This document shows positions 1 through 64,000 of a stretch of DNA of 64,000 bases, one piece after another. The translations under genes and the position numbers were made by a program. Source of the DNA: an uncultured Rikenellaceae bacterium (lineage in GTDB: Bacteria; Bacteroidota; Bacteroidia; Bacteroidales; Rikenellaceae); assembly GCA_946486375.1 (NCBI GenBank), contig CAMLTW010000001.1, positions 248,001-312,000 of the forward strand, read 5' to 3'. The notes under the pieces were generated by a model that was given only the letters and a program-made list of their open reading frames with translations, had not been told where the DNA came from and made no database searches. Position 1 is the stretch's first letter. Every line of letters starts with the position of its first letter.

Positions 1-24
1 CGATATGGTAAATTTGTTTTTCAT
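1..24 (-). CDS. Start of a minus-strand gene cut by the window edge
   Basis: Only eight codons are visible, reading MKNKFTIS from an ATG at 24. The start lies 23 bases beyond the stop of the preceding lipoprotein gene on the same strand, so this is probably the next gene of the fimbrial operon. The charged then hydrophobic beginning would suit a signal peptide, but no function can be read from eight residues. Confidence 0.55.
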
Positions 25-47
25 CGGAAAAAGCGTTTAGTTGTCGG

Positions 48-1013
48 TTATTCCCACGGCCCCGTGTCCCCTTCCGTGGTTTCGGTGATGGGGGCCGTTT
101 CGGTGGTGATCCCAATGAACTGGTGGCTGACGGTGAGCCAAAGTGTGATTTCCAGGCGCATGTTCCGTCCCAGAGGGGCGGTTATTTCGTTGTTCAGGAC
201 GGGATAACCCGATCCCGTTTTCGGCGTGAGGGTCGTGCTGACGGTGAGATTTTGTCCTGCCTGGGGCGGAAAGACGAACGGCCCGGTCAGCAGGGCGAAT
301 CCGTCGTCGGTGATGTTTTCGGCCGTCGGCTCCGGAAAATCATGGCGGATGCTGCCGGTTCCTTCGCTTCCCGCAAGGCCCAGCCTGTTGCCCGCTCCGG
401 CGATTTCCATCCGGATCCGGCCGATGTTCTGAAGGATGTCGGAATCCTGCGCGTAGGGGAGTTCCCGGTAGGCGCTGCCGTCGTAATAACCCCGTTTCAG
501 CAGCAGCACGATCTGTCCCACCGCTCTTTTCAGCTTGCACCGGATGGTGTCGGAAGCCGGGAGGGTATAGACCGAATCCGGGTTTTCCGTCGGATCCTGA
601 AAGTAGACTTCATCCGCCGGAAGGAGGTAGCCCGGATTGTCCGGATCGGATTTGGCCGCTATGCGGAAGTCGTCGAAACCCGTGGTCCCTGCTTGGGGAA
701 CGGCGACCGGCTCGGTGTTCCGGAACGGCGATTTCAGGAAAAGGAATTTATATTTTCCGACCGGCAGTTGTACGGACAACCGTCCGTCCGCATCCCATCC
801 GCCGTCGAGTGTTTTTACGTAGACGAAATTTCCCGCCTTTTCCCCGAAAACTTGTACGGAGATATCGCTGTTTTCCGCTGCGAAAGCGACCGGAACCGTT
901 TTGGTCGGGGACGGGATCGGTTCGTCTTCCCCGCCCGCTGCGGATTCCCGTTCCCGGCTGCAGGCCGAAAACAGCAGCAGCGCCAGCGTCGATATGTAAA
1001 CAGTGCGTAACAT
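48..1013 (-). CDS. Fimbrillin-like lipoprotein (possible FimB/Mfa2-type anchor or minor subunit)
   Basis: The product is 321 residues. It begins with a lipoprotein signal whose lipobox ends at Cys18 (LLFSAC), so the mature protein should be lipidated and carried to the outer membrane. The rest is a beta-rich, threonine- and proline-rich domain like the FimA/FimB/Mfa families of Bacteroidales type V fimbriae. I chose the ATG at 1013 because it puts the signal peptide at the N terminus; an upstream TTG at 1055 would add a charged leader. It lies 120 bases downstream of the larger fimbrillin gene, the position expected of an anchor or minor subunit. Fimbrial family membership is fairly secure; whether it anchors, caps or polymerises cannot be decided from the sequence. 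Confidence 0.7.
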   Translation of the reverse strand: MLRTVYISTLALLLFSACSRERESAAGGEDEPIPSPTKTVPVAFAAENSDISVQVFGEKAGNFVYVKTLDGGWDADGRLSVQLPVGKYKFLFLKSPFRNTEPVAVPQAGTTGFDDFRIAAKSDPDNPGYLLPADEVYFQDPTENPDSVYTLPASDTIRCKLKRAVGQIVLLLKRGYYDGSAYRELPYAQDSDILQNIGRIRMEIAGAGNRLGLAGSEGTGSIRHDFPEPTAENITDDGFALLTGPFVFPPQAGQNLTVSTTLTPKTGSGYPVLNNEITAPLGRNMRLEITLWLTVSHQFIGITTETAPITETTEGDTGPWE

Positions 1014-1062
1014 GGCATGCGATTTAGTTCGTTCCGGTTTGCGACCGGCAAGCAATAAAAAA

Positions 1063-1119
1063 GGGGAAAACGGCGCGGGCGGCCCCGGTTCCGGAACGGC
1101 TTTTCCGTCCGTTTTCCCC
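1063..1119 (-). terminator. Hairpin with T-run between the two fimbrillin genes
   Basis: Eleven-base perfect arms at 1063-1073 and 1109-1119 enclose a GC-rich interior with its own small CCGG hairpin. On the minus strand the stem is followed by TTTTTTATT. It lies just after the 379-residue fimbrillin gene and inside the presumed operon, so it may act as a partial terminator. Confidence 0.6.
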
Positions 1120-1133
1120 GTGAACGATATGAT

Positions 1134-2273
1134 TTATTTTATTTCTCCTTCTATCTTGTTGGTGCCGTCCCATACCGTGTCCACCGTCACGCCCAGTTCG
1201 GCGCCCGTCGTAAATACGTTGTCTCCCAGAACATGTATTTTGACCAGTGTCACCTTGTTCTTTTCCAGCGGCAGCAGCGGCAGGTTGTCGATCGTCCGGG
1301 CTTCGCCGTTCGCCGACGTGAGTACCAGCGTCAGTCCCGTCGTAGCGGTATTGTCGTCGTTGGGAATCAGGTAGGCTCCGTGCACATGGGCGGAACCGTC
1401 GATGATGTCCGTCTGCTGGATGTTGTCATAGGAAACGTATCCGTTCTCCCCGACCGCCAGAGCATCGCCCGACCCCATCGTGACGGCCTTGTTCAGGTCG
1501 GCCACTTCGTAATCGGTATTGAAGGTAGCCGCTCCGGAAGCGGGTGCGATCCGTTTTCCCACCAGGTTCATGGTGTTGTTCACTCCCGTGAACTGCATCT
1601 GGATTTTGGTCGGAAGGGCATCTCCGAAAACGTTCTTTCCCTTGATCGGCGTGTAAGCGTTCGTTGCCGGGTCTTTGGTGGCGCGGATGAACAGGATGTC
1701 CACGCGCGACACGGCCCGTTTCAGCGTAGCCGTGACGGGCTTGTTCGGAACGGATGTTTTCAGCCCCATGTCGTAGGAAGGAAGGTCTGCGTAAGCGCGG
1801 CTTTCCGTGAAGATGGCCGGCAGGGTGCTTCCGGTGTGGGTGATGCCGAGCGTTTCCGACAGCGCGGTGGTTGCGTCGATGGTCGGCCAGGAGTAGTTGC
1901 CGGGTGCCTTCATTCCATAGGTAGGAATGAATTTGTAGGTTCCGATGGGAATCTGCACTTCTCCGGACAAGGAGTTCGTCGAAGTGTTCAGGTTCAGGCT
2001 ATCCATCGGAATATCCTGTGCGTACAGGTAACTGGTGCCTCCGTCCGTCGTTTTGAAGGCCAGGATCCGGAAGTTGTTTTTGTCATACTGCGGAATGACG
2101 GCTTTGGTGATGGCTTCCTGTTGCACGACGGGAACTTCCATCTGGAAGCTGGCACGGGTCATCCCCGGTGCTGCGTCCGGCCCTGGTGCGGGAGCGGTCG
2201 TGTCTCCTTCCTGCTTGGAACAACCGGCCAGCGCAACAGCGGCTGCGGCCAGCCATAAGTACGTTTTTTTCAT
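1134..2273 (-). CDS. Major fimbrillin-like lipoprotein (FimA/Mfa1 type)
   Basis: This 379-residue protein starts with a lipoprotein signal ending at Cys18 (ALAGC). A proline/alanine linker follows, then an arginine at residue 40 (MTR before ASFQ). In Porphyromonas, FimA and Mfa1 are exported as lipoproteins and an Arg-specific protease removes the N-terminal strand to allow strand-exchange polymerisation; Arg40 is in the right place for such a cut, which is inference here. The remaining ~340 residues are beta-rich with few cysteines. The gene lies 47 bases after the DUF3868 gene and is followed by a T-run hairpin. Size and operon position suggest the main structural subunit of a type V pilus. 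Confidence 0.75.
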   Translation of the reverse strand: MKKTYLWLAAAAVALAGCSKQEGDTTAPAPGPDAAPGMTRASFQMEVPVVQQEAITKAVIPQYDKNNFRILAFKTTDGGTSYLYAQDIPMDSLNLNTSTNSLSGEVQIPIGTYKFIPTYGMKAPGNYSWPTIDATTALSETLGITHTGSTLPAIFTESRAYADLPSYDMGLKTSVPNKPVTATLKRAVSRVDILFIRATKDPATNAYTPIKGKNVFGDALPTKIQMQFTGVNNTMNLVGKRIAPASGAATFNTDYEVADLNKAVTMGSGDALAVGENGYVSYDNIQQTDIIDGSAHVHGAYLIPNDDNTATTGLTLVLTSANGEARTIDNLPLLPLEKNKVTLVKIHVLGDNVFTTGAELGVTVDTVWDGTNKIEGEIK

Positions 2274-2320
2274 TTTTAAATCGTTATTAGTTAATGAGTT
2301 GTTATGGGAATAAAGTCATG

Positions 2321-3751
2321 CTATTCTTTGCTTTCGATGTCCTGCAGGTTGTAGGCCGCTTCCGCGGAACCTGCGGCCCGGGCCTTTTGGAAGTAGGGAA
2401 TCGCTTCCCGGACGCGGCCTTCCTTCACCAGCAGCACGCCCAAATTGTTGAAGGCGATCGGATTGTTCCGGATGCGTTCCAGGTAGGCGCGCGCCGCCTG
2501 CAGGTTTCCCTGTTCCAGCGCCACCGCCGCCATGTTGTTGTTGGCCACGGGATCGTCCGGAAAGAGTTCCGAAGCGGTTTGGAATACCCGGTTGAACTCC
2601 GGAGACCCCTTCGGATAGGTTTGAGCGATGAGATAAAGTTCGTTCAGACTGAGCTGACGCGGTTTGGTGTCCAGTATCCGTTTGCCCTCTTCCACCGTGA
2701 AGGGAACCACCGTGTAGTCGATCTTGTAGTCCACCCGACGGAGCGACGGATAAACGTCGTGCAACAGCATCCGGTAAGTGGCTCCGCCGTCGAGCGCCCG
2801 GATTTCGGCGTCGCGGGCATCCGGATTTTCCGTGTGGGCGATGATGTCCAGCACCTGTGTCCGGTAAGGGATGTCGGAAGCTTCCACCCACCGTCGCACG
2901 CCTTCCCAGTCTTCCGGCACCGAATGGGTGATGAACAGGGACGGATCGGGGTGGAATTTATCGGCGATATAGTTTTTCATGGCTTCCGTCCGGTTTTGCG
3001 AAAGCCGCGTGTTGTAGGCGTAGGTGCCTTCCGGAGAGGCATATCCCGTCAGCCGGATGGCGGTGGGAGCGGTATTCTTATCGTGAAGTATGTTTTCCGT
3101 CAGCCGGTCCATTTTGGCCAGTTCCGCCGCATTGTTGTCGAAATCGGGCTGGATTTCGTACCGGGCCACCACGAAATGAATGTAGGCCGTAACCTGTTCC
3201 TCGCGTTTTTTGACCGCTTCGGCTTCCGGGACGATGAACATCGCCCGCGGGGCATACACGGGGGCCAGCCGGTCGAGGGCGACCACGGCCAGTTTCTTGT
3301 AACAGCCGGGGCAGCCGTAGACCTCCTGCATCAGTTCGAGACGGGAACCGTACATCCAGTCTTCGAAGGGCAGGGACTGTCGGTAGTCCACCACCGGATT
3401 GCGGTACTTGTCCTGCACGACGGTCAGATACGGATCGGAAAAGAGCGTTTCTTCGTCGTAGAGACGGGCCATCCTCCGGTTCATCTTGTCGCGGATCGTC
3501 CCCGGAAGCAGGATGTAGGGCAGTCGGACGGTATCCTGCCGGCGGATCAGCACCGGCTGAATCTTCAGCTGGTCGTTGGGCCGGATCTCCAGACCGCTGC
3601 CGTCCAGCGTGAAATTCACCTGCAGACGGTCCCCGGTCCTTTCCACCTGTGCATGGATGACTTCCAGGTTTCCGACGATGTTTTCCTGCGCATGCCCGTC
3701 GGATGCGGTCAGCAGGAACAAGGCGATGAGCGATAGGTAGATGTTTCTCAT
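2321..3751 (-). CDS. DUF3868 family protein with OmpA-like and TPR regions
   Basis: The 476-residue product opens with a cleavable signal peptide (hydrophobic residues 5-16, then DGHAQ). The N-terminal half is the DUF3868-type region. Around residues 200-330 there is an OmpA-C-like segment with the LTGYASPEGTYAYN pattern typical of peptidoglycan-binding domains, and the last ~110 residues form two or three TPR-like helix pairs. Such proteins accompany DUF3575 proteins in Bacteroidales fimbrial loci and are likely to tether the assembly machinery to the wall. The ATG at 3751 was preferred because it begins the signal peptide; the frame is open further upstream into the DUF3575 gene. It begins 11 bases after that gene's stop. 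Confidence 0.75.
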   Translation of the reverse strand: MRNIYLSLIALFLLTASDGHAQENIVGNLEVIHAQVERTGDRLQVNFTLDGSGLEIRPNDQLKIQPVLIRRQDTVRLPYILLPGTIRDKMNRRMARLYDEETLFSDPYLTVVQDKYRNPVVDYRQSLPFEDWMYGSRLELMQEVYGCPGCYKKLAVVALDRLAPVYAPRAMFIVPEAEAVKKREEQVTAYIHFVVARYEIQPDFDNNAAELAKMDRLTENILHDKNTAPTAIRLTGYASPEGTYAYNTRLSQNRTEAMKNYIADKFHPDPSLFITHSVPEDWEGVRRWVEASDIPYRTQVLDIIAHTENPDARDAEIRALDGGATYRMLLHDVYPSLRRVDYKIDYTVVPFTVEEGKRILDTKPRQLSLNELYLIAQTYPKGSPEFNRVFQTASELFPDDPVANNNMAAVALEQGNLQAARAYLERIRNNPIAFNNLGVLLVKEGRVREAIPYFQKARAAGSAEAAYNLQDIESKE

Positions 3752-3762
3752 TTCCGTCCGTT

Positions 3763-4317
3763 TTATTTGATGATGTAAACGATGGTGATGCCGATTTTGG
3801 TAGGCCCCCAGTAGTTCCGTCCTTTTTCCCGGATAACCGTTCCGCATTCGGCGATGGGATACTTCTTGTCATGCAGCCGGGCATATCCCACGCCCAGCGT
3901 GGCTTCGAGGTTCCACCGGTTGTTCAGGATCCACTGATAGCCATAGGAAATCCCGCCTCCGTAAAGGTGGCCCTGGTAACGGTGATGCCTCAGGTTGTGG
4001 TTGAAGCCGATGCCTCCGAAATTGTATTCCGCGTAATGGCCGTGAACGCCGATGAAGTGTCCGTTGAACCGTTCGCAGAACCAGTAGCGGAATTCGGGCT
4101 GCACGAGCCAGTGCTTCCACCGTACCTTGCCGAACTTCCAGGGGATGTAGTTCCCGGAGGCGTCCAGCGTCCAACGGGTGCCCAGGCCGATTTCCACTCC
4201 GGCATTCAGGGTCGTGGTCAGATCGTACAACAGGTTGTTCTTGACCGCGAATTTCTGGCCGAAGGAAACGCCGGTGATTCCGAGCGTAAAAATCAGTATC
4301 GCTAAAATCTTTTTCAT
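3763..4317 (-). CDS. DUF3575 family outer-membrane-associated protein
   Basis: The product is 184 residues with a signal peptide (MKKILAILIFTLGITGVSFG followed by Q). The mature part is rich in aromatic residues, histidine and glycine in short alternating strands, as in a small beta-barrel, and matches the DUF3575 family by its NNLLYDLTTTLNAGVEIGLG opening. It is the first gene of the fimbrial operon, immediately followed by the DUF3868 gene; this pairing is common in Bacteroidales fimbrial loci. Its exact role, perhaps as an outer-membrane component of pilus assembly, is not established. About 640 bases without a gene lie upstream. Confidence 0.75.
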   Translation of the reverse strand: MKKILAILIFTLGITGVSFGQKFAVKNNLLYDLTTTLNAGVEIGLGTRWTLDASGNYIPWKFGKVRWKHWLVQPEFRYWFCERFNGHFIGVHGHYAEYNFGGIGFNHNLRHHRYQGHLYGGGISYGYQWILNNRWNLEATLGVGYARLHDKKYPIAECGTVIREKGRNYWGPTKIGITIVYIIK

Positions 4318-4523
4318 ATCTGTTTATGCTTTGGCATCGACGCGTATAAACCGGTGTCCGGAGCGGCGGGTACGGCGATCTTTTCTTCGGGCGGCATTGG
4401 CACCGGGGTATCGGGGAAATTGCAAATTGTGTACAAAAAGCAGCTTATTCCGACTGAACTGTACGATTCGGATATGCGACGATGAATTTTATAATGGCTG
4501 AAAATGTTGTTTAAAGGATTGTT

Positions 4524-4706
4524 AATTAATGATATATGTTGTTTGGTTGGTGGCTGTTCGTGCGATTGAGAAAGACTGAAAAAGTCATGGCGCAGGCTAA
4601 GGACGATTAAAACAAGTGCTTTTATGGGTTAATTTGTTGATATAATGTGTTTTAGGTGGAATTTTTGATGGTGTTTTGATGGTAGTGACACATATGATTA
4701 TTAATT
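4524..4706. repeat. Imperfect inverted repeat flanking a 152-base AT-rich segment
   Basis: The left arm AATTAATGATATATG (4524-4538) and the right arm CATATGATTATTAATT (4691-4706) are reverse complements except for one mismatch and one extra base. Both arms are AT-rich, so chance similarity is possible. Confidence 0.35.
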
Positions 4707-4940
4707 GTCGTAATTAGGCCGGAGCGGGAAGCGGAATAGAAAAATGTTCCGGATGACAGGGTAGCAGATTGTCAGGGTGTCGAATGAAGAAATGTCTTGC
4801 ACAAAATGCCATCCTGACGAGAACGGTGACAACCCGTCGGGAAAAACGGGACGGCATTTCTTTTGTGAGATCATCCGTGAAGGCCGATGCTCCGGAGCGG
4901 GGCGGAAAGCCGAAAAATCGCGTGTTTAACCGAATTAAAT

Positions 4941-4947
4941 AAGGAGG
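4941..4947 (+). promoter_or_regulatory. Strong Shine-Dalgarno sequence for hsp20
   Basis: AAGGAGG ends eight bases before the ATG at 4956. Most genes in this window lack such a site, so this one stands out and fixes the start codon. Confidence 0.7.
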
Positions 4948-4955
4948 ACAAAGTC

Positions 4956-5384
4956 ATGATGCCAGTCAGAAGAAACACCAATTGGTTGCCGGGTATTTTC
5001 AATGATTTCTTCGGAAACGAATGGTTGCAGAAATCGGCGGTTTCCACGCCGGCCGTCAACATCTTCGAAACGGAAAGGGACTACCGGATCGAAGTGGCCG
5101 CACCGGGACTGACCAAGGACGATTTCGAGATCAAAATCGACGAGGACAACGAACTGGTCGTGTCAATGCAGAAGAAGGAAGAACGGAAAGAAGGCGAAAG
5201 AAACGGTCGCTACCTGCGGCGTGAATTCACGCAGACCCAGTTCCAGCAGCGGATGATCCTGCCCGACGATGTGGAAAAGGAAAAAATCCGGGCGAAGGTG
5301 GAAAACGGGGTACTGACGATCGACATTCCCAAACGGATCGAAGTCCGGGAAAAGCCGAGTACCCGGAAGATCGAAATCCGGTAG
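4956..5384 (+). CDS. hsp20: Small heat shock protein (Hsp20/alpha-crystallin family)
   Basis: This 142-residue cytoplasmic chaperone should bind unfolding proteins and hold them for refolding by ATP-dependent chaperones. The alpha-crystallin domain spans about residues 32-130: it opens with TPAVNIFETERDYRIEVAAP, carries the conserved GLTKDDFEIKID strand, and closes with the signature NGVLTIDIPK. The IEIR tail resembles the I-x-I oligomerisation motif. Length is usual for bacterial Hsp20. The ATG at 4956 was chosen because it follows AAGGAGG; the frame is open further upstream without a ribosome site. The gene is monocistronic, ends at a strong terminator shared with convergent tpx, and no CIRCE element was seen upstream. 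Confidence 0.95.
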   Translation: MMPVRRNTNWLPGIFNDFFGNEWLQKSAVSTPAVNIFETERDYRIEVAAPGLTKDDFEIKIDEDNELVVSMQKKEERKEGERNGRYLRREFTQTQFQQRMILPDDVEKEKIRAKVENGVLTIDIPKRIEVREKPSTRKIEIR

Positions 5385-5410
5385 CGGAAGAAAATCGAAG
5401 GAACGCGAAA

Positions 5411-5439
5411 GGCGTCGCCCGGGAGGGCGACGCCTTTTT
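5411..5439. terminator. Strong terminator between hsp20 and tpx
   Basis: A perfect 10-bp stem (5411-5420 with 5425-5434) closes a GGGA loop and is followed by TTTTT. The left side is preceded by AAA, so the hairpin can serve both convergent genes. Confidence 0.9.
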
Positions 5440-5486
5440 CAGGAGATTCGGAAAACGCCGAAAAGGAAGCGGCCCGAGAGGGAAAG

Positions 5487-6023
5487 CTATGCCGTTTTTT
5501 CGGCGGCTCCCGCTTCCTCCAGCAATTCTTTGACCGCATCCATCGCCCGGTCGTAATCGACGTGTTCCCGAACCTGGGGAGCGTATTCGATGTAACGGAT
5601 GATGCCTTTCCGGTCGATGACCACGATCCCGCGGGAAAGGAGGCGCAGTTCTTTCAGGATGAAGCCGTATTTGCGGCCGAAATCCATTTCCCGGTAGTCG
5701 GAGTAGACGTGTCCGTTTTCGATGCCTTCGGCCGCGCAGAAACGTTTCTGCGCGAAAGGCAGATCGGCGGAAATCGACAGCAGGACGACGTCGTCGCCCA
5801 AACGGGAAATTTTTTTGTAAAAGTGTTTGGTCTGCAGGGCGCAGACGGAGGTGTCGATCGAAGGAAAGACGCTGATGATCCGGATTTTGTCGGCGAACTC
5901 GTCGGAAGACACTTCCTCCAGGTTTTCGTCGACGACGGTGAATTCCGGAGCTTTGTCTCCCGCTTCCCGGTGTTTGCCTTCGAGGGTCAGTTCCCTGTCC
6001 CCGAAGAGGACTGTTCTGTGCAT
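5487..6023 (-). CDS. tpx: Thiol peroxidase (Tpx-type peroxiredoxin)
   Basis: Tpx reduces hydrogen peroxide and alkyl hydroperoxides using thioredoxin-derived electrons. The 178-residue product has the atypical 2-Cys arrangement: peroxidatic Cys61 in the motif FPSIDTSVC and resolving Cys96 in RFCAAEGIEN. The C-terminal REHVDYDRAMDAV segment is typical of the family. It is slightly longer than the usual ~165 residues because of an acidic and alanine-rich tail. It is transcribed away from ssb and converges on hsp20, with which it shares a terminator. No regulator site is visible upstream. The assignment is secure from the two cysteine motifs. Confidence 0.95.
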   Translation of the reverse strand: MHRTVLFGDRELTLEGKHREAGDKAPEFTVVDENLEEVSSDEFADKIRIISVFPSIDTSVCALQTKHFYKKISRLGDDVVLLSISADLPFAQKRFCAAEGIENGHVYSDYREMDFGRKYGFILKELRLLSRGIVVIDRKGIIRYIEYAPQVREHVDYDRAMDAVKELLEEAGAAEKTA

Positions 6024-6178
6024 GGCTGTTTCGTTTTAGGAATTGTTATCCGGAAGCGCGGCAAGTTCGGTGCCAGCTGCCGGGAGGAAGGCTTTTTCGG
6101 GTGGTCGTACAAGGTTGCGGGGAGGCGGAAAAAAGGATGATAAATACGTCCGTTCCGCATCGGAAAGTTTGCCCGGTT

Positions 6179-6210
6179 TTTGCTGAAACCATAAAAAATC
6201 GCTATCTTGC
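6179..6210 (+). promoter_or_regulatory. Bacteroidetes-type promoter of ssb
   Basis: TTTG at 6179-6182 is followed after 20 bases by TATCTTGC at 6203-6210, close to the TAnnTTTG consensus. The ssb start codon is 27 bases downstream. Confidence 0.7.
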
Positions 6211-6236
6211 AGTCACAAACAAGGAAACAAACGATT

Positions 6237-6746
6237 ATGGTAAATAAGGTGATTTTGATCGGGAACGTCGGAATGGATCCCGAAATACGCGTGCTCGAAG
6301 GAGGGACGAAAGTAGCCCGTCTGCGTATCGCCACCACCGAGCGGATTTATAACCCGGCTACGCAGGAAAGGCGCGATCATACGGAATGGCATACGGTGAC
6401 CCTGTGGCGCGGACTGGCCGAAGTGGCCGACCGGTATGTCAAGAAGGGATCGCAGGTCTATGTGGAAGGGAAAATCCGTTCGCGGGAATGGGAAGACGAA
6501 GCGACGCATACCAAACGGTATGCCATCGAAATCGTAGCGGACAATTTCAACCTGCTGGGTCGCCGGGACAGCAATTCTTCCGGCGGCGGAGGTGAAAGTT
6601 CGGGACAGGGGTATCAGGGAAGCGGAAGCCAGGCATCTTCCGGGCCGCGTCCTTATGTGGCTCCCCAGCAGAACTCCGTACCCCAGCAACCGGATGCCGA
6701 TCCGTACGGGACTTCCGGCGACGATGCGGACGATCTTCCGTTCTGA
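6237..6746 (+). CDS. ssb: Single-stranded DNA-binding protein
   Basis: SSB coats single-stranded DNA during replication, repair and recombination and recruits partners through its C-terminal tip. The 169-residue product has the OB fold in the first ~105 residues (MVNKVILIGNVGMDPEIR, then EWHTVTLWRGLAEVADRYV and KGSQVYVEGKIRSREWED). A glycine/serine/glutamine-rich disordered linker follows, and the protein ends in DDADDLPF, the acidic tip used for partner binding. The ATG at 6237 sits 27 bases after a good promoter; an upstream in-frame TTG or other start would overlap the promoter. It is monocistronic, with a terminator hairpin about 80 bases after the stop. Confidence 0.97.
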   Translation: MVNKVILIGNVGMDPEIRVLEGGTKVARLRIATTERIYNPATQERRDHTEWHTVTLWRGLAEVADRYVKKGSQVYVEGKIRSREWEDEATHTKRYAIEIVADNFNLLGRRDSNSSGGGGESSGQGYQGSGSQASSGPRPYVAPQQNSVPQQPDADPYGTSGDDADDLPF

Positions 6747-6825
6747 CGGTTCGGTTTGGACGGGCGTGGCACCGGATTCTTTCCTCTAAGGAAAGAATTG
6801 TCCGATAAGGCCGGGATGTACGATT

Positions 6826-6864
6826 TCACCCTTCCCTCAGCGTGCTGAAGGAGGGGTGATTTTC
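6826..6864 (+). terminator. Terminator downstream of ssb
   Basis: Outer arms TCACCC (6826-6831) and GGGTGA (6854-6859) continue inward with one A-C mismatch to a CAG/CTG tip. The hairpin is followed by TTTTCATTT. Confidence 0.75.
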
Positions 6865-6931
6865 ATTTACAGAGACGTGTTGGAAGCCTCCTTCTGCGAT
6901 TCGAATGGCAGGGATTCGTCGGCTTGAAAAT

Positions 6932-7561
6932 TTATGCCTCCTGTTTCGGCTGTCCGGAACCCGAACGGGTTTTTTTAGGTTTGGCAGCAGAAGGCGTGGG
7001 GGCCGGTTTTTCGCTCCGCTCCGGTTTCGCAGACGGGGAGCCGGATGAGGTGTTTCGGTTCCGGCTGCGCTGTCTCGGTGCCCGCGAAGACCCGCCGGAA
7101 GACCGGGAAACCGGCTCCGAAGAAAGAGGTTTGTTGATGGAAGGCGTATCCGCGGAAGATGTCCGGATGCCGGTCTTCATGCTGTTCAGGTGATACTCCA
7201 GTGCCCGAACCGAAATCAGGATTTCCCGGATCGAGATGCCCAGCGAAAAGACCAGCAGCAACAGGGCGATCCCGAACGCGTAGACCGCCGTTTTCTGGAG
7301 TCCCACGTAGATCAGGAAGGTGCAGACCACGCACAGCAGCAGGCTGGCTACGCCGAAGATCTGCATGGCACGGGACATGTAAAGACGGCGGCGCAGGTTT
7401 TCGAGCTGCATCCGGGTGATGGGGGAGGGGTGACTTTCGTGTTCCGCCTTCAGGTTCCGGATGACCTGGGCATAAGACAGGAACCGGTTGGTGTAGGCCA
7501 GCATGATCAGCGAAATGGCCGAAAACAGGATCGAAGGAGTGGTGAGTGTCAATTCTTCCAT
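6932..7561 (-). CDS. DUF2721 family membrane protein with a long basic tail
   Basis: The first ~130 of 209 residues match the DUF2721 family: LTTPSILFSAISLIMLAYTN at the start, then two transmembrane helices near residues 66-87 and 90-112. DUF2721 has no assigned biochemical role. From about residue 130 the protein becomes a disordered Ser/Pro/Arg/Lys-rich tail of ~80 residues (for example SRAPRQRSRNRNTSSGSPSA) that is not part of the usual domain. It faces ssb convergently and lies downstream of the MATE gene on the same strand, 96 bases away. The tail could bind nucleic acid or the membrane surface, but that is only a composition argument. Confidence 0.75.
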   Translation of the reverse strand: MEELTLTTPSILFSAISLIMLAYTNRFLSYAQVIRNLKAEHESHPSPITRMQLENLRRRLYMSRAMQIFGVASLLLCVVCTFLIYVGLQKTAVYAFGIALLLLVFSLGISIREILISVRALEYHLNSMKTGIRTSSADTPSINKPLSSEPVSRSSGGSSRAPRQRSRNRNTSSGSPSAKPERSEKPAPTPSAAKPKKTRSGSGQPKQEA

Positions 7562-7657
7562 AAAAAGGTGGTTTAACGGTCGGGAATCAAGAATGATGCC
7601 CTGCCGGGATGAATAATACGATCGGGCCGAAGAAAGGCGGAGTGCCTGCTTCCGGCA

Positions 7658-9010
7658 TCAGATTTTTTTGTGCTTCCATTTTCCTCTTTGCATGTAGTGC
7701 CAGGAGAGCCAGAGCATTACGATTCCGTACACGTGTTCCGTCGTCCAGCAGACCGCCACGTCCGCTTTCAAATAGATGACCACATAGAAGACGTACAGCA
7801 TGTAGGCCACGATGCAGAGGATTTCCATGCCCAGCGCCGAGCGGGTGTTTCCCGTTCCTGAAACGGCGTTGAACCAGACGATGCCCGGCACGTTGATGAG
7901 ATAGACCGACAGCATGACCCACAGGGCCGGAATGCTGGCCGCAATCAGCGGGGCGCTGTCCGTGTAGATGCGGAGAAACAGACCGGGAAAAATCGCCATG
8001 ACGGCCAACAGAGGCAGTACGAGCGTGTAACACATGCGGATGATTTTCCGGCAGACGGGCAGCACTTCTTCCGTCCTCCCTTCCCCCATGAGGTTGCTGA
8101 CCAGCGAACTGCCCGTGGCGGCGAAAGCGGTGATGATCATGAAAATGAAGGAGGAGAGGCTTCGGACGATGTTGGTAATGGCCAGCGGTCGTTCGCCGAG
8201 GTGTTCGATGGCGATGAAAAAGAGGAACCAGGTGACGATGGAGATAAATGCCTGGAGCATCGTCCAGATCGAAACGCCGAGCATGTGCCACAACACCCGC
8301 AGGTCGAAACCCATGTTTCGAAAAAGACCGTATTTCCGCCAGTCGATTTTCCGCAGCGTGTAGATCAGAAAAAAGACGACGGAAACCAGTTCCGCCACCG
8401 AGGAACCGATAGCCGCTCCCGCGATGCCCAGCCGGGGCATTCCCAGCTTGCCGAAAATCAGCAGGTAGTTCAGCACCACGTTGGTCAGAACCATCACGAG
8501 GGAATTCAGCGTCAGGATTTTCGTTTTCGTGATGCCCACGTACAGCGCCCGGAACATGAGTGCGGTGAAGGAAAAGAAGAATCCGTAGACGCGCCAGTTG
8601 ATGTAACTGTCGGTGGCCTTGAAAACCTGATCCGAGCTGATGAGCGGCCGCAGGATGGAGGACGACCAGGTCTGCGAAAAAAAGAACATGATTCCGGCCA
8701 TCAGGAGCATGAAGAAAATCCCCTGCTGAAACAGGCGTCCGATTTCCGGATAGCGTTTTTCTCCGTTGCGGCGGGCGATCAGGATCTGGGTTCCGATGCT
8801 GAATCCGAAACTGAGCATGAAAAGGGCCAGGTAGTAAACCCCCGCGATGGCGGATGCTCCCAGTTCCACTTCCCCTACCCGTCCCAGAAAAGCGGTATCG
8901 GTCAGCCCGATGAGGTGTTCCATCAGCAGGCTGATCAGGATGGGGTAGGCGATGAGCCCTATCTTTTTGCCGGTCAGCTTTCCGTCGACCGCGGCAGGCG
9001 TGTTGTCCAT
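7658..9010 (-). CDS. MATE family multidrug/cation antiporter
   Basis: This 450-residue inner-membrane protein has about twelve hydrophobic helices in two similar halves, the length and pattern of MATE transporters, which export cationic drugs and metabolites in exchange for Na+ or H+. Recognisable segments are LTDTAFLGRVGEVELGASAI in the first helices, typical of NorM/DinF relatives, and VWFNAVSGTGNTR in the C-terminal half. The ATG at 9010 begins right before the first conserved segment; the frame is open upstream but would add 38 uncharacteristic residues across the promoter box. Substrates cannot be inferred. The neighbours (DUF2721 downstream, a sigma-factor module upstream) do not suggest a specific role. 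Confidence 0.9.
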   Translation of the reverse strand: MDNTPAAVDGKLTGKKIGLIAYPILISLLMEHLIGLTDTAFLGRVGEVELGASAIAGVYYLALFMLSFGFSIGTQILIARRNGEKRYPEIGRLFQQGIFFMLLMAGIMFFFSQTWSSSILRPLISSDQVFKATDSYINWRVYGFFFSFTALMFRALYVGITKTKILTLNSLVMVLTNVVLNYLLIFGKLGMPRLGIAGAAIGSSVAELVSVVFFLIYTLRKIDWRKYGLFRNMGFDLRVLWHMLGVSIWTMLQAFISIVTWFLFFIAIEHLGERPLAITNIVRSLSSFIFMIITAFAATGSSLVSNLMGEGRTEEVLPVCRKIIRMCYTLVLPLLAVMAIFPGLFLRIYTDSAPLIAASIPALWVMLSVYLINVPGIVWFNAVSGTGNTRSALGMEILCIVAYMLYVFYVVIYLKADVAVCWTTEHVYGIVMLWLSWHYMQRGKWKHKKI

Positions 9011-9053
9011 GAAAATGATGTGATTGGCGGAAATCCGTGTAATTTCCGTGCCG

Positions 9054-9061
9054 CAAAAATA
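9054..9061 (-). promoter_or_regulatory. Candidate -7 box for the MATE gene
   Basis: The minus strand reads TATTTTTG here, a perfect TAnnTTTG match 43 bases upstream of the start codon. No matching -33 box was found. Confidence 0.45.
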
Positions 9062-9226
9062 GCACGGATTTTTCAATCCGCCTTCTTTTCCCGTATGAAA
9101 ACGTTTACGGGAAGCCACAGGCACCTACTCGCAGTTCTTCCGAAGGCCCCGAAGATGCTGACGCGTGACGGCAAAGCGCTCCGGGGAAATAAATCGACGC
9201 TTTTTCTTGTATTTCGGAACAGCGGA

Positions 9227-9628
9227 TCAGTCCTTGTTTTTCGTTTGCTTTCGCAGTCTGCGAAAGAGGTATTGTTGTCCCACCAGCAGGATCAATGCTT
9301 CGAGTCCGATCATGCCCCAGAACGGGTAAGGATTTTCCCCGCTTTCCGACCCGGAGGCGGGCAGGAGGGATGAAAGGGACGGAAATGCAGGCAGCAGCTC
9401 ATAGCGGAGCAGGAAAAAGACCGCACAGCCGAGCAGCACAGCCGCCGTTCCGCCCAACGCGATCCAAAGCGCGATTTTCAACTGTTTTTGTCGGCGGGCA
9501 TGCCGAAGAGTCGCTTCCCGGAGTATGCGCGTTTCCAGTCCCGAAGGGAGCGGATATTCGGGAAGTTCCCGGAAAAGTTCCGCCAGTTCCGTGTCGAAGG
9601 CGGATGTATGTAAGCGGTCGTTTTTCAT
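9227..9628 (-). CDS. Putative anti-sigma factor (two-helix membrane protein)
   Basis: The gene overlaps the end of the ECF sigma factor gene by four bases (ATGA), the usual coupling of a sigma factor to its membrane-bound inhibitor. The 133-residue product has a ~50-residue N-terminal cytoplasmic part rich in charged residues, a transmembrane helix near 52-74, a short external loop, a second helix near 103-121 and a basic tail (RRLRKQTKNKD). It has no HxxxCxxC zinc motif, so it is not a classical ZAS-domain anti-sigma factor. The anti-sigma role is inferred from position and topology, not from homology I can recognise. Confidence 0.6.
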   Translation of the reverse strand: MKNDRLHTSAFDTELAELFRELPEYPLPSGLETRILREATLRHARRQKQLKIALWIALGGTAAVLLGCAVFFLLRYELLPAFPSLSSLLPASGSESGENPYPFWGMIGLEALILLVGQQYLFRRLRKQTKNKD

Positions 9629-10194
9629 AGTTCCGTCGTTTGTATGTTTTCGATCAGAGTGCCGAGTTTCCGGCGGATGCGGTGCAGTTTCACCTTGATG
9701 TTCGAAGCGGAGTATCCCGTGATATCCGCCAGTTCCTCCACGCTTTTGCGGGCGGTATAGAACAGGGAAACGATCATCGCTTCTTCCGTCGGAAGCCGGG
9801 ACAGGGCCGTTTCCAGCGCGGACAAAAGCGCTTCCCGCTTGCCGGAAGCGTCTTCACCCTGCCACGGGGCGTTCGTGTCCGGAATTCGTTCCTGAGCCGT
9901 TTCATCCGCAAACGGCATTTCCCGTTTCCGTTTCCGGTATTTGGAAACGGCGCAGTTGTAGGCGATCCGGTAGAGCCAGGTCGAAAAAGAACTTTCCCCG
10001 CGGTAGCGGCCGATCCGGTCGAACGCTTTCAGGAAAACGTCCTGCGTCAGCTCTTCGGCGTCTTCCCGGCTTCCCACGATTCGGCGGATCAGCGTGAATA
10101 TCGGCGTGCCGTACCGTTTCATCGTTTCCCGGTAAGCGGCCGTATCTCCTGCCTGAATGCGCGCGATGAGTTCCTTGTCGTCCGTTGTGGTCAT
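9625..10194 (-). CDS. ECF (sigma-70 family group 4) RNA polymerase sigma factor
   Basis: This 189-residue protein has the two sigma domains of the extracytoplasmic-function class. Region 2 (about residues 22-95) includes SREDAEELTQDVFLKAFD and SSFSTWLYRIAYN. Region 4 (about 120-175) includes RLPTEEAMIVSLFYTARKSV and the helix-turn-helix YSASNIKVKLHRIRRKL. The acidic linker between them is longer than in the shortest ECFs. The start ATG lies only a few bases after the predicted transcription start of its own ECF-type promoter (10207-10232), implying autoregulation and a very short leader. The downstream overlapping gene is its likely anti-sigma partner. The stress signal is unknown. Confidence 0.93.
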   Translation of the reverse strand: MTTTDDKELIARIQAGDTAAYRETMKRYGTPIFTLIRRIVGSREDAEELTQDVFLKAFDRIGRYRGESSFSTWLYRIAYNCAVSKYRKRKREMPFADETAQERIPDTNAPWQGEDASGKREALLSALETALSRLPTEEAMIVSLFYTARKSVEELADITGYSASNIKVKLHRIRRKLGTLIENIQTTEL

Positions 10195-10206
10195 CTCTGT
10201 CGAATA

Positions 10207-10232
10207 GACGCCGCTTTTCCGGGAAGGTTACA
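10207..10232 (-). promoter_or_regulatory. ECF-type promoter reading into the sigma factor gene
   Basis: On the minus strand TGTAAC (10232-10227) is followed by exactly 16 bases and CGTC (10210-10207), the classic -35/-10 arrangement of several ECF sigma factors. The predicted transcription start is near 10200, just before the ATG at 10194. Confidence 0.7.
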
Positions 10233-10271
10233 CTTTCAGCCGAAAAATTTTTTTCGGCTGAAAGTGTAACC
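10226..10271. repeat. Perfect 46-base palindrome between divergent genes
   Basis: Arms of 22 bases (10226-10247 and 10250-10271) are perfect reverse complements around a TT centre. Each outer end carries a TGTAAC -35 element pointing outward. The centre is an A/T run. There is no T-run after the stem, so it is not a simple terminator. Confidence 0.9.
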
Positions 10272-10290
10272 GGATGAAGTTTCCGGCGTC
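10265..10290 (+). promoter_or_regulatory. ECF-type promoter reading into the DUF6249 gene
   Basis: TGTAAC (10265-10270), 16 bases, then CGTC (10287-10290): the same elements and spacing as the promoter on the opposite strand. The predicted start of transcription near 10298 leaves about 36 bases before the ATG at 10334. Confidence 0.7.
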
Positions 10291-10333
10291 CAATAGGCAA
10301 ACATCGGAACAAAAACTTTAATTTTTACGGATT

Positions 10334-10753
10334 ATGATGGATTTTATTACCGCACCCGCAATCGTCGGGATTGTCGTACTCGGAATTTACAAATTGTTCG
10401 AGTTGTACGCACGCCGTAGGGAACGCCTGACCATTATCGAAAAAACGGATTTCATGTCGAAGGAACCTTGCCGGCTCCCTGCTCTGGAAGGCGGAAGCGG
10501 ATGGGGACAGTTTTTCTCCCTGCGTCTCGGCTCCCTGCTGGTCGGAATCGGAGTAGGATTGCTGCTGGGTTTCATGCTGGCTTCCGTCACTTCTCCGGCC
10601 GGATTCAACGAATTGTATGCCGCTCAAAGGGGTTCGCAGGCCAAAGAGCTTTTTAGCGGAATCTATGGGGCGAGCGTGTTGCTGTGCGGCGGACTGGGAC
10701 TGATCGTTGCCTTTGTGCTGGAACGGAGAATACAAAGAAAGGATCGGGATTGA
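10334..10753 (+). CDS. DUF6249 family small inner-membrane protein
   Basis: The 139-residue product begins with a hydrophobic helix (residues 5-24), then a charged cytoplasmic stretch (YARRRERLTIIEK), a glycine-rich helix at about 65-85 and a third near 110-130, ending in basic residues. It resembles DUF6249 proteins, whose function is not known. It is transcribed divergently from the ECF sigma factor gene through a mirror-image copy of the same ECF promoter, so it is probably a direct target of that sigma factor and part of the envelope response. A second ATG three bases later would work equally well. A strong terminator follows. Confidence 0.7.
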   Translation: MMDFITAPAIVGIVVLGIYKLFELYARRRERLTIIEKTDFMSKEPCRLPALEGGSGWGQFFSLRLGSLLVGIGVGLLLGFMLASVTSPAGFNELYAAQRGSQAKELFSGIYGASVLLCGGLGLIVAFVLERRIQRKDRD

Positions 10754-10778
10754 TTTCGAGAAAACTACGCATCAAGAA

Positions 10779-10823
10779 GCAGGGCTTCGCTTTTGGAAAA
10801 GCGAAGCCTTGCATGTCTTTTTT
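10779..10823 (+). terminator. Terminator downstream of the DUF6249 gene
   Basis: A 16-bp stem with one G-T pair (10779-10794 with 10797-10812) has a GG tip and is followed by ATGTCTTTTTT. Confidence 0.85.
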
Positions 10824-10846
10824 GTATATACGAATACCGGTCGGTG

Positions 10847-11890
10847 CTACAACGTATATTTCACGATGGCCGGTTCCGGATTCCGGACTATTCCGTACAG
10901 GGTTTTTCCGTCCGGGCTGACACAAAAGTTCGCCAGGAGCCGGTCGAAAGCGTAAGCCTTCACGGGATTTCCGTTCCAGTCGAAAACCAGTAACCGGTTG
11001 GCAGCGCTTTCGCTTTGCCGGATTTTCGCCTCTTCGCCGATCGTGTACCCTTCATAGAGGATATAAACGTTTTGTCCGGTAGCCTGTACCTGTGAAAAAT
11101 AATGCAGGCATTCCGGATTCCAAACGATGTTATTATCGTCTTTGGGAGATAGGGCCGCATCCCGGAAAAAATAGGTTTTCGTCTCGCTTATTTTCCCTGC
11201 TGTTTCCTCATAAAATACGATCCGGTCGCAAAAATTTCCCGCTGTGATCAGCCGCTTTCCGTCCGGATTCGTTGCCATTCTGCTCTGGTAAGCCAGAAAA
11301 CGGGAAAATCGGGATGCGAACCGTTCCGCTTCTTTCGGATAGCGACCGTATTCCCCGAGGCGTTTCCCTTCCCGATCGTATAGTCCCAAACAACCGTTTT
11401 CATAGGGGCCGACGGCGATAAATCTTTCATTCCCCAGAAGCTGTAACCGCCCGGGATGGTCATCGAATGAAATCCGTTTTTGCTGGCGTGGATATTCCGT
11501 TCGCAAAATGTCTGCGATCGTGTAGGTGGAAAAACGTCTCGGCGTCCTTTCGTATACCCCCAGAATCGTATCTTTAGTCAGGGAAATATCGACGGGAGGC
11601 AACAATTCGTCCGGCCCTTTTCCTTCCTTTAACGCTCGGCGGACAAGACGTCCCCTTTTTAAATCCACCACCGACAGAAAATTTTCTTCGTACGGATCGG
11701 CGATCAACAACAGACTGTCCATCAGCAGGATCTGATAAGGATTTCCCAGCATGAGGCTGTCGAAGGAACAGACTTCTCCCTGCAGTTCCGTTGAAGCATC
11801 GAACATTTCCAGCGTGGATTCCGGTTTTCGGGTGCAGGAAACCACGAGAACGGAAACGACGAATAGCTTCAGAAAAGAATTGTTCTTCAT
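10847..11890 (-). CDS. BF3164 family lipoprotein (six-bladed beta-propeller, TolB-like)
   Basis: This 347-residue protein has a lipoprotein signal (LFVVSVLVVSC, Cys19) and then repeated strand patterns of a six-bladed propeller, with recurring units such as MDSLLLIADPYEENFLSVVD and SPDGKTLYGIVRNPEPAIV. It belongs to the BF3164-type lipoproteins of Bacteroidetes, which have no known activity; the propeller suggests ligand or protein binding at the outer membrane or periplasm. It appears monocistronic. Its coding sequence is visibly richer in A+T than most neighbours, which may hint at recent gain, but no mobile element flanks it. No convincing promoter box was found upstream. Confidence 0.8.
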   Translation of the reverse strand: MKNNSFLKLFVVSVLVVSCTRKPESTLEMFDASTELQGEVCSFDSLMLGNPYQILLMDSLLLIADPYEENFLSVVDLKRGRLVRRALKEGKGPDELLPPVDISLTKDTILGVYERTPRRFSTYTIADILRTEYPRQQKRISFDDHPGRLQLLGNERFIAVGPYENGCLGLYDREGKRLGEYGRYPKEAERFASRFSRFLAYQSRMATNPDGKRLITAGNFCDRIVFYEETAGKISETKTYFFRDAALSPKDDNNIVWNPECLHYFSQVQATGQNVYILYEGYTIGEEAKIRQSESAANRLLVFDWNGNPVKAYAFDRLLANFCVSPDGKTLYGIVRNPEPAIVKYTL

Positions 11891-11953
11891 AAAATTGGGA
11901 TAAATAGTCCGGTTATATTACCTATTCCAAAATAGTGAAAAATTTCTTGTAAA

Positions 11954-11990
11954 GCAAAAAAGCCGGCCTTATCTATAAAGACCGACTTTT
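11954..11990 (-). terminator. Terminator of the first pectate-lyase-like gene
   Basis: Thirteen-base arms at 11958-11970 and 11978-11990 pair fully on the minus strand if two G-U pairs are allowed. The minus-strand stem is followed by a short T-run. Confidence 0.75.
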
Positions 11991-12012
11991 CATACGTAAG
12001 ACGCGATGAAAA

Positions 12013-13365
12013 CTATTTTTCCACCGGCATCAGGCTGTTGATGTAGTTTTCCAGGTTGGTATAGCCGTTCGAAGCGACTGCATTCCCGTCTTTCGGATCG
12101 TTCGGATTCAGGCCGTTTTTCTTTTCCCAAGTATCCGGCATCCCGTCGCGGTCGGTGTCCAGCGGCGCTTTACCGCCTTTCAGTACGGGATATCCGCCCA
12201 CTTCTTCCACCGAGTTGATGATTCCGTTTCCATAGGTGGGCTTTCCGGTTTTGGCTTCTTTCAGAATCCGTTTGTCCTGCGCGTCCCGTTTCGAGGCGGG
12301 AACACCGACGTTTTTCAGTACCATTTTATAGGCTTCTGCTGCCGGCTGGGTTTTCACGGGGGCGGTGGCGAAAGGCTGTTCGGCCTTCACCTGCGCTGCG
12401 GTCAGGCCGTCGTCGATTTCCACTCCGCCGTTCCAGTTGTCCGCTGTCAGGTCGGGCTGGTTTTCGATCACGTTGCCTTCGACGTGCCACTTGCCCTGAA
12501 AACCGTACCTCGATGCGTTGTCGATCCGGGCGATCCGGCGAGCCACTACGGGTTCCGTGGCCGGCCCCGGTTTGTAGTAATTGTTCACCACGTTGATCGA
12601 TACGGGCTTCCCGTCGCAGGTGCGCATTCCGTAGTTGAACACCACGTTGTTCCGGAAGTCGGTGTTGATGGTGTGGAAATTGGCGTTGCCCCCGATGCTC
12701 GGATTCCGTCCCTTGCCGCTGGCGAACAGGTTGTGGTGGAAGGAGGCGTTTTCTCCTCCGAGGGAAGCGGAATAACCGTGTTCGCCTTTCAGGTGCACCG
12801 ATTTGTTGAGCGGTTCGCTCATCATGCACCATTGTACGGTAATGTTTTTGTTGCCTTTCCAGGTGTTGAACCCTTCATCGCAGCTCCAGCTGACGTTGCA
12901 ATGGTCTACGATCACGTTCTGCGAACCGGAAATTTCGATGCCGTCGAGTTGGGAGCCTTCGAGTCCCGAACCGATTCCCGGCCGCACCCGGATGGAACGG
13001 ACGATCACGTCATGCGTGCCCTTAATGTCCAGCGGATAGTTTTTCAGGGTGATTCCCTGTCCGGGCGCCGTCTGTCCGGCGATGGTGATGTAGGGGTGAT
13101 CGATGTTGAGCGGTTTTTGCAACTCGATGGTTCCTGCCACTTCGAAGACGACCGTACGCGGCTCGTCGGTCTCGATCGCTTCCCGGAGGCTTCCCGGCCC
13201 CGAATCGTCGAGGTTGGTGACGATGAATACTTTTCCGCCGCGTCCGCCCGGCGTGGAAGCGCCGTATCCTTCCGCCGTCGGGAAAGCGAGTTGTTGCGCG
13301 TCCGCCGTAGCGGCTGCTCCCAGCAAGGCAGCTCCCACAGCCAGCAATGTTCCGAATTTTTTCAT
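12013..13365 (-). CDS. Secreted pectate-lyase-like protein (right-handed beta-helix, PL1-like)
   Basis: The product is 450 residues with a signal peptide ending near ATADAQ. It shows the Bacteroidetes pectate lyase pattern: AFPTAEGYGASTPGGRGGK, VTNLDDSGPGSLREAIETD, then beta-helix rungs (HPYITIAGQTAPGQGITLKN, NVIVDHCNVSWSCDE, GRNPSIGGNANFHTINTDFR). Pectate lyases cleave de-esterified homogalacturonan by beta-elimination and need Ca2+. The C terminus has an acidic calcium-binding-like segment, DTDRDGMPDTWEKKNGLNP. It is periplasmic or secreted rather than a lipoprotein. No SusC/SusD genes are nearby, so it stands outside a normal polysaccharide-utilisation locus here. Substrate is inferred from family only. 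It shares its core with the gene at 53414. Confidence 0.85.
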   Translation of the reverse strand: MKKFGTLLAVGAALLGAAATADAQQLAFPTAEGYGASTPGGRGGKVFIVTNLDDSGPGSLREAIETDEPRTVVFEVAGTIELQKPLNIDHPYITIAGQTAPGQGITLKNYPLDIKGTHDVIVRSIRVRPGIGSGLEGSQLDGIEISGSQNVIVDHCNVSWSCDEGFNTWKGNKNITVQWCMMSEPLNKSVHLKGEHGYSASLGGENASFHHNLFASGKGRNPSIGGNANFHTINTDFRNNVVFNYGMRTCDGKPVSINVVNNYYKPGPATEPVVARRIARIDNASRYGFQGKWHVEGNVIENQPDLTADNWNGGVEIDDGLTAAQVKAEQPFATAPVKTQPAAEAYKMVLKNVGVPASKRDAQDKRILKEAKTGKPTYGNGIINSVEEVGGYPVLKGGKAPLDTDRDGMPDTWEKKNGLNPNDPKDGNAVASNGYTNLENYINSLMPVEK

Positions 13366-13535
13366 GATATGGTTGGTTTAGTTCGTTGGTCGGTGACCGA
13401 TTTATCTTAAATACAAAATAAACGAAAAAAAACGATAGATATATCTTTTCGTACGAACTTTTAATCGGATTTTAATCGGAACGGAATTTCGCAGTGGAGG
13501 CGGACGGAAAAAGGTCGGTTCGGAGGAGTCGGTCT

Positions 13536-13582
13536 TTTAAAAAAGAACCGGGTTTTCCTTCGGTCAGGGAAGGAAAACCCGG
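13536..13582 (-). terminator. Terminator of purU
   Basis: A perfect 14-bp stem (13548-13561 with 13569-13582). On the minus strand it is followed by TTCTTTTTT. Confidence 0.85.
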
Positions 13583-13639
13583 ATGAAAAATGTTTTGCGG
13601 TCGTTCCGGCAGCAAGAGGCAGGGGGCCGCACTGCGGCA

Positions 13640-14506
13640 TCAGTTGAATACCACGGTTTTGTTTTTGTAGGTCAGGATTTTTCGGTCGATGTGTTTTTCC
13701 ACCGCCCGCGAAAGCACGATTTTTTCCAGGTCCTGTCCCTTGTGGATCAGATCCTGTACGGTGTTCTTGTGGGAAATCCGGACGATGTCCTGCCCGATGA
13801 TGGGGCCTGCATCCAGTTCTTCGGTGACATAGTGGCTGGTGGCTCCGATCAGCTTCACCCCCCGTTCGTAGGCGGCATGATAGGGCTTGGCCCCGATAAA
13901 GGCCGGGAGAAAAGAGTGGTGGATGTTGATGATCCGGTTGGGGTACCGTTCGATCATCCGGTTGGAGATGATCTGCATGTAGCGGGCCAGAACGATGAAG
14001 TCCACCTTGTTTTCCTCCAGCAAACGCAGGGTGGCCGCTTCCTGCTCGGCCTTGTTCTCTTTGGTGACGGGAATGTGGTGGAACGGGATGTCGAAGCGCT
14101 CGGCTACGTCCCGCAGATTGTCGTGGTTGCTGACGATCAGCGGGACTTCCACCTTCCATTCCCCCGCCGTATAGCGGGCCAGCATGTCGTAGAGGCAGTG
14201 CGGCATTTTGGAAACGAAAATCGCCATCCGGGGAACATAGTCCGAGAAGTAGAGCCGGTAATACATGTCGTATTTGTTGGCATACAGCGTCCGGAAATAT
14301 TCTTCGATGCGATCCTGCGGAATGATGAAGTTTTCCAGTTCCCACTCCACCCGCATGAAAAAGACCTTTTCCACCCGATCCACATGCTGGTCGAGGTAGA
14401 TGATATTCCCGCCGTTGATGTTGATGAAATCGGTGACCGTGGCCAGTATTCCCTGTTGATCCGGGCAGTGGATCAGCAGCATCGCCGTGGTGCCGTTATG
14501 TTCCAT
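13640..14506 (-). CDS. purU: Formyltetrahydrofolate deformylase
   Basis: PurU hydrolyses 10-formyltetrahydrofolate to formate and tetrahydrofolate, balancing one-carbon pools. The 288-residue product has an N-terminal ACT domain (LLIHCPDQQGILATVTDFIN, about residues 8-80) followed by a formyltransferase-fold domain with IPVTKENKAEQEA, DFIVLARYMQIIS, and the catalytic region NIHHSFLPAFIGAKPYHAAY plus GATSHYVTEELDAGPII. Both halves are present and full length. Two ATGs are possible, 14515 and 14506; I chose 14506 because an AAGGA lies about ten bases before it. A perfect TATCTTTG promoter box lies about 75 bases upstream. The gene appears monocistronic and has a strong terminator. Confidence 0.95.
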   Translation of the reverse strand: MEHNGTTAMLLIHCPDQQGILATVTDFININGGNIIYLDQHVDRVEKVFFMRVEWELENFIIPQDRIEEYFRTLYANKYDMYYRLYFSDYVPRMAIFVSKMPHCLYDMLARYTAGEWKVEVPLIVSNHDNLRDVAERFDIPFHHIPVTKENKAEQEAATLRLLEENKVDFIVLARYMQIISNRMIERYPNRIINIHHSFLPAFIGAKPYHAAYERGVKLIGATSHYVTEELDAGPIIGQDIVRISHKNTVQDLIHKGQDLEKIVLSRAVEKHIDRKILTYKNKTVVFN

Positions 14507-14581
14507 TTGTGCCATTTCCTTATCGTTTGTACTCTTTTGTTTCCGGTAGCCGTGCAAAAGCCCGGCGATTTTACCGGAAGG

Positions 14582-14613
14582 CAAAGATAAAGGTTTTCCT
14601 GTAAAATTAACAA
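14582..14613 (-). promoter_or_regulatory. Promoter of purU
   Basis: On the minus strand TTG (14613-14611), 21 bases, then TATCTTTG (14589-14582), a full TAnnTTTG match. Confidence 0.7.
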
Positions 14614-14619
14614 GGACAG

Positions 14620-14895
14620 GTAAATTATTACGAAATGTTAAAAACCGAGGGCGGGGCGGCTGCGTTCGGAACCTTTCCGCATGTTGCAGGCGGGTCTCAC
14701 GGGGATCGGGTCGTTCATGTTCCGACACCGTCGGGGACGGAGGTTTTCGGGGAAACGACGAAGGGGAGAACGGCATCGCTTTTGCCGCAAACCGCCGATT
14801 CGGCCTGTGCCGGAAAAAATGAGGAAATTTAACCTCCTGTTTCCGGCAAACGGTATACGTTCCCAGCCCTGTTCCGCGTTATAGGAATCGGTGGC
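14620..14895. other. Gene-free stretch between the purU and PBP1 promoters
   Basis: No frame here looks like a real protein. The only structure I see is an interrupted hairpin at 14809-14847: 8-base arms GCCGGAAA and TTTCCGGC with an inner GAGG/CCTC pair. It has no T-run, so it is unlikely to be a terminator. Confidence 0.5.
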
Positions 14896-14898
14896 TTC

Positions 14899-14930
14899 TT
14901 GCAATAATTGCCGATAAATGTGTAAATTTG
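14899..14930 (+). promoter_or_regulatory. Promoter of the PBP1-type gene
   Basis: TTG at 14899-14901, 21 bases, then TAAATTTG at 14923-14930. The start codon at 14951 is 20 bases further on. Confidence 0.7.
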
Positions 14931-14950
14931 CGGCGAGTAAATCAGGCGAA

Positions 14951-17317
14951 ATGGCAAAAAAAATCATACGGAAAATCAACGGAAAAGTCAATAACCGGAA
15001 AGCGGTGAAGATATTCTGGATCGTGTTCCTCGCTCCGGTGGCTTTGCTGTTGTTCCTCCTGTTGCTGACCGGGATCGGCGTGTTCGGAAAACTGCCTTCT
15101 TTCGACGATCTGGAGAATCCCAAGAGCAATCTGGCTACCGAAATCTATGCCGAAGACGGCGAGATGATCGGAAGTTTTTTCGTGCAGAACCGTTCCTATA
15201 CTTCCTATGAAGATCTGTCTCCCGCCCTGGTGGCGGCGCTGGTTGCCACCGAGGACGCCCGGTATTATTCCCATTCGGGCATCGATTTTCTGGGGCTGAC
15301 GCGGGTGGCCGTGAAGACGGTGGCTCTGGGACAGAAGCAGGGGGGAGGCAGCACCATCACCCAGCAGCTGGCCAAGAACCTGTACGATACGCGGGATACG
15401 GCGACCTACAATTATGCCGTTACCCGATTCTCTCACCTGGTGATTTCCAAGCTCAAGGAGTGGATCACCGCGGTGCGGCTGGAATACAATTACACCAAGG
15501 AAGAAATCGTGGCCATGTACTTCAATACGGTGGCCTACGGAAGCAATGCCTACGGGATCAAATCGGCCGCCCGCACCTTTTTCAACAAGACGCCGGATCA
15601 GCTGACCATCGAGGAGGCCGCGATGCTGGTGGGGGTGGTGAACGCCCCGACTCGGTACAGTCCCGTTCGGAATCCCGACAATGCGTTGAGGCGACGCAAT
15701 ACCGTGATCGCCCGGATGGAGAAACGGGGATTCCTGACCCGGCAGGAACGGGATTCCATTTCGGCCCTTCCCATCCAGCTCGACTATCGTCCGATATCGC
15801 ACGATGCGGGAACCGGCACTTATTTTCGGGAGATGCTCCGGCAGGTGATGACCGCCCGGCGACCCGATCGGGCCGACTATACCAACGACTGGGATTATGA
15901 ACAGGATGTAAGGGCGTGGGATGAGAATCCGATCTATGGCTGGTGCGACAAAAACCGGAAGAGCGACGGCACTCCCTATAATCTCTATCGGGACGGTCTG
16001 AAGATATATACTACCGTGAATTCCGCCATGCAGCGGTATGCCGAAGAAGCCCTTTGGGATCAGATGAAGGAAATCCAGCCCCGGATGGACGCTCAGGTCA
16101 AACGGACGAAACAGCTTTTTATAGGCGTGGGAAAGGACGAGGCGGAGCATATCGTTACCCGGGCCATGCGTCAGACCGACCGGTACCGTAACCTGAAGAA
16201 TGCCGGCCTGTCTCCGGAAGCTATCCGGAAGAACTTCGAAGAACCGGCCCCGATGCGGATTTTCACTTACGGCGGGGAAATAGATACGGTGATGACTCCG
16301 CGCGATTCGATCCTCCACCACAAGCGGTACATGAGGGCCGCCTTCATGGCGATGGACCCGGCTACGGGGTATGTGAAGGCTTATGTGGGCGGCCCCGATT
16401 TCCGGTTCTTCAAATACGATATGGTCCGGCAGGGAAAACGGCAGGTGGGTTCCACCATCAAGCCGTTCATCTATACGTTCGCCGTGGATCACCTGGGACT
16501 GACTCCCTGCACGAAGGTGCCGAACCTGCCCGTGTCCATCGAAACGACCAACGGGGATGCCTGGTCGCCCCGCGAAGCCGGACGGGTGGTCTACGACGGG
16601 GTGGAGAAACCGCTCCGATGGGGGCTGGCCAACAGCCGGAACAACTATTCGGCATGGATCATGAAACAGGCCAAACAGCCTTCGGCGGTGGCCGACTTCA
16701 TCCACAAGATCGGCATCAAGAGTTACATCGACCCGGTTCCGGCCCTTTGCCTGGGAACGTCGGACGTTTCGCTGTATGAAATGGTGGGGGCTTACGGCAC
16801 GTTCGCCAACCGGGGGGTGTTTACCGAACCGATGTTCGTGACCCGGATCGAAGACCGACAGGGGAACGTACTCTCTACCTTCACGGCCCGGACTTCCGAT
16901 GCCATCAGCGAGCAGACGGCTTATACCATGCTGGGAATGCTCCGCAATGTGGTGAATGCCGGGACGGCCGGCCGGCTGCGCCGGATGGGATTCACCGCCG
17001 ACATGGGAGGCAAGACCGGGACGTCGCAGCGGAATTCCGACGCATGGTTCATGGGCGTAACTCCGAAAATCGTGGCCGGGGCCTGGGTCGGAGGCGAAGA
17101 CCGAAGCGTTCACTTCCATTCGGCAGGGGAAGGAGCCGTGGCCGCTTTGCCGATTTTCGGCGGTTTCATGAAGCGGGTATATGCGGATAAACGCTTGGGA
17201 ATTACCGAGAAGGATCAGTTTCCGTTGCCGGTGGGAAGCGTGGTTTACAATTGCGACGAAGAGGAAGCGGAGGCGAGCGTGCCCGAGGAGGATTACGACG
17301 ACGAATTTTTTGAATGA
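14951..17317 (+). CDS. Bifunctional peptidoglycan synthase (class A PBP, PBP1A-like)
   Basis: This 788-residue inner-membrane enzyme polymerises lipid II and cross-links the peptides. After a short basic N terminus there is one transmembrane helix (about residues 18-41). The glycosyltransferase (GT51) domain follows with TEDARYYSHSGID holding the catalytic Glu, then GGGSTITQQLAKNLY and the AMYFNTVAYG segment. The transpeptidase domain has the SxxK motif in GSTIKPF, SxN in NSRNN and KTG in GGKTGTSQ. The tail is acidic. An upstream in-frame ATG at 14918 was rejected because it precedes the predicted transcription start. It is monocistronic; 300 bases separate it from tgt. Confidence 0.95.
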   Translation: MAKKIIRKINGKVNNRKAVKIFWIVFLAPVALLLFLLLLTGIGVFGKLPSFDDLENPKSNLATEIYAEDGEMIGSFFVQNRSYTSYEDLSPALVAALVATEDARYYSHSGIDFLGLTRVAVKTVALGQKQGGGSTITQQLAKNLYDTRDTATYNYAVTRFSHLVISKLKEWITAVRLEYNYTKEEIVAMYFNTVAYGSNAYGIKSAARTFFNKTPDQLTIEEAAMLVGVVNAPTRYSPVRNPDNALRRRNTVIARMEKRGFLTRQERDSISALPIQLDYRPISHDAGTGTYFREMLRQVMTARRPDRADYTNDWDYEQDVRAWDENPIYGWCDKNRKSDGTPYNLYRDGLKIYTTVNSAMQRYAEEALWDQMKEIQPRMDAQVKRTKQLFIGVGKDEAEHIVTRAMRQTDRYRNLKNAGLSPEAIRKNFEEPAPMRIFTYGGEIDTVMTPRDSILHHKRYMRAAFMAMDPATGYVKAYVGGPDFRFFKYDMVRQGKRQVGSTIKPFIYTFAVDHLGLTPCTKVPNLPVSIETTNGDAWSPREAGRVVYDGVEKPLRWGLANSRNNYSAWIMKQAKQPSAVADFIHKIGIKSYIDPVPALCLGTSDVSLYEMVGAYGTFANRGVFTEPMFVTRIEDRQGNVLSTFTARTSDAISEQTAYTMLGMLRNVVNAGTAGRLRRMGFTADMGGKTGTSQRNSDAWFMGVTPKIVAGAWVGGEDRSVHFHSAGEGAVAALPIFGGFMKRVYADKRLGITEKDQFPLPVGSVVYNCDEEEAEASVPEEDYDDEFFE

Positions 17318-17592
17318 TACCCGTAAGGCCTGCGGAATGCTTTTGTCCGGAAGGCTCCGGGCATATCCGGTTTGAGTGTGTCCCGTCCGGGGGCAGACCC
17401 CGACGGAATTTTCAGTTCGGAGAACCGGCGGTCGATTTGTCTGCCTGTCCCCCGGTTTTTCGTAAACCGGGACGGAATGAAGTGACGGTCGGCGCATTCC
17501 GTTTTCCGCCGGAAAGAAATGCCGGTTCCTGTTCTCCGTTCCTTCCGGGTGAAACGGAAATGCCGGGAGCAAGGAAATTAGAATTAATGTGT
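17318..17592 (+). other. Gene-free stretch between PBP1 and tgt
   Basis: No credible gene is present. An 8-bp perfect hairpin (CCCGGTTT 17451-17458 with AAACCGGG 17464-17471, loop TTCGT) may end the PBP1 transcript, but it lacks a T-run. The tgt promoter box begins at 17593. Confidence 0.45.
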
Positions 17593-17600
17593 TATTTTTG
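17593..17600 (+). promoter_or_regulatory. Candidate -7 box for tgt-lptG
   Basis: TATTTTTG is a full TAnnTTTG match, 17 bases before the tgt start codon. No clear -33 box. Confidence 0.55.
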
Positions 17601-17617
17601 CGACACAATCACGCGAT

Positions 17618-18748
17618 ATGGAATTCCGCCTGCAACATAGGGACGCCACCACCGCTGCGCGCACGGGAGAGATGGTTACCGGTCACGGGGTCGTCCGGAC
17701 CCCGATTTTTATGCCGGTCGGCACGGTCGGAAGCGTGAAGGGGGTATTTCACCGAGACCTGGAGGAAGAGGTTGGGGCCCAGATTATTCTGGGAAACACC
17801 TACCACCTTTATCTGCGGCCGGGAACCGAAATCCTCGAACGGGCCGGAGGGTTGCATCGGTTTTCATCGTGGAACCGTCCCATTCTGACCGACAGCGGCG
17901 GGTTTCAGGTTTTTTCGTTGGCCGACAGCCGGAAGATCACGGAAAACGGATGCGAGTTCCGTTCCCATATCGACGGATCGAAACACCTGTTCACTCCGGA
18001 AAAGGTGGTGGATATTCAGCGGAGCATCGGAGCCGACCTGATGATGGCGTTCGACGAATGCCCTTCGGGAACAGCCGATTACGACTATGCCGCCAAGTCT
18101 CTGGAACTGACGCACCGTTGGCTGGAACGTTGTTTCGACCGGTTCGAACAGACGGAAGACAAGTACGGCTACCGGCAGTCGCTGATTCCGATCGTGCAGG
18201 GCTGTACCTATCCGGAACTGCGTCGTCGGTCGGCGGAGTTCGTGCAGCGGTTCGGCGCCGACGGGTACGCCATCGGAGGGCTGGCGGTCGGGGAACCCGC
18301 TCCGGTCATGTATGAAATGATCGAGGTGGTGAACGGCATCCTGCCGGAAGACAAGCCCCGTTACCTGATGGGAGTGGGGACGCCGGTCAATCTGTTGGAG
18401 GCGATCGCCCGCGGGGTGGACATGTTCGACTGCGTCATGCCTACGCGCAACGGACGCAACGGGATGCTTTTCACCAGCGAGGGGATCATCAACATCCGCA
18501 ACCGGAAATGGCAGGACGATTTTTCGCCGATCGATCCGAGCGGCACCTGTTTTGTCGACCGGCTGTACACCAAAGCATACCTGCGCCACCTGGCCGTGGC
18601 GGGGGAAATGCTGGCGGCGCAGATCGCCAGCCTGCACAATTTGTCCTTTTACCTGTGGCTCGTCGGAGAGAGCCGGCGGCAGATCGAGGCCGGTACGTTC
18701 GGCCCCTGGAAAGAAAAAATGGTGGTTAAACTGGCACAACGATTATAG
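17618..18748 (+). CDS. tgt: Queuine/preQ1 tRNA-guanine ribosyltransferase
   Basis: Tgt exchanges guanine 34 of tRNAs with GUN anticodons for the queuosine precursor. The 376-residue protein has the family core: TDSGGFQ with Asp92, MMAFDECPSG, QGCTYPELR, and the nucleophile Asp271 in GVDMFDCVMPTRNGRNG. The bacterial zinc site normally has three Cys and one His in a C-x-C-x2-C-x25-H pattern. At the equivalent positions here are Gly309, Cys311, Asp314 and His340, so two zinc cysteines are missing. I recall the same substitution in other Bacteroidetes Tgt proteins, so it is probably a lineage trait and not damage. lptG starts one base after the stop, so the pair is co-transcribed. Confidence 0.95.
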   Translation: MEFRLQHRDATTAARTGEMVTGHGVVRTPIFMPVGTVGSVKGVFHRDLEEEVGAQIILGNTYHLYLRPGTEILERAGGLHRFSSWNRPILTDSGGFQVFSLADSRKITENGCEFRSHIDGSKHLFTPEKVVDIQRSIGADLMMAFDECPSGTADYDYAAKSLELTHRWLERCFDRFEQTEDKYGYRQSLIPIVQGCTYPELRRRSAEFVQRFGADGYAIGGLAVGEPAPVMYEMIEVVNGILPEDKPRYLMGVGTPVNLLEAIARGVDMFDCVMPTRNGRNGMLFTSEGIINIRNRKWQDDFSPIDPSGTCFVDRLYTKAYLRHLAVAGEMLAAQIASLHNLSFYLWLVGESRRQIEAGTFGPWKEKMVVKLAQRL

Positions 18749-18749
18749 C

Positions 18750-19850
18750 ATGACGATCCGGAATCCGGGGCTGAAGATACTCGACCGCTACATCATCCGT
18801 AAGTTCCTCGGAACCTACTTCTTTGCCATTGCTCTGATCATCGTGGTGGTGGTGATTTTCGATGCGGCGGAAAAGATCGACGATTTCATCGAACTGAAGG
18901 CCCCCCTTTCCCAGATCGTTTTCAAATATTACCTGAATTTCATTCCGTTTTTCATCAACCAGTTCAGCGGGCTTTTTACGTTCATCGCAGTGATTTTCTT
19001 CACTTCGAAAATGGCCTACAACACCGAGATCATCGCCATCCTTTCGAGCGGGGTCAGTTTCAGACGGATGCTCTGGCCCTATTTCCTTTCGGCTTTCGTC
19101 ATTACGGTGGTGAGCCTGGTGCTGAATCTTTTTATCATTCCGGTTTCCAATCAGAACCGGCTCGATTTCGAATCCCAGTACCTCAAGAAGGGGAGAAAAG
19201 TGCAGTTCGAAAAACATATCTACCGGCAGGTGGTGCCGGGAACCTTCGCCTATATTCGGGATTACAGCAGCATCGGAAACAATGCCTCCTTCCTGGTGGT
19301 GGAATCCTACGACAGCGGAGCCATCGTATCTTCGCTGGAGGCTTCGGGCGTCCGGTTCAACACCGAAACCCACCGCTGGACGGCTCCCAAATACGTTCAG
19401 CGGACGTTCGACGGGGAAAAGGAAGTTTTCGAGCAGAAGACGAACCTGGATACGATGATCAACATCACGGCCGACGAACTGGGAAAAGTGCAGGATCTGG
19501 TGCAGACCATGAATTATTTCGAGTTGCGGCAGTTCGTCCGGCAGCAGAAAAGCAAGGGATCGGATATGGTGGCGGTGTTCGAGGTGGAAAAATACAACCG
19601 GGTGGCCTATCCGGCGGCCACTTTTGTCCTCACCCTGATCGGGGTTTCGCTGTCGTCGCGCAAGGTTCGGGGAGGAACCGGACTGCATATCGGGGTGGGG
19701 ATCGCCTTGTGTTTCTCTTACATCCTGATGATGAAGTTCGCCGAAGAATTCGCCAAGGGAGGCGTGCTGCCGGCGGTGGTTTCCGTCTGGATTCCCAATA
19801 TCCTGTATGCTTTCATCGCGGTTTACCTGTATAAGAAAGCGCCCAAATGA
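18750..19850 (+). CDS. lptG: LPS export permease, LptF/LptG family
   Basis: LptF/LptG permeases sit in the inner membrane and, with LptB and LptC, extract lipopolysaccharide for transport to the outer membrane. The 366-residue product has helices at about residues 22-45, 65-85 and 100-125 (LDRYIIRKFLGTYFFAIALI, then INQFSGLFTFIAVIFFTSKM). A ~140-residue periplasmic beta-jellyroll domain follows, then three C-terminal helices. The motif NTEIIAILSSGVSFRRML is the conserved cytoplasmic coupling segment. It starts one base after tgt ends. Bacteroidetes often carry more than one LptF/G-like gene, so F versus G identity is less certain than the family. Confidence 0.88.
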   Translation: MTIRNPGLKILDRYIIRKFLGTYFFAIALIIVVVVIFDAAEKIDDFIELKAPLSQIVFKYYLNFIPFFINQFSGLFTFIAVIFFTSKMAYNTEIIAILSSGVSFRRMLWPYFLSAFVITVVSLVLNLFIIPVSNQNRLDFESQYLKKGRKVQFEKHIYRQVVPGTFAYIRDYSSIGNNASFLVVESYDSGAIVSSLEASGVRFNTETHRWTAPKYVQRTFDGEKEVFEQKTNLDTMINITADELGKVQDLVQTMNYFELRQFVRQQKSKGSDMVAVFEVEKYNRVAYPAATFVLTLIGVSLSSRKVRGGTGLHIGVGIALCFSYILMMKFAEEFAKGGVLPAVVSVWIPNILYAFIAVYLYKKAPK

Positions 19851-19914
19851 TCCGGTTCCGTTTTCCGTTCGTTTGAAAATAGGTTCGGGGAAACGGTTGT
19901 ATCCAGATATTTTA

Positions 19915-19922
19915 TATATTTG
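19915..19922 (+). promoter_or_regulatory. Candidate -7 box for transketolase
   Basis: TATATTTG matches TAnnTTTG fully, 33 bases before the start codon at 19956. No matching -33 box was found at the normal distance. Confidence 0.5.
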
Positions 19923-19955
19923 TTGAAAGAATCTGAACCAACTAAATCATACAGT

Positions 19956-21974
19956 ATGGCAAACGTTACAAAGAGGGCTGCCGACAACATCCGGATACTG
20001 GCGGCTTCCATGGTGGAAAAAGCCAAGTCGGGGCATCCGGGAGGTGCTATGGGCGGAGCCGATTTCGTCAATGTGCTCTATTCGGAATTTCTGAAATACA
20101 ACCCGGACGACCTGCGTTACCCGTTCCGGGATCGTTTTTTTCTGGATCCGGGTCACATGTCGCCCATGCTTTATTCGGTGCTGTGTCTGGCCGGATATTT
20201 CACGCCCGAAGACCTCGCGCAGTTCCGGCAGTGGGGCAGCATCACGCCGGGCCATCCCGAAGTGGACGTGATCCGGGGGATCGAAAACACTTCCGGCCCG
20301 CTGGGGCAGGGGCATACCATGGCGGTCGGTGCGGCCATCGCGGAACGTTTTTTGGCTGCCAGATTCGGGGAATGGACGGCGCACAAGACGTTCGCCTTCA
20401 TTTCCGACGGGGGCGTGCAGGAAGAAATTTCTCAGGGAGCCGGACGGATCGCAGGACATTTGGGGCTTCACAACCTCATCATGTTCTACGATTCCAACAA
20501 CATACAGCTTTCCACCAAGGTGAGCGACGTGACGTCGGAAGAAGTGGCTGAGAAATATAAGGCTTGGGGGTGGAGCGTGATTTCCATCGACGGAAACGAT
20601 GCGGAGCAGATTCGGGAAGCCTTGAGACGGGCTTTGGCCGAAACCGAAAAGCCGACGCTCATTATCGGGCGTACCGTCATGGGCAAGGGTGCCGTAGGCA
20701 AGGAAGGCGAAAATTTCGAAGGGCGTACCGCTACCCATGGTGCGCCGCTGGGCGAAGCGGGAGCGTCGTATGAAAAGACCGTGGAAAATCTCGGCGGCGA
20801 TCCGCAGCACCCGTTCGTGGTGTTCGACGATGTGAAGGCGCTGTATGACCGGCGGAGGGAAGAACTGCGGCAGTGGTACGCTTCCCGGAAGGCCGAGGAA
20901 GATGCCTGGCGGGCGGCCAATCCCGAAGAGGCGAAGCGACTCGACCGGTTCTTGTCGGGCGGGCTTCCGGAGTTGGACTATGCCCAGGTGCAGCAGAAGG
21001 AAGGATGCGCTACGCGTGCCGCTTCGTCGACGGTGCTCGGGTGGTACGCCGATCAGGTGGACAACATGATCGTCGCTTCGGCAGACCTTTCCAATTCCGA
21101 CAAGACCGACGGTTTCCTGAAGAAAACCAAAGCGTTCACCAAGGGGGATTTCTCCGGAGCGTTTTTGCAGGCCGGCGTGTGCGAGTTGACGATGGCCGCC
21201 ATCATGAACGGGATGGCGTTGCATGGCGGCGTGATTCCGGTGTGCGGAACATTCTTCGTTTTCTCGGATTACATGAAACCGGCCGTACGGATGGCTGCCC
21301 TGATGGAGCAGCCGGTGAAATACGTCTGGACGCACGACTCGTTCCGGGTGGGCGAGGACGGCCCGACGCACCAGCCGGTGGAGCATGAAGCCCAGATCCG
21401 GTTGATGGAACAGCTGAGGAATCATCATGGAGACAGGTCGATGCTGGTGATGCGTCCGGGGGATGCGGGCGAGACGACCGAAGCCTGGAGGATGGTGCTG
21501 GAAGCGAAGAAGCCTGCCGCTCTCATTCTGTCGCGACAGAATATCGCCAAGCTGCCGGTGGATTGTTATGACGGCGTGAAAAAAGGCGGCTACATCGTGA
21601 TGAAGGAAGAAGGTGCGGATCGTCCGGATGTGATTCTGGTGGCGAACGGTTCGGAAGTCGCCACTTTGGTGGAAGGTGCGGAGTTGCTGAAGGCGGACGG
21701 GGTGAAAGTGCGGGTGGTATCGGTTCCGTCGGAAGGTCTTTTCCGGGATCAACCGACCGAATATCAGCAGGAAGTGCTGCCTGCCGGAGTGAAGAAATTC
21801 GGGTTGACTTCCGGACTGCCGGTGACGCTGGCCGGGCTGGTCGGAGCCGACGGAGTGGTGAGCGGTTTGGATCATTTCGGTTACTCGGCTCCTTACAAGG
21901 TGCTGGATGAAAAATTCGGCTTCAACGGTCAGAGCGTTTATCGGAAAGTAAAGGAATTTCTGGCCGGAAAGTAG
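19956..21974 (+). CDS. tkt: Transketolase
   Basis: Transketolase moves two-carbon units between sugar phosphates in the non-oxidative pentose phosphate pathway. At 672 residues the protein is full length. The N-terminal domain has SGHPGGAMGGADF and the thiamine-diphosphate motif (SDGGVQEEISQG to FYDSNNIQL). The pyrimidine-binding domain holds TFFVFSDYMKPAVRMAALM and DSFRVGEDGPTHQPVEH. The C-terminal domain has VILVANGSEVATLVEGA. I preferred the ATG at 19956 over an upstream in-frame start inside the promoter box. It is followed by a hairpin and then by a transaldolase gene on the same strand, so the two successive non-oxidative enzymes lie side by side. Confidence 0.97.
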   Translation: MANVTKRAADNIRILAASMVEKAKSGHPGGAMGGADFVNVLYSEFLKYNPDDLRYPFRDRFFLDPGHMSPMLYSVLCLAGYFTPEDLAQFRQWGSITPGHPEVDVIRGIENTSGPLGQGHTMAVGAAIAERFLAARFGEWTAHKTFAFISDGGVQEEISQGAGRIAGHLGLHNLIMFYDSNNIQLSTKVSDVTSEEVAEKYKAWGWSVISIDGNDAEQIREALRRALAETEKPTLIIGRTVMGKGAVGKEGENFEGRTATHGAPLGEAGASYEKTVENLGGDPQHPFVVFDDVKALYDRRREELRQWYASRKAEEDAWRAANPEEAKRLDRFLSGGLPELDYAQVQQKEGCATRAASSTVLGWYADQVDNMIVASADLSNSDKTDGFLKKTKAFTKGDFSGAFLQAGVCELTMAAIMNGMALHGGVIPVCGTFFVFSDYMKPAVRMAALMEQPVKYVWTHDSFRVGEDGPTHQPVEHEAQIRLMEQLRNHHGDRSMLVMRPGDAGETTEAWRMVLEAKKPAALILSRQNIAKLPVDCYDGVKKGGYIVMKEEGADRPDVILVANGSEVATLVEGAELLKADGVKVRVVSVPSEGLFRDQPTEYQQEVLPAGVKKFGLTSGLPVTLAGLVGADGVVSGLDHFGYSAPYKVLDEKFGFNGQSVYRKVKEFLAGK

Positions 21975-22010
21975 CTTTGAATAAATATTAGGAAGGAAGG
22001 GGAGAATATG

Positions 22011-22045
22011 CCCGTATCGTGCCTGGAAACGGCGATACGGGTTCT
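22011..22045 (+). terminator. Hairpin between tkt and the transaldolase gene
   Basis: Perfect 9-bp arms CCCGTATCG (22011-22019) and CGATACGGG (22033-22041), followed by TTCTTT. The T-run is poor, so termination may be partial. Confidence 0.5.
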
Positions 22046-22140
22046 TTCCGCGTATGCATCTTCGCATTTTGCCGGTATGCCGGATGCGAGGCTGCGAAGG
22101 GGACAGGATCGTTTCTATAACACTTAAATAGGGAACCGCC

Positions 22141-22794
22141 ATGAAATTTTTCGTTGACACGGCCGATCTCGATCAGATTCGGGAGGCTCAGGCACTGGGT
22201 GTGCTGGACGGAGTGACGACCAATCCTTCCCTGATGGCCCGCGAGGGGATATGCGGGACGGAGAATATCCGGAACCATTATCTGGCGATCTGCGCTCTGG
22301 TGGACGGCCCCGTGAGCGCCGAAGTGCTGGGAACCGATTACGATTCCATGATCCGGGAAGGAGAGGAACTGGCCGCGCTTCATCCGCGTATCGTCGTGAA
22401 GGTGCCCTGTACGCGGGACGGGATCCGGGCGGTCAGGTATTTTTCCGATCGGGAGATCAAAACCAACTGTACCCTTATTTTCGGTTTGGGACAGGCGTTG
22501 CTGGCGGCCAAGGCCGGAGCTACCTATGCGTCGCCTTTCGTGGGGCGGTTGGACGACATTGCGAGCGACGGGGTGGAATTGGTAAGACGTGTAGTGGAAG
22601 TATACGATTATTATGGGTATTCCACGCAGGTCATCGCTTCTTCCATCCGTTCGGCACAGCACATCGTGCAGTGTCTGGAGGCGGGAGCCGATGTGGCGAC
22701 CTGCCCGTTGAAAGCGATCGAAGGCCTATTGGATCATCCCCTGACCGACAAGGGGGTGGCGTTGTTCGCGGAGGCAGCGGCCCGGATGCGGTAG
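22141..22794 (+). CDS. tal: Transaldolase, small FSA/TalC-type
   Basis: This 217-residue TIM-barrel enzyme forms a Schiff base through Lys87 (VVKVPC). The subfamily contains both fructose-6-phosphate aldolases and true transaldolases. As I recall, E. coli FSA has Gln59 and Tyr131 at two key active-site positions, where transaldolases have Glu and Phe. Here the corresponding residues are Glu61 (SAEVLG) and Phe133 (SPFVGRLDD), which favours transaldolase activity. Other family marks are VDTADLDQIREA, GVTTNPSLM and CTLIFGLGQALLAAKAGA. It lies downstream of transketolase, consistent with a pentose phosphate role. Many annotations would name it fructose-6-phosphate aldolase. Confidence 0.9.
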   Translation: MKFFVDTADLDQIREAQALGVLDGVTTNPSLMAREGICGTENIRNHYLAICALVDGPVSAEVLGTDYDSMIREGEELAALHPRIVVKVPCTRDGIRAVRYFSDREIKTNCTLIFGLGQALLAAKAGATYASPFVGRLDDIASDGVELVRRVVEVYDYYGYSTQVIASSIRSAQHIVQCLEAGADVATCPLKAIEGLLDHPLTDKGVALFAEAAARMR

Positions 22795-22853
22795 CACGCT
22801 GTTGGAGTCCGGTCGAAGAAACGAAGATGAGTTAAAAACGACATTGAAGGAAA

Positions 22854-23996
22854 ATGACGAAGAAAGTGTTTGTGTCGGGTTGTTACGACATGTTGCATAG
22901 CGGTCACGTAGCCTTTTTTGAGGAGGCGGCCGAATACGGAGATTTATACGTGGGGATCGGTTCCGATAAGACCATCGCGGAGCTGAAGGCGCGCAAGACG
23001 ATCAATACGGACCGGGAGCGGCTGTATATGGTGAAAGCGTTGAAAGTGGTGAAAGACGCCTGGATCAATTCGGGAAGCGGATTGCTGGATTTCGAGGCGG
23101 AACTGCGGAAGCTGCGTCCCGATGTCTTTTTCGTCAACGAAGACGGCCATCTTCCGGCGAAGGAAGCCCTTTGCCGGGAATTGGGAATCGAATACGTGGT
23201 CAGCAAGCGGGAACCCCATCCGGGGTTGCCGGTGCGCTCTACGACCGCTTTGCGGCAGGAATGCCGGATTCCGTATCGGATCGATCTGGCGGGTGGGTGG
23301 CTGGATCAGCCCTATGTTTCGAAACATGCTTCAGGAGCGGTGCTGACGATCTGCATCGAACCCGATTACGATTTCAATGATCGGAGCGGCATGGCGACCA
23401 GTTCCCGGAAAAAAGCGGTGGAGTTGTGGCAAACCGACGTGCCGGAAGGCGATCGCATCAAGCTGGCGCGAACCTTGTTCTGCTTTGAGAATCCTCCCGG
23501 TACCGAATACGTCAGCGGTTCGCAGGACGCCATCGGAATCACCCTGCCGGCATTGAACCGGTTATACTATGAAGGGGGCTACTGGCCTTCCCGGATCGAA
23601 ACGGTCACGGACGAGAGCGTATTGTCCTGGCTGGAGGAGCGACTCCGATTGATCCAGATGTATCCCCGGAGGGGAGGATACGATGTGTTGGCCGATACCC
23701 GCATCGATCGTGCGGGAGCGGAGGCGCTGAGCATGGCGGCGGATAGGTGTTGGGAGGCGATTTTGCAGAAGGATGCGAAGGCGTTCGGCGTAGCCGTGCG
23801 GGAGTCGCTGGAAGCGCAGCTTCGGATGTTCCCCAACATGATGCCGGAGGACGTGCGGGAATTGGCGGAAGAGTACGATGGTGCGGAAGGGGTGCTGGGA
23901 TATAAGATAAGCGGTGCCGGAGGCGGAGGATATTTGATACTGGTGACCGATCGGGAAGTGCCCAAGTCCTTGAAGGTTCGGATCAGGCGGAAGTGA
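22854..23996 (+). CDS. Nucleotidyltransferase-GHMP kinase fusion protein
   Basis: Residues 1-135 form a cytidylyl/adenylyltransferase domain: VFVSGCYDMLHSGHV carries the HxGH motif, TDRERLYMV the second motif, and VRSTTALR resembles the STT motif. Residues ~137-380 form a compact GHMP-type sugar kinase: RIPYRIDLAGGWLDQP (motif 1), GMATSSRKKAVE (a short motif 2), SGSQDAIGI, and KISGAGGGGYLILV (motif 3). A protein with both halves should phosphorylate a sugar or polyol and activate it with a nucleotide, as HldE does with a different kinase fold. The substrate is unknown. Its position after transketolase and transaldolase, which make sedoheptulose 7-phosphate, makes a heptose a reasonable guess. 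It is 59 bases downstream of tal. Confidence 0.82.
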   Translation: MTKKVFVSGCYDMLHSGHVAFFEEAAEYGDLYVGIGSDKTIAELKARKTINTDRERLYMVKALKVVKDAWINSGSGLLDFEAELRKLRPDVFFVNEDGHLPAKEALCRELGIEYVVSKREPHPGLPVRSTTALRQECRIPYRIDLAGGWLDQPYVSKHASGAVLTICIEPDYDFNDRSGMATSSRKKAVELWQTDVPEGDRIKLARTLFCFENPPGTEYVSGSQDAIGITLPALNRLYYEGGYWPSRIETVTDESVLSWLEERLRLIQMYPRRGGYDVLADTRIDRAGAEALSMAADRCWEAILQKDAKAFGVAVRESLEAQLRMFPNMMPEDVRELAEEYDGAEGVLGYKISGAGGGGYLILVTDREVPKSLKVRIRRK

Positions 23997-24185
23997 AAAT
24001 AAGCCTATCGGGATGGGAACCGTATCCGGAAACCTGATCGAAGGGGATGGAATGGAGGACTCGAACATACGGAGTCGGGGGATGAGTGCTTTCGGAAAGG
24101 CATCCTTCGGGCAGGAGGGCGGTTGTAAAAAAGTACGGAACTGAAAAAATATTGAAAAAAGTAATAATATTGCAACGCGAACGGC

Positions 24186-24398
24186 CTATTCCACATCTAC
24201 TATGTGTGCGATGGTCGTAGAGAGAGCCTTACTGATTTTATGAAGCGTGTAAATGGTGAGATTATTTTTCCCGGATTCGATGCGGCTCATGTTCGATTTC
24301 TCGAAATTGCACATGGCCGCCAAATCCTGTTGGGTGATGTTTTTACCTTCCCGGATTTGCCTGATTCTGTGGCCTATTTTGATCAGGATGTCGTCCAT
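24186..24398 (-). CDS. Small XRE-family transcriptional regulator
   Basis: This 70-residue protein is a single helix-turn-helix domain: IKIGHRIRQIREGKNITQQD, LAAMCNFEKSNMSRIESGKN and LTIYTLHKISKALSTTIAHI, covering all five helices of the Cro/CI fold. There is no sensor domain. The ATG at 24398 opens the domain directly; the frame continues upstream without further family similarity. It is transcribed divergently from the WecA-like gene. A perfect 20-base palindrome at 24449-24468 lies between them and is a good candidate for its operator. The target and signal are unknown. Confidence 0.88.
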   Translation of the reverse strand: MDDILIKIGHRIRQIREGKNITQQDLAAMCNFEKSNMSRIESGKNNLTIYTLHKISKALSTTIAHIVDVE

Positions 24399-24434
24399 TT
24401 TCGCTTTTAGATAGTATTGGCAAAGTTTTTTATA

Positions 24435-24442
24435 TATATTTG
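24435..24442 (+). promoter_or_regulatory. Candidate -7 box for the WecA-like gene
   Basis: TATATTTG, a full TAnnTTTG match, places the transcription start at about 24449, at the left edge of the palindrome described next. The leader would be ~130 bases. Confidence 0.5.
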
Positions 24443-24448
24443 CATACC

Positions 24449-24468
24449 GGTTATCATGTATGATAACC
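24449..24468. promoter_or_regulatory. Candidate operator palindrome for the XRE regulator
   Basis: GGTTATCAT and ATGATAACC are perfect 9-base arms around a GT centre. The site lies in the divergent intergenic region right after the -7 box, where a bound repressor would block transcription. Confidence 0.55.
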
Positions 24469-24582
24469 ACGGGAACGGGGGAGTGAATACGGGCCGTGTG
24501 GAACGGAGAGAAAGGAAAACGGCATCGAATGCGTTGCCATTGAAAGAACGGATGCTTTAACGTCGGAAAAAACTCGGATTCC

Positions 24583-25737
24583 ATGGATGTGTTGAATCTA
24601 TTTGTGGTGGCGGCCTTTTTGCTGTCGGCTTTTCTGGGATGGTTGACCATTCCCCAGATCGTGTTGATTTCCAAGGAAAAAAGGCTTTTCGACGTGCTTT
24701 CCGAACGCAAATCCCATACCGGAGCCATTCCCCGGTTGGGCGGCGTGGCTTTTTTTCCCGCTTTTATCTTTTCGCTTTCGCTGGTGATCGGGATGAGGTA
24801 CTGTTACGGGCTGACCATCTCCCCGTTTTTCGAGATGGACGTGATGCGTGAACTGGCGTTTTTGCTGGCGGGCGGAACCGTTTTATACCTGGTGGGATTG
24901 GCCGACGATCTGAAAGGCCTTTCCTACAAAACCAAATTCGTGGCTCAGGTGATCGCAGCGATTTTGTTGCTGTACAGCGGAAACATGATCACCAACCTGG
25001 GCGGGCTTTTCGGCATCCACCACATTCCGGTCCTGCTGGGGGCTTTTCTGACGATCCTGCTGGTGGTGCTTCTGGTGAACGCTTACAATCTGATCGACGG
25101 AATCGACGGACTGTGTTCCGGTCTGTCCATCCTGACGCTGCTGGCTTTGGGCGGCTGGTTCTGGTGGCAGGGAATCTACATTTATGCGTTGATCGCCAAT
25201 GCCATGCTGGGGGTGGTGGCGGTTTTCTTCTTTTTCAACGTGGGGGGTAAGCGGCTCAAGATTTTTATGGGGGATACCGGTTCGCTGACGCTGGGCTTCC
25301 TCATTACGTTTCTGGCGCTGAGATTTTACAATCTCAATGTGGATACGGAGATGTTCCAGGTGGATTCGGCTCCGGCGGTCGTTTTGGGGATACTGTTCGT
25401 GCCGGCGTTCGACACCCTGCGGGTGTTCTGCGAGCGGATGCGCAACGGACTTTCTCCTTTTCATCCCGACCGGAGGCATATTCATCACATCCTCTTGCAG
25501 TTGGGACTGAATCATATGGAAAGTTCCATGATCATCATCGGGTTCCAGGCGTTTTTCATTTTGCTGAACATTCTGTTGAAGGACATCGACATCAACCTGC
25601 TGTTCGCTCTGAATATCGCTTTGGGCATCGGTTCGATCACGTTGTTGAAAGTACTGATCCGCAGGAGGGCCGAGCGGACGGTTGAAGCGGAAGCAGTCGT
25701 GGAACGGGGAGGTGTCGGTGAGGCGGAGAAGGGGTGA
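24583..25737 (+). CDS. WecA/TagO-like undecaprenyl-phosphate sugar-1-phosphate transferase
   Basis: These polytopic enzymes load a HexNAc-1-phosphate onto undecaprenyl phosphate to begin O-antigen, capsule or glycoprotein-glycan synthesis. The 384-residue product has about ten or eleven hydrophobic helices and all family motifs: RKSHTGAIPRLGG, LADDLKGLSYKTKF with the Asp-Asp pair, NAYNLIDGIDGL, GDTGSLTLGF, and the cytoplasmic HIHH in PDRRHIHHILLQLGL. The C-terminal tail is charged and acidic. Motif order separates it from MraY, which would lie in the mur cluster. It is preceded by a divergent XRE regulator and an operator-like palindrome, so surface-glycan initiation may be regulated locally. 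The sugar substrate cannot be read from the sequence. Confidence 0.9.
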   Translation: MDVLNLFVVAAFLLSAFLGWLTIPQIVLISKEKRLFDVLSERKSHTGAIPRLGGVAFFPAFIFSLSLVIGMRYCYGLTISPFFEMDVMRELAFLLAGGTVLYLVGLADDLKGLSYKTKFVAQVIAAILLLYSGNMITNLGGLFGIHHIPVLLGAFLTILLVVLLVNAYNLIDGIDGLCSGLSILTLLALGGWFWWQGIYIYALIANAMLGVVAVFFFFNVGGKRLKIFMGDTGSLTLGFLITFLALRFYNLNVDTEMFQVDSAPAVVLGILFVPAFDTLRVFCERMRNGLSPFHPDRRHIHHILLQLGLNHMESSMIIIGFQAFFILLNILLKDIDINLLFALNIALGIGSITLLKVLIRRRAERTVEAEAVVERGGVGEAEKG

Positions 25738-25775
25738 TGGGTGAGCACCTCGTTGGTGGCACGCCAAAAAGAACG

Positions 25776-25806
25776 GATCGCTTTGGAAGGAAGGCGATCT
25801 TTTTTT
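25776..25806 (+). terminator. Terminator downstream of the WecA-like gene
   Basis: GATCGC/GCGATC arms extended to nine pairs (25776-25784 with 25791-25799, one T-G pair), followed by seven T. Confidence 0.85.
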
Positions 25807-25894
25807 ATCTTTATTCCGGTGTTTCTTCGGAGGTGTGAAACAGGGCCGCCCCGGAAACCGTTTTCTCGTAAAAAACCACTAACCTTTTGGGCTT

Positions 25895-27451
25895 ATGAAA
25901 TCCGGATTTTTTTCATTTTTACTCGTGTTGTGCTGCGGAGGCGCTTTTTCCGCGGCAGGGCAGGCGACGGCCGAGATGACGGTCAACGCCGATCAGGGAA
26001 AATACACCATCAGCCGGCATATCTACGGGCATTTCTCGGAACACCTAGGGCGGGGTATTTACGGCGGCCTGTGGGTAGGGGAGGATTCTTCCGTTCCGAA
26101 TACGGGCGGAGTGCGCAACGACATCATCGAGGCGCTGAAGCGCATCCGGATTCCCAACCTCCGGTGGCCCGGCGGATGCTTTGCGGACGAATATCACTGG
26201 CGGGACGGAATCGGCCCCCGGTCGGAACGTCCGAAGATGATCAACACCCATTGGGGCGGCGTGGTGGAGGACAACGCTTTCGGCACGCACGAGTTCCTGA
26301 ATCTGTGCGAGGAACTGGGGGCCGAACCGTACATTTGCGGCAATGTGGGCAGCGGAACGGTCGAGGAAATGTCCAAATGGGTGGAATACATCACTTTCGA
26401 CGGGGAAAGCCCGATGGCTAACCTGCGACGGCAAAACGGCCGGGAAAAGCCCTGGAAGGTGAAATTCTGGGGTGTCGGGAACGAAAACTGGGGGTGCGGG
26501 GGAAACATGACGGCGGAATATTATGCCGGGGAGTATCGGCGTTACCAGACCTATTGCCGCAATTACGGGAACAACCGTTTGTACCGGATCGTCGGAGGCC
26601 CGAACGTGGCCGATTACCACTGGATGGAGGTGATGATGCGGGACATCCCCACGGGGATGAAACAGGGGGTCTCGCTGCACTATTATACGGTGCCGAACCA
26701 GTGGAGCGACAAGGGGAGTGCGACGGACTTCGACGAAGCGGAATATTATCGGACGATCCGGAAGGCGTATTATATGGATGAGCTGGTGACGCGTCATGGG
26801 GCGATCATGGATCGGTACGATCCGGAAAAGCGGGTAGGACTGGTGGTGGACGAATGGGGCAACTGGTTCAACGTGGAACCGGGCACCAATCCGGGATTCC
26901 TGTATCAGCAGAATACGCTGCGGGACGCCATTGTGGCAGGGGTGACGCTGAACATTTTCAACAACCACGCCGACCGGGTGAAAATGGCCAACATCGCTCA
27001 ACTGGTGAACGTACTGCAGTCCCTGTTCCTGACCGACGGGGAGAAGATGCTGCTGACACCGACCTACCATGTTTTCGATATGTACAAGGTGCACCACGAT
27101 GCGACGTTGTTGCCGACGGTTTTGCAATCGCCCGAGGCGAAGGATGAGGAAGGAAAGGCGTTTCCGCAGGTGACCGCTTCGGCTTCGCGGGATGCCGACG
27201 GGAAGATTCATCTATCGCTGGTGAATGCGGATTTGCAGCGAAGTGTGCAGGTGAAATGCGTCGTGCATGGGGCGCAAGGAATGTCCAGGGGAAAGGGACA
27301 GGTGATTACGTCGGAGAATATACGGGATTGCAATTCGTTTGAAAATCCGAACCGGGTGGTTTTGTATGATTTCGACGATTTTTCGGTCGACGGAGAAAAA
27401 GTGACGGTCAACCTGCCGGCCATGTCGGTGGTGACGGTGGAACTGAAATAG
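25895..27451 (+). CDS. Secreted alpha-L-arabinofuranosidase (GH51-like)
   Basis: The 518-residue enzyme starts with a signal peptide (hydrophobic residues 5-20, AAGQATA). The GH51 core shows [31 protein letters not shown], the acid/base Glu197 in [23 protein letters not shown], and the nucleophile Glu320 in [11 protein letters not shown]-terminal beta-sandwich (about residues 400-518) ends in [13 protein letters not shown], typical of the family. It should remove terminal alpha-L-arabinofuranosyl groups from arabinan, arabinoxylan or pectin side chains, probably in the periplasm. It appears monocistronic between two terminators. With the two pectate-lyase-like genes elsewhere in the window it suggests plant pectin use, but they are not clustered. 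Confidence 0.93.
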
Positions 27452-27491
27452 GTGCTTGCCCGGATGCCTCGGCGTGCCGGGGCGATTTGTA

Positions 27492-27532
27492 AAAGAAAAG
27501 GGAACGGTCGATTCGACCGTTCCCTTTTCTTT
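27492..27532. terminator. Bidirectional terminator between the arabinofuranosidase and valS
   Basis: A perfect 20-bp palindrome (27492-27511 with 27513-27532) around a single T. The outer parts are AAAGAAAA and TTTTCTTT, giving a T-rich tail in both directions for these convergent genes. Confidence 0.92.
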
Positions 27533-27580
27533 GCGCTTATCCGTTCCGCGAAAATCCGTCCAACGGTTTCCGGCGGAGCC

Positions 27581-30214
27581 TCACTTTCTCTTTTCGAGCA
27601 ACGCGATCTGTTCGCGAAGCGCCTTGATTTTGGTTTCCGAGTCATTTTTCTTGGCCTGTTCGTTTTCCACGACGGCAGCCGGTGCGTTCTGCACGAACCG
27701 TTCGTTTCCCAGCTTTTTCATCACCGATGCCAGGAAACCTTCTTGGTATTTCAGATCGGCGGTCAGTTTGGCCAGTTCCGCCTCCACGTCGATGCCGTCT
27801 CCCAGCGGTACGAAATATTCGGTGCTCTTCACGATGAACGAAGCCGCGTTTTCCGCCTTGGCCTCCACCGTCCGGATGTCCGACAGATTGGCCATTTTCA
27901 CCAGAACCGGATTGTAGTACGGATGATAGTTTTCGTCCGGACGCACCAGCAGTTCCGCCGTTTCCCGGTTGGGAATATTTTTGTCTTTCCGGATGCTGCG
28001 TATGGCCGAGATGGTTTCCTTGACCAGCGCGAATTCTTCCAGCAGCTTCGCATCGTAAGGCTTCGCTTCCGGCATCCGGCTCACCATGATGGATTCCCCG
28101 TCTTTCCGCGCGGCGATCCGGTGCCAGATTTCCTCCGTGACGAAGGGCATGAACGGATGAAGCAACTGCAACAGCTTTTCGAAATAGCCGAGGGTCGCCT
28201 CGTAGGTCGTGCGGTCGATCGGTTGCCGATAGCCGGGTTTGACCAGTTCGAGATACCAGCCCGAAAATTCGTCCCAGAAAAGTTTATAAAGCTTCATCAG
28301 TGCTTCCGAAAGACGGTAGGCGTCGAAATCGGCTTCCACTTCTTCGAGCGTCCGGTTCAGTACGGCTTCGAACCACGCGACCGAAATCCGGTTCGTTTCC
28401 AGCTGCGCCAGCGCGTCGTCCGGCGTCCAGGACTGCACCAGCCGAAAGGCGTTCCAGATTTTGTTTCCGAAATTCCGTCCCTGTTCGCACAGCGAGTCTT
28501 CGTACATCAGGTCGTTTCCGGCCGCCGAGCACAGGAGCATTCCCATCCGCACCCCGTCGGCCCCGTATTGAGCGATCAGGTCGAGCGGGTCCGGCGAGTT
28601 GCCGAGCGACTTGCTCATCTTGCGGTGCAGGGCGTCCCGCACCGTTCCGGTGAGATAGACGTTTTTGAAGGGCTTTTCTCCGGCATATTCATACCCCGAA
28701 ACGATCATCCGGGCCACCCAGAAAAACAGGATGTCCGGAGCGGTCACCAGGTCGTTGGTCGGGTAGTAGTATTTCACTTCCGGGTTTTCGGGGTTCCGGA
28801 TGCCGTCGAACACCGACAGCGGCCAGAGCCAGGAGGAAAACCACGTGTCCAGCACGTCGGGATCCTGACGCAGGTCGGACAGCGTCAGTTTCTCATCTCC
28901 CGTTTTCTGCCGGGCCAGTTCGAGCGCCTGTTCCGGAGTTTCCGCTACCACGTATCCCCCCTGCGGCAGGTAGTACGCCGGAATCTGCTGACCCCACCAA
29001 AGCTGCCGGGAGATGCACCAGTCCTTCACGTTTTCCATCCAGTAACGGTAGGTGCTCTTGAACTTGGCCGGAAGCAGCCGGATATCGTCTTCCATGACCG
29101 CTTTCAGGGCCGGCTGCGCCAGTTCCTTCATCCGAACGAACCACTGCATCGAAAGTTTGGGCTCGATCACCGCATTGGTTCGTTCCGAGAAGCCCACCTT
29201 GTTGGTATAGTCTTCGGTCTTTTCCAGCAGCCCCGCATCCCGCAGGTCGGTTTCGATCCGTTTCCGCACGTCGAAACGATCCATGCCCACGTACAGTCCG
29301 ACCTTGCCGTTGATCGTGCCGTCGTCGTTGAAAATGTCGATCGTTTCGAGGTTGTATTTTTCGCCCAGCATGTAGTCGTTCACATCGTGGGCCGGCGTCA
29401 CTTTCAGCGCACCCGTGCCGAATTCGATGTCCACGTAATCGTCCATGATGACCGGAATCGACCGGTTCACGAGCGGAACGATCACTTTCTTCCCTTTCAG
29501 CCCGGCATAGCGGGGATCGTTCGGATTGACGCACAGGGCCGTATCCCCCAGGATCGTTTCCGGACGGGTGGTGGCCACGATCACGTATCCGTCTTCTCCT
29601 TCGATTTTATACCGCAGATAATAGAGCTTGCTCTGCACTTCCCGGTAAATCACTTCTTCGTCCGAAAGGGCGGTTTGCGACGAAGGGTCCCAGTTGACCA
29701 TCCGGACGCCCCGGTAGATTTTCCCCTTGTCGTGCAAATCCACGAATACCCGGATGACCCCTTCGGTCATGTCGGGATCCATCGTGAACTTCGTCCGATC
29801 CCAGTCGCACGAAGCGCCCAGTTTTCGGAGCTGTTTCAGGATGATGCCGCCGTATTTCTCCTTCCAGTCCCAGGCATAGCGGAGAAATTCCTCACGCGTC
29901 AGGTCGTTTTTTTCGATCCCTTCCGATTTGAGTTTCTGCACCACCTTGGTCTCCGTGGAAATGGAGGCGTGGTCGATTCCCGGCACCCAGCAGGCGTTTT
30001 TCCCTTTCATCCGCGCCCGGCGCACCAGCACGTCCTGGATGGTATTGTTGAGCATGTGGCCCATGTGGAGTACGCCCGTCACGTTCGGGGGCGGGATGAC
30101 GATGGTATAGGGTTCCCGTCTGTCCGGTTCCGACCGGAAGAATCCCCGGTCGATCCAGTATTCGTACCATTTGGGCTCGATTTCCGAGGGCGTGTATTTT
30201 GCAGTTGTTTCCAT
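27581..30214 (-). CDS. valS: Valyl-tRNA synthetase
   Basis: ValS charges tRNA-Val and edits mischarged threonine. At 877 residues it is full length. The Rossmann domain begins with [16 protein letters not shown] (the HIGH-type motif). The CP1 editing domain is inserted after [15 protein letters not shown] and holds [17 protein letters not shown] and [15 protein letters not shown]. The second catalytic motif is [12 protein letters not shown]. The anticodon-binding domain follows, and the last ~65 residues form the ValS coiled-coil arm. The ATG at 30214 gives [20 protein letters not shown], the usual N terminus; an upstream extension would be arginine-rich and atypical. It is convergent with the arabinofuranosidase gene and divergent from lon. 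A long open frame on the opposite strand is an artefact of codon composition. Confidence 0.97.
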
Positions 30215-30315
30215 GGTTTTGATGGCTCGAATGCATGCGGGTTTAAGCTGTCTTTTTCGTTCTCTTCCGTGCCGCGTCCGAACGCCGCATGCCGGTCGGT
30301 TCAGCACTGAATTTG

Positions 30316-30323
30316 CAAAGATA
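30316..30323 (-). promoter_or_regulatory. Candidate -7 box for valS
   Basis: The minus strand reads TATCTTTG, a full consensus match about 100 bases upstream of the valS start. No matching -33 box was seen. Confidence 0.5.
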
Positions 30324-30395
30324 CCTAATTTTTGGAATCATTCCTTCGTTTTTCTTACAATTTGGGAAACTTTTTGGCGTTTATATTAGGCATAA

Positions 30396-30426
30396 TTGTA
30401 TTTACGCATGAAAATTCATAACTTTG
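30396..30426 (+). promoter_or_regulatory. Promoter of lon-tsaE
   Basis: TTG at 30396-30398, 20 bases, then TAACTTTG at 30419-30426. The lon ATG is 23 bases downstream. No CIRCE-type heat-shock operator was found. Confidence 0.7.
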
Positions 30427-30448
30427 CGACTTTCGAGCAAGAGTAATT

Positions 30449-32878
30449 ATGAGCAAAAAATATAGGAAAGTAAAAGACGAGTTATCCGGCATTTCGGATA
30501 TGCTGGAGGGGAGACACCAGGTGATTCCCATCATTTCGTCGTCGGACGACGAGTTGGGGAACGACGTGGCCATCCCGGAAATCATTCCCATCCTTTCGCT
30601 GCGCAGTTCGGTGCTTTTTCCCGGCGCCATCACTCCGATCACCGTGGGACGCGAACGTTCCATGAAGCTGATCAAGGAGGTGGATGCCGAGGGGGGCGTG
30701 TTGGGAGCCGTTCTGCAGAAGGAAGCCGAAGTGGAATATCCCGGCCCGGACGACATGTACCGGGTGGGAACGGCGGCCCGCATCCTGAAAATCCTGGAAA
30801 TGCCCAACGGGAACCTGACGGTGATTCTGCACGGACTGGAGAAGGTGGAAATCAAGGAATACGTTTCCTCCGAACCCTACTTCAAGGCTTCGGTCAGCGT
30901 GTTGAAGGATACGGCTCCCGATAAGAAAAACATGGAGTTCGACGCGCTGGTCGAATCCATCAAGGACGTCTCGCTGAAAATCATCCATACGTCGCCTTCC
31001 ATGCCGAAGGAGGCTTCGTTCGCCATTAAGAATATCGACAGCAACCGGGGCATCATCAATTTCGTTTGTTCGAACCTTGATCTGCCGGACGGCGACCGGC
31101 AGCGGTTGCTGGAGGCGCCGGGGCTGTTGTCGCGGGCCAAATACCTGTTGGAGATTCTGGTTCGGGAACAGCAGTTGCTGGAACTCAAGAACGATATTCA
31201 GTCCAAGGTGAAACAGGATCTGGATCAGCAGCAGCGGGAATATTTCCTGCAGCAGCAGATCCGTACCATCCAGGAAGAGCTGGGCGGCGATCCCTCCGAC
31301 CGGGATCTGGACGAACTGCGGGAAAAGGCGGCCAAGAAGAAATGGACGGCGGAAGTCCGCGAAATGTTCTACAAGGAACTGGGCAAGCTGGAACGGATGA
31401 ATCCGGCGGTGGCCGAGTACTCCGTGCAGCTCAACTACCTGCAACTGGTTCTCGATCTGCCGTGGAACGAGTACACGAAGGACAACCTCGACCTGAAACA
31501 TGCCAAGAAACGGCTCGATGCCGATCATTTCGGGCTGGACGAAGTGAAAGACCGCATTCTGGAACATTTGGCCGTACTGAAACTGAAGGGCGACCTGAAA
31601 TCCCCGATCATTTGTCTGTACGGCCCTCCGGGGGTCGGGAAAACTTCGCTGGGCAAGTCCGTGGCCGCTGCCCTGAAACGGAAGTTCGGGCGCATTTCGC
31701 TGGGCGGTTTGCACGACGAAGCGGAAATCCGCGGTCACCGGCGCACCTACATCGGAGCCATGCCGGGGCGGATCATCCAGACCATCCGCCGCTGCGGGTC
31801 GTCGAATCCGGTGGTGATCCTCGACGAAATCGACAAGGTGGGAGACAGCAGCACGCACGGCGATCCGTCGTCCGCCCTGTTGGAAGTGCTCGACCCGGAA
31901 CAGAACACCACGTTCCATGACAATTATCTGGATACGGAATACGATCTGTCGAAGGTGATGTTCATCGCCACGGCCAACAACGTGGCCAACATTTCGCCGG
32001 CGCTGCGCGACCGGATGGAGATGATCAACATTCACGGGTATCTGTTGGAAGACAAGGTGCAGATCGCCCGGAAACACCTGGTTCCGAAGCAGCTCGAAGC
32101 GCACGGGATCACGGCGAAACAATTCCGGATCGGCCCGAAGACGATCGAAAAGATCGTCGGGGAATACACGCGGGAATCGGGCGTGCGGACGCTCGACAAA
32201 CTGATCGCGAAGCTGGCTCGCCACCGTGCGAAGAACATCGGGTTCGGGGAAGAGTACAAACCGGAGATCACTCCCGAAGACGTGGAAAGAATTCTCGGGG
32301 TGCCTAAGTTCCAGAACGACATGTACGAAGGGAACGAGTTCCCCGGTGTGGTGACGGGACTGGCCTGGACGGAGGTCGGCGGAGATATCCTCTATGTCGA
32401 ATCCTCGCTGTGCAAGGGGAAGGGTAACCTTTCGATGACCGGGAACCTGGGAGACGTGATGAAGGAGTCCGCGACGCTGGCCCTGCAGTGGATCAAGGCC
32501 CATGCGGAAGAGCTGGACATTCCCGAGGAGAAATTTCGGGAATACGACGTACACGTGCACGTGCCGGAAGGGGCGATTCCGAAAGACGGCCCCAGCGCCG
32601 GGATCACGATGGTGACTTCGCTCGTTTCGACCTTCACGGGACGGAAAGTGCGGGAGCGTATCGCGATGACGGGGGAAACGACCTTGCGGGGACGTGTCCT
32701 GCCGGTCGGCGGCATTAAGGAAAAGATTCTGGCCGCCAAACGGGCCGGGATCACGGAGATCATCCTGAGCGAAGAGAACCGGAAGGATATTTCCGAGATC
32801 AAGGAAGACTATATCGAAGGGGTCACTTTCGATTACGTGCGTACCAATACGGACGTGCTGAAACTGGCCCTCGTGTAA
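30449..32878 (+). CDS. lon: ATP-dependent Lon protease
   Basis: Lon unfolds and degrades damaged and short-lived regulatory proteins in the cytoplasm. The 809-residue product has the N-terminal substrate domain ([20 protein letters not shown]), a coiled-coil region with [20 protein letters not shown], the AAA+ module with Walker [10 protein letters not shown] near residue 392 and Walker [13 protein letters not shown], and the C-terminal protease domain. The catalytic Ser is in [11 protein letters not shown] (about 716) and the Lys in [14 protein letters not shown] (about 759). A ~35-residue charged extension precedes the usual LonA start, as in many Bacteroidetes. tsaE follows 31 bases later with a shared terminator, so the two are co-transcribed. 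Confidence 0.97.
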
Positions 32879-32909
32879 CCGGGGCCTATTTTCTCTTGCA
32901 AAACAGGTT

Positions 32910-33353
32910 ATGGAAGCGATTACGGTAAAGGACGAAGACGACGTTCCCGACGCGGCGGAACGACTGGTGGAAGAACTGAACTTGGAAAAGCCGGAAGTGC
33001 CGGGGAAGCCTCGGATCGTGGCGTTTTACGGCCCGATGGGAGCGGGAAAGACCACGTTGATTCGGGCGGTCTGCGAACGACTGGGAGTGACCGATACGGT
33101 GAACAGCCCCACGTTCGCCATCGTGAACGAGTATTGCACGGAGGCCGGACGCCGGATTTACCACTTCGATTTTTACCGGGTCGAACGGATGGAAGAAGTG
33201 TTCGATTTCGGATACGAGGAATATTTTTACAGCGGAGAACTCTGCCTGATCGAATGGCCGGAAAAAGTGGAGGAGATTTTGCCGGAGGAAGGGGTGACAC
33301 GGGTACGGATCGGTGTGGACGGGGAAACCCGTACGATTCGGGTGGTCGGCTGA
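32910..33353 (+). CDS. tsaE: tRNA t6A threonylcarbamoyl transfer complex ATPase
   Basis: TsaE is the small ATPase that works with TsaB and TsaD to make N6-threonylcarbamoyladenosine at position 37 of tRNAs reading ANN codons. The 147-residue product has Walker A in GPMGAGKTTLIRAVCERLG, then VNSPTFAIVNEYC, the YHFDFYRVERMEEVFDFG segment and CLIEWPEKVEEILPEE, all in the standard order. Family length is 130-160 residues. It lies 31 bases after lon and before a terminator hairpin. Other t6A genes are not in this window. Confidence 0.95.
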   Translation: MEAITVKDEDDVPDAAERLVEELNLEKPEVPGKPRIVAFYGPMGAGKTTLIRAVCERLGVTDTVNSPTFAIVNEYCTEAGRRIYHFDFYRVERMEEVFDFGYEEYFYSGELCLIEWPEKVEEILPEEGVTRVRIGVDGETRTIRVVG

Positions 33354-33410
33354 GCGGCTCGGAAGAGGCGGCACCGGTTTTCCATAAAACGAACGGATAT
33401 ATGCTTGATG

Positions 33411-33440
33411 AGCCATTCCCGATCGGGGATGGCTTTTATT
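33411..33440 (+). terminator. Terminator of the lon-tsaE operon
   Basis: Ten-base arms (33411-33420 with 33425-33434, one T-G pair) close a GATC loop; the tail is TTTATTTT. Confidence 0.85.
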
Positions 33441-33537
33441 TTGCAGGGGAATCCCTTCGAAAACGGGAGGATATATCGAAACCGGACGGAAAGACGGTTG
33501 AGAAAGGCGCATGACCAATGTTTTGAAAGACGACAAG

Positions 33538-34371
33538 ATGAAAACAGTTATTTTTCCGGGAGGCGAACAGGTTCCCGCACTGGGGCAGGGAACCTGGCGC
33601 ATGGGGGATGATCCGGGCCGCCGGAGCGAAGAAATACGGGCGTTGCGAACGGGGATAGATCTGGGTATGAATGTGATCGATACGGCGGAAATGTACGGTG
33701 ACGGTCGTTCGGAGCGTTTGGTGGGGGAGGCGATCGCCGGCATCCGCGACCGGGTTTTCCTCATCAGCAAGGTGCTTCCTTCCCATGCCGACCGGAAGGG
33801 AACCAAACGGGCATGCGAGGGAAGCCTGCGACGGCTGGGGGTGGAAGCTCTCGACCTGTATTTGCTGCACTGGATGGGGAGATATCCGTTGTCCGAAACG
33901 GTGGAAGCCATGCTGGAACTGCAGGCGGAAGGGAAAATCCGGCAGTGGGGAGTGAGCAACCTGGATGTGCTGGACATGGCCGGGCTGTTCGCCCTTCCGG
34001 GCGGAAACACATGCGCTGCCGACGAGGTACTTTATAATCTGACGCGGAGGGGGCCGGAGTACGACCTGATTCCGTGGTGCGGGGAACGTGAACTGCCCCT
34101 GATCGCCTACTCGCCCGTAGAACAGGGGCGGTTGCTGAACCGGCCGGTGTTGAAGGAAGTCGCCCGTCGCCACGACGCTACGCCTGCACAGGTTGCCTTG
34201 GCGTGGGTATTGCGGTTGCCGGGCGTGATAGCCATTCCGAAAGCCGCCACCGCCGAACATGTTCGGGAAAATGCGGGCAGCCTCGATATTCGCCTGACAC
34301 CGGACGATCTGCATGAATTGGATCGGGCATTTCCGGCGCCGGCCCGGAAAGTTCCGCTGGAAGTCATTTGA
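33538..34371 (+). CDS. Aldo/keto reductase
   Basis: This 277-residue NAD(P)H-dependent (alpha/beta)8 barrel reduces aldehydes or ketones; the physiological substrate is unknown. The AKR signatures are present: GQGTWRMGDDP near the start, the catalytic tetrad Asp and Tyr in NVIDTAEMYGDGRSE, Lys in FLISKVLPSH, and His in LYLLHWMGRYP. IRQWGVSNLDVLDM and the cofactor-phosphate region VIAIPKAATAEHVRENAGSL follow. The ATG at 33538 was chosen because it starts the first barrel strand; an in-frame ATG at 33511 would add nine residues. A flavodoxin-fold reductase follows on the same strand and a second AKR of a different subgroup lies beyond it in the opposite direction. Confidence 0.92.
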   Translation: MKTVIFPGGEQVPALGQGTWRMGDDPGRRSEEIRALRTGIDLGMNVIDTAEMYGDGRSERLVGEAIAGIRDRVFLISKVLPSHADRKGTKRACEGSLRRLGVEALDLYLLHWMGRYPLSETVEAMLELQAEGKIRQWGVSNLDVLDMAGLFALPGGNTCAADEVLYNLTRRGPEYDLIPWCGERELPLIAYSPVEQGRLLNRPVLKEVARRHDATPAQVALAWVLRLPGVIAIPKAATAEHVRENAGSLDIRLTPDDLHELDRAFPAPARKVPLEVI

Positions 34372-34421
34372 AAGGGAAAACGGGAAACGACGGGAAACAC
34401 GGCATGATCCGTAAAAAATAT

Positions 34422-34429
34422 TAAATTTG
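34422..34429 (+). promoter_or_regulatory. Candidate -7 box for the flavodoxin-fold reductase gene
   Basis: TAAATTTG matches TAnnTTTG, 58 bases before the chosen start at 34487. An AAAGGAGGTG lies at 34452-34461. Confidence 0.5.
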
Positions 34430-34486
34430 TTCATCCTTCCCCGTTCCGGAGAAAGGAGGTGAATGTACGACCTAAAAGTTTACGCG

Positions 34487-35008
34487 ATGGAAAAGACGAA
34501 TAAAAAAGTATTGCTGGTATTGGCGCATCCCCATTACGAAGAGTCCGTGGCGAACCGGGCGCTGGTCGAGGCGGTGAAGGGATTGCCGGGCGTGACGGTG
34601 CTCGATCTGTATGCTCCCGAACAGAACGGGGAGGCACAACAGCGGATGTTGTCCGAGGCAGACGCGCTGGTGTTCCAGTTTCCGTTCTACTGGGCGAGCG
34701 CTCCGTCGGCTCTGAAAGGATGGATCGACGAAATTTTCATGGCCGTTTCCATGACCGGAAAGCTGGCCGGAAAACGGTTGCTGGTGGCCGCTACCGCCGG
34801 TTCGGAATACGACGCCTACCGTTCCGGAGGGCGCAACCGGTTTACGATGGACGAATTGCTGCGTCCGTACCAGTTCATGGCCCATCACGTAGCGATGGAA
34901 TGGGAAACGCCGTTCGTCGTTTACGGAATGGGAACACCGGAAGCGGAAGAAAACGTACGGGAAGGAGCGGAGGCTTACCGCAGGCTGTTCGAGGAACTGT
35001 TTGCGTAA
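34487..35008 (+). CDS. NAD(P)H-dependent oxidoreductase, flavodoxin-like fold
   Basis: The 173-residue product resembles the KefF/MdaB/NQO group of FMN- or FAD-dependent quinone and nitro reductases. Family marks are VLLVLAHPHYEESVANRALV at the start, DALVFQFPFYWASAPSALKG WIDE in the flavin region, and a glycine/arginine loop (SEYDAYRSGGRNRFTMDE). The chosen start at 34487 opens the first strand. An ATG at 34463 would add eight residues; the good AGGAGG at 34454-34459 is only three bases before that ATG and 27 before mine, so either start is possible. It may work in redox defence with the neighbouring aldo/keto reductases, which is inference from proximity only. Confidence 0.85.
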   Translation: MEKTNKKVLLVLAHPHYEESVANRALVEAVKGLPGVTVLDLYAPEQNGEAQQRMLSEADALVFQFPFYWASAPSALKGWIDEIFMAVSMTGKLAGKRLLVAATAGSEYDAYRSGGRNRFTMDELLRPYQFMAHHVAMEWETPFVVYGMGTPEAEENVREGAEAYRRLFEELFA

Positions 35009-35032
35009 TTTGCTGGAATGCTCCGGATACGA

Positions 35033-35060
35033 AAGTCCCCGGCCGTTAGGCCGGGGACTT
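35033..35060. terminator. GC-rich hairpin between convergent genes
   Basis: Perfect 12-bp arms (35033-35044 with 35049-35060) around a GTTA loop. Neither side has a proper T-run, so termination strength is uncertain. Confidence 0.6.
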
Positions 35061-35094
35061 CGCGTTTCGGGCGATTGAACGAGGATGCCCCTTC

Positions 35095-36045
35095 TTACTG
35101 CCTCGGTTCGTCCCAGAGGTTTTCGTAGGTATAGGGACTTCCTTCCAGCAGCCAGCCCCCGCCGTAGGAAATCCGGTTGTGCTTGTCGATGCCGTCGATC
35201 CGGCTCATCTCTTCCGGGATCAGCGTGATTTTCAGGGCGTCGAAGTTTTCCCGGATGCGGGCCGGCGTGACCGATTTGGGAATGACGACGATGCCTTTCT
35301 GCACGGCCCATTTCAGGATGACCTGCGAAACCGGGCAGCGGTGCGCTTCGGCGATGGATTTCAGCACCGGGTCTTCGAAGAGGTTCAGTCCCTTTTGCCG
35401 GGCCGTATTCCCCTTGCCCAGCGGGGAAAAAGCGGTGATGCAGATGTTTTCCTTTCGGCAGAAGTCGAACAGTTCCGGCTGTTGCAGGTAGGGATTCATT
35501 TCCACCTGGTCGTTTTCCGGCCGAATTTCCGCGTTCTCTAGCAGCCCTTTCAATTTCCGGACGCTGAAATTGGATACGCCGATGTGCCGTGTCAGCCCTG
35601 CCCGGAAGCAGTCTTCCATGCCCTGCCACGTTTCCGCCAGCGGCACCTGTTCCAGCGTGTAGAACTGCGCGGCGTCTTTCGGAAACTTGGTGCCTTCCTT
35701 CAGAGCGACGGGCCAGTGGATCAGGTACATGTCCACATAATCGGTGCGCAGGTTCCGAAGCGAGGTTTCGATGGCCGGAAGGGCCTGTTCCCGCTTGTGG
35801 GAGGCGTTCCACAGCTTGGAAGTGATCCAAAGTTCCTGCCGCGTGACCACGCCCGTGCGGATCAGGTGCTCGACGGCTTCCCCCACGATATCCTCGTTGT
35901 CGTAAATGTAGGCGCAGTCGATGTGCCGATAGCCGTATTTCACGGCTTCCACGATGGCGTCGTAGAGTTTTTCCCGGTCGGACTGCCAGGTGCCGATTCC
36001 CAGCATCGGCATCCGGTCTCCGTTGGCATAAGTGTAGTATTCCAT
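35095..36045 (-). CDS. Aldo/keto reductase (AKR, second copy)
   Basis: This 316-residue reductase belongs to the aldose-reductase-like AKR group. It has GDRMPMLGIGTWQSD, the Asp/Tyr pair in YRHIDCAYIYDNE, Lys in LWITSKLWNASHK, His in VDMYLIHWPVALKEG, and the nucleotide-phosphate motif VVIPKSVTPARIRENFDAL. It differs clearly from the 277-residue AKR at 33538, so the two are not a recent duplication. The substrate is unknown; such enzymes often reduce methylglyoxal, xylose or 2,5-diketo-gluconate. A minus-strand TATATTTG box lies 23 bases upstream of the start. It is convergent with the flavodoxin-fold reductase. Confidence 0.92.
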   Translation of the reverse strand: MEYYTYANGDRMPMLGIGTWQSDREKLYDAIVEAVKYGYRHIDCAYIYDNEDIVGEAVEHLIRTGVVTRQELWITSKLWNASHKREQALPAIETSLRNLRTDYVDMYLIHWPVALKEGTKFPKDAAQFYTLEQVPLAETWQGMEDCFRAGLTRHIGVSNFSVRKLKGLLENAEIRPENDQVEMNPYLQQPELFDFCRKENICITAFSPLGKGNTARQKGLNLFEDPVLKSIAEAHRCPVSQVILKWAVQKGIVVIPKSVTPARIRENFDALKITLIPEEMSRIDGIDKHNRISYGGGWLLEGSPYTYENLWDEPRQ

Positions 36046-36067
36046 GGCTTACAGGATTGATTGGATA

Positions 36068-36075
36068 CAAATATA
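36068..36075 (-). promoter_or_regulatory. Candidate -7 box for the second aldo/keto reductase
   Basis: The minus strand reads TATATTTG, a full match 23 bases upstream of the ATG at 36045. No matching -33 box was seen. Confidence 0.5.
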
Positions 36076-36162
36076 GGAAATCGCATCCGGAAAACGATGC
36101 GTTTTTCGGGCCGGAATCTGCATGGTATTTGTTACCTTTATCCGTTCGATAATTTCCGCGGA

Positions 36163-37473
36163 ATGAGCAGCAATATCCCATCTTCGTCTTGTAAACGGGT
36201 CGTGATCGTCGGGGGCGGCTTCGGAGGCCTTCGGCTGGCGGAATGTCTTTCCGGAGACGAATTCCAGATCGTGCTGGCGGATCGGAACAATTATCACCAG
36301 TTTCCCCCGCTGTTCTATCAGGTGGCTACGGCGGGACTGGAACCGAGTTCGATCCTGTTCCCGTTCCGGAAGGTTTTCCAGCGGAAAAAGAATTTTTATT
36401 TTCGGATGGCAGAAGTGACCGGCATCGAGCCCGAACGAAACCGGGTGCGCACGACCGTCGGGGCGATCGCTTACGATTATCTGGTGATCGCGGCGGGTAC
36501 GACGACCAATTATTTCGGGAACGATGCCCTCTGTCGCCGCTCTTTCTCCATGAAGAGCGTGGAGGAGGCGCTTGCCATCCGGAACGTCGTCCTGAGCAAT
36601 TTCGAACGGGCGTTGACCACCGACGATCCGCAGGAGAAGGAAGAGTTGCTGAACGTCGTGGTGGTAGGGGGAGGAGCTACCGGCGTAGAAATCGCCGGAG
36701 CGCTGGCCGAAATGAAACGGTTCGTGCTGCGAAAGGATTATCCCGATCTGGAAGTGGACAGGCTCAACATCTATCTGGTGGAGGCTTCCTCGCGCCTGTT
36801 GGGAGGCATGTCTCCGGAAGCTTCGTCGGGAGCCGACCGGTTTTTACAGCAACTCGGCGTGAAAGTGCTCCTGGACAGGCGGGTGACCGATTATGCCGAC
36901 GATACCGTCACGCTGGGAGACGGAAGCATGATCCGTTCCAGAACCGTCATCTGGGTGAGCGGCGTGACCGGCTATCTTTTTCCGGGGCTGGATGCTGCCG
37001 TGCTGGAACGGGGCAACCGGATCGCCGTGGACGAGTTCAACCGGGTGAAGGGATACGACCGGATTTTCGCCATCGGAGACATTTGTTACCAGACGGAAAG
37101 AAATTATCCCAAAGGCTATCCGCAGGTGGCGCAGGTCGCTATCCAGCAGGGCAGGCATCTGGCCGCCAATCTGGAACGGTCGGCCCGCGGAAAGCCGATG
37201 ACGCCTTTCCGTTACCGGAATAAGGGAACGATGGCAACGGTCGGACGCAATCGGGCCGTGGCCGATTTGAAAATATTCAAACTGCAGGGAGCGCTTGCCT
37301 GGCTGATCTGGCTGGTGGTGCACCTGATGTCGATCCTGGGCGTCCGCAACCGGCTGATCGTCCTCATCAACTGGACGTGGAACTATTTCACCTACGACCA
37401 GTCGCTGCGCCTGATCCTGTCGGCTCCGAAGCGGGGCGACCGCGGAAAATCGTGTTCCGGGTCGGAATCTTAA
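36163..37473 (+). CDS. Type II NADH:quinone oxidoreductase (NDH-2)
   Basis: NDH-2 passes electrons from NADH to menaquinone without pumping protons. The 436-residue flavoprotein has the FAD-binding motif VVIVGGGFGGLRLAE at the N terminus, NYHQFPPLFYQVATAGLEPS, the NADH-binding motif VVVVGGGATGVEIAGALAEM in the middle, and the second FAD motif RIFAIGDICYQ. The region GYPQVAQVAIQQGRHLAANL and the hydrophobic C-terminal segment LAWLIWLVVHLMSILGVRNR, which attaches it to the membrane, are typical. The ATG at 36163 was chosen because it is close to the first glycine motif; upstream starts would add 34 unrelated residues. It is monocistronic and convergent with the FAH-family gene. Confidence 0.93.
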   Translation: MSSNIPSSSCKRVVIVGGGFGGLRLAECLSGDEFQIVLADRNNYHQFPPLFYQVATAGLEPSSILFPFRKVFQRKKNFYFRMAEVTGIEPERNRVRTTVGAIAYDYLVIAAGTTTNYFGNDALCRRSFSMKSVEEALAIRNVVLSNFERALTTDDPQEKEELLNVVVVGGGATGVEIAGALAEMKRFVLRKDYPDLEVDRLNIYLVEASSRLLGGMSPEASSGADRFLQQLGVKVLLDRRVTDYADDTVTLGDGSMIRSRTVIWVSGVTGYLFPGLDAAVLERGNRIAVDEFNRVKGYDRIFAIGDICYQTERNYPKGYPQVAQVAIQQGRHLAANLERSARGKPMTPFRYRNKGTMATVGRNRAVADLKIFKLQGALAWLIWLVVHLMSILGVRNRLIVLINWTWNYFTYDQSLRLILSAPKRGDRGKSCSGSES

Positions 37474-37519
37474 CCTTCGGAAATCCGGAGGTTCCGGAGC
37501 GGTCTTCTTAGAAGTATTC

Positions 37520-38143
37520 CTATTTGATCTCGAAATCCAGCAGCGTCCGCCCTTCCAGCGAGGCCGTGATGTGGTCTCCGGGTTTCACCCGACCTACGCC
37601 GACCGGGGTTCCCGTGAAGATCAGGTCGCCGATGCGGAGCGTGACGAACTGCGAAACGTAGGAAATGATCCGGTCGACCCCGAAAATCATCAGCGAAGCG
37701 TCTCCCTCCTGCCTCGTTTCTCCGTTCAGTTCCATCCGAAACCGGAGCTTTTGGACGTCACCGCCCAGTTCCTCCAGCGAGACGAATTCCGGCGAAACGG
37801 CGGCGGAACAGTCGAACGCCTTGCAGATTTCCCACGGCAGTCCTTCCCGGATGCATTTGCGCTGAATGTCGCGTGCCGTGAAGTCGATGCCGAGTCCCAC
37901 TTCCCCGTAACAGCGCGGCGCAAACCGTTCGTCGATGGCTTTCGCCACCCTTCCGATCCGCACGACCAGTTCCGTTTCATACTGGAGGTCGTCGCTGAAA
38001 TCGGGAACGTAAAAGGGCGCATTGTTGCGCAGGAGCGCCGTATCCGGTTTCATGAAAAAGACGGGCTGTTCGGGGATCCGGTCGTTGCCGTCCAGCTCCC
38101 GGATGTGTTCGACGTAATTGCGTCCGATGCAGATGATTTTCAT
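37520..38143 (-). CDS. Fumarylacetoacetate hydrolase family protein
   Basis: FAH-family enzymes hydrolyse or decarboxylate acylpyruvates or oxaloacetate. The 207-residue product is a minimal single-domain member: MKIICIGRNYVEHIREL, EQPVFFMKPDTALLRNN, LQYETELVVRIGR with metal-binding acidic residues, GLGIDFTARDIQRKC, and the closing DLIFTGTPVGVGRVKPGD. In small family members this sequence usually corresponds to acylpyruvase or oxaloacetate decarboxylase activity; no amino-acid catabolic genes lie nearby to decide. It is the last gene of a seven-gene minus-strand run, starting 15 bases after lpxB ends. Confidence 0.9.
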   Translation of the reverse strand: MKIICIGRNYVEHIRELDGNDRIPEQPVFFMKPDTALLRNNAPFYVPDFSDDLQYETELVVRIGRVAKAIDERFAPRCYGEVGLGIDFTARDIQRKCIREGLPWEICKAFDCSAAVSPEFVSLEELGGDVQKLRFRMELNGETRQEGDASLMIFGVDRIISYVSQFVTLRIGDLIFTGTPVGVGRVKPGDHITASLEGRTLLDFEIK

Positions 38144-38158
38144 AACGTATGGTTCCGG

Positions 38159-39289
38159 TTAACCGTTCTTCAATATCCTTACCATTTCGGCGGCCGTCCG
38201 CTCCGAGGCGCCGCTTTCCCCGGTCGCCCGTCTGAGCTCTGCGTAATCGGCTTTCAGCCGTTCGTGCTTCGTCCCTCCCGGAAGGATGGCCCGGAGTTCC
38301 GCTTCGGCGTTTTCCGGGGTCATGTCCTGCTGGATCAGTTCCCGAACAGCTTCGCGGTTCAGTATCAGGTTGACCAGGGAAATGTATTTCACTTTCGCGA
38401 AGCGTTTGGCAATGGCATAGGAAAGAGAACTCGTGCGGTAACAGACGAATTCCGGAACGCCCAGCAGCGCCGTTTCGAGCGTTGCCGTACCCGAAGTCAC
38501 CACTGCCGCCGCCGAATGAGTGAGCAGTTCGTAAGTCCGGTCGCAGACATAGCGTACGTTTGACCCCGTCAGGTAACGTTCGTAGACGTTTTTATCCAGC
38601 CACGAGACGCCCGCCACCACGAACTGGTAATCGGGAAACCGGCTGGAAAGACTGACCATGAACGGGAAATTGGAGTCGATTTCCTGCCTGCGGCTTCCCG
38701 CCAGCAGGGCGATGATCGGACGCTCGTCCAGCCCGTTGGCCGCAGCGAATTCTTCCTTCGTTTCGCAGGCCACACGGCGCGCGGCAATGGCGTCCATCAG
38801 CGGATTGCCGCAATATACCGCTTCGATGCCGTGCTTTCGGAAATACGCTTTTTCGAACGGAAAGATGATGAACAGCCGATCGATGTACTCTTTGATCAGC
38901 TGCACCCGTCCTTCTTTCCATGCCCAAACTTTCGGAGCGATGTAAAAAAAGGTTTTCATCCCGTGCGCTTTGGCGAACCGGGCGATCCGAAGGTTGAAAC
39001 CCGCATAGTCGATCAGAACGATGACGTCCGGCTGCCAGTCCTGTATGTCCTTTTTGCAGTCGCCGATCTGCCGGAAAATGGTTCGCAGGTTCTTGAAAAC
39101 CTCCCAGAAGCCCATGAAGGAAGCCTCCTTGTAATGCCGGACGAGGTTTTCCCTTCCTCCGGCTTCGGCCATCCGGTCGCCTCCCCAGAACCGGAATTCG
39201 GCCTGCGGATCGTTTTTGCGCAGGCCCCGGATCAGGTTTCCGCCGTGCAGGTCGCCCGACGCTTCCCCCGCTATCAGGTAGTATTTCAT
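38159..39289 (-). CDS. lpxB: Lipid-A-disaccharide synthase
   Basis: LpxB (a GT19 glycosyltransferase) condenses UDP-2,3-diacylglucosamine with lipid X to give the lipid A disaccharide at the cytoplasmic face of the inner membrane. The 376-residue product has YLIAGEASGDLHGGNLIRGL at the N terminus, EASFMGFWEVFKNL, DVIVLIDYAGFNLRIA, FFYIAPKVWAWKEGR, VYCGNPLMDAI, ALLAGSRRQEI, and SGTATLETALLGVPEFVCYR near the end, all in family order. Length is normal. The frame is open upstream but the ATG at 39289 gives the conserved start. It is embedded between an RluA-type synthase gene and the FAH-family gene, with spacings of 26 and 15 bases, so it is probably co-transcribed with them. Confidence 0.96.
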   Translation of the reverse strand: MKYYLIAGEASGDLHGGNLIRGLRKNDPQAEFRFWGGDRMAEAGGRENLVRHYKEASFMGFWEVFKNLRTIFRQIGDCKKDIQDWQPDVIVLIDYAGFNLRIARFAKAHGMKTFFYIAPKVWAWKEGRVQLIKEYIDRLFIIFPFEKAYFRKHGIEAVYCGNPLMDAIAARRVACETKEEFAAANGLDERPIIALLAGSRRQEIDSNFPFMVSLSSRFPDYQFVVAGVSWLDKNVYERYLTGSNVRYVCDRTYELLTHSAAAVVTSGTATLETALLGVPEFVCYRTSSLSYAIAKRFAKVKYISLVNLILNREAVRELIQQDMTPENAEAELRAILPGGTKHERLKADYAELRRATGESGASERTAAEMVRILKNG

Positions 39290-39315
39290 GTTTCGTCTTT
39301 TTTCGGTTCTTCGGG

Positions 39316-40029
39316 TTATTCCTGGCTTTTCTCGAAATAGCGCCAAAGGTTGTCCTCCCTGGGTACGGGAGCCGTTACCCGCACCGGTTCCTTCCGCACC
39401 GGATGCATGAATTCCAGTGAACGGGCATGGAGCGAAATGCTCCCGTCCCTGTTGGAACGGGGCGCTCCGTATTTGAGGTCGCCCTTGATCGGGCACCCCG
39501 CTTTGGCCAGTTGGCAGCGGATCTGGTGATGCCGTCCCGTCAGCAGCTCGATTTCCAACAGCGTGTAATTGTCGCTTCCTCCGATCACCCGGTAGCGGAG
39601 CCGGGCCTCTTTGGAGTCGGCGGTGGGTTTGGAAACGCAGCGGGATTTGTTCGTCTTTCCGTCCCGGACGAGATGGTCCGCCAAGGTGTCTTCCAGCTTT
39701 TCCGGCCGCCGGTCGGTGATGGCCCAGTAGATTTTCCGGAATTCGCGGTTTTTCAGCATCTCGTTCAGCCGGGCCAGCGCTTTTCCGGTTTTGGCGAAGA
39801 GCACCGCTCCGCTTACCGGCCGGTCTATGCGGTGCACCACGCCCAGAAAGACGTTCCCAGGCTTTTCGTCCCGTTCGCGGATGAACGCTTTGATTTCGTC
39901 TTCGAGGGCCGCATCGCCCGTGGTGTCCGATTGTACCAGCACTCCGGCCGGTTTGTTGATCACCAGCAGGTGATTGTCTTCGTAAAGGATATCGGTAGCT
40001 TTGAACATTTCAATCGTTTTTTCCGGCAT
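39316..40029 (-). CDS. RluA-family RNA pseudouridine synthase
   Basis: The enzyme isomerises specific uridines in rRNA or tRNA. The 237-residue protein is the short form without an S4 domain: ILYEDNHLLVINKPAGVLVQ, the catalytic Asp in HRIDRPVSGAVLFAK, then EFRKIYWAITD, and LLTGRHHQIRCQLAKAG with GDLKYGAP. The target uridine cannot be assigned, as short RluA-type proteins vary. The ATG at 40029 lies 14 bases after the cdd stop; an ATG at 40008 would shorten it by seven residues and both are plausible. Neighbours in the same run also modify RNA (rlmD, mnmD). Confidence 0.9.
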   Translation of the reverse strand: MPEKTIEMFKATDILYEDNHLLVINKPAGVLVQSDTTGDAALEDEIKAFIRERDEKPGNVFLGVVHRIDRPVSGAVLFAKTGKALARLNEMLKNREFRKIYWAITDRRPEKLEDTLADHLVRDGKTNKSRCVSKPTADSKEARLRYRVIGGSDNYTLLEIELLTGRHHQIRCQLAKAGCPIKGDLKYGAPRSNRDGSISLHARSLEFMHPVRKEPVRVTAPVPREDNLWRYFEKSQE

Positions 40030-40043
40030 GGGCCGGGCGGAAT

Positions 40044-40511
40044 TTACATTTCGAATGCGAAGGGCAGCAATGCGCCTGCGTTTTCCAGTACGGTGCATCC
40101 CTGAGTGCCCGACAGGATCAGCCGCAGGGGACGCTGCTGCCGTGCGGCGGCGTCTGCGAACACCTGAGCGCAGGCCCCGCAGGGCCGGACTTCGTTTTTG
40201 ACCAGCTTTCCGGCCGATTTCGCCGCGAGGGCGACGGCCAGAATTTCCCGGTCGGGACAGGCGGCTTTGATTTGATACAGTAACACCCGTTCCGCGCACA
40301 GCCCCGAAGGGAATACCGGGCTTTCCTGGTTGGAGCCGGTCAGGATGCGTCCGTCGTCCAGCAGGGCCGCCGCTCCTACCTGATATCTGGAATAGGGTGC
40401 ATAGGCGGAGTCGCATGCCTTTCTCGCCGCCTTGACCAGCTCTTGTTCCTGCGGGGAGAGTTCCCCTTCGGTGCACCGGAGGTATTCCGTGACGATGTTT
40501 TTCGTTTCCAT
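40044..40511 (-). CDS. cdd: Cytidine deaminase
   Basis: Cdd converts cytidine and deoxycytidine to uridine and deoxyuridine in pyrimidine salvage. The 155-residue product has AYAPYSRYQVGAAALLDDG, the zinc/catalytic motif GLCAERVLLYQI (Cys-Ala-Glu), and the second zinc motif VRPCGACAQVFAD. Length is usual for the homotetrameric form, although ~15 residues of N-terminal extension precede the conserved core. It is 16 bases after mnmD and 14 bases before the RluA-type gene. Why it is in this RNA-modification run is unclear, though both relate to pyrimidine bases. Confidence 0.96.
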   Translation of the reverse strand: METKNIVTEYLRCTEGELSPQEQELVKAARKACDSAYAPYSRYQVGAAALLDDGRILTGSNQESPVFPSGLCAERVLLYQIKAACPDREILAVALAAKSAGKLVKNEVRPCGACAQVFADAAARQQRPLRLILSGTQGCTVLENAGALLPFAFEM

Positions 40512-40526
40512 ACCGGTTTTTCGTTT

Positions 40527-41243
40527 TTATCGTGCGCTCGTTTCCGTCTTCCGGACGGCCCGTACCATGTGCCGTTTGCCGAGCGCTCCCGGCAAACGGG
40601 TCACTTCGTATCCGGCCGCGCGGAGCGCCCGTTTCACTTCTCCCTTGGCGGAATAGGTGACCAGCACGCCTCCCGGTGCCGTGTGCCGGAACAGTTTCCG
40701 GAAAACGGTTTCGCTCCACAGATCGGGCTGCGTTTCCGGAGCGAAAGCGTCGAAATAAATTACGTCAAAGATAGCATCCGGTTCGGTATCCGCCAATTCC
40801 CCGTCATGTTTTTTGATCCGGAATCCGGGAGCGATTTCCGTTTCTTCTTTCCACGGACAGATGTGCATGTTTCGGAACGGTTCGTAAAACGGATCTTCCG
40901 GAGAAACGTATCCGAGCCTTTCGACGGTTTCCCATGCGAGGGGATAGAATTCCACCGTGTGGTATTCCACCCGCCGGCCGGTTTCCCCTGCCCGGCGGAG
41001 GGTCAGCAGGGCGTTCAGGCCGCTTCCGAATCCCATCTCGAAAACGCGGACATCCGGCCCGGAGCACGCATCGAATCCGGCACGGATGTAAACGTGTTCC
41101 GCTTCTCCGAAAGCTCCCCGCGAAGAATGGTACAGATCCCCCAGCACCGGGTGGCGCAGGGTCATCGAACCGTCCCCGGTGGCTTCGGCGTGCACCGTTT
41201 CCGGTGGAAGGAGAAGCGGTTCGTTCCGTTTCGGTCGTTCCAT
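40527..41243 (-). CDS. mnmD: tRNA mnm5s2U methyltransferase, MnmD type
   Basis: MnmD methylates 5-aminomethyl-2-thiouridine at the wobble position of certain tRNAs, the last step done in E. coli by the N-terminal domain of MnmC. The 238-residue protein has the MnmC-N signature: LRHPVLGDLYHSSRGAFGEA, the SAM motif VFEMGFGSGLNALLTL, and the catalytic segment FDVIYFDAFAPETQPDLW. It ends with GGVLVTYSAKGEVKRALRAA and lacks the C-terminal oxidase domain, as in other stand-alone MnmD enzymes. Its start lies one base after the stop of the M23-like gene, so translation is probably coupled. Confidence 0.94.
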   Translation of the reverse strand: MERPKRNEPLLLPPETVHAEATGDGSMTLRHPVLGDLYHSSRGAFGEAEHVYIRAGFDACSGPDVRVFEMGFGSGLNALLTLRRAGETGRRVEYHTVEFYPLAWETVERLGYVSPEDPFYEPFRNMHICPWKEETEIAPGFRIKKHDGELADTEPDAIFDVIYFDAFAPETQPDLWSETVFRKLFRHTAPGGVLVTYSAKGEVKRALRAAGYEVTRLPGALGKRHMVRAVRKTETSAR

Positions 41244-41244
41244 T

Positions 41245-42159
41245 TTATTTTTTACCCTTTCTCCTTTTGACCTCCTTTTTGGTCATCTCCTGCGTAATCA
41301 GTTCGTCCGTGATTGCGGGCGTGTAAAGCGCATTGTCCTGCAGCTTCACCGGGCCTTCGTCGGTCAGGAAATAGGGATTCAAATAGATCGACATGAACCT
41401 GAATTTCCCCGGCTCCCTTTTTTTATAAACATATAACATAAGGCGCAACTGGTAGTGGGAATTGTCGTAGGTTCCGGCCAGGGCGAGCGGCGTATCCGGA
41501 TACACGGTATCCCCTTCCCTGACCAGGAAACTGCCTTTTTGCAGAACGCTGTAATTCGCGATGCTCCCGTCCTCGTGTTCGATTTTGATTCGGTTGGCAT
41601 AGGAATGATAGGATGTGTGACCTTCTTGCGGAACGGGATCGTATTTATCCACGATTTCCGTGACGATTCCCTTGCGCACGGCATAGACCGTATCCCCTTG
41701 CTCGAGTCGAAACTGAAAGGCTTTCCAGCTTTTGCGTTCCTCTTCGGTTTGGGTAGCGGAGCGCAGTTGAGACAGGTTGCGCATACGGGCGGAACACCGG
41801 CTTGAATAGGGAAGGCGGTAGACGAAAGCGGTGTCGGGATCGGTGTTTTCCCGTCCTGTCAGGTATTGGTAACGGTAGATGCACCGTACGGGCTCGTCGG
41901 CATGAGTGGGACGGAGGGTTAAAATCGTGCCGCTCGACTGGACGGCCGTTTCATATATCGGCTGCATCCAGGTCGTATTCTGCAGGCTCGAAAATTCGAT
42001 TCGCACCGTATAGGTTCCGGGAGCCGTTTTTTGGGCGGAAATTTCCATGGAATTGTCCGTTTTCGATTCCAGTGATAATTCCAACGCATAAGGTTGGCTT
42101 TGGACAGGGATGACGTTTGCCGCTGTCAGCAGTAACGCCGGAAAAAGTCGGTTTTTCAT
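41245..42159 (-). CDS. Degenerate M23/LytM-fold protein, probably exported
   Basis: The 304-residue product has a signal-like N terminus (MKNRLFPALLLTAANVIPVQ). Its first 130 residues are beta-rich with no family I recognise. Residues ~150-245 follow the M23 (LytM) pattern: GDTVYAVRKGIVTEIV, HEDGSIANYSVLQKG, VREGDTVYPDTPLALAG and SHYQLRLMLYV. Catalytic M23 domains need a HxxxD zinc pair and a HxH pair. Here the first pair is absent and the second reads His235-Tyr-Gln, so it is probably not an active endopeptidase. The lysine/arginine-rich C terminus (TKKEVKRRKGKK) is unusual. It is the second gene in the rlmD run. The fold call is from pattern only. Confidence 0.6.
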   Translation of the reverse strand: MKNRLFPALLLTAANVIPVQSQPYALELSLESKTDNSMEISAQKTAPGTYTVRIEFSSLQNTTWMQPIYETAVQSSGTILTLRPTHADEPVRCIYRYQYLTGRENTDPDTAFVYRLPYSSRCSARMRNLSQLRSATQTEEERKSWKAFQFRLEQGDTVYAVRKGIVTEIVDKYDPVPQEGHTSYHSYANRIKIEHEDGSIANYSVLQKGSFLVREGDTVYPDTPLALAGTYDNSHYQLRLMLYVYKKREPGKFRFMSIYLNPYFLTDEGPVKLQDNALYTPAITDELITQEMTKKEVKRRKGKK

Positions 42160-42259
42160 ACGACCTGTTTTGGAAGTTAGCATTGGAATGTACGAAACTA
42201 AGGAGCGGTCCGCCGCAGGGACGATCCTGCCTTTGCAGCCTAAAGATAGGTTTTTTTCG

Positions 42260-43669
42260 TTATTTCCGTTCCAGACAGACCACATTTTCCACATGGTGCG
42301 TGTGGGGGAACATGTCCACGGGCTGCACGCGGACGACCCGGTAGTCCCGGTCGAACACGGCGATGTCCCGTGCCTGCGTAGCCGGGTTGCAGCTGACGTA
42401 TACGATCCGTTCCGGGGCTGCCTTCAGTACCGTTTCGGCCACGTCCGGATGAATGCCGGCCCGGGGCGGGTCGAGGATGACGACATCCGGACGGCCGTTT
42501 TCCGCAATGAACGCTTCGTTCAGCACATCCTTCATGTCCCCTGCATAAAAGACCGTGTTTTCCAGTCCGTTGATCCGGGCGTTGATCCGGGCGTCTTCGA
42601 TGGCCTCCGGAACATATTCGATTCCCACCACCTTTCGGCATCCTCGGGCGATAAAGTTCGCAATCGTTCCCGTTCCCGTGTAAAGGTCGTAAACGATTTC
42701 GTCGCCTTTCAGGGCTGCGAATTCGCGGGCTATCGAATAGAGACGGTAAGCCTGCCGGGAATTGGTCTGATAGAAGGATTTGGGGCCGATCTTGAAGCGC
42801 AACCCTTCCATTTCTTCGAAAATGTGATCCCGTCCCGCATGGAGGCGGATTTCCAGATCGTGGATCGTATCGTTGAGCTTGGAGTTGACGACGTACATCA
42901 GCGAGGTGATTTCCGGAAACTTCGTTTCCAGAAAATTCAGCAGGGCGGTTTGCCGCTCCGGATCGTGCCGGGCGAAGGCCACGATCACCATGGTTTCTCC
43001 CGTGGAAGCCGTTCGGACGGTCAGGTTCCGCAAATAGCCTTCATGTGTCCGGGGATTGTAGAATTCATACCCGCGTTCCAAACAAAATTCCTTGACGGCC
43101 AGCCGAATGGCGTTCGATGGTTCCGGCTGTAGCCAGCAGTGACGGATGTCGAGGATTTTGTCGAACATGCCCGGAATGTGAAATCCCAGTGCTTCCGGAT
43201 CGCGAAGCTCGTCTCCCGCGGCGATTTCTTCCCGCGTCATCCAGCGCCGGCAGGAAAAGGTGAATTCGAGTTTGTTCCGGTAATAAACCGTTTCTTCCGA
43301 TCCGATGATGGGAGAAACGGGCGGCAGATCGATTTTTCCGATGCGCCGGAGCTGGTCTTCCACCTGCTGTTGTTTGTATTTCAACTGGTCTTCATAGGGC
43401 AGGTTTTGCCATTTGCATCCTCCGCAGACGCCGTAATGTTCGCAGAACGGTTCCGCCCGGCGTTCCGATTTTTTGAGGTGCCGCGTTATCGTTCCTTCCA
43501 TAAAACGGCGGCGTTTGTTGGTCACCTGTACGTCCACCACGTCGCCCGGTACGGCCATCGGGACGAAGACCACCAGGTCGCCGTATTTTCCCAGCGCCTT
43601 GCCTTCCGCCGCCACGTCCGTGATTTCCAGTCCTTCGATCAGGGGATATTTCGCTTTCTTTCTGCCCAC
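42260..43669 (-). CDS. rlmD: 23S rRNA (uracil-C5)-methyltransferase, RlmD/RumA family
   Basis: The enzyme makes 5-methyluridine in 23S rRNA using SAM. The 469-residue product starts with a TRAM domain (LEITDVAAEGKALGKYGDLV, VTNKRRRFMEGTITR), then the iron-sulfur cluster cysteines in CEHYGVCGGCKWQNL with an earlier-domain context typical of RlmD. The SAM-binding motif is YDLYTGTGTIANFIA, and the catalytic Cys is in VSCNPATQARDI. The first codon is GTG at 43669, supported by a TACCTTTG box 22 bases upstream. RlmC/RlmCD-type specificity cannot be excluded. It heads a seven-gene minus-strand run. Confidence 0.93.
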   Translation of the reverse strand: MGRKKAKYPLIEGLEITDVAAEGKALGKYGDLVVFVPMAVPGDVVDVQVTNKRRRFMEGTITRHLKKSERRAEPFCEHYGVCGGCKWQNLPYEDQLKYKQQQVEDQLRRIGKIDLPPVSPIIGSEETVYYRNKLEFTFSCRRWMTREEIAAGDELRDPEALGFHIPGMFDKILDIRHCWLQPEPSNAIRLAVKEFCLERGYEFYNPRTHEGYLRNLTVRTASTGETMVIVAFARHDPERQTALLNFLETKFPEITSLMYVVNSKLNDTIHDLEIRLHAGRDHIFEEMEGLRFKIGPKSFYQTNSRQAYRLYSIAREFAALKGDEIVYDLYTGTGTIANFIARGCRKVVGIEYVPEAIEDARINARINGLENTVFYAGDMKDVLNEAFIAENGRPDVVILDPPRAGIHPDVAETVLKAAPERIVYVSCNPATQARDIAVFDRDYRVVRVQPVDMFPHTHHVENVVCLERK

Positions 43670-43690
43670 GTCTGTTCCGTTTGGTTACTG

Positions 43691-43698
43691 CAAAGGTA
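43691..43698 (-). promoter_or_regulatory. Candidate -7 box for the rlmD run
   Basis: The minus strand reads TACCTTTG, a full TAnnTTTG match 22 bases upstream of the GTG start. No matching -33 box was seen. Confidence 0.5.
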
Positions 43699-43783
43699 AC
43701 GTTTCTTCCGGGATTCCGGGAAGACTTCCGGAAGGTTTCGGAAAACGGCGGCGAACGGCCGGTCGTTTCCCGTTCCGGCGCCC

Positions 43784-43814
43784 TTTGGTATTCATCTTGT
43801 TTTTCCTAATTTTG
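43784..43814 (+). promoter_or_regulatory. Promoter of the MBL hydrolase-trmD pair
   Basis: TTTG at 43784-43787, 19 bases, then TAATTTTG at 43807-43814: one of the cleanest Bacteroidetes promoters in the window. The start codon is 19 bases further. Confidence 0.75.
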
Positions 43815-43832
43815 TCGAAAAATGATCCTGTG

Positions 43833-44498
43833 ATGAAAATAGCTCAGTTCGCGTTCAACGCCTTTCAGGAAAATACCTACGTGCTCTCGGATGAGACCGG
43901 GGAGTGCATCATCGTGGATCCGGGCAACGCGACGATGCGTGAAAACGAAATACTCACCCGCTACATTGACGACAACGGCCTGAAACCCGTGATGATCGTC
44001 AATACGCATGCCCATGTGGATCATCTGGCGGGAGTGAGCTTTTTGAAAGACAGTTACCATATTCCTTTCGCTTTGCATGGAGAGGATGAATTTCTGGTCA
44101 GGTCGGCTCCGGTGCAGGGACGCCTGTACGGTTTCGAACTGGAAGGGGCCGTTCCGACGGTGGACATCGACCTTTCCCGGCAGAACACCGTTCGGTTCGG
44201 GAACACGGAACTGGAAATTTTTCACACGCCGGGGCATTCGCCGGGACATATCTCGCTTTACGATAAGAAGGACAAGGTATTGCTGACGGGGGACGTGCTG
44301 TTTCGGGGAAGCATCGGGCGCACCGATCTGCCGGGCGGCGACTATCATCGGCTCATGCGGAGCATCATCGGCACCCTGATCCCCCTGGGACGGGAGGTGA
44401 AGGTGTTTTCGGGCCACGGGCCTTCGACCACGATCGGTCACGAGCTGGAATCGAATCCGTTCATCACGGAAGTCATCGAAGGGGAAGTCAATTTCTGA
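43833..44498 (+). CDS. MBL-fold metallo-hydrolase (glyoxalase II-like)
   Basis: The 221-residue protein has the full metallo-beta-lactamase metal site: HxHxDH in VNTHAHVDHLAGVS, the next His in HTPGHSPGHISLY, the bridging Asp in LLTGDVLFRGSIGRTDLPGG, and the last His in VFSGHGPSTTIGHE. This pattern fits hydroxyacylglutathione-hydrolase-like and related thioesterases; without glutathione in most Bacteroidales, the true substrate is probably another thioester. The ATG at 43833 gives MKIAQFAFNAFQENTYVLSD, the family's usual start. It is three bases upstream of trmD and shares its promoter. Confidence 0.93.
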   Translation: MKIAQFAFNAFQENTYVLSDETGECIIVDPGNATMRENEILTRYIDDNGLKPVMIVNTHAHVDHLAGVSFLKDSYHIPFALHGEDEFLVRSAPVQGRLYGFELEGAVPTVDIDLSRQNTVRFGNTELEIFHTPGHSPGHISLYDKKDKVLLTGDVLFRGSIGRTDLPGGDYHRLMRSIIGTLIPLGREVKVFSGHGPSTTIGHELESNPFITEVIEGEVNF

Positions 44499-44501
44499 TT
44501 C

Positions 44502-45185
44502 ATGCGCATCGACATTCTGACTGTCGTTCCCGAACTGCTGTCCAGTCCGCTGAACGAATCCATCCTCAAGCGTGCCCGCCAGAAGGGACTGGTCGAAATC
44601 CATGTCCACAACATCCGGGACTATACCACGGACAAACATCGGACGGTGGACGATTATCCGTTCGGCGGGGAAGCCGGGATGGTGATGAAGGTGGAACCCG
44701 TTTTCCGGGTGGTGGAAAAACTCAAGGGGGAGCGTCATTACGATGAAATCATCTATACTTCTCCGGACGGGCAAACCTATGACCAGCATGAAGCCAACCG
44801 GCTGTCGACGCTGGAAAACATCATCATCCTGTGCGGGCATTACAAAGGCGTGGATTATCGCATCCGGGAACACCTGATTACGAAGGAGATTTCCATCGGG
44901 GATTATGTGCTGACGGGCGGCGAACTGGCGGCGGCCATCATCACGGACAGTGTGGTGCGAATCGTGCCGGGGGCCATCGGGGACGAGGCTTCGGCGCTCA
45001 CGGACTGTTTTCAGGACAACCTGCTGGCTCCTCCGGTCTATACCCGGCCTGCGGAATTCAACGGATGGAAGGTGCCGGAGGTGCTCCTTTCCGGGGACTT
45101 CGCCCGGATCGCCGAGTGGCAGGAAAACGAGGCATGGGAGCGGACGCAACGGCTCCGGCCCGACCTGCTGGAGAAAAACAGGTGA
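44502..45185 (+). CDS. trmD: tRNA (guanine37-N1)-methyltransferase
   Basis: TrmD methylates G37 of tRNAs reading CUN, CCN and CGG codons, preventing frameshifting. The 227-residue SPOUT enzyme shows [49 protein letters not shown], the knotted SAM site [34 protein letters not shown], and the C-terminal [20 protein letters not shown]. It is full length. Here it follows an MBL hydrolase by three bases, not rpsP/rimM/rplS as in many bacteria. Confidence 0.97.
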
Positions 45186-45280
45186 AATTCCGAAAGAAGC
45201 AGTTTTCTGATTTTTTATTCTAATCGAACCGTTGCAACGGATAAAGGCGGGGCCGACTGACTTTCTCCGAGCGTATTCGT

Positions 45281-45313
45281 AAAAAAGAAGCCGCACGGCG
45301 TCGGTGCGGCTTC
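45281..45313 (-). terminator. Terminator of nadC
   Basis: Ten-base arms GAAGCCGCAC (45287-45296) and GTGCGGCTTC (45304-45313). On the minus strand the stem is followed by TTTTTTAC. Confidence 0.85.
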
Positions 45314-45350
45314 GGAGCGTTCCGGCATTCCTGCCCGTTTTCCTTGGGGA

Positions 45351-46205
45351 TTATTCCACCGCTTTCAGGCTCAGGTCGAGGCTTTTGATCTGATGGGTGA
45401 GGGCGCCTACCGAGATGAAATCCACTCCGCAGGCGGCATAGTCTTTCAGGTTGGCCAGCGTGATGCCTCCAGAAGATTCGATTTCGGTGCGTCCGTCGAT
45501 CAACGCCACCGCTTCGAGGGTTTGTTCCGGCGTGAAGTTGTCGAGCATGATCCGGTCGGCGCCTCCGGCCCGGAAGACTTCCCGGATGTCGTCCAGCGTC
45601 CGCACTTCCACTTCGATAGGCAGGTCTTTCCCCTTGGCCTTCAGATATTCCCGCGCTTTCCGGATGGCGTTGTACACCCCGCCCGCAAAGTCGATGTGGT
45701 TGTCCTTGAGCAGGATCATGTCGAAAAGCCCCATCCGGTGATTGTCGCCGCCGCCGATCTTGACGGCCATTTTGTCCAGCACCCGCATGCCGGGAGTGGT
45801 TTTTCGGGTATCGAGGATTCTGGTCTTCGTACCGGCGGTTTCCTTTACGTAGACGGCGGTCTGGGTCGCCACCCCGCTCATCCGCTGCATCACGTTCAGC
45901 AGGATGCGTTCGGCCTGCAGGAGCGAAATCAACCTGCCTTCCACGTAGAATGCGATGTCTCCCGGTTTGACCTGCGTTCCGTCTTCGATCCGTTTTTCCA
46001 ACCGGACGTCCGGATCCAGCCGCCGGAGGATCATTTCGGCCACTTCCACCCCGGCCAGGATTCCTTCCTGTTTGACCAGCAGTTTCATTCGTCCCCGTTT
46101 GTCGACAGGGATGCAGCACAACGACGTATGGTCGCCGTCTCCGATGTCTTCCCGGATGGCCAGTTCGATCAGTTCTTCCACGAACGGCAGATACTCTTTC
46201 TTCAT
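45351..46205 (-). CDS. nadC: Quinolinate phosphoribosyltransferase (carboxylating)
   Basis: NadC converts quinolinate and PRPP to nicotinate mononucleotide in de novo NAD synthesis. The 284-residue product has AIREDIGDGDHTSLCCIP, ERILLNVMQRMSGVATQT, the PRPP-binding ILDTRKTTPGMRVLDKMAV, GGGDNHRMGLFDMILLKDNH, EVEVRTLDDIREV, and SSGGITLANLKDYAACGVDF with ALTHQIKSLDLSL at the end, all in family order. The ATG at 46205 was chosen over an upstream in-frame start because it gives the usual length. Its promoter appears to lie ~180 bases upstream, divergent from the ilv promoter. nadA and nadB are not in this window. Confidence 0.96.
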   Translation of the reverse strand: MKKEYLPFVEELIELAIREDIGDGDHTSLCCIPVDKRGRMKLLVKQEGILAGVEVAEMILRRLDPDVRLEKRIEDGTQVKPGDIAFYVEGRLISLLQAERILLNVMQRMSGVATQTAVYVKETAGTKTRILDTRKTTPGMRVLDKMAVKIGGGDNHRMGLFDMILLKDNHIDFAGGVYNAIRKAREYLKAKGKDLPIEVEVRTLDDIREVFRAGGADRIMLDNFTPEQTLEAVALIDGRTEIESSGGITLANLKDYAACGVDFISVGALTHQIKSLDLSLKAVE

Positions 46206-46390
46206 AAATTCGTTTTTTGTTTGCGGTTTGCCCGGAATGCGGTCTCCCGGTTTCACCTTTTTCGTTTATTTTTATTTTTTTCGCGGAATCCGCTTTGCGC
46301 TTTAAAATAACATCCCGCTTCCCGGATTCGTTTAACGATTGTTCCTTTTCGGAAAAAATCAGCCCGATATTATAATCTTAAATTTTCACA

Positions 46391-46423
46391 CAAAGATAAG
46401 ATTTTCACAACAGGATGGCACAA
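46391..46423 (-). promoter_or_regulatory. Candidate promoter of nadC
   Basis: On the minus strand TTG (46423-46421), 22 bases, then TATCTTTG (46398-46391), a full -7 match. The leader would be ~180 bases. Confidence 0.55.
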
Positions 46424-46439
46424 TCCGCATTTTTATTTT

Positions 46440-46447
46440 TAAATTTG
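46440..46447 (+). promoter_or_regulatory. Candidate -7 box for the ilv operon
   Basis: TAAATTTG is a full TAnnTTTG match within a T-rich run. It places transcription start near 46454 and leaves a ~190-base leader before ilvD. No clear -33 box. Confidence 0.55.
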
Positions 46448-46453
46448 TGGTTC

Positions 46454-46646
46454 GTACGATCTTCCCGTACATCCGGCGTGCCGGCGGAATTTCGTTAGTC
46501 GTAACGGGAAGACGGAACGTAAAACGATTGATGCCCAAACGAGTGATCCGGAGGTCCGGTGTTTTGGACATCATAAATACAGGGAAAAGAGTAACGGCGA
46601 AAAGCGGAATGTTCCGTTTTTTTGCAGAAAGCAAAGGATATCGGGT
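46454..46646 (+). promoter_or_regulatory. Structured leader of the ilv operon, possible attenuator
   Basis: Three elements are visible. First, a perfect 9-bp stem pairs 46460-46468 with 46504-46512 and encloses a CCGG hairpin at 46473-46484. Second, an 8-bp hairpin (46601-46608 with 46613-46620, one G-T pair, loop ATGT) runs into seven T ending at 46623, an intrinsic-terminator shape 23 bases before ilvD. Third, ACGGAAC at 46512-46518 is the exact complement of GTTCCGT at 46611-46617, so it could open the terminator by alternative pairing. A short frame with Val/Leu/Ile codons runs through the leader. Confidence 0.5.
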
Positions 46647-46650
46647 ATGA
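46531..46650 (+). CDS. Possible leader peptide overlapping the ilvD start
   Basis: An ATG at 46531 opens a 39-codon frame that ends in TGA at 46648-46650, overlapping the ilvD ATG at 46647 (ATGA). It begins [15 protein letters not shown] and so has several Val, Leu and Ile codons near its start. Coupling to ilvD is suggested by the overlap. Because it reads through the terminator-like hairpin and does not stop before it, it does not fit the classic trp-type attenuation layout. It may be chance. Confidence 0.3.
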
Positions 46651-48461
46651 AACCTCTTCGCAGCAACACCACGACGCAGGGTCGGAAAATGGCCGGAGCG
46701 CGGAGCCTCTGGCGGGCCAACGGCATGAAGGAAGAACAGTTCGGACGGCCGGTGATCGCCGTGGTCAATTCGTTTACGCAGTTCGTTCCGGGACACGTGC
46801 ACCTGCACGAAATCGGCCAGAAGATCAAAAAATGGATCGAGAAGGAAGGTTGTTTCGCCGCGGAATTCGATACAATCGCCATTGACGACGGGATCGCCAT
46901 GGGACACGACGGAATGCTTTATTCGCTTCCGTCGCGCGATCTGATTGCGGACAGCGTGGAATACATGTGCAATGCGCACAAGGTAGACGGCATGATCTGC
47001 ATTTCCAACTGCGACAAGATCACGCCGGGGATGCTGATGGCCGCCATGCGGCTGAACATTCCGGCGGTTTTCGTTTCCGGCGGCCCGATGGAAGCGGGAC
47101 GGGTCGGCGACCGAGATTACGACCTGATCGACGTGATGGTGAAAGGGGCCGACGAAACGGTAACGGACGAGGCGCTGGCCGAATTCGAGCAAAAGGCTTG
47201 TCCGACATGCGGTTCTTGCTCGGGTATGTTCACTGCCAACTCCATGAACTGCCTGACGGAGGCGTTGGGCCTTTCCCTGCCGGGGAACGGGACGATCCTG
47301 GCCACGCACAAGCTGCGGAAAAAACTCTTTAAGAAGGCGGCCAAACTGATCGTGAAGAATACGTGGGATTACTACATGAACGACAACGATGCGGTGCTGC
47401 CCCGGTCGGTGGCGACCAAACAGGCTTTTCTGAACGCCATGGCGATGGATATCGCCATGGGAGGGTCGACCAATACGGTGCTGCACCTGCTGGCCGTCGC
47501 CCGCGAGGCGGAAGTGGATTTCACGATGGCCGACATCGACCGACTGTCCCGGAAAATCCTCGTGCTGTGCAAGGTGGCTCCGAACAGCCATTATCACATT
47601 CAGGACGTGCATCGTGCGGGCGGAATCATGGGGATTCTGGGAGAGTTGCTGCGGGCCGGGCTGATCGACGGTTCGGCCGGCCGGATCGACTATCCGACGC
47701 TGGCCGAGGCGGTGGCGAAGAACGACATCCTGAGCCCGGAGGCGACAGGGAAGGCTTTGCGGCGCTATTTGGCCGCTCCGGGCGGAAAGTACAACATCCG
47801 GCTGGCTTCGCAGGACAACTATTACGAAGAACACGATACGGACAGACGGGAAGGCTGCATCCGGGATGCGGAACACGCCTACATGCAGGATGGCGGACTG
47901 GCGGTGCTGTACGGGAATATCGCGCAGGACGGCTGTATCGTGAAGACCGCGGGCGTCGACGCTTCCATCCTGCATTTCGAGGGGAAGGCCTGTGTTTTCG
48001 AATCGCAGGAGGAAGCCTGCAAGGGAATTCTGGACGGTACGGTCGAAGCCGGGGATGTGGTGATTATCCGGTACGAGGGGCCGAAAGGGGGGCCGGGAAT
48101 GCAGGAAATGCTTTATCCCACTTCCTACCTGAAATCGGTGAAACTGGACAAGGCTTGCGCTCTGGTTACGGACGGGCGCTTTTCCGGGGGAACTTCCGGA
48201 CTGTCCATCGGGCACGTGTCGCCGGAAGCGGCAGCGGGGGGCAACATCGCTTTGGTGGAAAACGGCGACCGCATCGTGATCGACATTCCGAACCGGACGA
48301 TCCGCGCGGACGTATCGGACGAAGAACTGGAACGGCGACGAGTCGGTACACCGGTATTCCGGCCGAAAAACCGGAACCGGTCGATCTCCAAGGCGCTCCG
48401 GGCCTACGCTTCGATGGTGGCATCGGCGGACAAGGGCGGGGTACGCGAAGTCAACGATTAG
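46647..48461 (+). CDS. ilvD: Dihydroxy-acid dehydratase
   Basis: IlvD removes water from dihydroxyisovalerate and dihydroxymethylvalerate, the third common step of valine and isoleucine synthesis. The 604-residue enzyme has [35 protein letters not shown], and three iron-sulfur cluster cysteines in [12 protein letters not shown] and [19 protein letters not shown]. Also present are the [15 protein letters not shown] motif, [14 protein letters not shown], and [20 protein letters not shown] near the end. It is first of four co-directional ilv genes and lies behind a folded leader. It overlaps a short upstream frame by four bases. Confidence 0.97.
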
Positions 48462-48482
48462 TTTTACCAAAGATTCCGAAAC

Positions 48483-50183
48483 ATGTCACAATTGAAAAAC
48501 ATAACGGGGGTCGAAGCGCTCATCGATTCCCTGCTCGAAGAACATATCGATACCATTTTCGGTTATCCGGGCGGTCAGGTGCTGCCCATTTACGACGGAC
48601 TTTACAAGGTTTCCGACCGGTTGACCCACGTCCTGGCGCGTCATGAACAGGGAGCGGTGCACGCCGCTCAGGGATACGCGAGGGCTACGGGAAAAGTGGG
48701 CGTGTGCATCGCCACGTCCGGACCGGGAGCGACCAATCTGATCACGGGGATCACGGACGCCATGATCGACTCCACTCCGCTGGTCTGCATCACCGGACAG
48801 GTGCCTGCCGGACTGTTGGGCAGCGACGCCTTTCAGGAGGCGGATATCATCAGCATGACGATGCCCGTCACCAAATGGAATTTTCAGGTCACTTCGGCGG
48901 CTGAAATTCCCACGGCCATCGCCAAGGCGTTTTACATCGCCAAATCGGGGCGTCCGGGGCCGGTGCTGATCGATATCACGAAGAACGCGCAGGTGGAAAC
49001 GACCGATTTCGAATACGTACCGTGCACGGGTATCCGGAGCTATATCGTCAAACCGCCGTTGAATACCGATTTGACCGGACTGGCCGTCGACATGATCAAC
49101 CGGGCCGAACGGCCGCTGATCGTGTTCGGGCAGGGCGTGAAACTCTCCGGAGCGGAAAGCCTGCTGATCGACTTTGCCGAAAAGGGGAATATCCCGATGG
49201 CTTCCACGTTGATGGGGCTGTCCTGCGTGCCTTCCGATCATCCGCTTTACATGGGGATGCTGGGGATGCACGGGAACGTGGCGCCGAACGTGCTGACTCA
49301 GGAAGCCGACGTGCTGATTGCGATCGGCATGCGGTTCAGCGACCGGGTGACCGGCGACCTGAAAACCTATGCCAAACAGGCGAAAGTGATTCACATCGAC
49401 ATCGACCCGTCGGAGATCAACAAGAACGTGCGGGTGCAGGTGGGAATCCATGCGGACGTATCCGACGCCCTCAACGAAATGATTCCGGGGCTGGTGCGGG
49501 CCGGGCGGGAGGAATGGTTTGCGAAATTCCGGCAGAAATTCGAAGAGGAATACGGCAGCGTGATCGAACGGGATGTCGAACCGACGGGAGAGGCATTGAC
49601 CATGGGCGAAGTGGTGCGGAACATCGCACGTCGGGTGGACGGTCGGGCCGTGGTGGTGACCGATGTGGGACAGCAGCAGATGATTGCGGCGCGGTACTCC
49701 TATTTCCGTTCCACGCGGAGTTTCATCACGTCGGGCGGTCTGGGGACGATGGGCTACGGGCTTCCGGCGGCGGTGGGCGCCAAGGTGGGCGTGCCCGACC
49801 GACAGGTGGTGCTTTACACCGGGGACGGCGGATTCCAGATGACCCTGCAGGAAATGGGTACCATGATGCAGTACGGGATCGGCGTGAAGATCGTGGTGCT
49901 CAACAACGAATTTCTGGGCATGGTGCGCCAGTGGCAGCAACTGTTCTTCGGACGCCGCTATTCGCATACCGAGATGAAGAATCCCGATTTCGTGGGAATC
50001 GCGCGGGCTTACGGCATTCCGGGAAGACGCGTGCAGACGCGGGAAGAACTGGAGGCGGCAATCGGGGAAATGTTCGCCGACGACGGGGCCTACCTGTTGG
50101 AAGTGGCCGTGGAGAAGGAAGGGAACGTGTTCCCGATGGTGCCTGCGGGAGCATCGATTTCCGATTTGCTGTTTAACGAATAA
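48483..50183 (+). CDS. ilvB: Acetolactate synthase, large subunit
   Basis: The enzyme condenses two pyruvates, or pyruvate and 2-oxobutyrate, in the first common step of branched-chain amino acid synthesis. The 566-residue product has the thiamine-activating Glu region IFGYPGGQVLPIYDGL, RHEQGAVHAAQGYARATGKV, TSGPGATNLITGI, the FAD-binding middle domain, and the thiamine-diphosphate motif GDGGFQMTLQEMGTM with VLNNEFLGMVRQWQQ. It starts 21 bases after ilvD and ends 87 bases before ilvN. Confidence 0.97.
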   Translation: MSQLKNITGVEALIDSLLEEHIDTIFGYPGGQVLPIYDGLYKVSDRLTHVLARHEQGAVHAAQGYARATGKVGVCIATSGPGATNLITGITDAMIDSTPLVCITGQVPAGLLGSDAFQEADIISMTMPVTKWNFQVTSAAEIPTAIAKAFYIAKSGRPGPVLIDITKNAQVETTDFEYVPCTGIRSYIVKPPLNTDLTGLAVDMINRAERPLIVFGQGVKLSGAESLLIDFAEKGNIPMASTLMGLSCVPSDHPLYMGMLGMHGNVAPNVLTQEADVLIAIGMRFSDRVTGDLKTYAKQAKVIHIDIDPSEINKNVRVQVGIHADVSDALNEMIPGLVRAGREEWFAKFRQKFEEEYGSVIERDVEPTGEALTMGEVVRNIARRVDGRAVVVTDVGQQQMIAARYSYFRSTRSFITSGGLGTMGYGLPAAVGAKVGVPDRQVVLYTGDGGFQMTLQEMGTMMQYGIGVKIVVLNNEFLGMVRQWQQLFFGRRYSHTEMKNPDFVGIARAYGIPGRRVQTREELEAAIGEMFADDGAYLLEVAVEKEGNVFPMVPAGASISDLLFNE

Positions 50184-50270
50184 AAAATCGTTCCGAGTTT
50201 CGGAACCGCCGGGCAGGGGAACGGAGAGAGCTGGGAAAGACGGTTCCGGACGGTTGAAAACATATCGATC

Positions 50271-50801
50271 ATGGAAAACAAGGAGTATATCATATCGGTG
50301 TTCAGCGAAAACCAGACGGGGGTGCTGAACCGGATCACCGCCGTTTTTCTCCGGCGGAAAATCAACATCGAAAGCCTGAAGGTTTCCGAAACTTCGATCA
50401 AGGGAATCAGTATGTTCACCATCGTAGCGAGCACGACGGAGGAAACCGTCGGACACGTGGTGCGTCACATCGAAAAAATCGTGGATGTCATCCGGGCCGA
50501 GTATCAGACGGCGGACGAGATGATCACGCAGGAGATCGCTCTCTATAAAATCGACTCGTCGATTCTGAAAAACGGCAAACTGGATCTGGTGACGCGCAAG
50601 TACAATGCCCGCATCGTGGAGGCGAACCGGGAGTACACCGTGGTGGAAATGACCGGTTACCGGAAGGAAACCGAGGCGTTCCGGGACGAGCTGGAGGAAC
50701 TGGGACTGCTCATGCAGTACACCCGCTCCGGGACGGTGGCCCTGCACCGCGATTCGATGGAAGAAACGCTGAACGGTTTGCGGAGCAGCGCCGGGGAGTA
50801 G
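50271..50801 (+). CDS. ilvN: Acetolactate synthase, regulatory small subunit
   Basis: IlvN binds and stimulates IlvB and gives valine feedback inhibition. The 176-residue protein has an N-terminal ACT domain (IISVFSENQTGVLNRITAVF, RRKINIESLKVSET) and the C-terminal domain with LYKIDSSILKNGKLDLVTRK. The size is that of the IlvH/IlvN long form. It lies between ilvB and ilvC on the same strand; the 87 bases upstream contain no obvious promoter. Confidence 0.95.
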   Translation: MENKEYIISVFSENQTGVLNRITAVFLRRKINIESLKVSETSIKGISMFTIVASTTEETVGHVVRHIEKIVDVIRAEYQTADEMITQEIALYKIDSSILKNGKLDLVTRKYNARIVEANREYTVVEMTGYRKETEAFRDELEELGLLMQYTRSGTVALHRDSMEETLNGLRSSAGE

Positions 50802-50885
50802 CGTGAGGGGTGACGGGAAATGTCCGGAGATTGTCGGATAAGGAAAAAAGAAAAACAACTCAATACGAATTTAAAAGTTAAGAAG

Positions 50886-51935
50886 ATGGCTAAAATGGTT
50901 TTTGGCGGCGTTGAGGAAAACGTTGTAACGAGGGAAGAGTTCCCGTTGAGCAAGGCGCTGGATGTACTCAAAAACGAAACGATCGCCGTGATCGGATACG
51001 GGGTGCAGGGGCCGGGACAGTCGATGAACCTGCGGGACAACGGCTTCAACGTGATCGTCGGACAACGCAAAAACTCCAAAACCTGGGACAAGGCGGTGGC
51101 CGACGGATGGGTTCCGGGCGAAACCCTTTTCGAAATCGAAGAAGCCTGCCAGCGAGCGACCATTATTCAATACCTGCTCTCGGACGCCGCTCAGATCGCG
51201 GTTTGGCCGACGGTGAAAAAGCACCTGACAGCGGGGAAGGCACTCTATTTTTCGCACGGTTTCGCCATTACGTACAGCGACCGGACGGGCATCGTTCCGC
51301 CGAAGGACGTGGACGTGATTCTGGTGGCTCCGAAAGGATCGGGCACCAGCCTGCGGCGGCTTTTCCTCGAAGGACGCGGTCTGAACTCCAGTTATGCGAT
51401 TTATCAGGATGCGACGGGCCGGGCCTATGATCGGGTGATCGCGCTGGGGATCGGCGTAGGATCGGGCTACCTGTTCGAAACCACGTTCAAAAAGGAGGTT
51501 TATTCCGACCTTTCCGGGGAACGGGGAACGCTGATGGGAGCTATCCAGGGGATCTTCGCCGCCCAGTATCAGGTGTTGCGCGACCACGGACACACGCCGT
51601 CGGAAGCCTTCAACGAAACCATCGAGGAACTGACTCAGTCGCTGATGCCGTTGGTGGCCGAAAATGGGATGGACTGGATGTACGCCAACTGTTCGACGAC
51701 CGCGCAGCGCGGTGCGCTCGACTGGTGGAAGCCGTTCCGGGATGCGACGCTGCCGGTGTTCAAAAAGTTGTACGACGAAGTGGCCTGCGGCAACGAAGCG
51801 CAGCGTTCCATCGATACCAACAGCAAGCCGGATTACCGGGAAAAACTGGATGCCGAATTGAAGGAACTGCGGGAGAGTGAAATGTGGCAGGCCGGAATGA
51901 CCGTACGGGAACTGCGGCCGGAGCGGAATAAATAA
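50886..51935 (+). CDS. ilvC: Ketol-acid reductoisomerase (NADP+)
   Basis: IlvC rearranges and reduces acetolactate or acetohydroxybutyrate with NADPH and Mg2+. The 349-residue class I enzyme has the Rossmann motif IAVIGYGVQGPGQSMNLRDN, VGQRKNSKTWDKA, FSHGFAITYS, VILVAPKGSGTSLRRLFLEG, the metal-binding EVYSDLSGERGTLMGAIQG and IEELTQSLMPLVAENGMDWM, and CSTTAQRGALDW. The ATG at 50886 gives MAKMVFGGVEENV; an upstream in-frame ATG at 50820 would add 22 charged residues. A strong GAAA-loop terminator follows, so the operon ends here. Confidence 0.96.
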   Translation: MAKMVFGGVEENVVTREEFPLSKALDVLKNETIAVIGYGVQGPGQSMNLRDNGFNVIVGQRKNSKTWDKAVADGWVPGETLFEIEEACQRATIIQYLLSDAAQIAVWPTVKKHLTAGKALYFSHGFAITYSDRTGIVPPKDVDVILVAPKGSGTSLRRLFLEGRGLNSSYAIYQDATGRAYDRVIALGIGVGSGYLFETTFKKEVYSDLSGERGTLMGAIQGIFAAQYQVLRDHGHTPSEAFNETIEELTQSLMPLVAENGMDWMYANCSTTAQRGALDWWKPFRDATLPVFKKLYDEVACGNEAQRSIDTNSKPDYREKLDAELKELRESEMWQAGMTVRELRPERNK

Positions 51936-51988
51936 CGGAGGATATTAAGAGGGATTGTTCCGGGCGTGTATCATGCCCGGCAAGTCGG

Positions 51989-52025
51989 AAAAGCGGGCCT
52001 TTGAAAAAAGGCCCGCTTTTGTTTT
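51989..52025 (+). terminator. Terminator of the ilv operon
   Basis: A perfect 14-bp stem (51989-52002 with 52007-52020) closed by a GAAA tetraloop, followed by GTTTTC. A smaller CCGGGC/GCCCGG hairpin (51960-51980) precedes it. Confidence 0.9.
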
Positions 52026-52129
52026 CAGGTGCTCGGTCGGCAAAGGAAGACGGTAGGCGGTTTCCTGTTCGGAACGAAAAAAACGACGAATATTCCGGTT
52101 AAAGGAAGTGTCGGCATCCGGATATTTTT

Positions 52130-52137
52130 TATTTTTG
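52130..52137 (+). promoter_or_regulatory. Candidate -7 box for the PfkB-family kinase
   Basis: TATTTTTG matches the consensus and lies 120 bases upstream of the chosen start at 52258. The rest of the 52026-52257 interval shows no gene or repeat. Confidence 0.45.
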
Positions 52138-52257
52138 AACGAGAGCCGCACGGAACCGACCCTTCTTTTCCGGAAGAAAGGATGGGGAACGGTCTTTGAA
52201 AGGAAATCTTTCGAAGATGGGATTCGGGCCGGAAACGACGGCATTGAAAGAAAAAAT

Positions 52258-53175
52258 ATGGAAGGAATGGTAACGGGCATCGGAGAAGTGTTGTGGGACA
52301 TTTTTCCCGATCGGAAAATACCGGGCGGCGCTCCGGCGAATTTTGCATGGCATGTTTCGCAGCTCGGGCTGAAAGCCACGGCGGTGAGCGCCGTCGGAGC
52401 GGATGCCTGGGGCGACGAGCTGGTGCAGGCCTTTATCGGAAAAGGGATCGATGCGGTTTTGCAGCGAACGGATTTTCCGACGGGCACGGTCGAAGTCACG
52501 CTGGATGCGGAGGGCATACCCCGATACGAGATCAAAAGGAACGTGGCGTGGGATCACATCGCTTTCACGGAGGAACTGGAACGGCTGGCGGTGCATACCC
52601 GGCTGGTCGCTTTCGGGACGCTGGCCCAGCGGAATCCTGAATCCCGGCATACGGTTTTGCGGTTTTTGGACGGGATGCCTGCAGATGCGCTGCGGGTGTT
52701 GGATATCAACCTGCGGCAGGAATTCTATACTTCCGATATCGTGAAGGAATCCTTGACGCATTGCGATATGCTCAAAATCAACGAAGAGGAATTGGTTTGC
52801 GTATCGCAGATGCTCGGGTGCCGACAGCTCGATCTGGAAAAGGTCAGCCGGGAAATTCTCGGCGGATACGGTTTGCGAGTACTGATTCTCACCTGCGGAA
52901 CGGACGGCAGTTACGTCTTTACCCCCGACCGGACTTCTTTCCTCGATACCCCGAAAGTGGAAGTGGTCGATACGGTGGGTGCGGGGGATGCCTTTACCGC
53001 GGCTTTCTGTGCCGCTTTGTTGAAAAACCGAAGCGTGCAGGAGGCCCATCGGCTGGCGGTGGACGTCGCGGCTTATGTCTGTACGCAGCCGGGAGCCATG
53101 CCGGTGTTGCCTTCCGCATTGACGGATCGCCTGCGGCAGGAGGACGGGAGCATCGGCGTTTCGGGTGTGTTTTAA
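52258..53175 (+). CDS. PfkB-family carbohydrate kinase (fructokinase-like)
   Basis: PfkB kinases phosphorylate sugars or nucleosides with ATP. The 305-residue protein has the N-terminal substrate-binding motif GIGEVLWDIFPDRKIPGGAP ANFAWHV, the DAWGDELVQAF segment, KINEEELVCVSQML, and the C-terminal signature DTVGAGDAFTAAFCAALL with the catalytic Asp. The early GGAPANFA pattern is that of fructokinase-type members. No fructose transporter or fructan hydrolase is adjacent. The start at 52258 gives the family's short N terminus; ATG 52267 is an alternative. It is monocistronic between the ilv operon and a pectate-lyase gene. Confidence 0.9.
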   Translation: MEGMVTGIGEVLWDIFPDRKIPGGAPANFAWHVSQLGLKATAVSAVGADAWGDELVQAFIGKGIDAVLQRTDFPTGTVEVTLDAEGIPRYEIKRNVAWDHIAFTEELERLAVHTRLVAFGTLAQRNPESRHTVLRFLDGMPADALRVLDINLRQEFYTSDIVKESLTHCDMLKINEEELVCVSQMLGCRQLDLEKVSREILGGYGLRVLILTCGTDGSYVFTPDRTSFLDTPKVEVVDTVGAGDAFTAAFCAALLKNRSVQEAHRLAVDVAAYVCTQPGAMPVLPSALTDRLRQEDGSIGVSGVF

Positions 53176-53327
53176 GTCGGATGCATGTCGATTGGTAAGG
53201 GGCAAAAGACGATTCCGCTTCATGGAATTGCTTTCCGGTGTCGACATACGGAGACGTGAAAAGATATGTTGTACAATAATAACTAAAATATTTTATAAAT
53301 ATCGTAGGATGTTTCCGGAAAATTACT

Positions 53328-53335
53328 TATGTTTG
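53328..53335 (+). promoter_or_regulatory. Candidate -7 box for the large pectate-lyase-like gene
   Basis: TATGTTTG matches the consensus, 78 bases before the start codon at 53414. The 53260-53340 interval is AT-rich. No clear -33 box. Confidence 0.5.
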
Positions 53336-53413
53336 TAGCAAATGCTTTCCGGAAAACCGGTAAGACGTTCCCGAAAACAAGAAAACAATATTAACTGGTA
53401 AAGTTTGACTCCG

Positions 53414-55939
53414 ATGCGAATGAATGTCAACCTTAAACGTCCGGCCGCTTTTGCCCCGATCCTGTTTTGTCTTGCAGGATTGGCGGGATGCCGGGCCGAG
53501 TCCCGACCCGCTGCGCTGCTTGTGGATATCAACGAAGCGAGCCGGTCCGAAAAAGAAGTGAACGAATCCGGATACGTGTCTTTTCCCTTTGAAAAGGGAA
53601 AATCCGGAGTTTTTCAGAAAGGAGAGGTTTCGGTGCGGTTCGTGCCGGTCGACCCGGAAGGGGCGTTGGCCTCCGTATGGTACAAGAAAGCCATGCAGAA
53701 TCCGCACTATGCCCGGCTGGCCAGCGACGGCGTGACCGTGGCGGACGGAGATGCCGGGGCGGGAATCGAAATGCGGATTTCGGGCCTCGGAGCGGGAAAA
53801 CACACGCTGTTGACTTATCACAATACGATGGACGATCCGAAAAACGGCTCGTTTTCCCCGTTGGACGTCTTTGTGAACGGGGAAAAGGTCGTATCGGAAC
53901 TGGCGCCGGGAAATCGGGTGCTGAAAAATGCGGACATGCCGTCGGCTTATGTGGTTTTCGAGGTGGACGATTCGCAGACGGAAACCGCGGTGCGCTTCGT
54001 TCCCGTTGCCGGGACGGATGCCGGTATCCGGAACGTGGTGATCAACGGATTCGAGATCGACACCCCGAATGCTGCCTTGCAGGCACGCGAGCCGGTGCCC
54101 TCCGATGGAGACGAACATGCGGATGCGGATGCCGGATGGCTGGCGTTGAGCTGGACTCCGGCTCCGGGCGCCGTTTCCCATGATCTTTATTTCGGTACGG
54201 ACGCCGAAGCGGTGGCTGCGGCGGATCGCGATTCGGACTGTTTCCTCGGGAACCGGAAGGAAACCGATTACAGGGCGGAAGATTTGTACGGGATGGACAC
54301 CTACTTCTGGCGGGTGGATGAAGTCGGAGCGGATGGAACGGTAACTCCGGGACGGGTATGGCGTTTTCGTCCGCGTCAGCTTGCGTTTCCGGGTGCGGAG
54401 GGCTATGGCCGATTCGCCCGCGGGGGGCGCGGAGGAAAGATCGTGAAGGTCACGAATCTGAATGACGACGGCCCCGGCAGCCTGAGGGAAGCGCTTACCG
54501 CGGATATCGGGCCGCGGATCGTGGTGTTCGACGTGTCGGGCATCATCACCCTGAAATCCCGGCTGGCCGTGTCGCACCCGTACGTTACCATCGCGGGTCA
54601 GACGGCTCCGGGAAAAGGGATCTGCATCCGGCAGGCGCCGCTGGGACTGAGCGGAGCGAACGACGTGGTGGTGCAGCACGTCCGGGTGCGGCTGGGAAAA
54701 GGGCATACGTACGATGGTATGGGCATGTCCGGCTGCGACCATTGCATCATCGACCACGGTTCGATCAGCTGGACGCTCGACGAGGCGTTCAGTTCCCGGT
54801 CGGGAAAAAACATCACCCTGCAGCGGACGCTGATTTCCGAGGCGCTGAATGCAGCGGGGCATAAGAATTATAAACCGGGATCGCAACACGGCTATGCCGG
54901 GAGCATCAGCGGGGACATCGGCAGTTTCCACCACAACCTGCTGGCGCATTGTTCGGGACGGAACTGGAGCCTGGCGGGGGGACTCGATGGGGACGGTTTC
55001 TACTCCGGTCGGCTCGACATTTTCAATAACGTGGTATACAACTGGCAGAACCGCACGACGGACGGGGGCGCGCACGAAGTGAATTTCGTGAACAATTACT
55101 ACAAGCCCGGGCCGGCGACGAAGATGAAATACGCATTGAATGCCCAGTACGATCATTTTCCGGGTACGCAGCGGTATTATGTGGCGGGAAACGTGATGCC
55201 CGGCGTTTTCGGGGCGGACGAACAGGAAAAGGGACGGAAATATTCGGGAACCCCGCAGGGATACAGTCCTTGGGTAGATGCTCCTTTCTTCCCGTCCCAT
55301 GCCGAAATCCATACGGCGGAAGACGCTTACAAAGTGGTGCTTTCGGATGTGGGATGCAATCAACCCCTGTCGGATAATCACGACCGGAGGATCCTGGCCG
55401 AAACGATGAACGGTACCACGAGCGCTTCCGGCAGTGTGACGGGATTGCCGGGGCTTCCCGATTCGGAAGAGGATGTCGGCGGATGGGAGGATTATCCCGA
55501 GGTGCGTCGTCCCGCGAATTGGGACAGCGACGGAGACGGCCTGCCGGACTGGTGGGAAAAGGCGCACGGGCTGGAGGCGAATTCGCGTCCGGGAGATTTC
55601 TCCGATCCCAACGGCGACCCCGATCGGGACGGTTACACGCACATGGATGCCTATCTGGCCTGGATGGGAGCGCCGCACGTCGGCACGGCACCGGGAAGTC
55701 CGCTGGAACTGGATTTGAGCACCTATACGAGGGGGTTCACGCAGAGTCCGACATATTCGGTGGTCAACGTCGAGAACGGCACGGCCCGGACGGACGGGAA
55801 CCGATTGCGGTTCGTACCGGGAGAAGGACATGAAGGACTGGCTTCCGTCACCTTCGAGGTAAAGGATGCGGAAGGAAGCGCCATGCAGCGCACGGTCGGC
55901 ATTTATGTCGGAAATGGAATCGGTTTCGGGGACGAGTGA
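53414..55939 (+). CDS. Large multidomain pectate-lyase-like lipoprotein
   Basis: This 841-residue protein has a lipoprotein signal (LAGLAGC), so it is probably on the outer membrane. Residues ~30-225 form a beta-rich module of unknown family. A fibronectin III-like domain follows (LALSWTPAPGAVSHDLYFGT to TYFWRVDEVGADGTVT). The catalytic-type beta-helix, about residues 325-690, shares its pattern with the gene at 12013: AFPGAEGYGRFARGGRGGK, VTNLNDDGPGSLREALTAD, HPYVTIAGQTAPGKGICIRQ, SLAGGLDGDGFYSGR. Then comes a Ca-binding-like DSDGDGLPDWWEKAHGLEAN segment and a ~90-residue cadherin/Ig-like tail. The start at 53414 follows directly on a TTG and leaves the signal peptide intact. Substrate, likely pectin, is inferred. 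Confidence 0.82.
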   Translation: MRMNVNLKRPAAFAPILFCLAGLAGCRAESRPAALLVDINEASRSEKEVNESGYVSFPFEKGKSGVFQKGEVSVRFVPVDPEGALASVWYKKAMQNPHYARLASDGVTVADGDAGAGIEMRISGLGAGKHTLLTYHNTMDDPKNGSFSPLDVFVNGEKVVSELAPGNRVLKNADMPSAYVVFEVDDSQTETAVRFVPVAGTDAGIRNVVINGFEIDTPNAALQAREPVPSDGDEHADADAGWLALSWTPAPGAVSHDLYFGTDAEAVAAADRDSDCFLGNRKETDYRAEDLYGMDTYFWRVDEVGADGTVTPGRVWRFRPRQLAFPGAEGYGRFARGGRGGKIVKVTNLNDDGPGSLREALTADIGPRIVVFDVSGIITLKSRLAVSHPYVTIAGQTAPGKGICIRQAPLGLSGANDVVVQHVRVRLGKGHTYDGMGMSGCDHCIIDHGSISWTLDEAFSSRSGKNITLQRTLISEALNAAGHKNYKPGSQHGYAGSISGDIGSFHHNLLAHCSGRNWSLAGGLDGDGFYSGRLDIFNNVVYNWQNRTTDGGAHEVNFVNNYYKPGPATKMKYALNAQYDHFPGTQRYYVAGNVMPGVFGADEQEKGRKYSGTPQGYSPWVDAPFFPSHAEIHTAEDAYKVVLSDVGCNQPLSDNHDRRILAETMNGTTSASGSVTGLPGLPDSEEDVGGWEDYPEVRRPANWDSDGDGLPDWWEKAHGLEANSRPGDFSDPNGDPDRDGYTHMDAYLAWMGAPHVGTAPGSPLELDLSTYTRGFTQSPTYSVVNVENGTARTDGNRLRFVPGEGHEGLASVTFEVKDAEGSAMQRTVGIYVGNGIGFGDE

Positions 55940-55977
55940 TCGGAAGAGGGATTTTTGTAGTTTAAGTGGTTGGGTGA

Positions 55978-56010
55978 GGGATGCTCCGTATCGAGGGGCA
56001 TCCCTTTTTT
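55978..56010 (+). terminator. Terminator of the large pectate-lyase-like gene
   Basis: A 10-bp stem with one T-G pair (55978-55987 with 55995-56004) around a 7-base loop, followed by TTTTTT. Confidence 0.88.
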
Positions 56011-56237
56011 GTCGTTTGCCGCGCTCCGTTCCGGAGCGTTTTCCTGTCCGTCATGCAGGAAACTTTTTGGGCCTACGTCCTTATGCTGCAGACGGGAAAA
56101 AATATTCCGCATACCCGGAAGACGGATTACCGGTCTGTGAAACGCGGACGGGAAACGAGTGAAGGGGCCGGACAGGAAAATAAAAGAAAAATACCGCTGA
56201 ATTCGGCCGGGCCGTAGGCTTTTTAAGGGTAAAACGG
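56011..56237 (+). other. Gene-free stretch with two further hairpins before mfd
   Basis: No credible gene. A 7-bp hairpin at 56022-56038 followed by TTTT and another (TTTCCTG with CAGGAAA, about 56039-56061) followed by CTTTTT lie in tandem behind the main terminator. The remainder up to the mfd promoter shows nothing recognisable. Confidence 0.5.
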
Positions 56238-56245
56238 TATTTTTG
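56238..56245 (+). promoter_or_regulatory. Candidate -7 box for mfd
   Basis: TATTTTTG, a full consensus match about 150 bases before the chosen mfd start. No clear -33 box. Confidence 0.45.
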
Positions 56246-56395
56246 TACAACCGTTTCCAGAAAAGGGAACGATGGAAGGCGTGGAGCCGGAAAACGGGTC
56301 GCGATTTTGCATGCCTTCCAGGAGGGACGTCCGCACCGAATAACGGTGAAAAGGGAAGGAAGCGAACGGAATCGTCCTTTGGTCAAAAGGAATCT

Positions 56396-59300
56396 ATGCA
56401 GCAGAAAGAGTTTTTAAAGACATTCGAGGCGCAGCCGCCGTATCGGGAATTGTCGGATGCATTCGACGGAGCCGCGACGATCGCCCTGAAGGGGTTGTCC
56501 GGATCGTCCGCAGCGATGGTGTGCGCCGGACTGGCGACGGGAAAAGGCGGAGTACACATCGCGGTGGCGGACGACCGGGAAGGGGCGGCTTATTTTTATA
56601 ACGACCTGTATGCTTTCCTGAATCCGGAGCGGGTTTTCTTTTTCCCTACCGCCTACAAACGTTCCATCGAGTATCGAACGGAAGACCCGTCCGGACTCGT
56701 CCAGCGGACGGCCGTTCTGAACGCCCTCAAGAATTTTCAGGAAGAGACGCAGCCGGGGGATTATCTGGTGGTTTGCACTTATCCCGAAGCGCTGCTGGAG
56801 AAGGTGGTCAGCGTCGAAAGGCTGCGGAAGGACACGCTGACGATCCGCGTGGGAGACAAGGTCTCCATCGGATTCGTGGCCGAAACGCTGGCTGCGCTGG
56901 AGTTCCGCAAAGTGGATTTCGTGTACGAGCCGGGACAGTATTCGGTTCGCGGCGGAATCGTGGATATTTTTTCGTTTGCCGACAACAAACCCTATCGGCT
57001 CGATTTTTTCGGAGATGAGGTGGATTCCATCCGCATTTTCGACATCGGAACGCAGCTTTCGGTGGAAAAGAAGGAGCAGGTGGAAATCGTGCCCGATACC
57101 AAAACCGATGGAGAGGATGTCGCGGGAGAGTCCCTGCTGAGGTTCGGGGAAAAGGGAACCGTGTGGACGCATGATCCGGAATACCTGTTCCAGCGTGTGG
57201 CAGAGGTGCGGAAAAAAGTGTTGCATGACCTGGCGGAGCGGAAGGAAGACCCCCGGACAGTGGATGCCCGGATCATGTCGCAGGCCGGTTTGAAGGAGGA
57301 TCTGGCGCAGTTGCGGCTGGTGACGCTGAAGAACGCTTTCCGGGAACGTCGGCCCGATGCGACGGTGGAGTTCGCCACTTCGCCCCAACCGGCTTTCAAC
57401 AAGAATTTTCAGGTGCTGGAAGACAATATCCGGGAATCGGGCGAGCGGGGGTACTGGACTTACATTCTGACGGAGAACAAAATCCAGATCGAACGGCTCG
57501 AAAACATTTTCGCTTCGCAGGGGGGCAAGGTGTCGTTCGGGGCGGTTTCCGTCACCCTCCATGAAGGCTTCACCGATCATAACCTGAAAATCAACTTCTA
57601 TACCGATCACCAGATTTTCGACCGCTACCACCGGTACACCCTGCACAAGGACATCGACCGGAGCGAAGCGCTGACCATTCAGGAACTCAATGCTTTGAAG
57701 GTAGGGGATTACGTGGTGCACATCGACCACGGCGTGGGACGCTTCGGCGGGTTGGTGCGGATGAACGAAAACGGGAAGACGGTGGAGGCGATCAAGCTGA
57801 TCTACCGGGACAACGACGTGCTGTTTGTCAACGTGCATGCTCTGCACCGCATTTCCAAATACAAAGACAAGGACAGCGAGCCGCCGCGGGTGTACAAACT
57901 GGGATCGGGGGCCTGGCAGAAACTCAAGAATTCCACCAAAAAGCATGTCAAGGATATCGCGCGGGAACTGATCGCCCTGTATGCCCGGCGCAAGCAGAGC
58001 CAGGGATTCGCCTTTTCGCCGGACAATTACATGCAGCACGAGCTGGAGGCTTCGTTCATGTACGAGGATACGCCCGATCAGGAGAAGGCTACGAGGGCCG
58101 TGAAGGAAGACATGGAATCGCCCGTGCCCATGGACCGGCTGATCTGCGGGGACGTGGGGTTCGGCAAGACGGAAGTGGCGATGCGGGCCGCTTTCAAGGC
58201 GGCCTGCGACGGAAAACAGGTGGCGGTGCTCGTGCCGACTACCATGCTGTCCCTGCAACACTACCGGACGTTTACCAAGCGTTTTCGGGAATTTCCGGTG
58301 CGGGTGGAGCTGTTGAGCCGCGCTCGTAGTGCCAAACAGACGAACGAAATCCTCAAAGACCTGAAGGAAGGGAAAATAGATATTCTGGTCGGGACGCACA
58401 AACTGCTGGGAAAAAACGTGGAGTTCAAGGATCTGGGATTGCTGATCATCGACGAGGAACAGAAGTTCGGCGTATCCAGCAAGGAGAAGCTCCGCCAGAT
58501 GCGGGCCCATGTGGACACGCTGACGCTGACGGCGACCCCGATTCCCCGCACGCTTCAGTTTTCGCTGATGGGATCGCGGGACATGTCGGTGATCGCCACG
58601 CCTCCGCCCAACCGGCAGCCGATCGCCACCGAGGTTCACCCGTTCGACGATCAGATCGTGCAGGAGGCCATCGAATACGAACTGGCGCGGGGTGGTCAGG
58701 TTTATGTGATCCACAACCGGGTGCACGATATCCTCAAACTCCGCGACCGCATCCGGAGCCTTTGCCCGAAAGCGCGGATCGCGGTGGGACACGGCCAGAT
58801 GAAATCGGAGGAACTGGAGAAGATCATGATGGATTTCATTTACGGGGAGTACGACGTACTGATCGCCACGACGATCATCGAATCCGGGATCGACATTTCC
58901 AACGCCAACACCATCATCATCAACAATGCCCAGCATTTCGGACTGAGCGATTTGCACCAGCTCCGGGGGCGGGTGGGACGGTCGAACCGGAAGGCTTTCT
59001 GCTACCTGATGACGCCGCCCGACGAAATACTGTCGTCCGATGCCCGGCGGCGCCTGCGGGCCATCGAAGAGTTTTCCGACCTGGGGGCCGGGTTCAACCT
59101 GGCCATGCAGGATCTGGATATCCGCGGAGCCGGGAACATCCTGGGCGCCGAACAAAGCGGCTTTATCGCCGACATCGGATTCGAAGCCTACCAGAAAATT
59201 CTCAACGAGGCTATTCACGAGCTTCGGGAGGAGGGGGCGGCCGTTCCGGACGGGGAAGGCGGAGCCCCGGAAACGGTTGTGCCGGAAAACACGACTTATA

Positions 59301-59794
59301 TCTCCGATACGCAGATAGACACCGACCGGGAAGCATACATTCCGGATTCCTACATCAACAGTACGGCGGAGAAAATCGCCCTCTACCGCGAACTGGACAA
59401 CATCACCGAGGAAGACCGGCTCCGGGCGTTCGAGGCCCGGCTGACCGACCGCTTCGGAGCGCTTCCCCCGCAGGCTGTCGAACTGCTGAACATCGTGCGT
59501 ATCCGGTGGATGGCCCTGCGGCTGGGATTCGAGAAGGTGATCCTGAAAAACGGATTGATGATTCTGCATTTCGTCTACAACCAGTCGTCGCCTTATTATA
59601 AGACGGGATTGTTCGCGGGCATCCTGAAATACGTCACTTCCCGTCCGGCGAAATTTTTATTCAAACAGCACAATAATAGGCTCCAGCTTACAGTTAGAAC
59701 CATAGGGAACAGCGGGCAGGCGCTGGAAGCGCTTGCGGAACTGGCCCGGGAAGCGGAACGTTCGTCCGCCGGGGGAAACGGAGTTCGGGCCTAA
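56396..59794 (+). CDS. mfd: Transcription-repair coupling factor
   Basis: Mfd releases RNA polymerase stalled at DNA damage and recruits UvrA. The 1132-residue protein has the UvrB-like N-terminal part (FFFPTAYKRSIEYRTEDPSG, QYSVRGGIVDIFSFADNKPY), the RNA-polymerase-interacting domain beginning VGDYVVHIDHGVGRFGGL, and the RecG-like motor: Walker A GDVGFGKTEVAMRAA, DEEQ in LLIIDEEQKFGV, TATPIPRTLQFS, and ESGIDISNANTIIINNAQHF with LRGRVGRSNRKAF. The C-terminal autoinhibitory domain follows. The ATG at 56396 gives the standard start; the frame is open for 51 codons upstream into the promoter. coaX begins 13 bases after the stop and is probably co-transcribed. Confidence 0.97.
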   Translation: MQQKEFLKTFEAQPPYRELSDAFDGAATIALKGLSGSSAAMVCAGLATGKGGVHIAVADDREGAAYFYNDLYAFLNPERVFFFPTAYKRSIEYRTEDPSGLVQRTAVLNALKNFQEETQPGDYLVVCTYPEALLEKVVSVERLRKDTLTIRVGDKVSIGFVAETLAALEFRKVDFVYEPGQYSVRGGIVDIFSFADNKPYRLDFFGDEVDSIRIFDIGTQLSVEKKEQVEIVPDTKTDGEDVAGESLLRFGEKGTVWTHDPEYLFQRVAEVRKKVLHDLAERKEDPRTVDARIMSQAGLKEDLAQLRLVTLKNAFRERRPDATVEFATSPQPAFNKNFQVLEDNIRESGERGYWTYILTENKIQIERLENIFASQGGKVSFGAVSVTLHEGFTDHNLKINFYTDHQIFDRYHRYTLHKDIDRSEALTIQELNALKVGDYVVHIDHGVGRFGGLVRMNENGKTVEAIKLIYRDNDVLFVNVHALHRISKYKDKDSEPPRVYKLGSGAWQKLKNSTKKHVKDIARELIALYARRKQSQGFAFSPDNYMQHELEASFMYEDTPDQEKATRAVKEDMESPVPMDRLICGDVGFGKTEVAMRAAFKAACDGKQVAVLVPTTMLSLQHYRTFTKRFREFPVRVELLSRARSAKQTNEILKDLKEGKIDILVGTHKLLGKNVEFKDLGLLIIDEEQKFGVSSKEKLRQMRAHVDTLTLTATPIPRTLQFSLMGSRDMSVIATPPPNRQPIATEVHPFDDQIVQEAIEYELARGGQVYVIHNRVHDILKLRDRIRSLCPKARIAVGHGQMKSEELEKIMMDFIYGEYDVLIATTIIESGIDISNANTIIINNAQHFGLSDLHQLRGRVGRSNRKAFCYLMTPPDEILSSDARRRLRAIEEFSDLGAGFNLAMQDLDIRGAGNILGAEQSGFIADIGFEAYQKILNEAIHELREEGAAVPDGEGGAPETVVPENTTYISDTQIDTDREAYIPDSYINSTAEKIALYRELDNITEEDRLRAFEARLTDRFGALPPQAVELLNIVRIRWMALRLGFEKVILKNGLMILHFVYNQSSPYYKTGLFAGILKYVTSRPAKFLFKQHNNRLQLTVRTIGNSGQALEALAELAREAERSSAGGNGVRA

Positions 59795-59807
59795 AAAATT
59801 ACTGCAT

Positions 59808-60548
59808 ATGAATCTGGCAATAGACATCGGCAATACGCTCGCCAAAGCGGCTGTGGTCGAGAACGGACAGGTAGTCGATCTGTTCAAAACGGAACACCTG
59901 ACCCCGGAATACGTGAGCCGCTACATTTTCGGTTCGTACCCCGACATCGTGAACGGCATCCTGGTATCCACGCGCGGAAAGGAAGAAGAGTTGCAGGCTT
60001 TTCTGCGCCGCAATCTCCGGTATTTTCTGGTATTCGATCATCGTACTCCGGTACCGGTCGTCAATCGGTACGGCACTCCGGAAACCCTGGGTTGCGACCG
60101 TCTGGCGGCAGCCGTGGGAGCGAACGCCCTGTTGCCGGAGAGCAACGTGCTGATCGTGGATTTCGGAACGGCCATTACGATAGACGTGGTCACGGCCGCG
60201 GGCGAATTCATCGGGGGAAACATTTCTCCGGGGGCATCGCTCCGTTTCCGGGCGCTTCATGAATTTACGGGGCGGCTTCCGTTGCGGAAACTGACGGAAA
60301 ATACGGAATTTCTGGGACGCACTTCGTTCTCGGCCATCGAGGGCGGGGTCGTCAACGGGATCGTCTACGAAATAGAAGGTTATATCGCCGGAATGGCCAA
60401 AAGGTTCGACAATTACCGGATCGTTTTCACGGGCGGAGACGGAAATTTTTTTGCGAAAAGATTTAAAAATCCCATATTTGCAACTTGTGACTTGGTGGTA
60501 TACGGATTAAATAAGATTTTAGAGTACAATGTACAGCAGGATACGTAA
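59808..60548 (+). CDS. coaX: Type III pantothenate kinase
   Basis: CoaX phosphorylates pantothenate in the first step of coenzyme A synthesis. The 246-residue protein belongs to the ASKHA fold: MNLAIDIGNTLAKAAVVENG (phosphate 1 motif), PVVNRYGTPETLGCDRLAAA, the catalytic VDFGTAITIDVVTAAGEFIG GNISPG segment, and IVFTGGDGNFFAKRF near the end. The family needs a monovalent cation and is not feedback-inhibited by CoA. It begins 13 bases after mfd and overlaps the next gene by 20 bases, so the row is one transcription unit. Confidence 0.96.
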   Translation: MNLAIDIGNTLAKAAVVENGQVVDLFKTEHLTPEYVSRYIFGSYPDIVNGILVSTRGKEEELQAFLRRNLRYFLVFDHRTPVPVVNRYGTPETLGCDRLAAAVGANALLPESNVLIVDFGTAITIDVVTAAGEFIGGNISPGASLRFRALHEFTGRLPLRKLTENTEFLGRTSFSAIEGGVVNGIVYEIEGYIAGMAKRFDNYRIVFTGGDGNFFAKRFKNPIFATCDLVVYGLNKILEYNVQQDT

Positions 60549-61824
60549 GATAATGCTCGCCGGGTTTCTCGCCGTTCCCTGGATGGCGGGAGCCCAGAAC
60601 AGCAGTCTGAATACCTTTTCACCGTATACCTTTTACGGCTTGGGGGATTTGGAAAACGGCGGAACGCCGGCTACCCGGGCGATGGGGGGGATCGGTGTAG
60701 CCTACTGGAATCCGTATGCCGTCAACCTGACCAATCCGGCCGCCTATTCGGCCATCGGCCGCCAGCGGTTCATTTTCGAGTTCGGGCTTTCCGGCAAGAG
60801 CAGCTATCTGAAGTCGGACGTGGCGAAATCGGCTTATAACGGATTCAATGTCAACGATGTGGCCGTTCAGTTTCCGCTTTATAAGGGAATCGGGTTCGCA
60901 GTCAGCGTAATGCCGGTCAGCAGCGTGGGGTACCGGGCGGAATATCAGGAAACGAACGAGGACATCATCGCGGACGTGGGGCATGTGATGTACAAATACA
61001 ACGGCGACGGAGGCGTAACGCAGTTCAAGGGAGGCGTGGGGATACGCGTGTTCAAGGGATTCTCCCTGGGAGCCGACTTCATTTATTACCTGGGCACCAT
61101 CACGCGCTATGCGGGAGTGGTCATTACGCCCGTGCTGGGAAGTTCGGATTCGCCGGGAAACGTCACCCTGCGCAAACGGGAGGAGATTTCCAAACCGCTT
61201 TTCGACGTGGGGATGCAGTGGGATGTGCTGAGGACGGACGAACGGGTGCTGACGCTGGGGGCGGTTTTTCAGCCGCAGGTCAAACTGAACAACAAGACGA
61301 TCCGGGAAGTGACGGTGAGCACGTCCACCGATTCCATTTCCACCCGAACGGAACGGACACCCCTGACCTTGCCCGACCTGTACAAGGCGGGGATTTACTA
61401 CCGGACGGAGAGGTTCGGTGCGGGTTTTGATTATTCCTACCAGGACTGGAAGGATGCTTTCTCCATTCCGCAGGAGGATCGCGTTTCGCTGGATGCGGCC
61501 CAGAGTTTCCGGGTCGGACTGCATTATACGCCGAACCGTTTCGATATCCGGCGGGCACTCAACCGGTGGACTTATCGGCTGGGATTCCGGTATGAGGATC
61601 AGTACCTGGTGATGAACGGTCGGAAACTGCATGATATGGCCGTGACTTTCGGCGTGGGAATACCGGTGAGGGCGACCAGCATGTCGGAAGTGAGCGTGGG
61701 AGTGGAACTGGGGCGTCGCGGAAAAACGAGTTACGGCCTGATCCGGGAGAATTATTTCCGGGTTTCCGTCGGTTTCAGCCTGTTCGGGGAAGACTACTGG
61801 TTCGTGAAACAGAAATACGACTAA
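60529..61824 (+). CDS. Outer-membrane beta-barrel protein, probably FadL/OmpP1-like
   Basis: The 431-residue product has a signal peptide (LAGFLAVPWMAGAQ) and then SSLNTFSPYTFYGLGDLENG, GGTPATRAMGGIGVAYWNPY and NLTNPAAYSAIGRQRFIFEF, the start of a long barrel with alternating hydrophobic strands, ending in an aromatic-rich strand (FRVSVGFSLFGEDYWFVKQ). This arrangement resembles FadL/OmpP1-type hydrophobic-compound channels of Bacteroidetes. Function is not proven. It overlaps coaX by 20 bases, and is followed by a TPR protein gene and lptC, a layout I recall as common in Bacteroidales, where it may relate to envelope biogenesis. Confidence 0.75.
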   Translation: MYSRIRKIMLAGFLAVPWMAGAQNSSLNTFSPYTFYGLGDLENGGTPATRAMGGIGVAYWNPYAVNLTNPAAYSAIGRQRFIFEFGLSGKSSYLKSDVAKSAYNGFNVNDVAVQFPLYKGIGFAVSVMPVSSVGYRAEYQETNEDIIADVGHVMYKYNGDGGVTQFKGGVGIRVFKGFSLGADFIYYLGTITRYAGVVITPVLGSSDSPGNVTLRKREEISKPLFDVGMQWDVLRTDERVLTLGAVFQPQVKLNNKTIREVTVSTSTDSISTRTERTPLTLPDLYKAGIYYRTERFGAGFDYSYQDWKDAFSIPQEDRVSLDAAQSFRVGLHYTPNRFDIRRALNRWTYRLGFRYEDQYLVMNGRKLHDMAVTFGVGIPVRATSMSEVSVGVELGRRGKTSYGLIRENYFRVSVGFSLFGEDYWFVKQKYD

Positions 61825-61869
61825 CAAACCATCCAAAATAAAACTGAAAAACAAACGGACATACTGAAA

Positions 61870-63204
61870 ATGAAAAACGCAAAGAGATTCTTACTCACGG
61901 TGCTGGCCGCAGGCTTTGCCGTAGTTACGGTGCGTGCCCAGGCCTACCTGCAGGATCCCCGGTATGGGGACACTCCGGAGGAACGTCAACAGAATGTGTT
62001 GACCCTCAATTATTTCAATGATGCGTATGCGGCCAAAAATTACGATGCTGCCGCTACCCACCTGAAGACGCTGCTGGAAAAGGCTCCCCGCGCTTCGCAG
62101 AATCTGTATATCAACGGGGCCAATATCTACAAGACCAAGATTTCCAGAGCCACTTCCGTGGAGGAAAAGAACCGGCTGGTGGACACGCTGATGAACATCT
62201 ACGATCTGCGGGTCGAATATTACGGGGATAATGCCAAACGGGGGAAACCCTATATTCTGGGTATCAAGGCGCAGGATTATCTGGCTTACCGACCCACCGA
62301 CCGGGAAAAGATTTACCAGTTGTTCAAGGATGCCATCGAAGCGGGCGGTGAAAACACGGATCCGGATATCATCAACGGCTATTTCCATACGCTGACGGAA
62401 GACTATCAGCAGGACATGGTGGAAACCGACATCCTGCTGAACGAATACGACCGGCTGGCGGCGTTGTTCGATACCAATCCCAACCTGGAAAAGGAAGAAG
62501 GGAAAAAGGTATTGGATGCGCTGTTGATTTCGAGCGGAGCTGCGAACTGCGAAAACCTGGAAAAACTCTTCAAGCCGCAGTACGCTGAAAATCCGAACGA
62601 TCTGGAATTGACGACCAAGATCGTGGGACTCCTGAGCCGGAACAATTGCAACAGCGATTTCCAGCTGGAAGTGACGGAAAATTACTATCGCCTGAATCCG
62701 AGCCCGGAAACGGCGCTGGCGTTGGCGACGGTGTTCGAAGAAAGAAAGGATTACGAAAAATCCTTGCATTACCTGCGGGAAGCGATGGATAAGGAGGAGG
62801 ATGTCGTGGCCAAGTCGAATTATCTGGCGCGTGCGGCCAGCGCATTGCTGGGATCGGAACAGTACCGTCAGGCCGCTGAACTGGCTAAGGAAGCCATCGG
62901 AATGAACGCCGAGAATGGTGTGGCTTACTATGTACTGGCACAGGCTTACGCGGCCGGAAGTTCTTCCGCATGCAGCGATTTCGCCCGGCAGACGGTGTTC
63001 TGGCTGGTGGTGGACAACCTCAATACGGCCAACCGCCTGATCCAGGAAGCAGAATATACCGAAGACATCAACAAGCTGATCGGAACTTATCGCGCTTATT
63101 TCCCGACGGCGGAAGAGGCGTTCTTCCGGACGTTGAACAACGGCGACGGCTATACCGTAAACTGCGGTTGGATCAATGGCCGGACGACGGTGAGAACCCG
63201 GTAG
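61870..63204 (+). CDS. Secreted TPR-repeat protein
   Basis: The 444-residue product has a signal peptide (FLLTVLAAGFAVVTVRAQ) and consists almost entirely of helix pairs of the tetratricopeptide type, for example YFNDAYAAKNYDAAATHLKT, ALATVFEERKDYEKSLHYLR and SALLGSEQYRQAAELAKEAI. Three cysteines (in AANCENLEKL, NNCNSDF and SACSDFA) may form disulfides. TPR proteins act as scaffolds; here the site is probably periplasmic. Its position between the outer-membrane protein gene and lptC suggests a role with the envelope machinery. No enzymatic motif is visible. Confidence 0.85.
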   Translation: MKNAKRFLLTVLAAGFAVVTVRAQAYLQDPRYGDTPEERQQNVLTLNYFNDAYAAKNYDAAATHLKTLLEKAPRASQNLYINGANIYKTKISRATSVEEKNRLVDTLMNIYDLRVEYYGDNAKRGKPYILGIKAQDYLAYRPTDREKIYQLFKDAIEAGGENTDPDIINGYFHTLTEDYQQDMVETDILLNEYDRLAALFDTNPNLEKEEGKKVLDALLISSGAANCENLEKLFKPQYAENPNDLELTTKIVGLLSRNNCNSDFQLEVTENYYRLNPSPETALALATVFEERKDYEKSLHYLREAMDKEEDVVAKSNYLARAASALLGSEQYRQAAELAKEAIGMNAENGVAYYVLAQAYAAGSSSACSDFARQTVFWLVVDNLNTANRLIQEAEYTEDINKLIGTYRAYFPTAEEAFFRTLNNGDGYTVNCGWINGRTTVRTR

Positions 63205-63232
63205 GATAACGGGAAGGCGCGTGAGCTTCGCT

Positions 63233-64000
63233 ATGACATATCGTACGCTGAAAAGGGTGGCACTCTGTTTGGGGAGTGCTGCCCTTCTTTTTTCCTGCAA
63301 GGAGGACAAGGAAGCGGAGAAGCTCGATCCGGAAACGCTGGTGACCATGCACAGCGAAAACCTGACGATGATCTATTCGGTAAACGGCCGGTTGTCCTAC
63401 CGGTTCGAGACTCCTTTGCTGGAACGGTATGAACTGGCTGCGGAACCCTACATGGAATTTACGAAAGGGGTGAAAGTGGAGACTTACAACGACTCGACCC
63501 GACGAGTGGAATCGGAGCTGATCGCCGACTATGCCAAGTATATCGAGCCGCTGGAACTCTGGGAGGCACGGGGAAACGTGGTGGCTAAAAACGACAAGGG
63601 ACAGGTGCTGGAAACGGAGCAGCTTTTCTGGAACCAGAAGACGGATCGGATTTATTCCAACGTGGATTCCAAGATCACTCAGGGAAGCGATGTGATTCGG
63701 GGGATCGGATTCGAATCCAATTCCAAGTTCGACGATTTCGTTTTCCGGCGTCCCAAAGGGCAGGTGACGGTGGAAACCGAGCCTTTGTCCCCGGAAGAGC
63801 AGGACAGCGTCGGCAGGGAGACAGACCGGGATACCTTGATGCGGGAAGAACCGCCCGCGCCCCGAAGCGAAAACGGCAACCCGCCGGCAACGCGTTCCGC
63901 AGTACCGGCGTCTTTTCATTCTGCCAGACCGGAGCCGGAAAGACCGGTGCAACCCGTTTCGCGGCAACGGAGAAACGGAAACGGTGCCGGCCTGATTCAG
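63233..64000 (+). CDS. lptC: LPS transport protein LptC, cut by the window end
   Basis: LptC spans the inner membrane and passes lipopolysaccharide from LptFG to LptA. The visible 256 codons start with a lipoprotein-like signal (LGSAALLFSC), then YSVNGRLSYRFETPLLERYE, KGVKVETYN, YAKYIEPLELWEARGNVVAK and GQVLETEQLFWNQKTDRIYS, the repeated beta-jellyroll strands of the LptC/OstA family, ending at GSDVIRGIGFESNSKFDDF. After about residue 180 the frame continues as a Pro/Glu/Arg-rich tail that has not stopped at the window end. The ATG at 63233 was chosen; an in-frame GTG at 63221 would add four residues. It lies 28 bases after the TPR protein gene. Confidence 0.85.
   Translation, partial: MTYRTLKRVALCLGSAALLFSCKEDKEAEKLDPETLVTMHSENLTMIYSVNGRLSYRFETPLLERYELAAEPYMEFTKGVKVETYNDSTRRVESELIADYAKYIEPLELWEARGNVVAKNDKGQVLETEQLFWNQKTDRIYSNVDSKITQGSDVIRGIGFESNSKFDDFVFRRPKGQVTVETEPLSPEEQDSVGRETDRDTLMREEPPAPRSENGNPPATRSAVPASFHSARPEPERPVQPVSRQRRNGNGAGLIQ

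Follow-up and report, generated by a model that had tools for sequence, protein, structure and literature searches.

In autoregulated ECF sigma/anti-sigma operons of the RpoE-RseA, AlgU-MucA and SigW-RsiW type, the sigma gene is followed by that of a small membrane protein whose N-terminus is cytoplasmic, and the operon has an ECF-type promoter of its own in front. The locus described here, found in a 64-kb window (the whole stretch of DNA that was analysed), resembles these systems in gene order, in the layout of the membrane protein and in the promoter, the -35 and -10 elements of which, with a 16-bp spacer, resemble those of the SigW/SigM class. It differs from them in that the putative anti-sigma factor matches no curated Pfam anti-sigma family, a DUF6249 gene diverges from the common control region, and there are few other sites per genome, so that the regulon appears very small. 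ECF sigma factors paired with membrane anti-sigma factors are also known from gut Bacteroidales, as EcfO-Reo and CirY-CirZ of Bacteroides and Phocaeicola; Reo spans the distance from cytoplasm to cell surface, and a spy chaperone gene follows cirYZ (PMC13114119). The P. vulgatus locus of the present sigma family (L047) differs in its small partner of 125 amino acids and in having no adjoining spy-like gene, and identity with CirYZ was rejected on the latter ground. Promoter motif 2 of Bacteroides thetaiotaomicron, with non-canonical -30 and -10 elements, has been proposed as a target of alternative sigma factors, possibly of the ECF type (PMC7366714, PMC12596196); unlike the present promoters with TGTAACC and GCGTC, its description has a TGTT element close to -10. 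A literature search on DUF6249 found one mention, in an unrelated plant study, and none linking the family to ECF control.

The genes and sites of the locus are as follows, in window coordinates:

9227-9628, minus strand: putative membrane anti-sigma gene (133 aa), a conserved neighbour; function predicted from position, alignment and a structure model
9625-10194, minus strand: ECF sigma factor gene, identified by Pfam, NCBIfam and relatives of solved structure
10207-10232, minus strand: predicted ECF promoter of the sigma operon, with TGTAAC at 10227-10232, CGTC at 10207-10210 and a 16-bp spacer; conserved at 77 of 79 sigma loci
10226-10271, no strand: perfect palindrome with 22-bp arms and a TT centre; not conserved in relatives
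10233-10264, no strand: 32-bp interior between the -35 elements with a central A/T tract, a possible shared upstream element; A/T run in 88 of 113 interiors
10265-10290, plus strand: predicted ECF promoter of DUF6249, with TGTAAC at 10265-10270, CGTC at 10287-10290 and a 16-bp spacer; conserved at all 71 loci that have a divergent DUF6249 gene
10334-10753, plus strand: DUF6249 membrane protein gene, above the PF19762 cut-off, with alignment and structure model

The sigma factor matches Sigma70_r2 (5e-17) and Sigma70_r4_2 (7e-10) of Pfam above their cut-offs, and sigma-70 regions 2 and 4 are its only domains, as is characteristic of ECF sigma factors; it also exceeds the cut-off of the TIGR02937 superfamily (NCBIfam) and aligns with solved chains of SigH, SigW and SigE. 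The adjoining putative anti-sigma gene overlaps the sigma gene by 4 bp. Alignment and a structure model of moderate confidence (mean pLDDT 79) give its product the layout of an anti-sigma factor, with a short helical N-terminus, predicted to be cytoplasmic, followed by two membrane helices. No Pfam family matches this protein, its NCBIfam match is weak and far below cut-off, and no curated anti-sigma domain is among the Pfam families shown for 28 members of its group; we infer that it is the anti-sigma factor of the neighbouring ECF sigma. The divergently encoded protein matches PF19762 (DUF6249) with 39.9 bits (cut-off 33; E 4.5e-10), and its structure model is likewise of moderate confidence (mean pLDDT 76). 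Between the -10 element and the sigma ATG lie 12 nt (10195-10206); the median over the collected loci is 11 nt. At so short a distance the sigma mRNA should be nearly leaderless, a property that appears conserved among those loci.

The window contains just two exact copies of TGTAAC-N16-CGTC, at 10207-10232 (minus strand) and 10265-10290 (plus strand), and the scan bears out the initial annotation in finding no further copy; nor is there another site with one mismatch, where 2.8 matches at one mismatch or fewer would be expected by chance. Both copies of TGTAAC are inside the palindrome and hence mirror images by construction, and they are therefore not independent evidence for two promoters; within the window that evidence consists of the two CGTC elements, which lie outside the palindrome at equal spacing. 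Relatives were collected with only the sigma protein as query, blind to the DNA; this search yielded 80 loci, all titled Bacteroidota, most of which have the order sigma gene, small membrane protein gene and divergent DUF6249 gene. The proposal that two divergent ECF promoters serve the sigma operon and DUF6249 held in this sample: the sigma-side motif, with a spacer of 16 or 17, is present at 77 of the 79 sigma loci with enough upstream sequence (spacer 16 in 76), and the DUF6249-side motif, with a spacer of 15-17, at all 71 loci with a divergent DUF6249 gene, 70 of which have both motifs. A conserved bipartite promoter of almost fixed spacing upstream of the sigma gene is what characterizes an autoregulated ECF operon. 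The consensus of both sides over 106 loci is TGTAACCt-N12-tGCGTC(t/a)AA; a promoter consensus is thereby available for an ECF family that is spread across Bacteroidales and apparently uncharacterised. Throughout this bacterial order, a stress-type sigma operon and the adjoining membrane-protein gene keep the divergent layout of two copies of one promoter.

A blind scan of about 390 genomes of the order for divergent pairs agrees with these counts. Patterns in which the interior gap was 8-38 or 39-69 matched in 18 and 24 genomes, respectively, and a reversed-pattern control matched nowhere in the same genomes. Among 40 matches that were fetched, 39 adjoin a sigma gene of the same family as that of the window and 38 show a divergent DUF6249 gene, one stretch being cut by a contig end. 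The sole divergent TGTAAC-N16-CGTC pair among the 40 without an adjoining sigma of this family is at locus L130 (genome G313). We consider it very likely that the two sites of the window form a divergent pair of promoters used by this ECF sigma, and we infer that both are controlled jointly by the adjoining sigma itself. That the motif pair is instead a chance resemblance to ECF promoters, produced by duplication of one arm, would account for the presence of both -35 copies within the palindrome, where they are not independent; the CGTC elements, however, are outside it and equally spaced, and the same pair recurs at the orthologous site almost everywhere, which leaves this explanation with practically no probability.

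A genome-wide search for the motif, which the initial annotation had recommended, pointed to the same locus: TGTAAC-N16-CGTC has nine matches in the genome of the window (reversed control, three), and the full consensus TGTAACC-N14-GCGTC occurs only at the two window sites. In three Bacteroides and P. vulgatus, TGTAACC-N15-CGTC has 2-4 matches per genome, two of which are always those of the sigma/DUF6249 locus. With so few consensus sites per genome, the regulon may be small and self-centred, comprising little beyond the sigma factor's own operon and DUF6249, although weaker sites would have been missed by such a search. A membrane protein family of unassigned function belongs to this likely minimal regulon, and genetically tractable gut Bacteroides offer a setting in which the sigma factor, its likely anti-sigma factor and DUF6249 can be tested together. 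In P. vulgatus (L168, 1501-1526), a full-consensus TGTAACC-N14-GCGTC lies about 68 bp upstream of an outer-membrane beta-barrel-like gene, a possible additional member of the regulon.

The proposed mechanism has the following steps: a signal would relieve the putative anti-sigma factor, freeing the sigma factor to join core polymerase; the holoenzyme would read TGTAACC-N14-GCGTC outward on both strands, with the A/T-rich interior probably serving as a shared upstream element; and the sigma/anti-sigma operon and the divergent DUF6249 gene would be activated together from the twin promoters, in positive autoregulation limited by the anti-sigma factor encoded in the same operon. Inverted -35 elements a few tens of base pairs apart, flanking an A/T core, by their nature form a quasi-palindrome, the inner part of which was most likely perfected in the window lineage by a template switch or inter-arm copying, the resulting palindrome being tolerated. 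This reading as a whole, in which the site is the divergent promoter pair of one ECF sigma and its palindrome a product of copying, appears to us well favoured.

The palindrome of the window was described correctly in the initial annotation, and re-reading of the sequence gives the same 46 bp (10226-10271) with outward TGTAAC-N16-CGTC on each side: arms at 10226-10247 and 10250-10271 pair at 22 of 22 positions around a TT centre at 10248-10249, and symmetry breaks at both ends. No other perfect inverted repeat with a loop of at most 15 in the 64-kb window is as long. Conservation in relatives, which the initial annotation had named as a condition of its reading, divides the site: the promoters and their spacing are kept and the palindrome is not. 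Among 113 divergent pairs, 110 have a longest in-register complementary run of 6-15 and three have one of at least 22, namely the window (22), Bacteroides rodentium (L062; 23) and a genome of the same family as that of the window (L095; 29). The nearest available relatives of the sigma factor (L012, L013, L092 and L093; 53-57% identity) lack the palindrome, and in the two of these with DUF6249 (L013 and L093) the promoters are 264 bp apart. The three long runs do not cover the same part of the site. The symmetric part comprises the interior and the -35 elements in the window; the outer interior, the -35 elements and five bases beyond them in B. rodentium; and the stretch from -35 to just past -10, around an asymmetric interior, in L095. 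At this last locus (approximately 1410-1490) the two promoters match base for base over 29 bp, forming a perfect inverted duplication on either side of a 30-bp interior that lacks symmetry; this is a third, distinct case of arm homogenisation at the sigma/DUF6249 locus.

Symmetric parts that vary among three loci are not predicted by one selected operator and are predicted by sporadic copying of one arm onto the other. Nearly all of the homologous sites have inverted -35 elements, and B. muris, the sister of B. rodentium, has an imperfect form of the B. rodentium inverted repeat. Comparison with B. muris and outgroups suggests that several symmetric bases in B. rodentium are ancestral, so that several small steps, and not one switch, are possible there. 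Template switching is established to perfect quasi-palindromes in E. coli (PMC7202029), and template-switch mutations at imperfect inverted repeats have been inferred in evolution (PMC8794818). The present case is like these in that an imperfect inverted repeat has apparently been made more perfect by copying of one arm, and differs in being deduced from comparison of species, not observed as mutation. Sporadic template-switch homogenisation of the inverted -35 repeats is, on the compared sequences, a better fit than a regulator site; the window palindrome probably arose when a template switch during replication, or a comparable event, copied one arm onto the other, and is itself probably incidental and lineage-specific, not a regulatory element. 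A slight excess of interior dyad pairing over shuffled expectation across the loci (454 versus 401, with two outliers left out) may be explained by a layout with A on the left and T on the right. The locus is a caution against taking every striking perfect palindrome at a promoter for a regulator site, since such symmetry can arise as a side effect of inverted promoter elements.

The initial annotation had suggested that the palindrome might be a regulator site. An operator at which a dimeric or tetrameric protein represses or co-activates both promoters at once would suit its perfect dyad, centred exactly between the two -35 elements with 15 of 16 interior pairs, and the second interior palindrome in B. 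rodentium. The latter, however, differs in sequence, with no half-site in common (CTTTCAGCCG in the window, GATTTCCGG in B. rodentium); in L095 the symmetry lies outside the interior, which is itself asymmetric; and a non-exhaustive search of the conserved module found no regulator gene besides the sigma factor and its neighbour. Absence of a long palindrome from the nearest relatives and from 110 of the 113 homologous sites, with arms of at least 22 bp in only three and over different parts of the site, makes such an operator improbable. Control of expression by an RNA hairpin or cruciform is a still poorer prospect. The very stable single-strand fold that might recommend it follows from perfect symmetry and so is no evidence of function, and the palindrome, besides not being conserved, matches no Rfam family, on which ground a known RNA element was rejected. 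The transcript hairpin that had been envisaged on the DUF6249 side is unlikely for the further reason that the predicted starts of both ECF transcripts, a few bases after CGTC, fall outside the palindrome, so that neither transcript would contain it.

Spacing of the -35 elements in helical phase has also to be weighed, by which two polymerases, or a polymerase and a shared upstream factor, would interact across the dyad and the palindrome would be an extreme symmetric upstream element. The gaps between TGTAAC elements cluster at 11-18, 23-27, 29-38, 39-50, 53-55 and 64-67 (near 24, 34, 44, 54 and 65 bp), and an A/T run of 8 or more is present in 88 of 113 interiors; outside the main mode, agreement with a 10.5-bp phase has a V-test p of 0.002 after thinning at 75% identity and 0.009 at 65%. 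The p value rises, however, to about 0.05-0.07 with heavier thinning and is 0.07 for phylogenetically independent pairs; the period was picked after the data had been seen, making the analysis exploratory; and loci with gaps of 78-99, and one of 264, still have both promoters. A control for periodicity on the distance from -10 to ATG was uninformative, that distance being nearly constant. A periodicity of about 10.5 bp in the spacing is suggestive but unproven, and since it loses significance as phylogenetic thinning becomes stricter we keep helical phasing only as a weak rival, which we regard as unlikely. A more elaborate version is a conserved back-to-back ECF module in which two holoenzymes share the A/T-rich upstream element in helical phase, with mechanical coupling of the sigma operon to DUF6249 and with the palindrome as the most symmetric form of the shared element; this we consider doubtful. 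The spacing may also be influenced by basal promoters specific to particular lineages. TAnnTTTG, the form taken by the housekeeping -7 element of Bacteroidetes (PMC7366714), occurs inside the interior on the sigma strand in 23 of 113 loci (for example L030, L045 and L050), where it is possibly a basal promoter, and on the other strand in 2; it is absent between the -35 elements of the window.

Two other symmetric sequences were observed in the window. The second-longest inverted repeat with a loop of at most 15 (27492-27532; 20-bp arms flanked by A and T runs) lies between the convergent glycosidase-like and valS genes and looks like a two-way terminator. A 22-bp perfect palindrome, CGCGCAGAAACGTTTCTGCGCG, is located at 5733-5754 within a peroxiredoxin-like coding sequence (5487-6023, minus strand).
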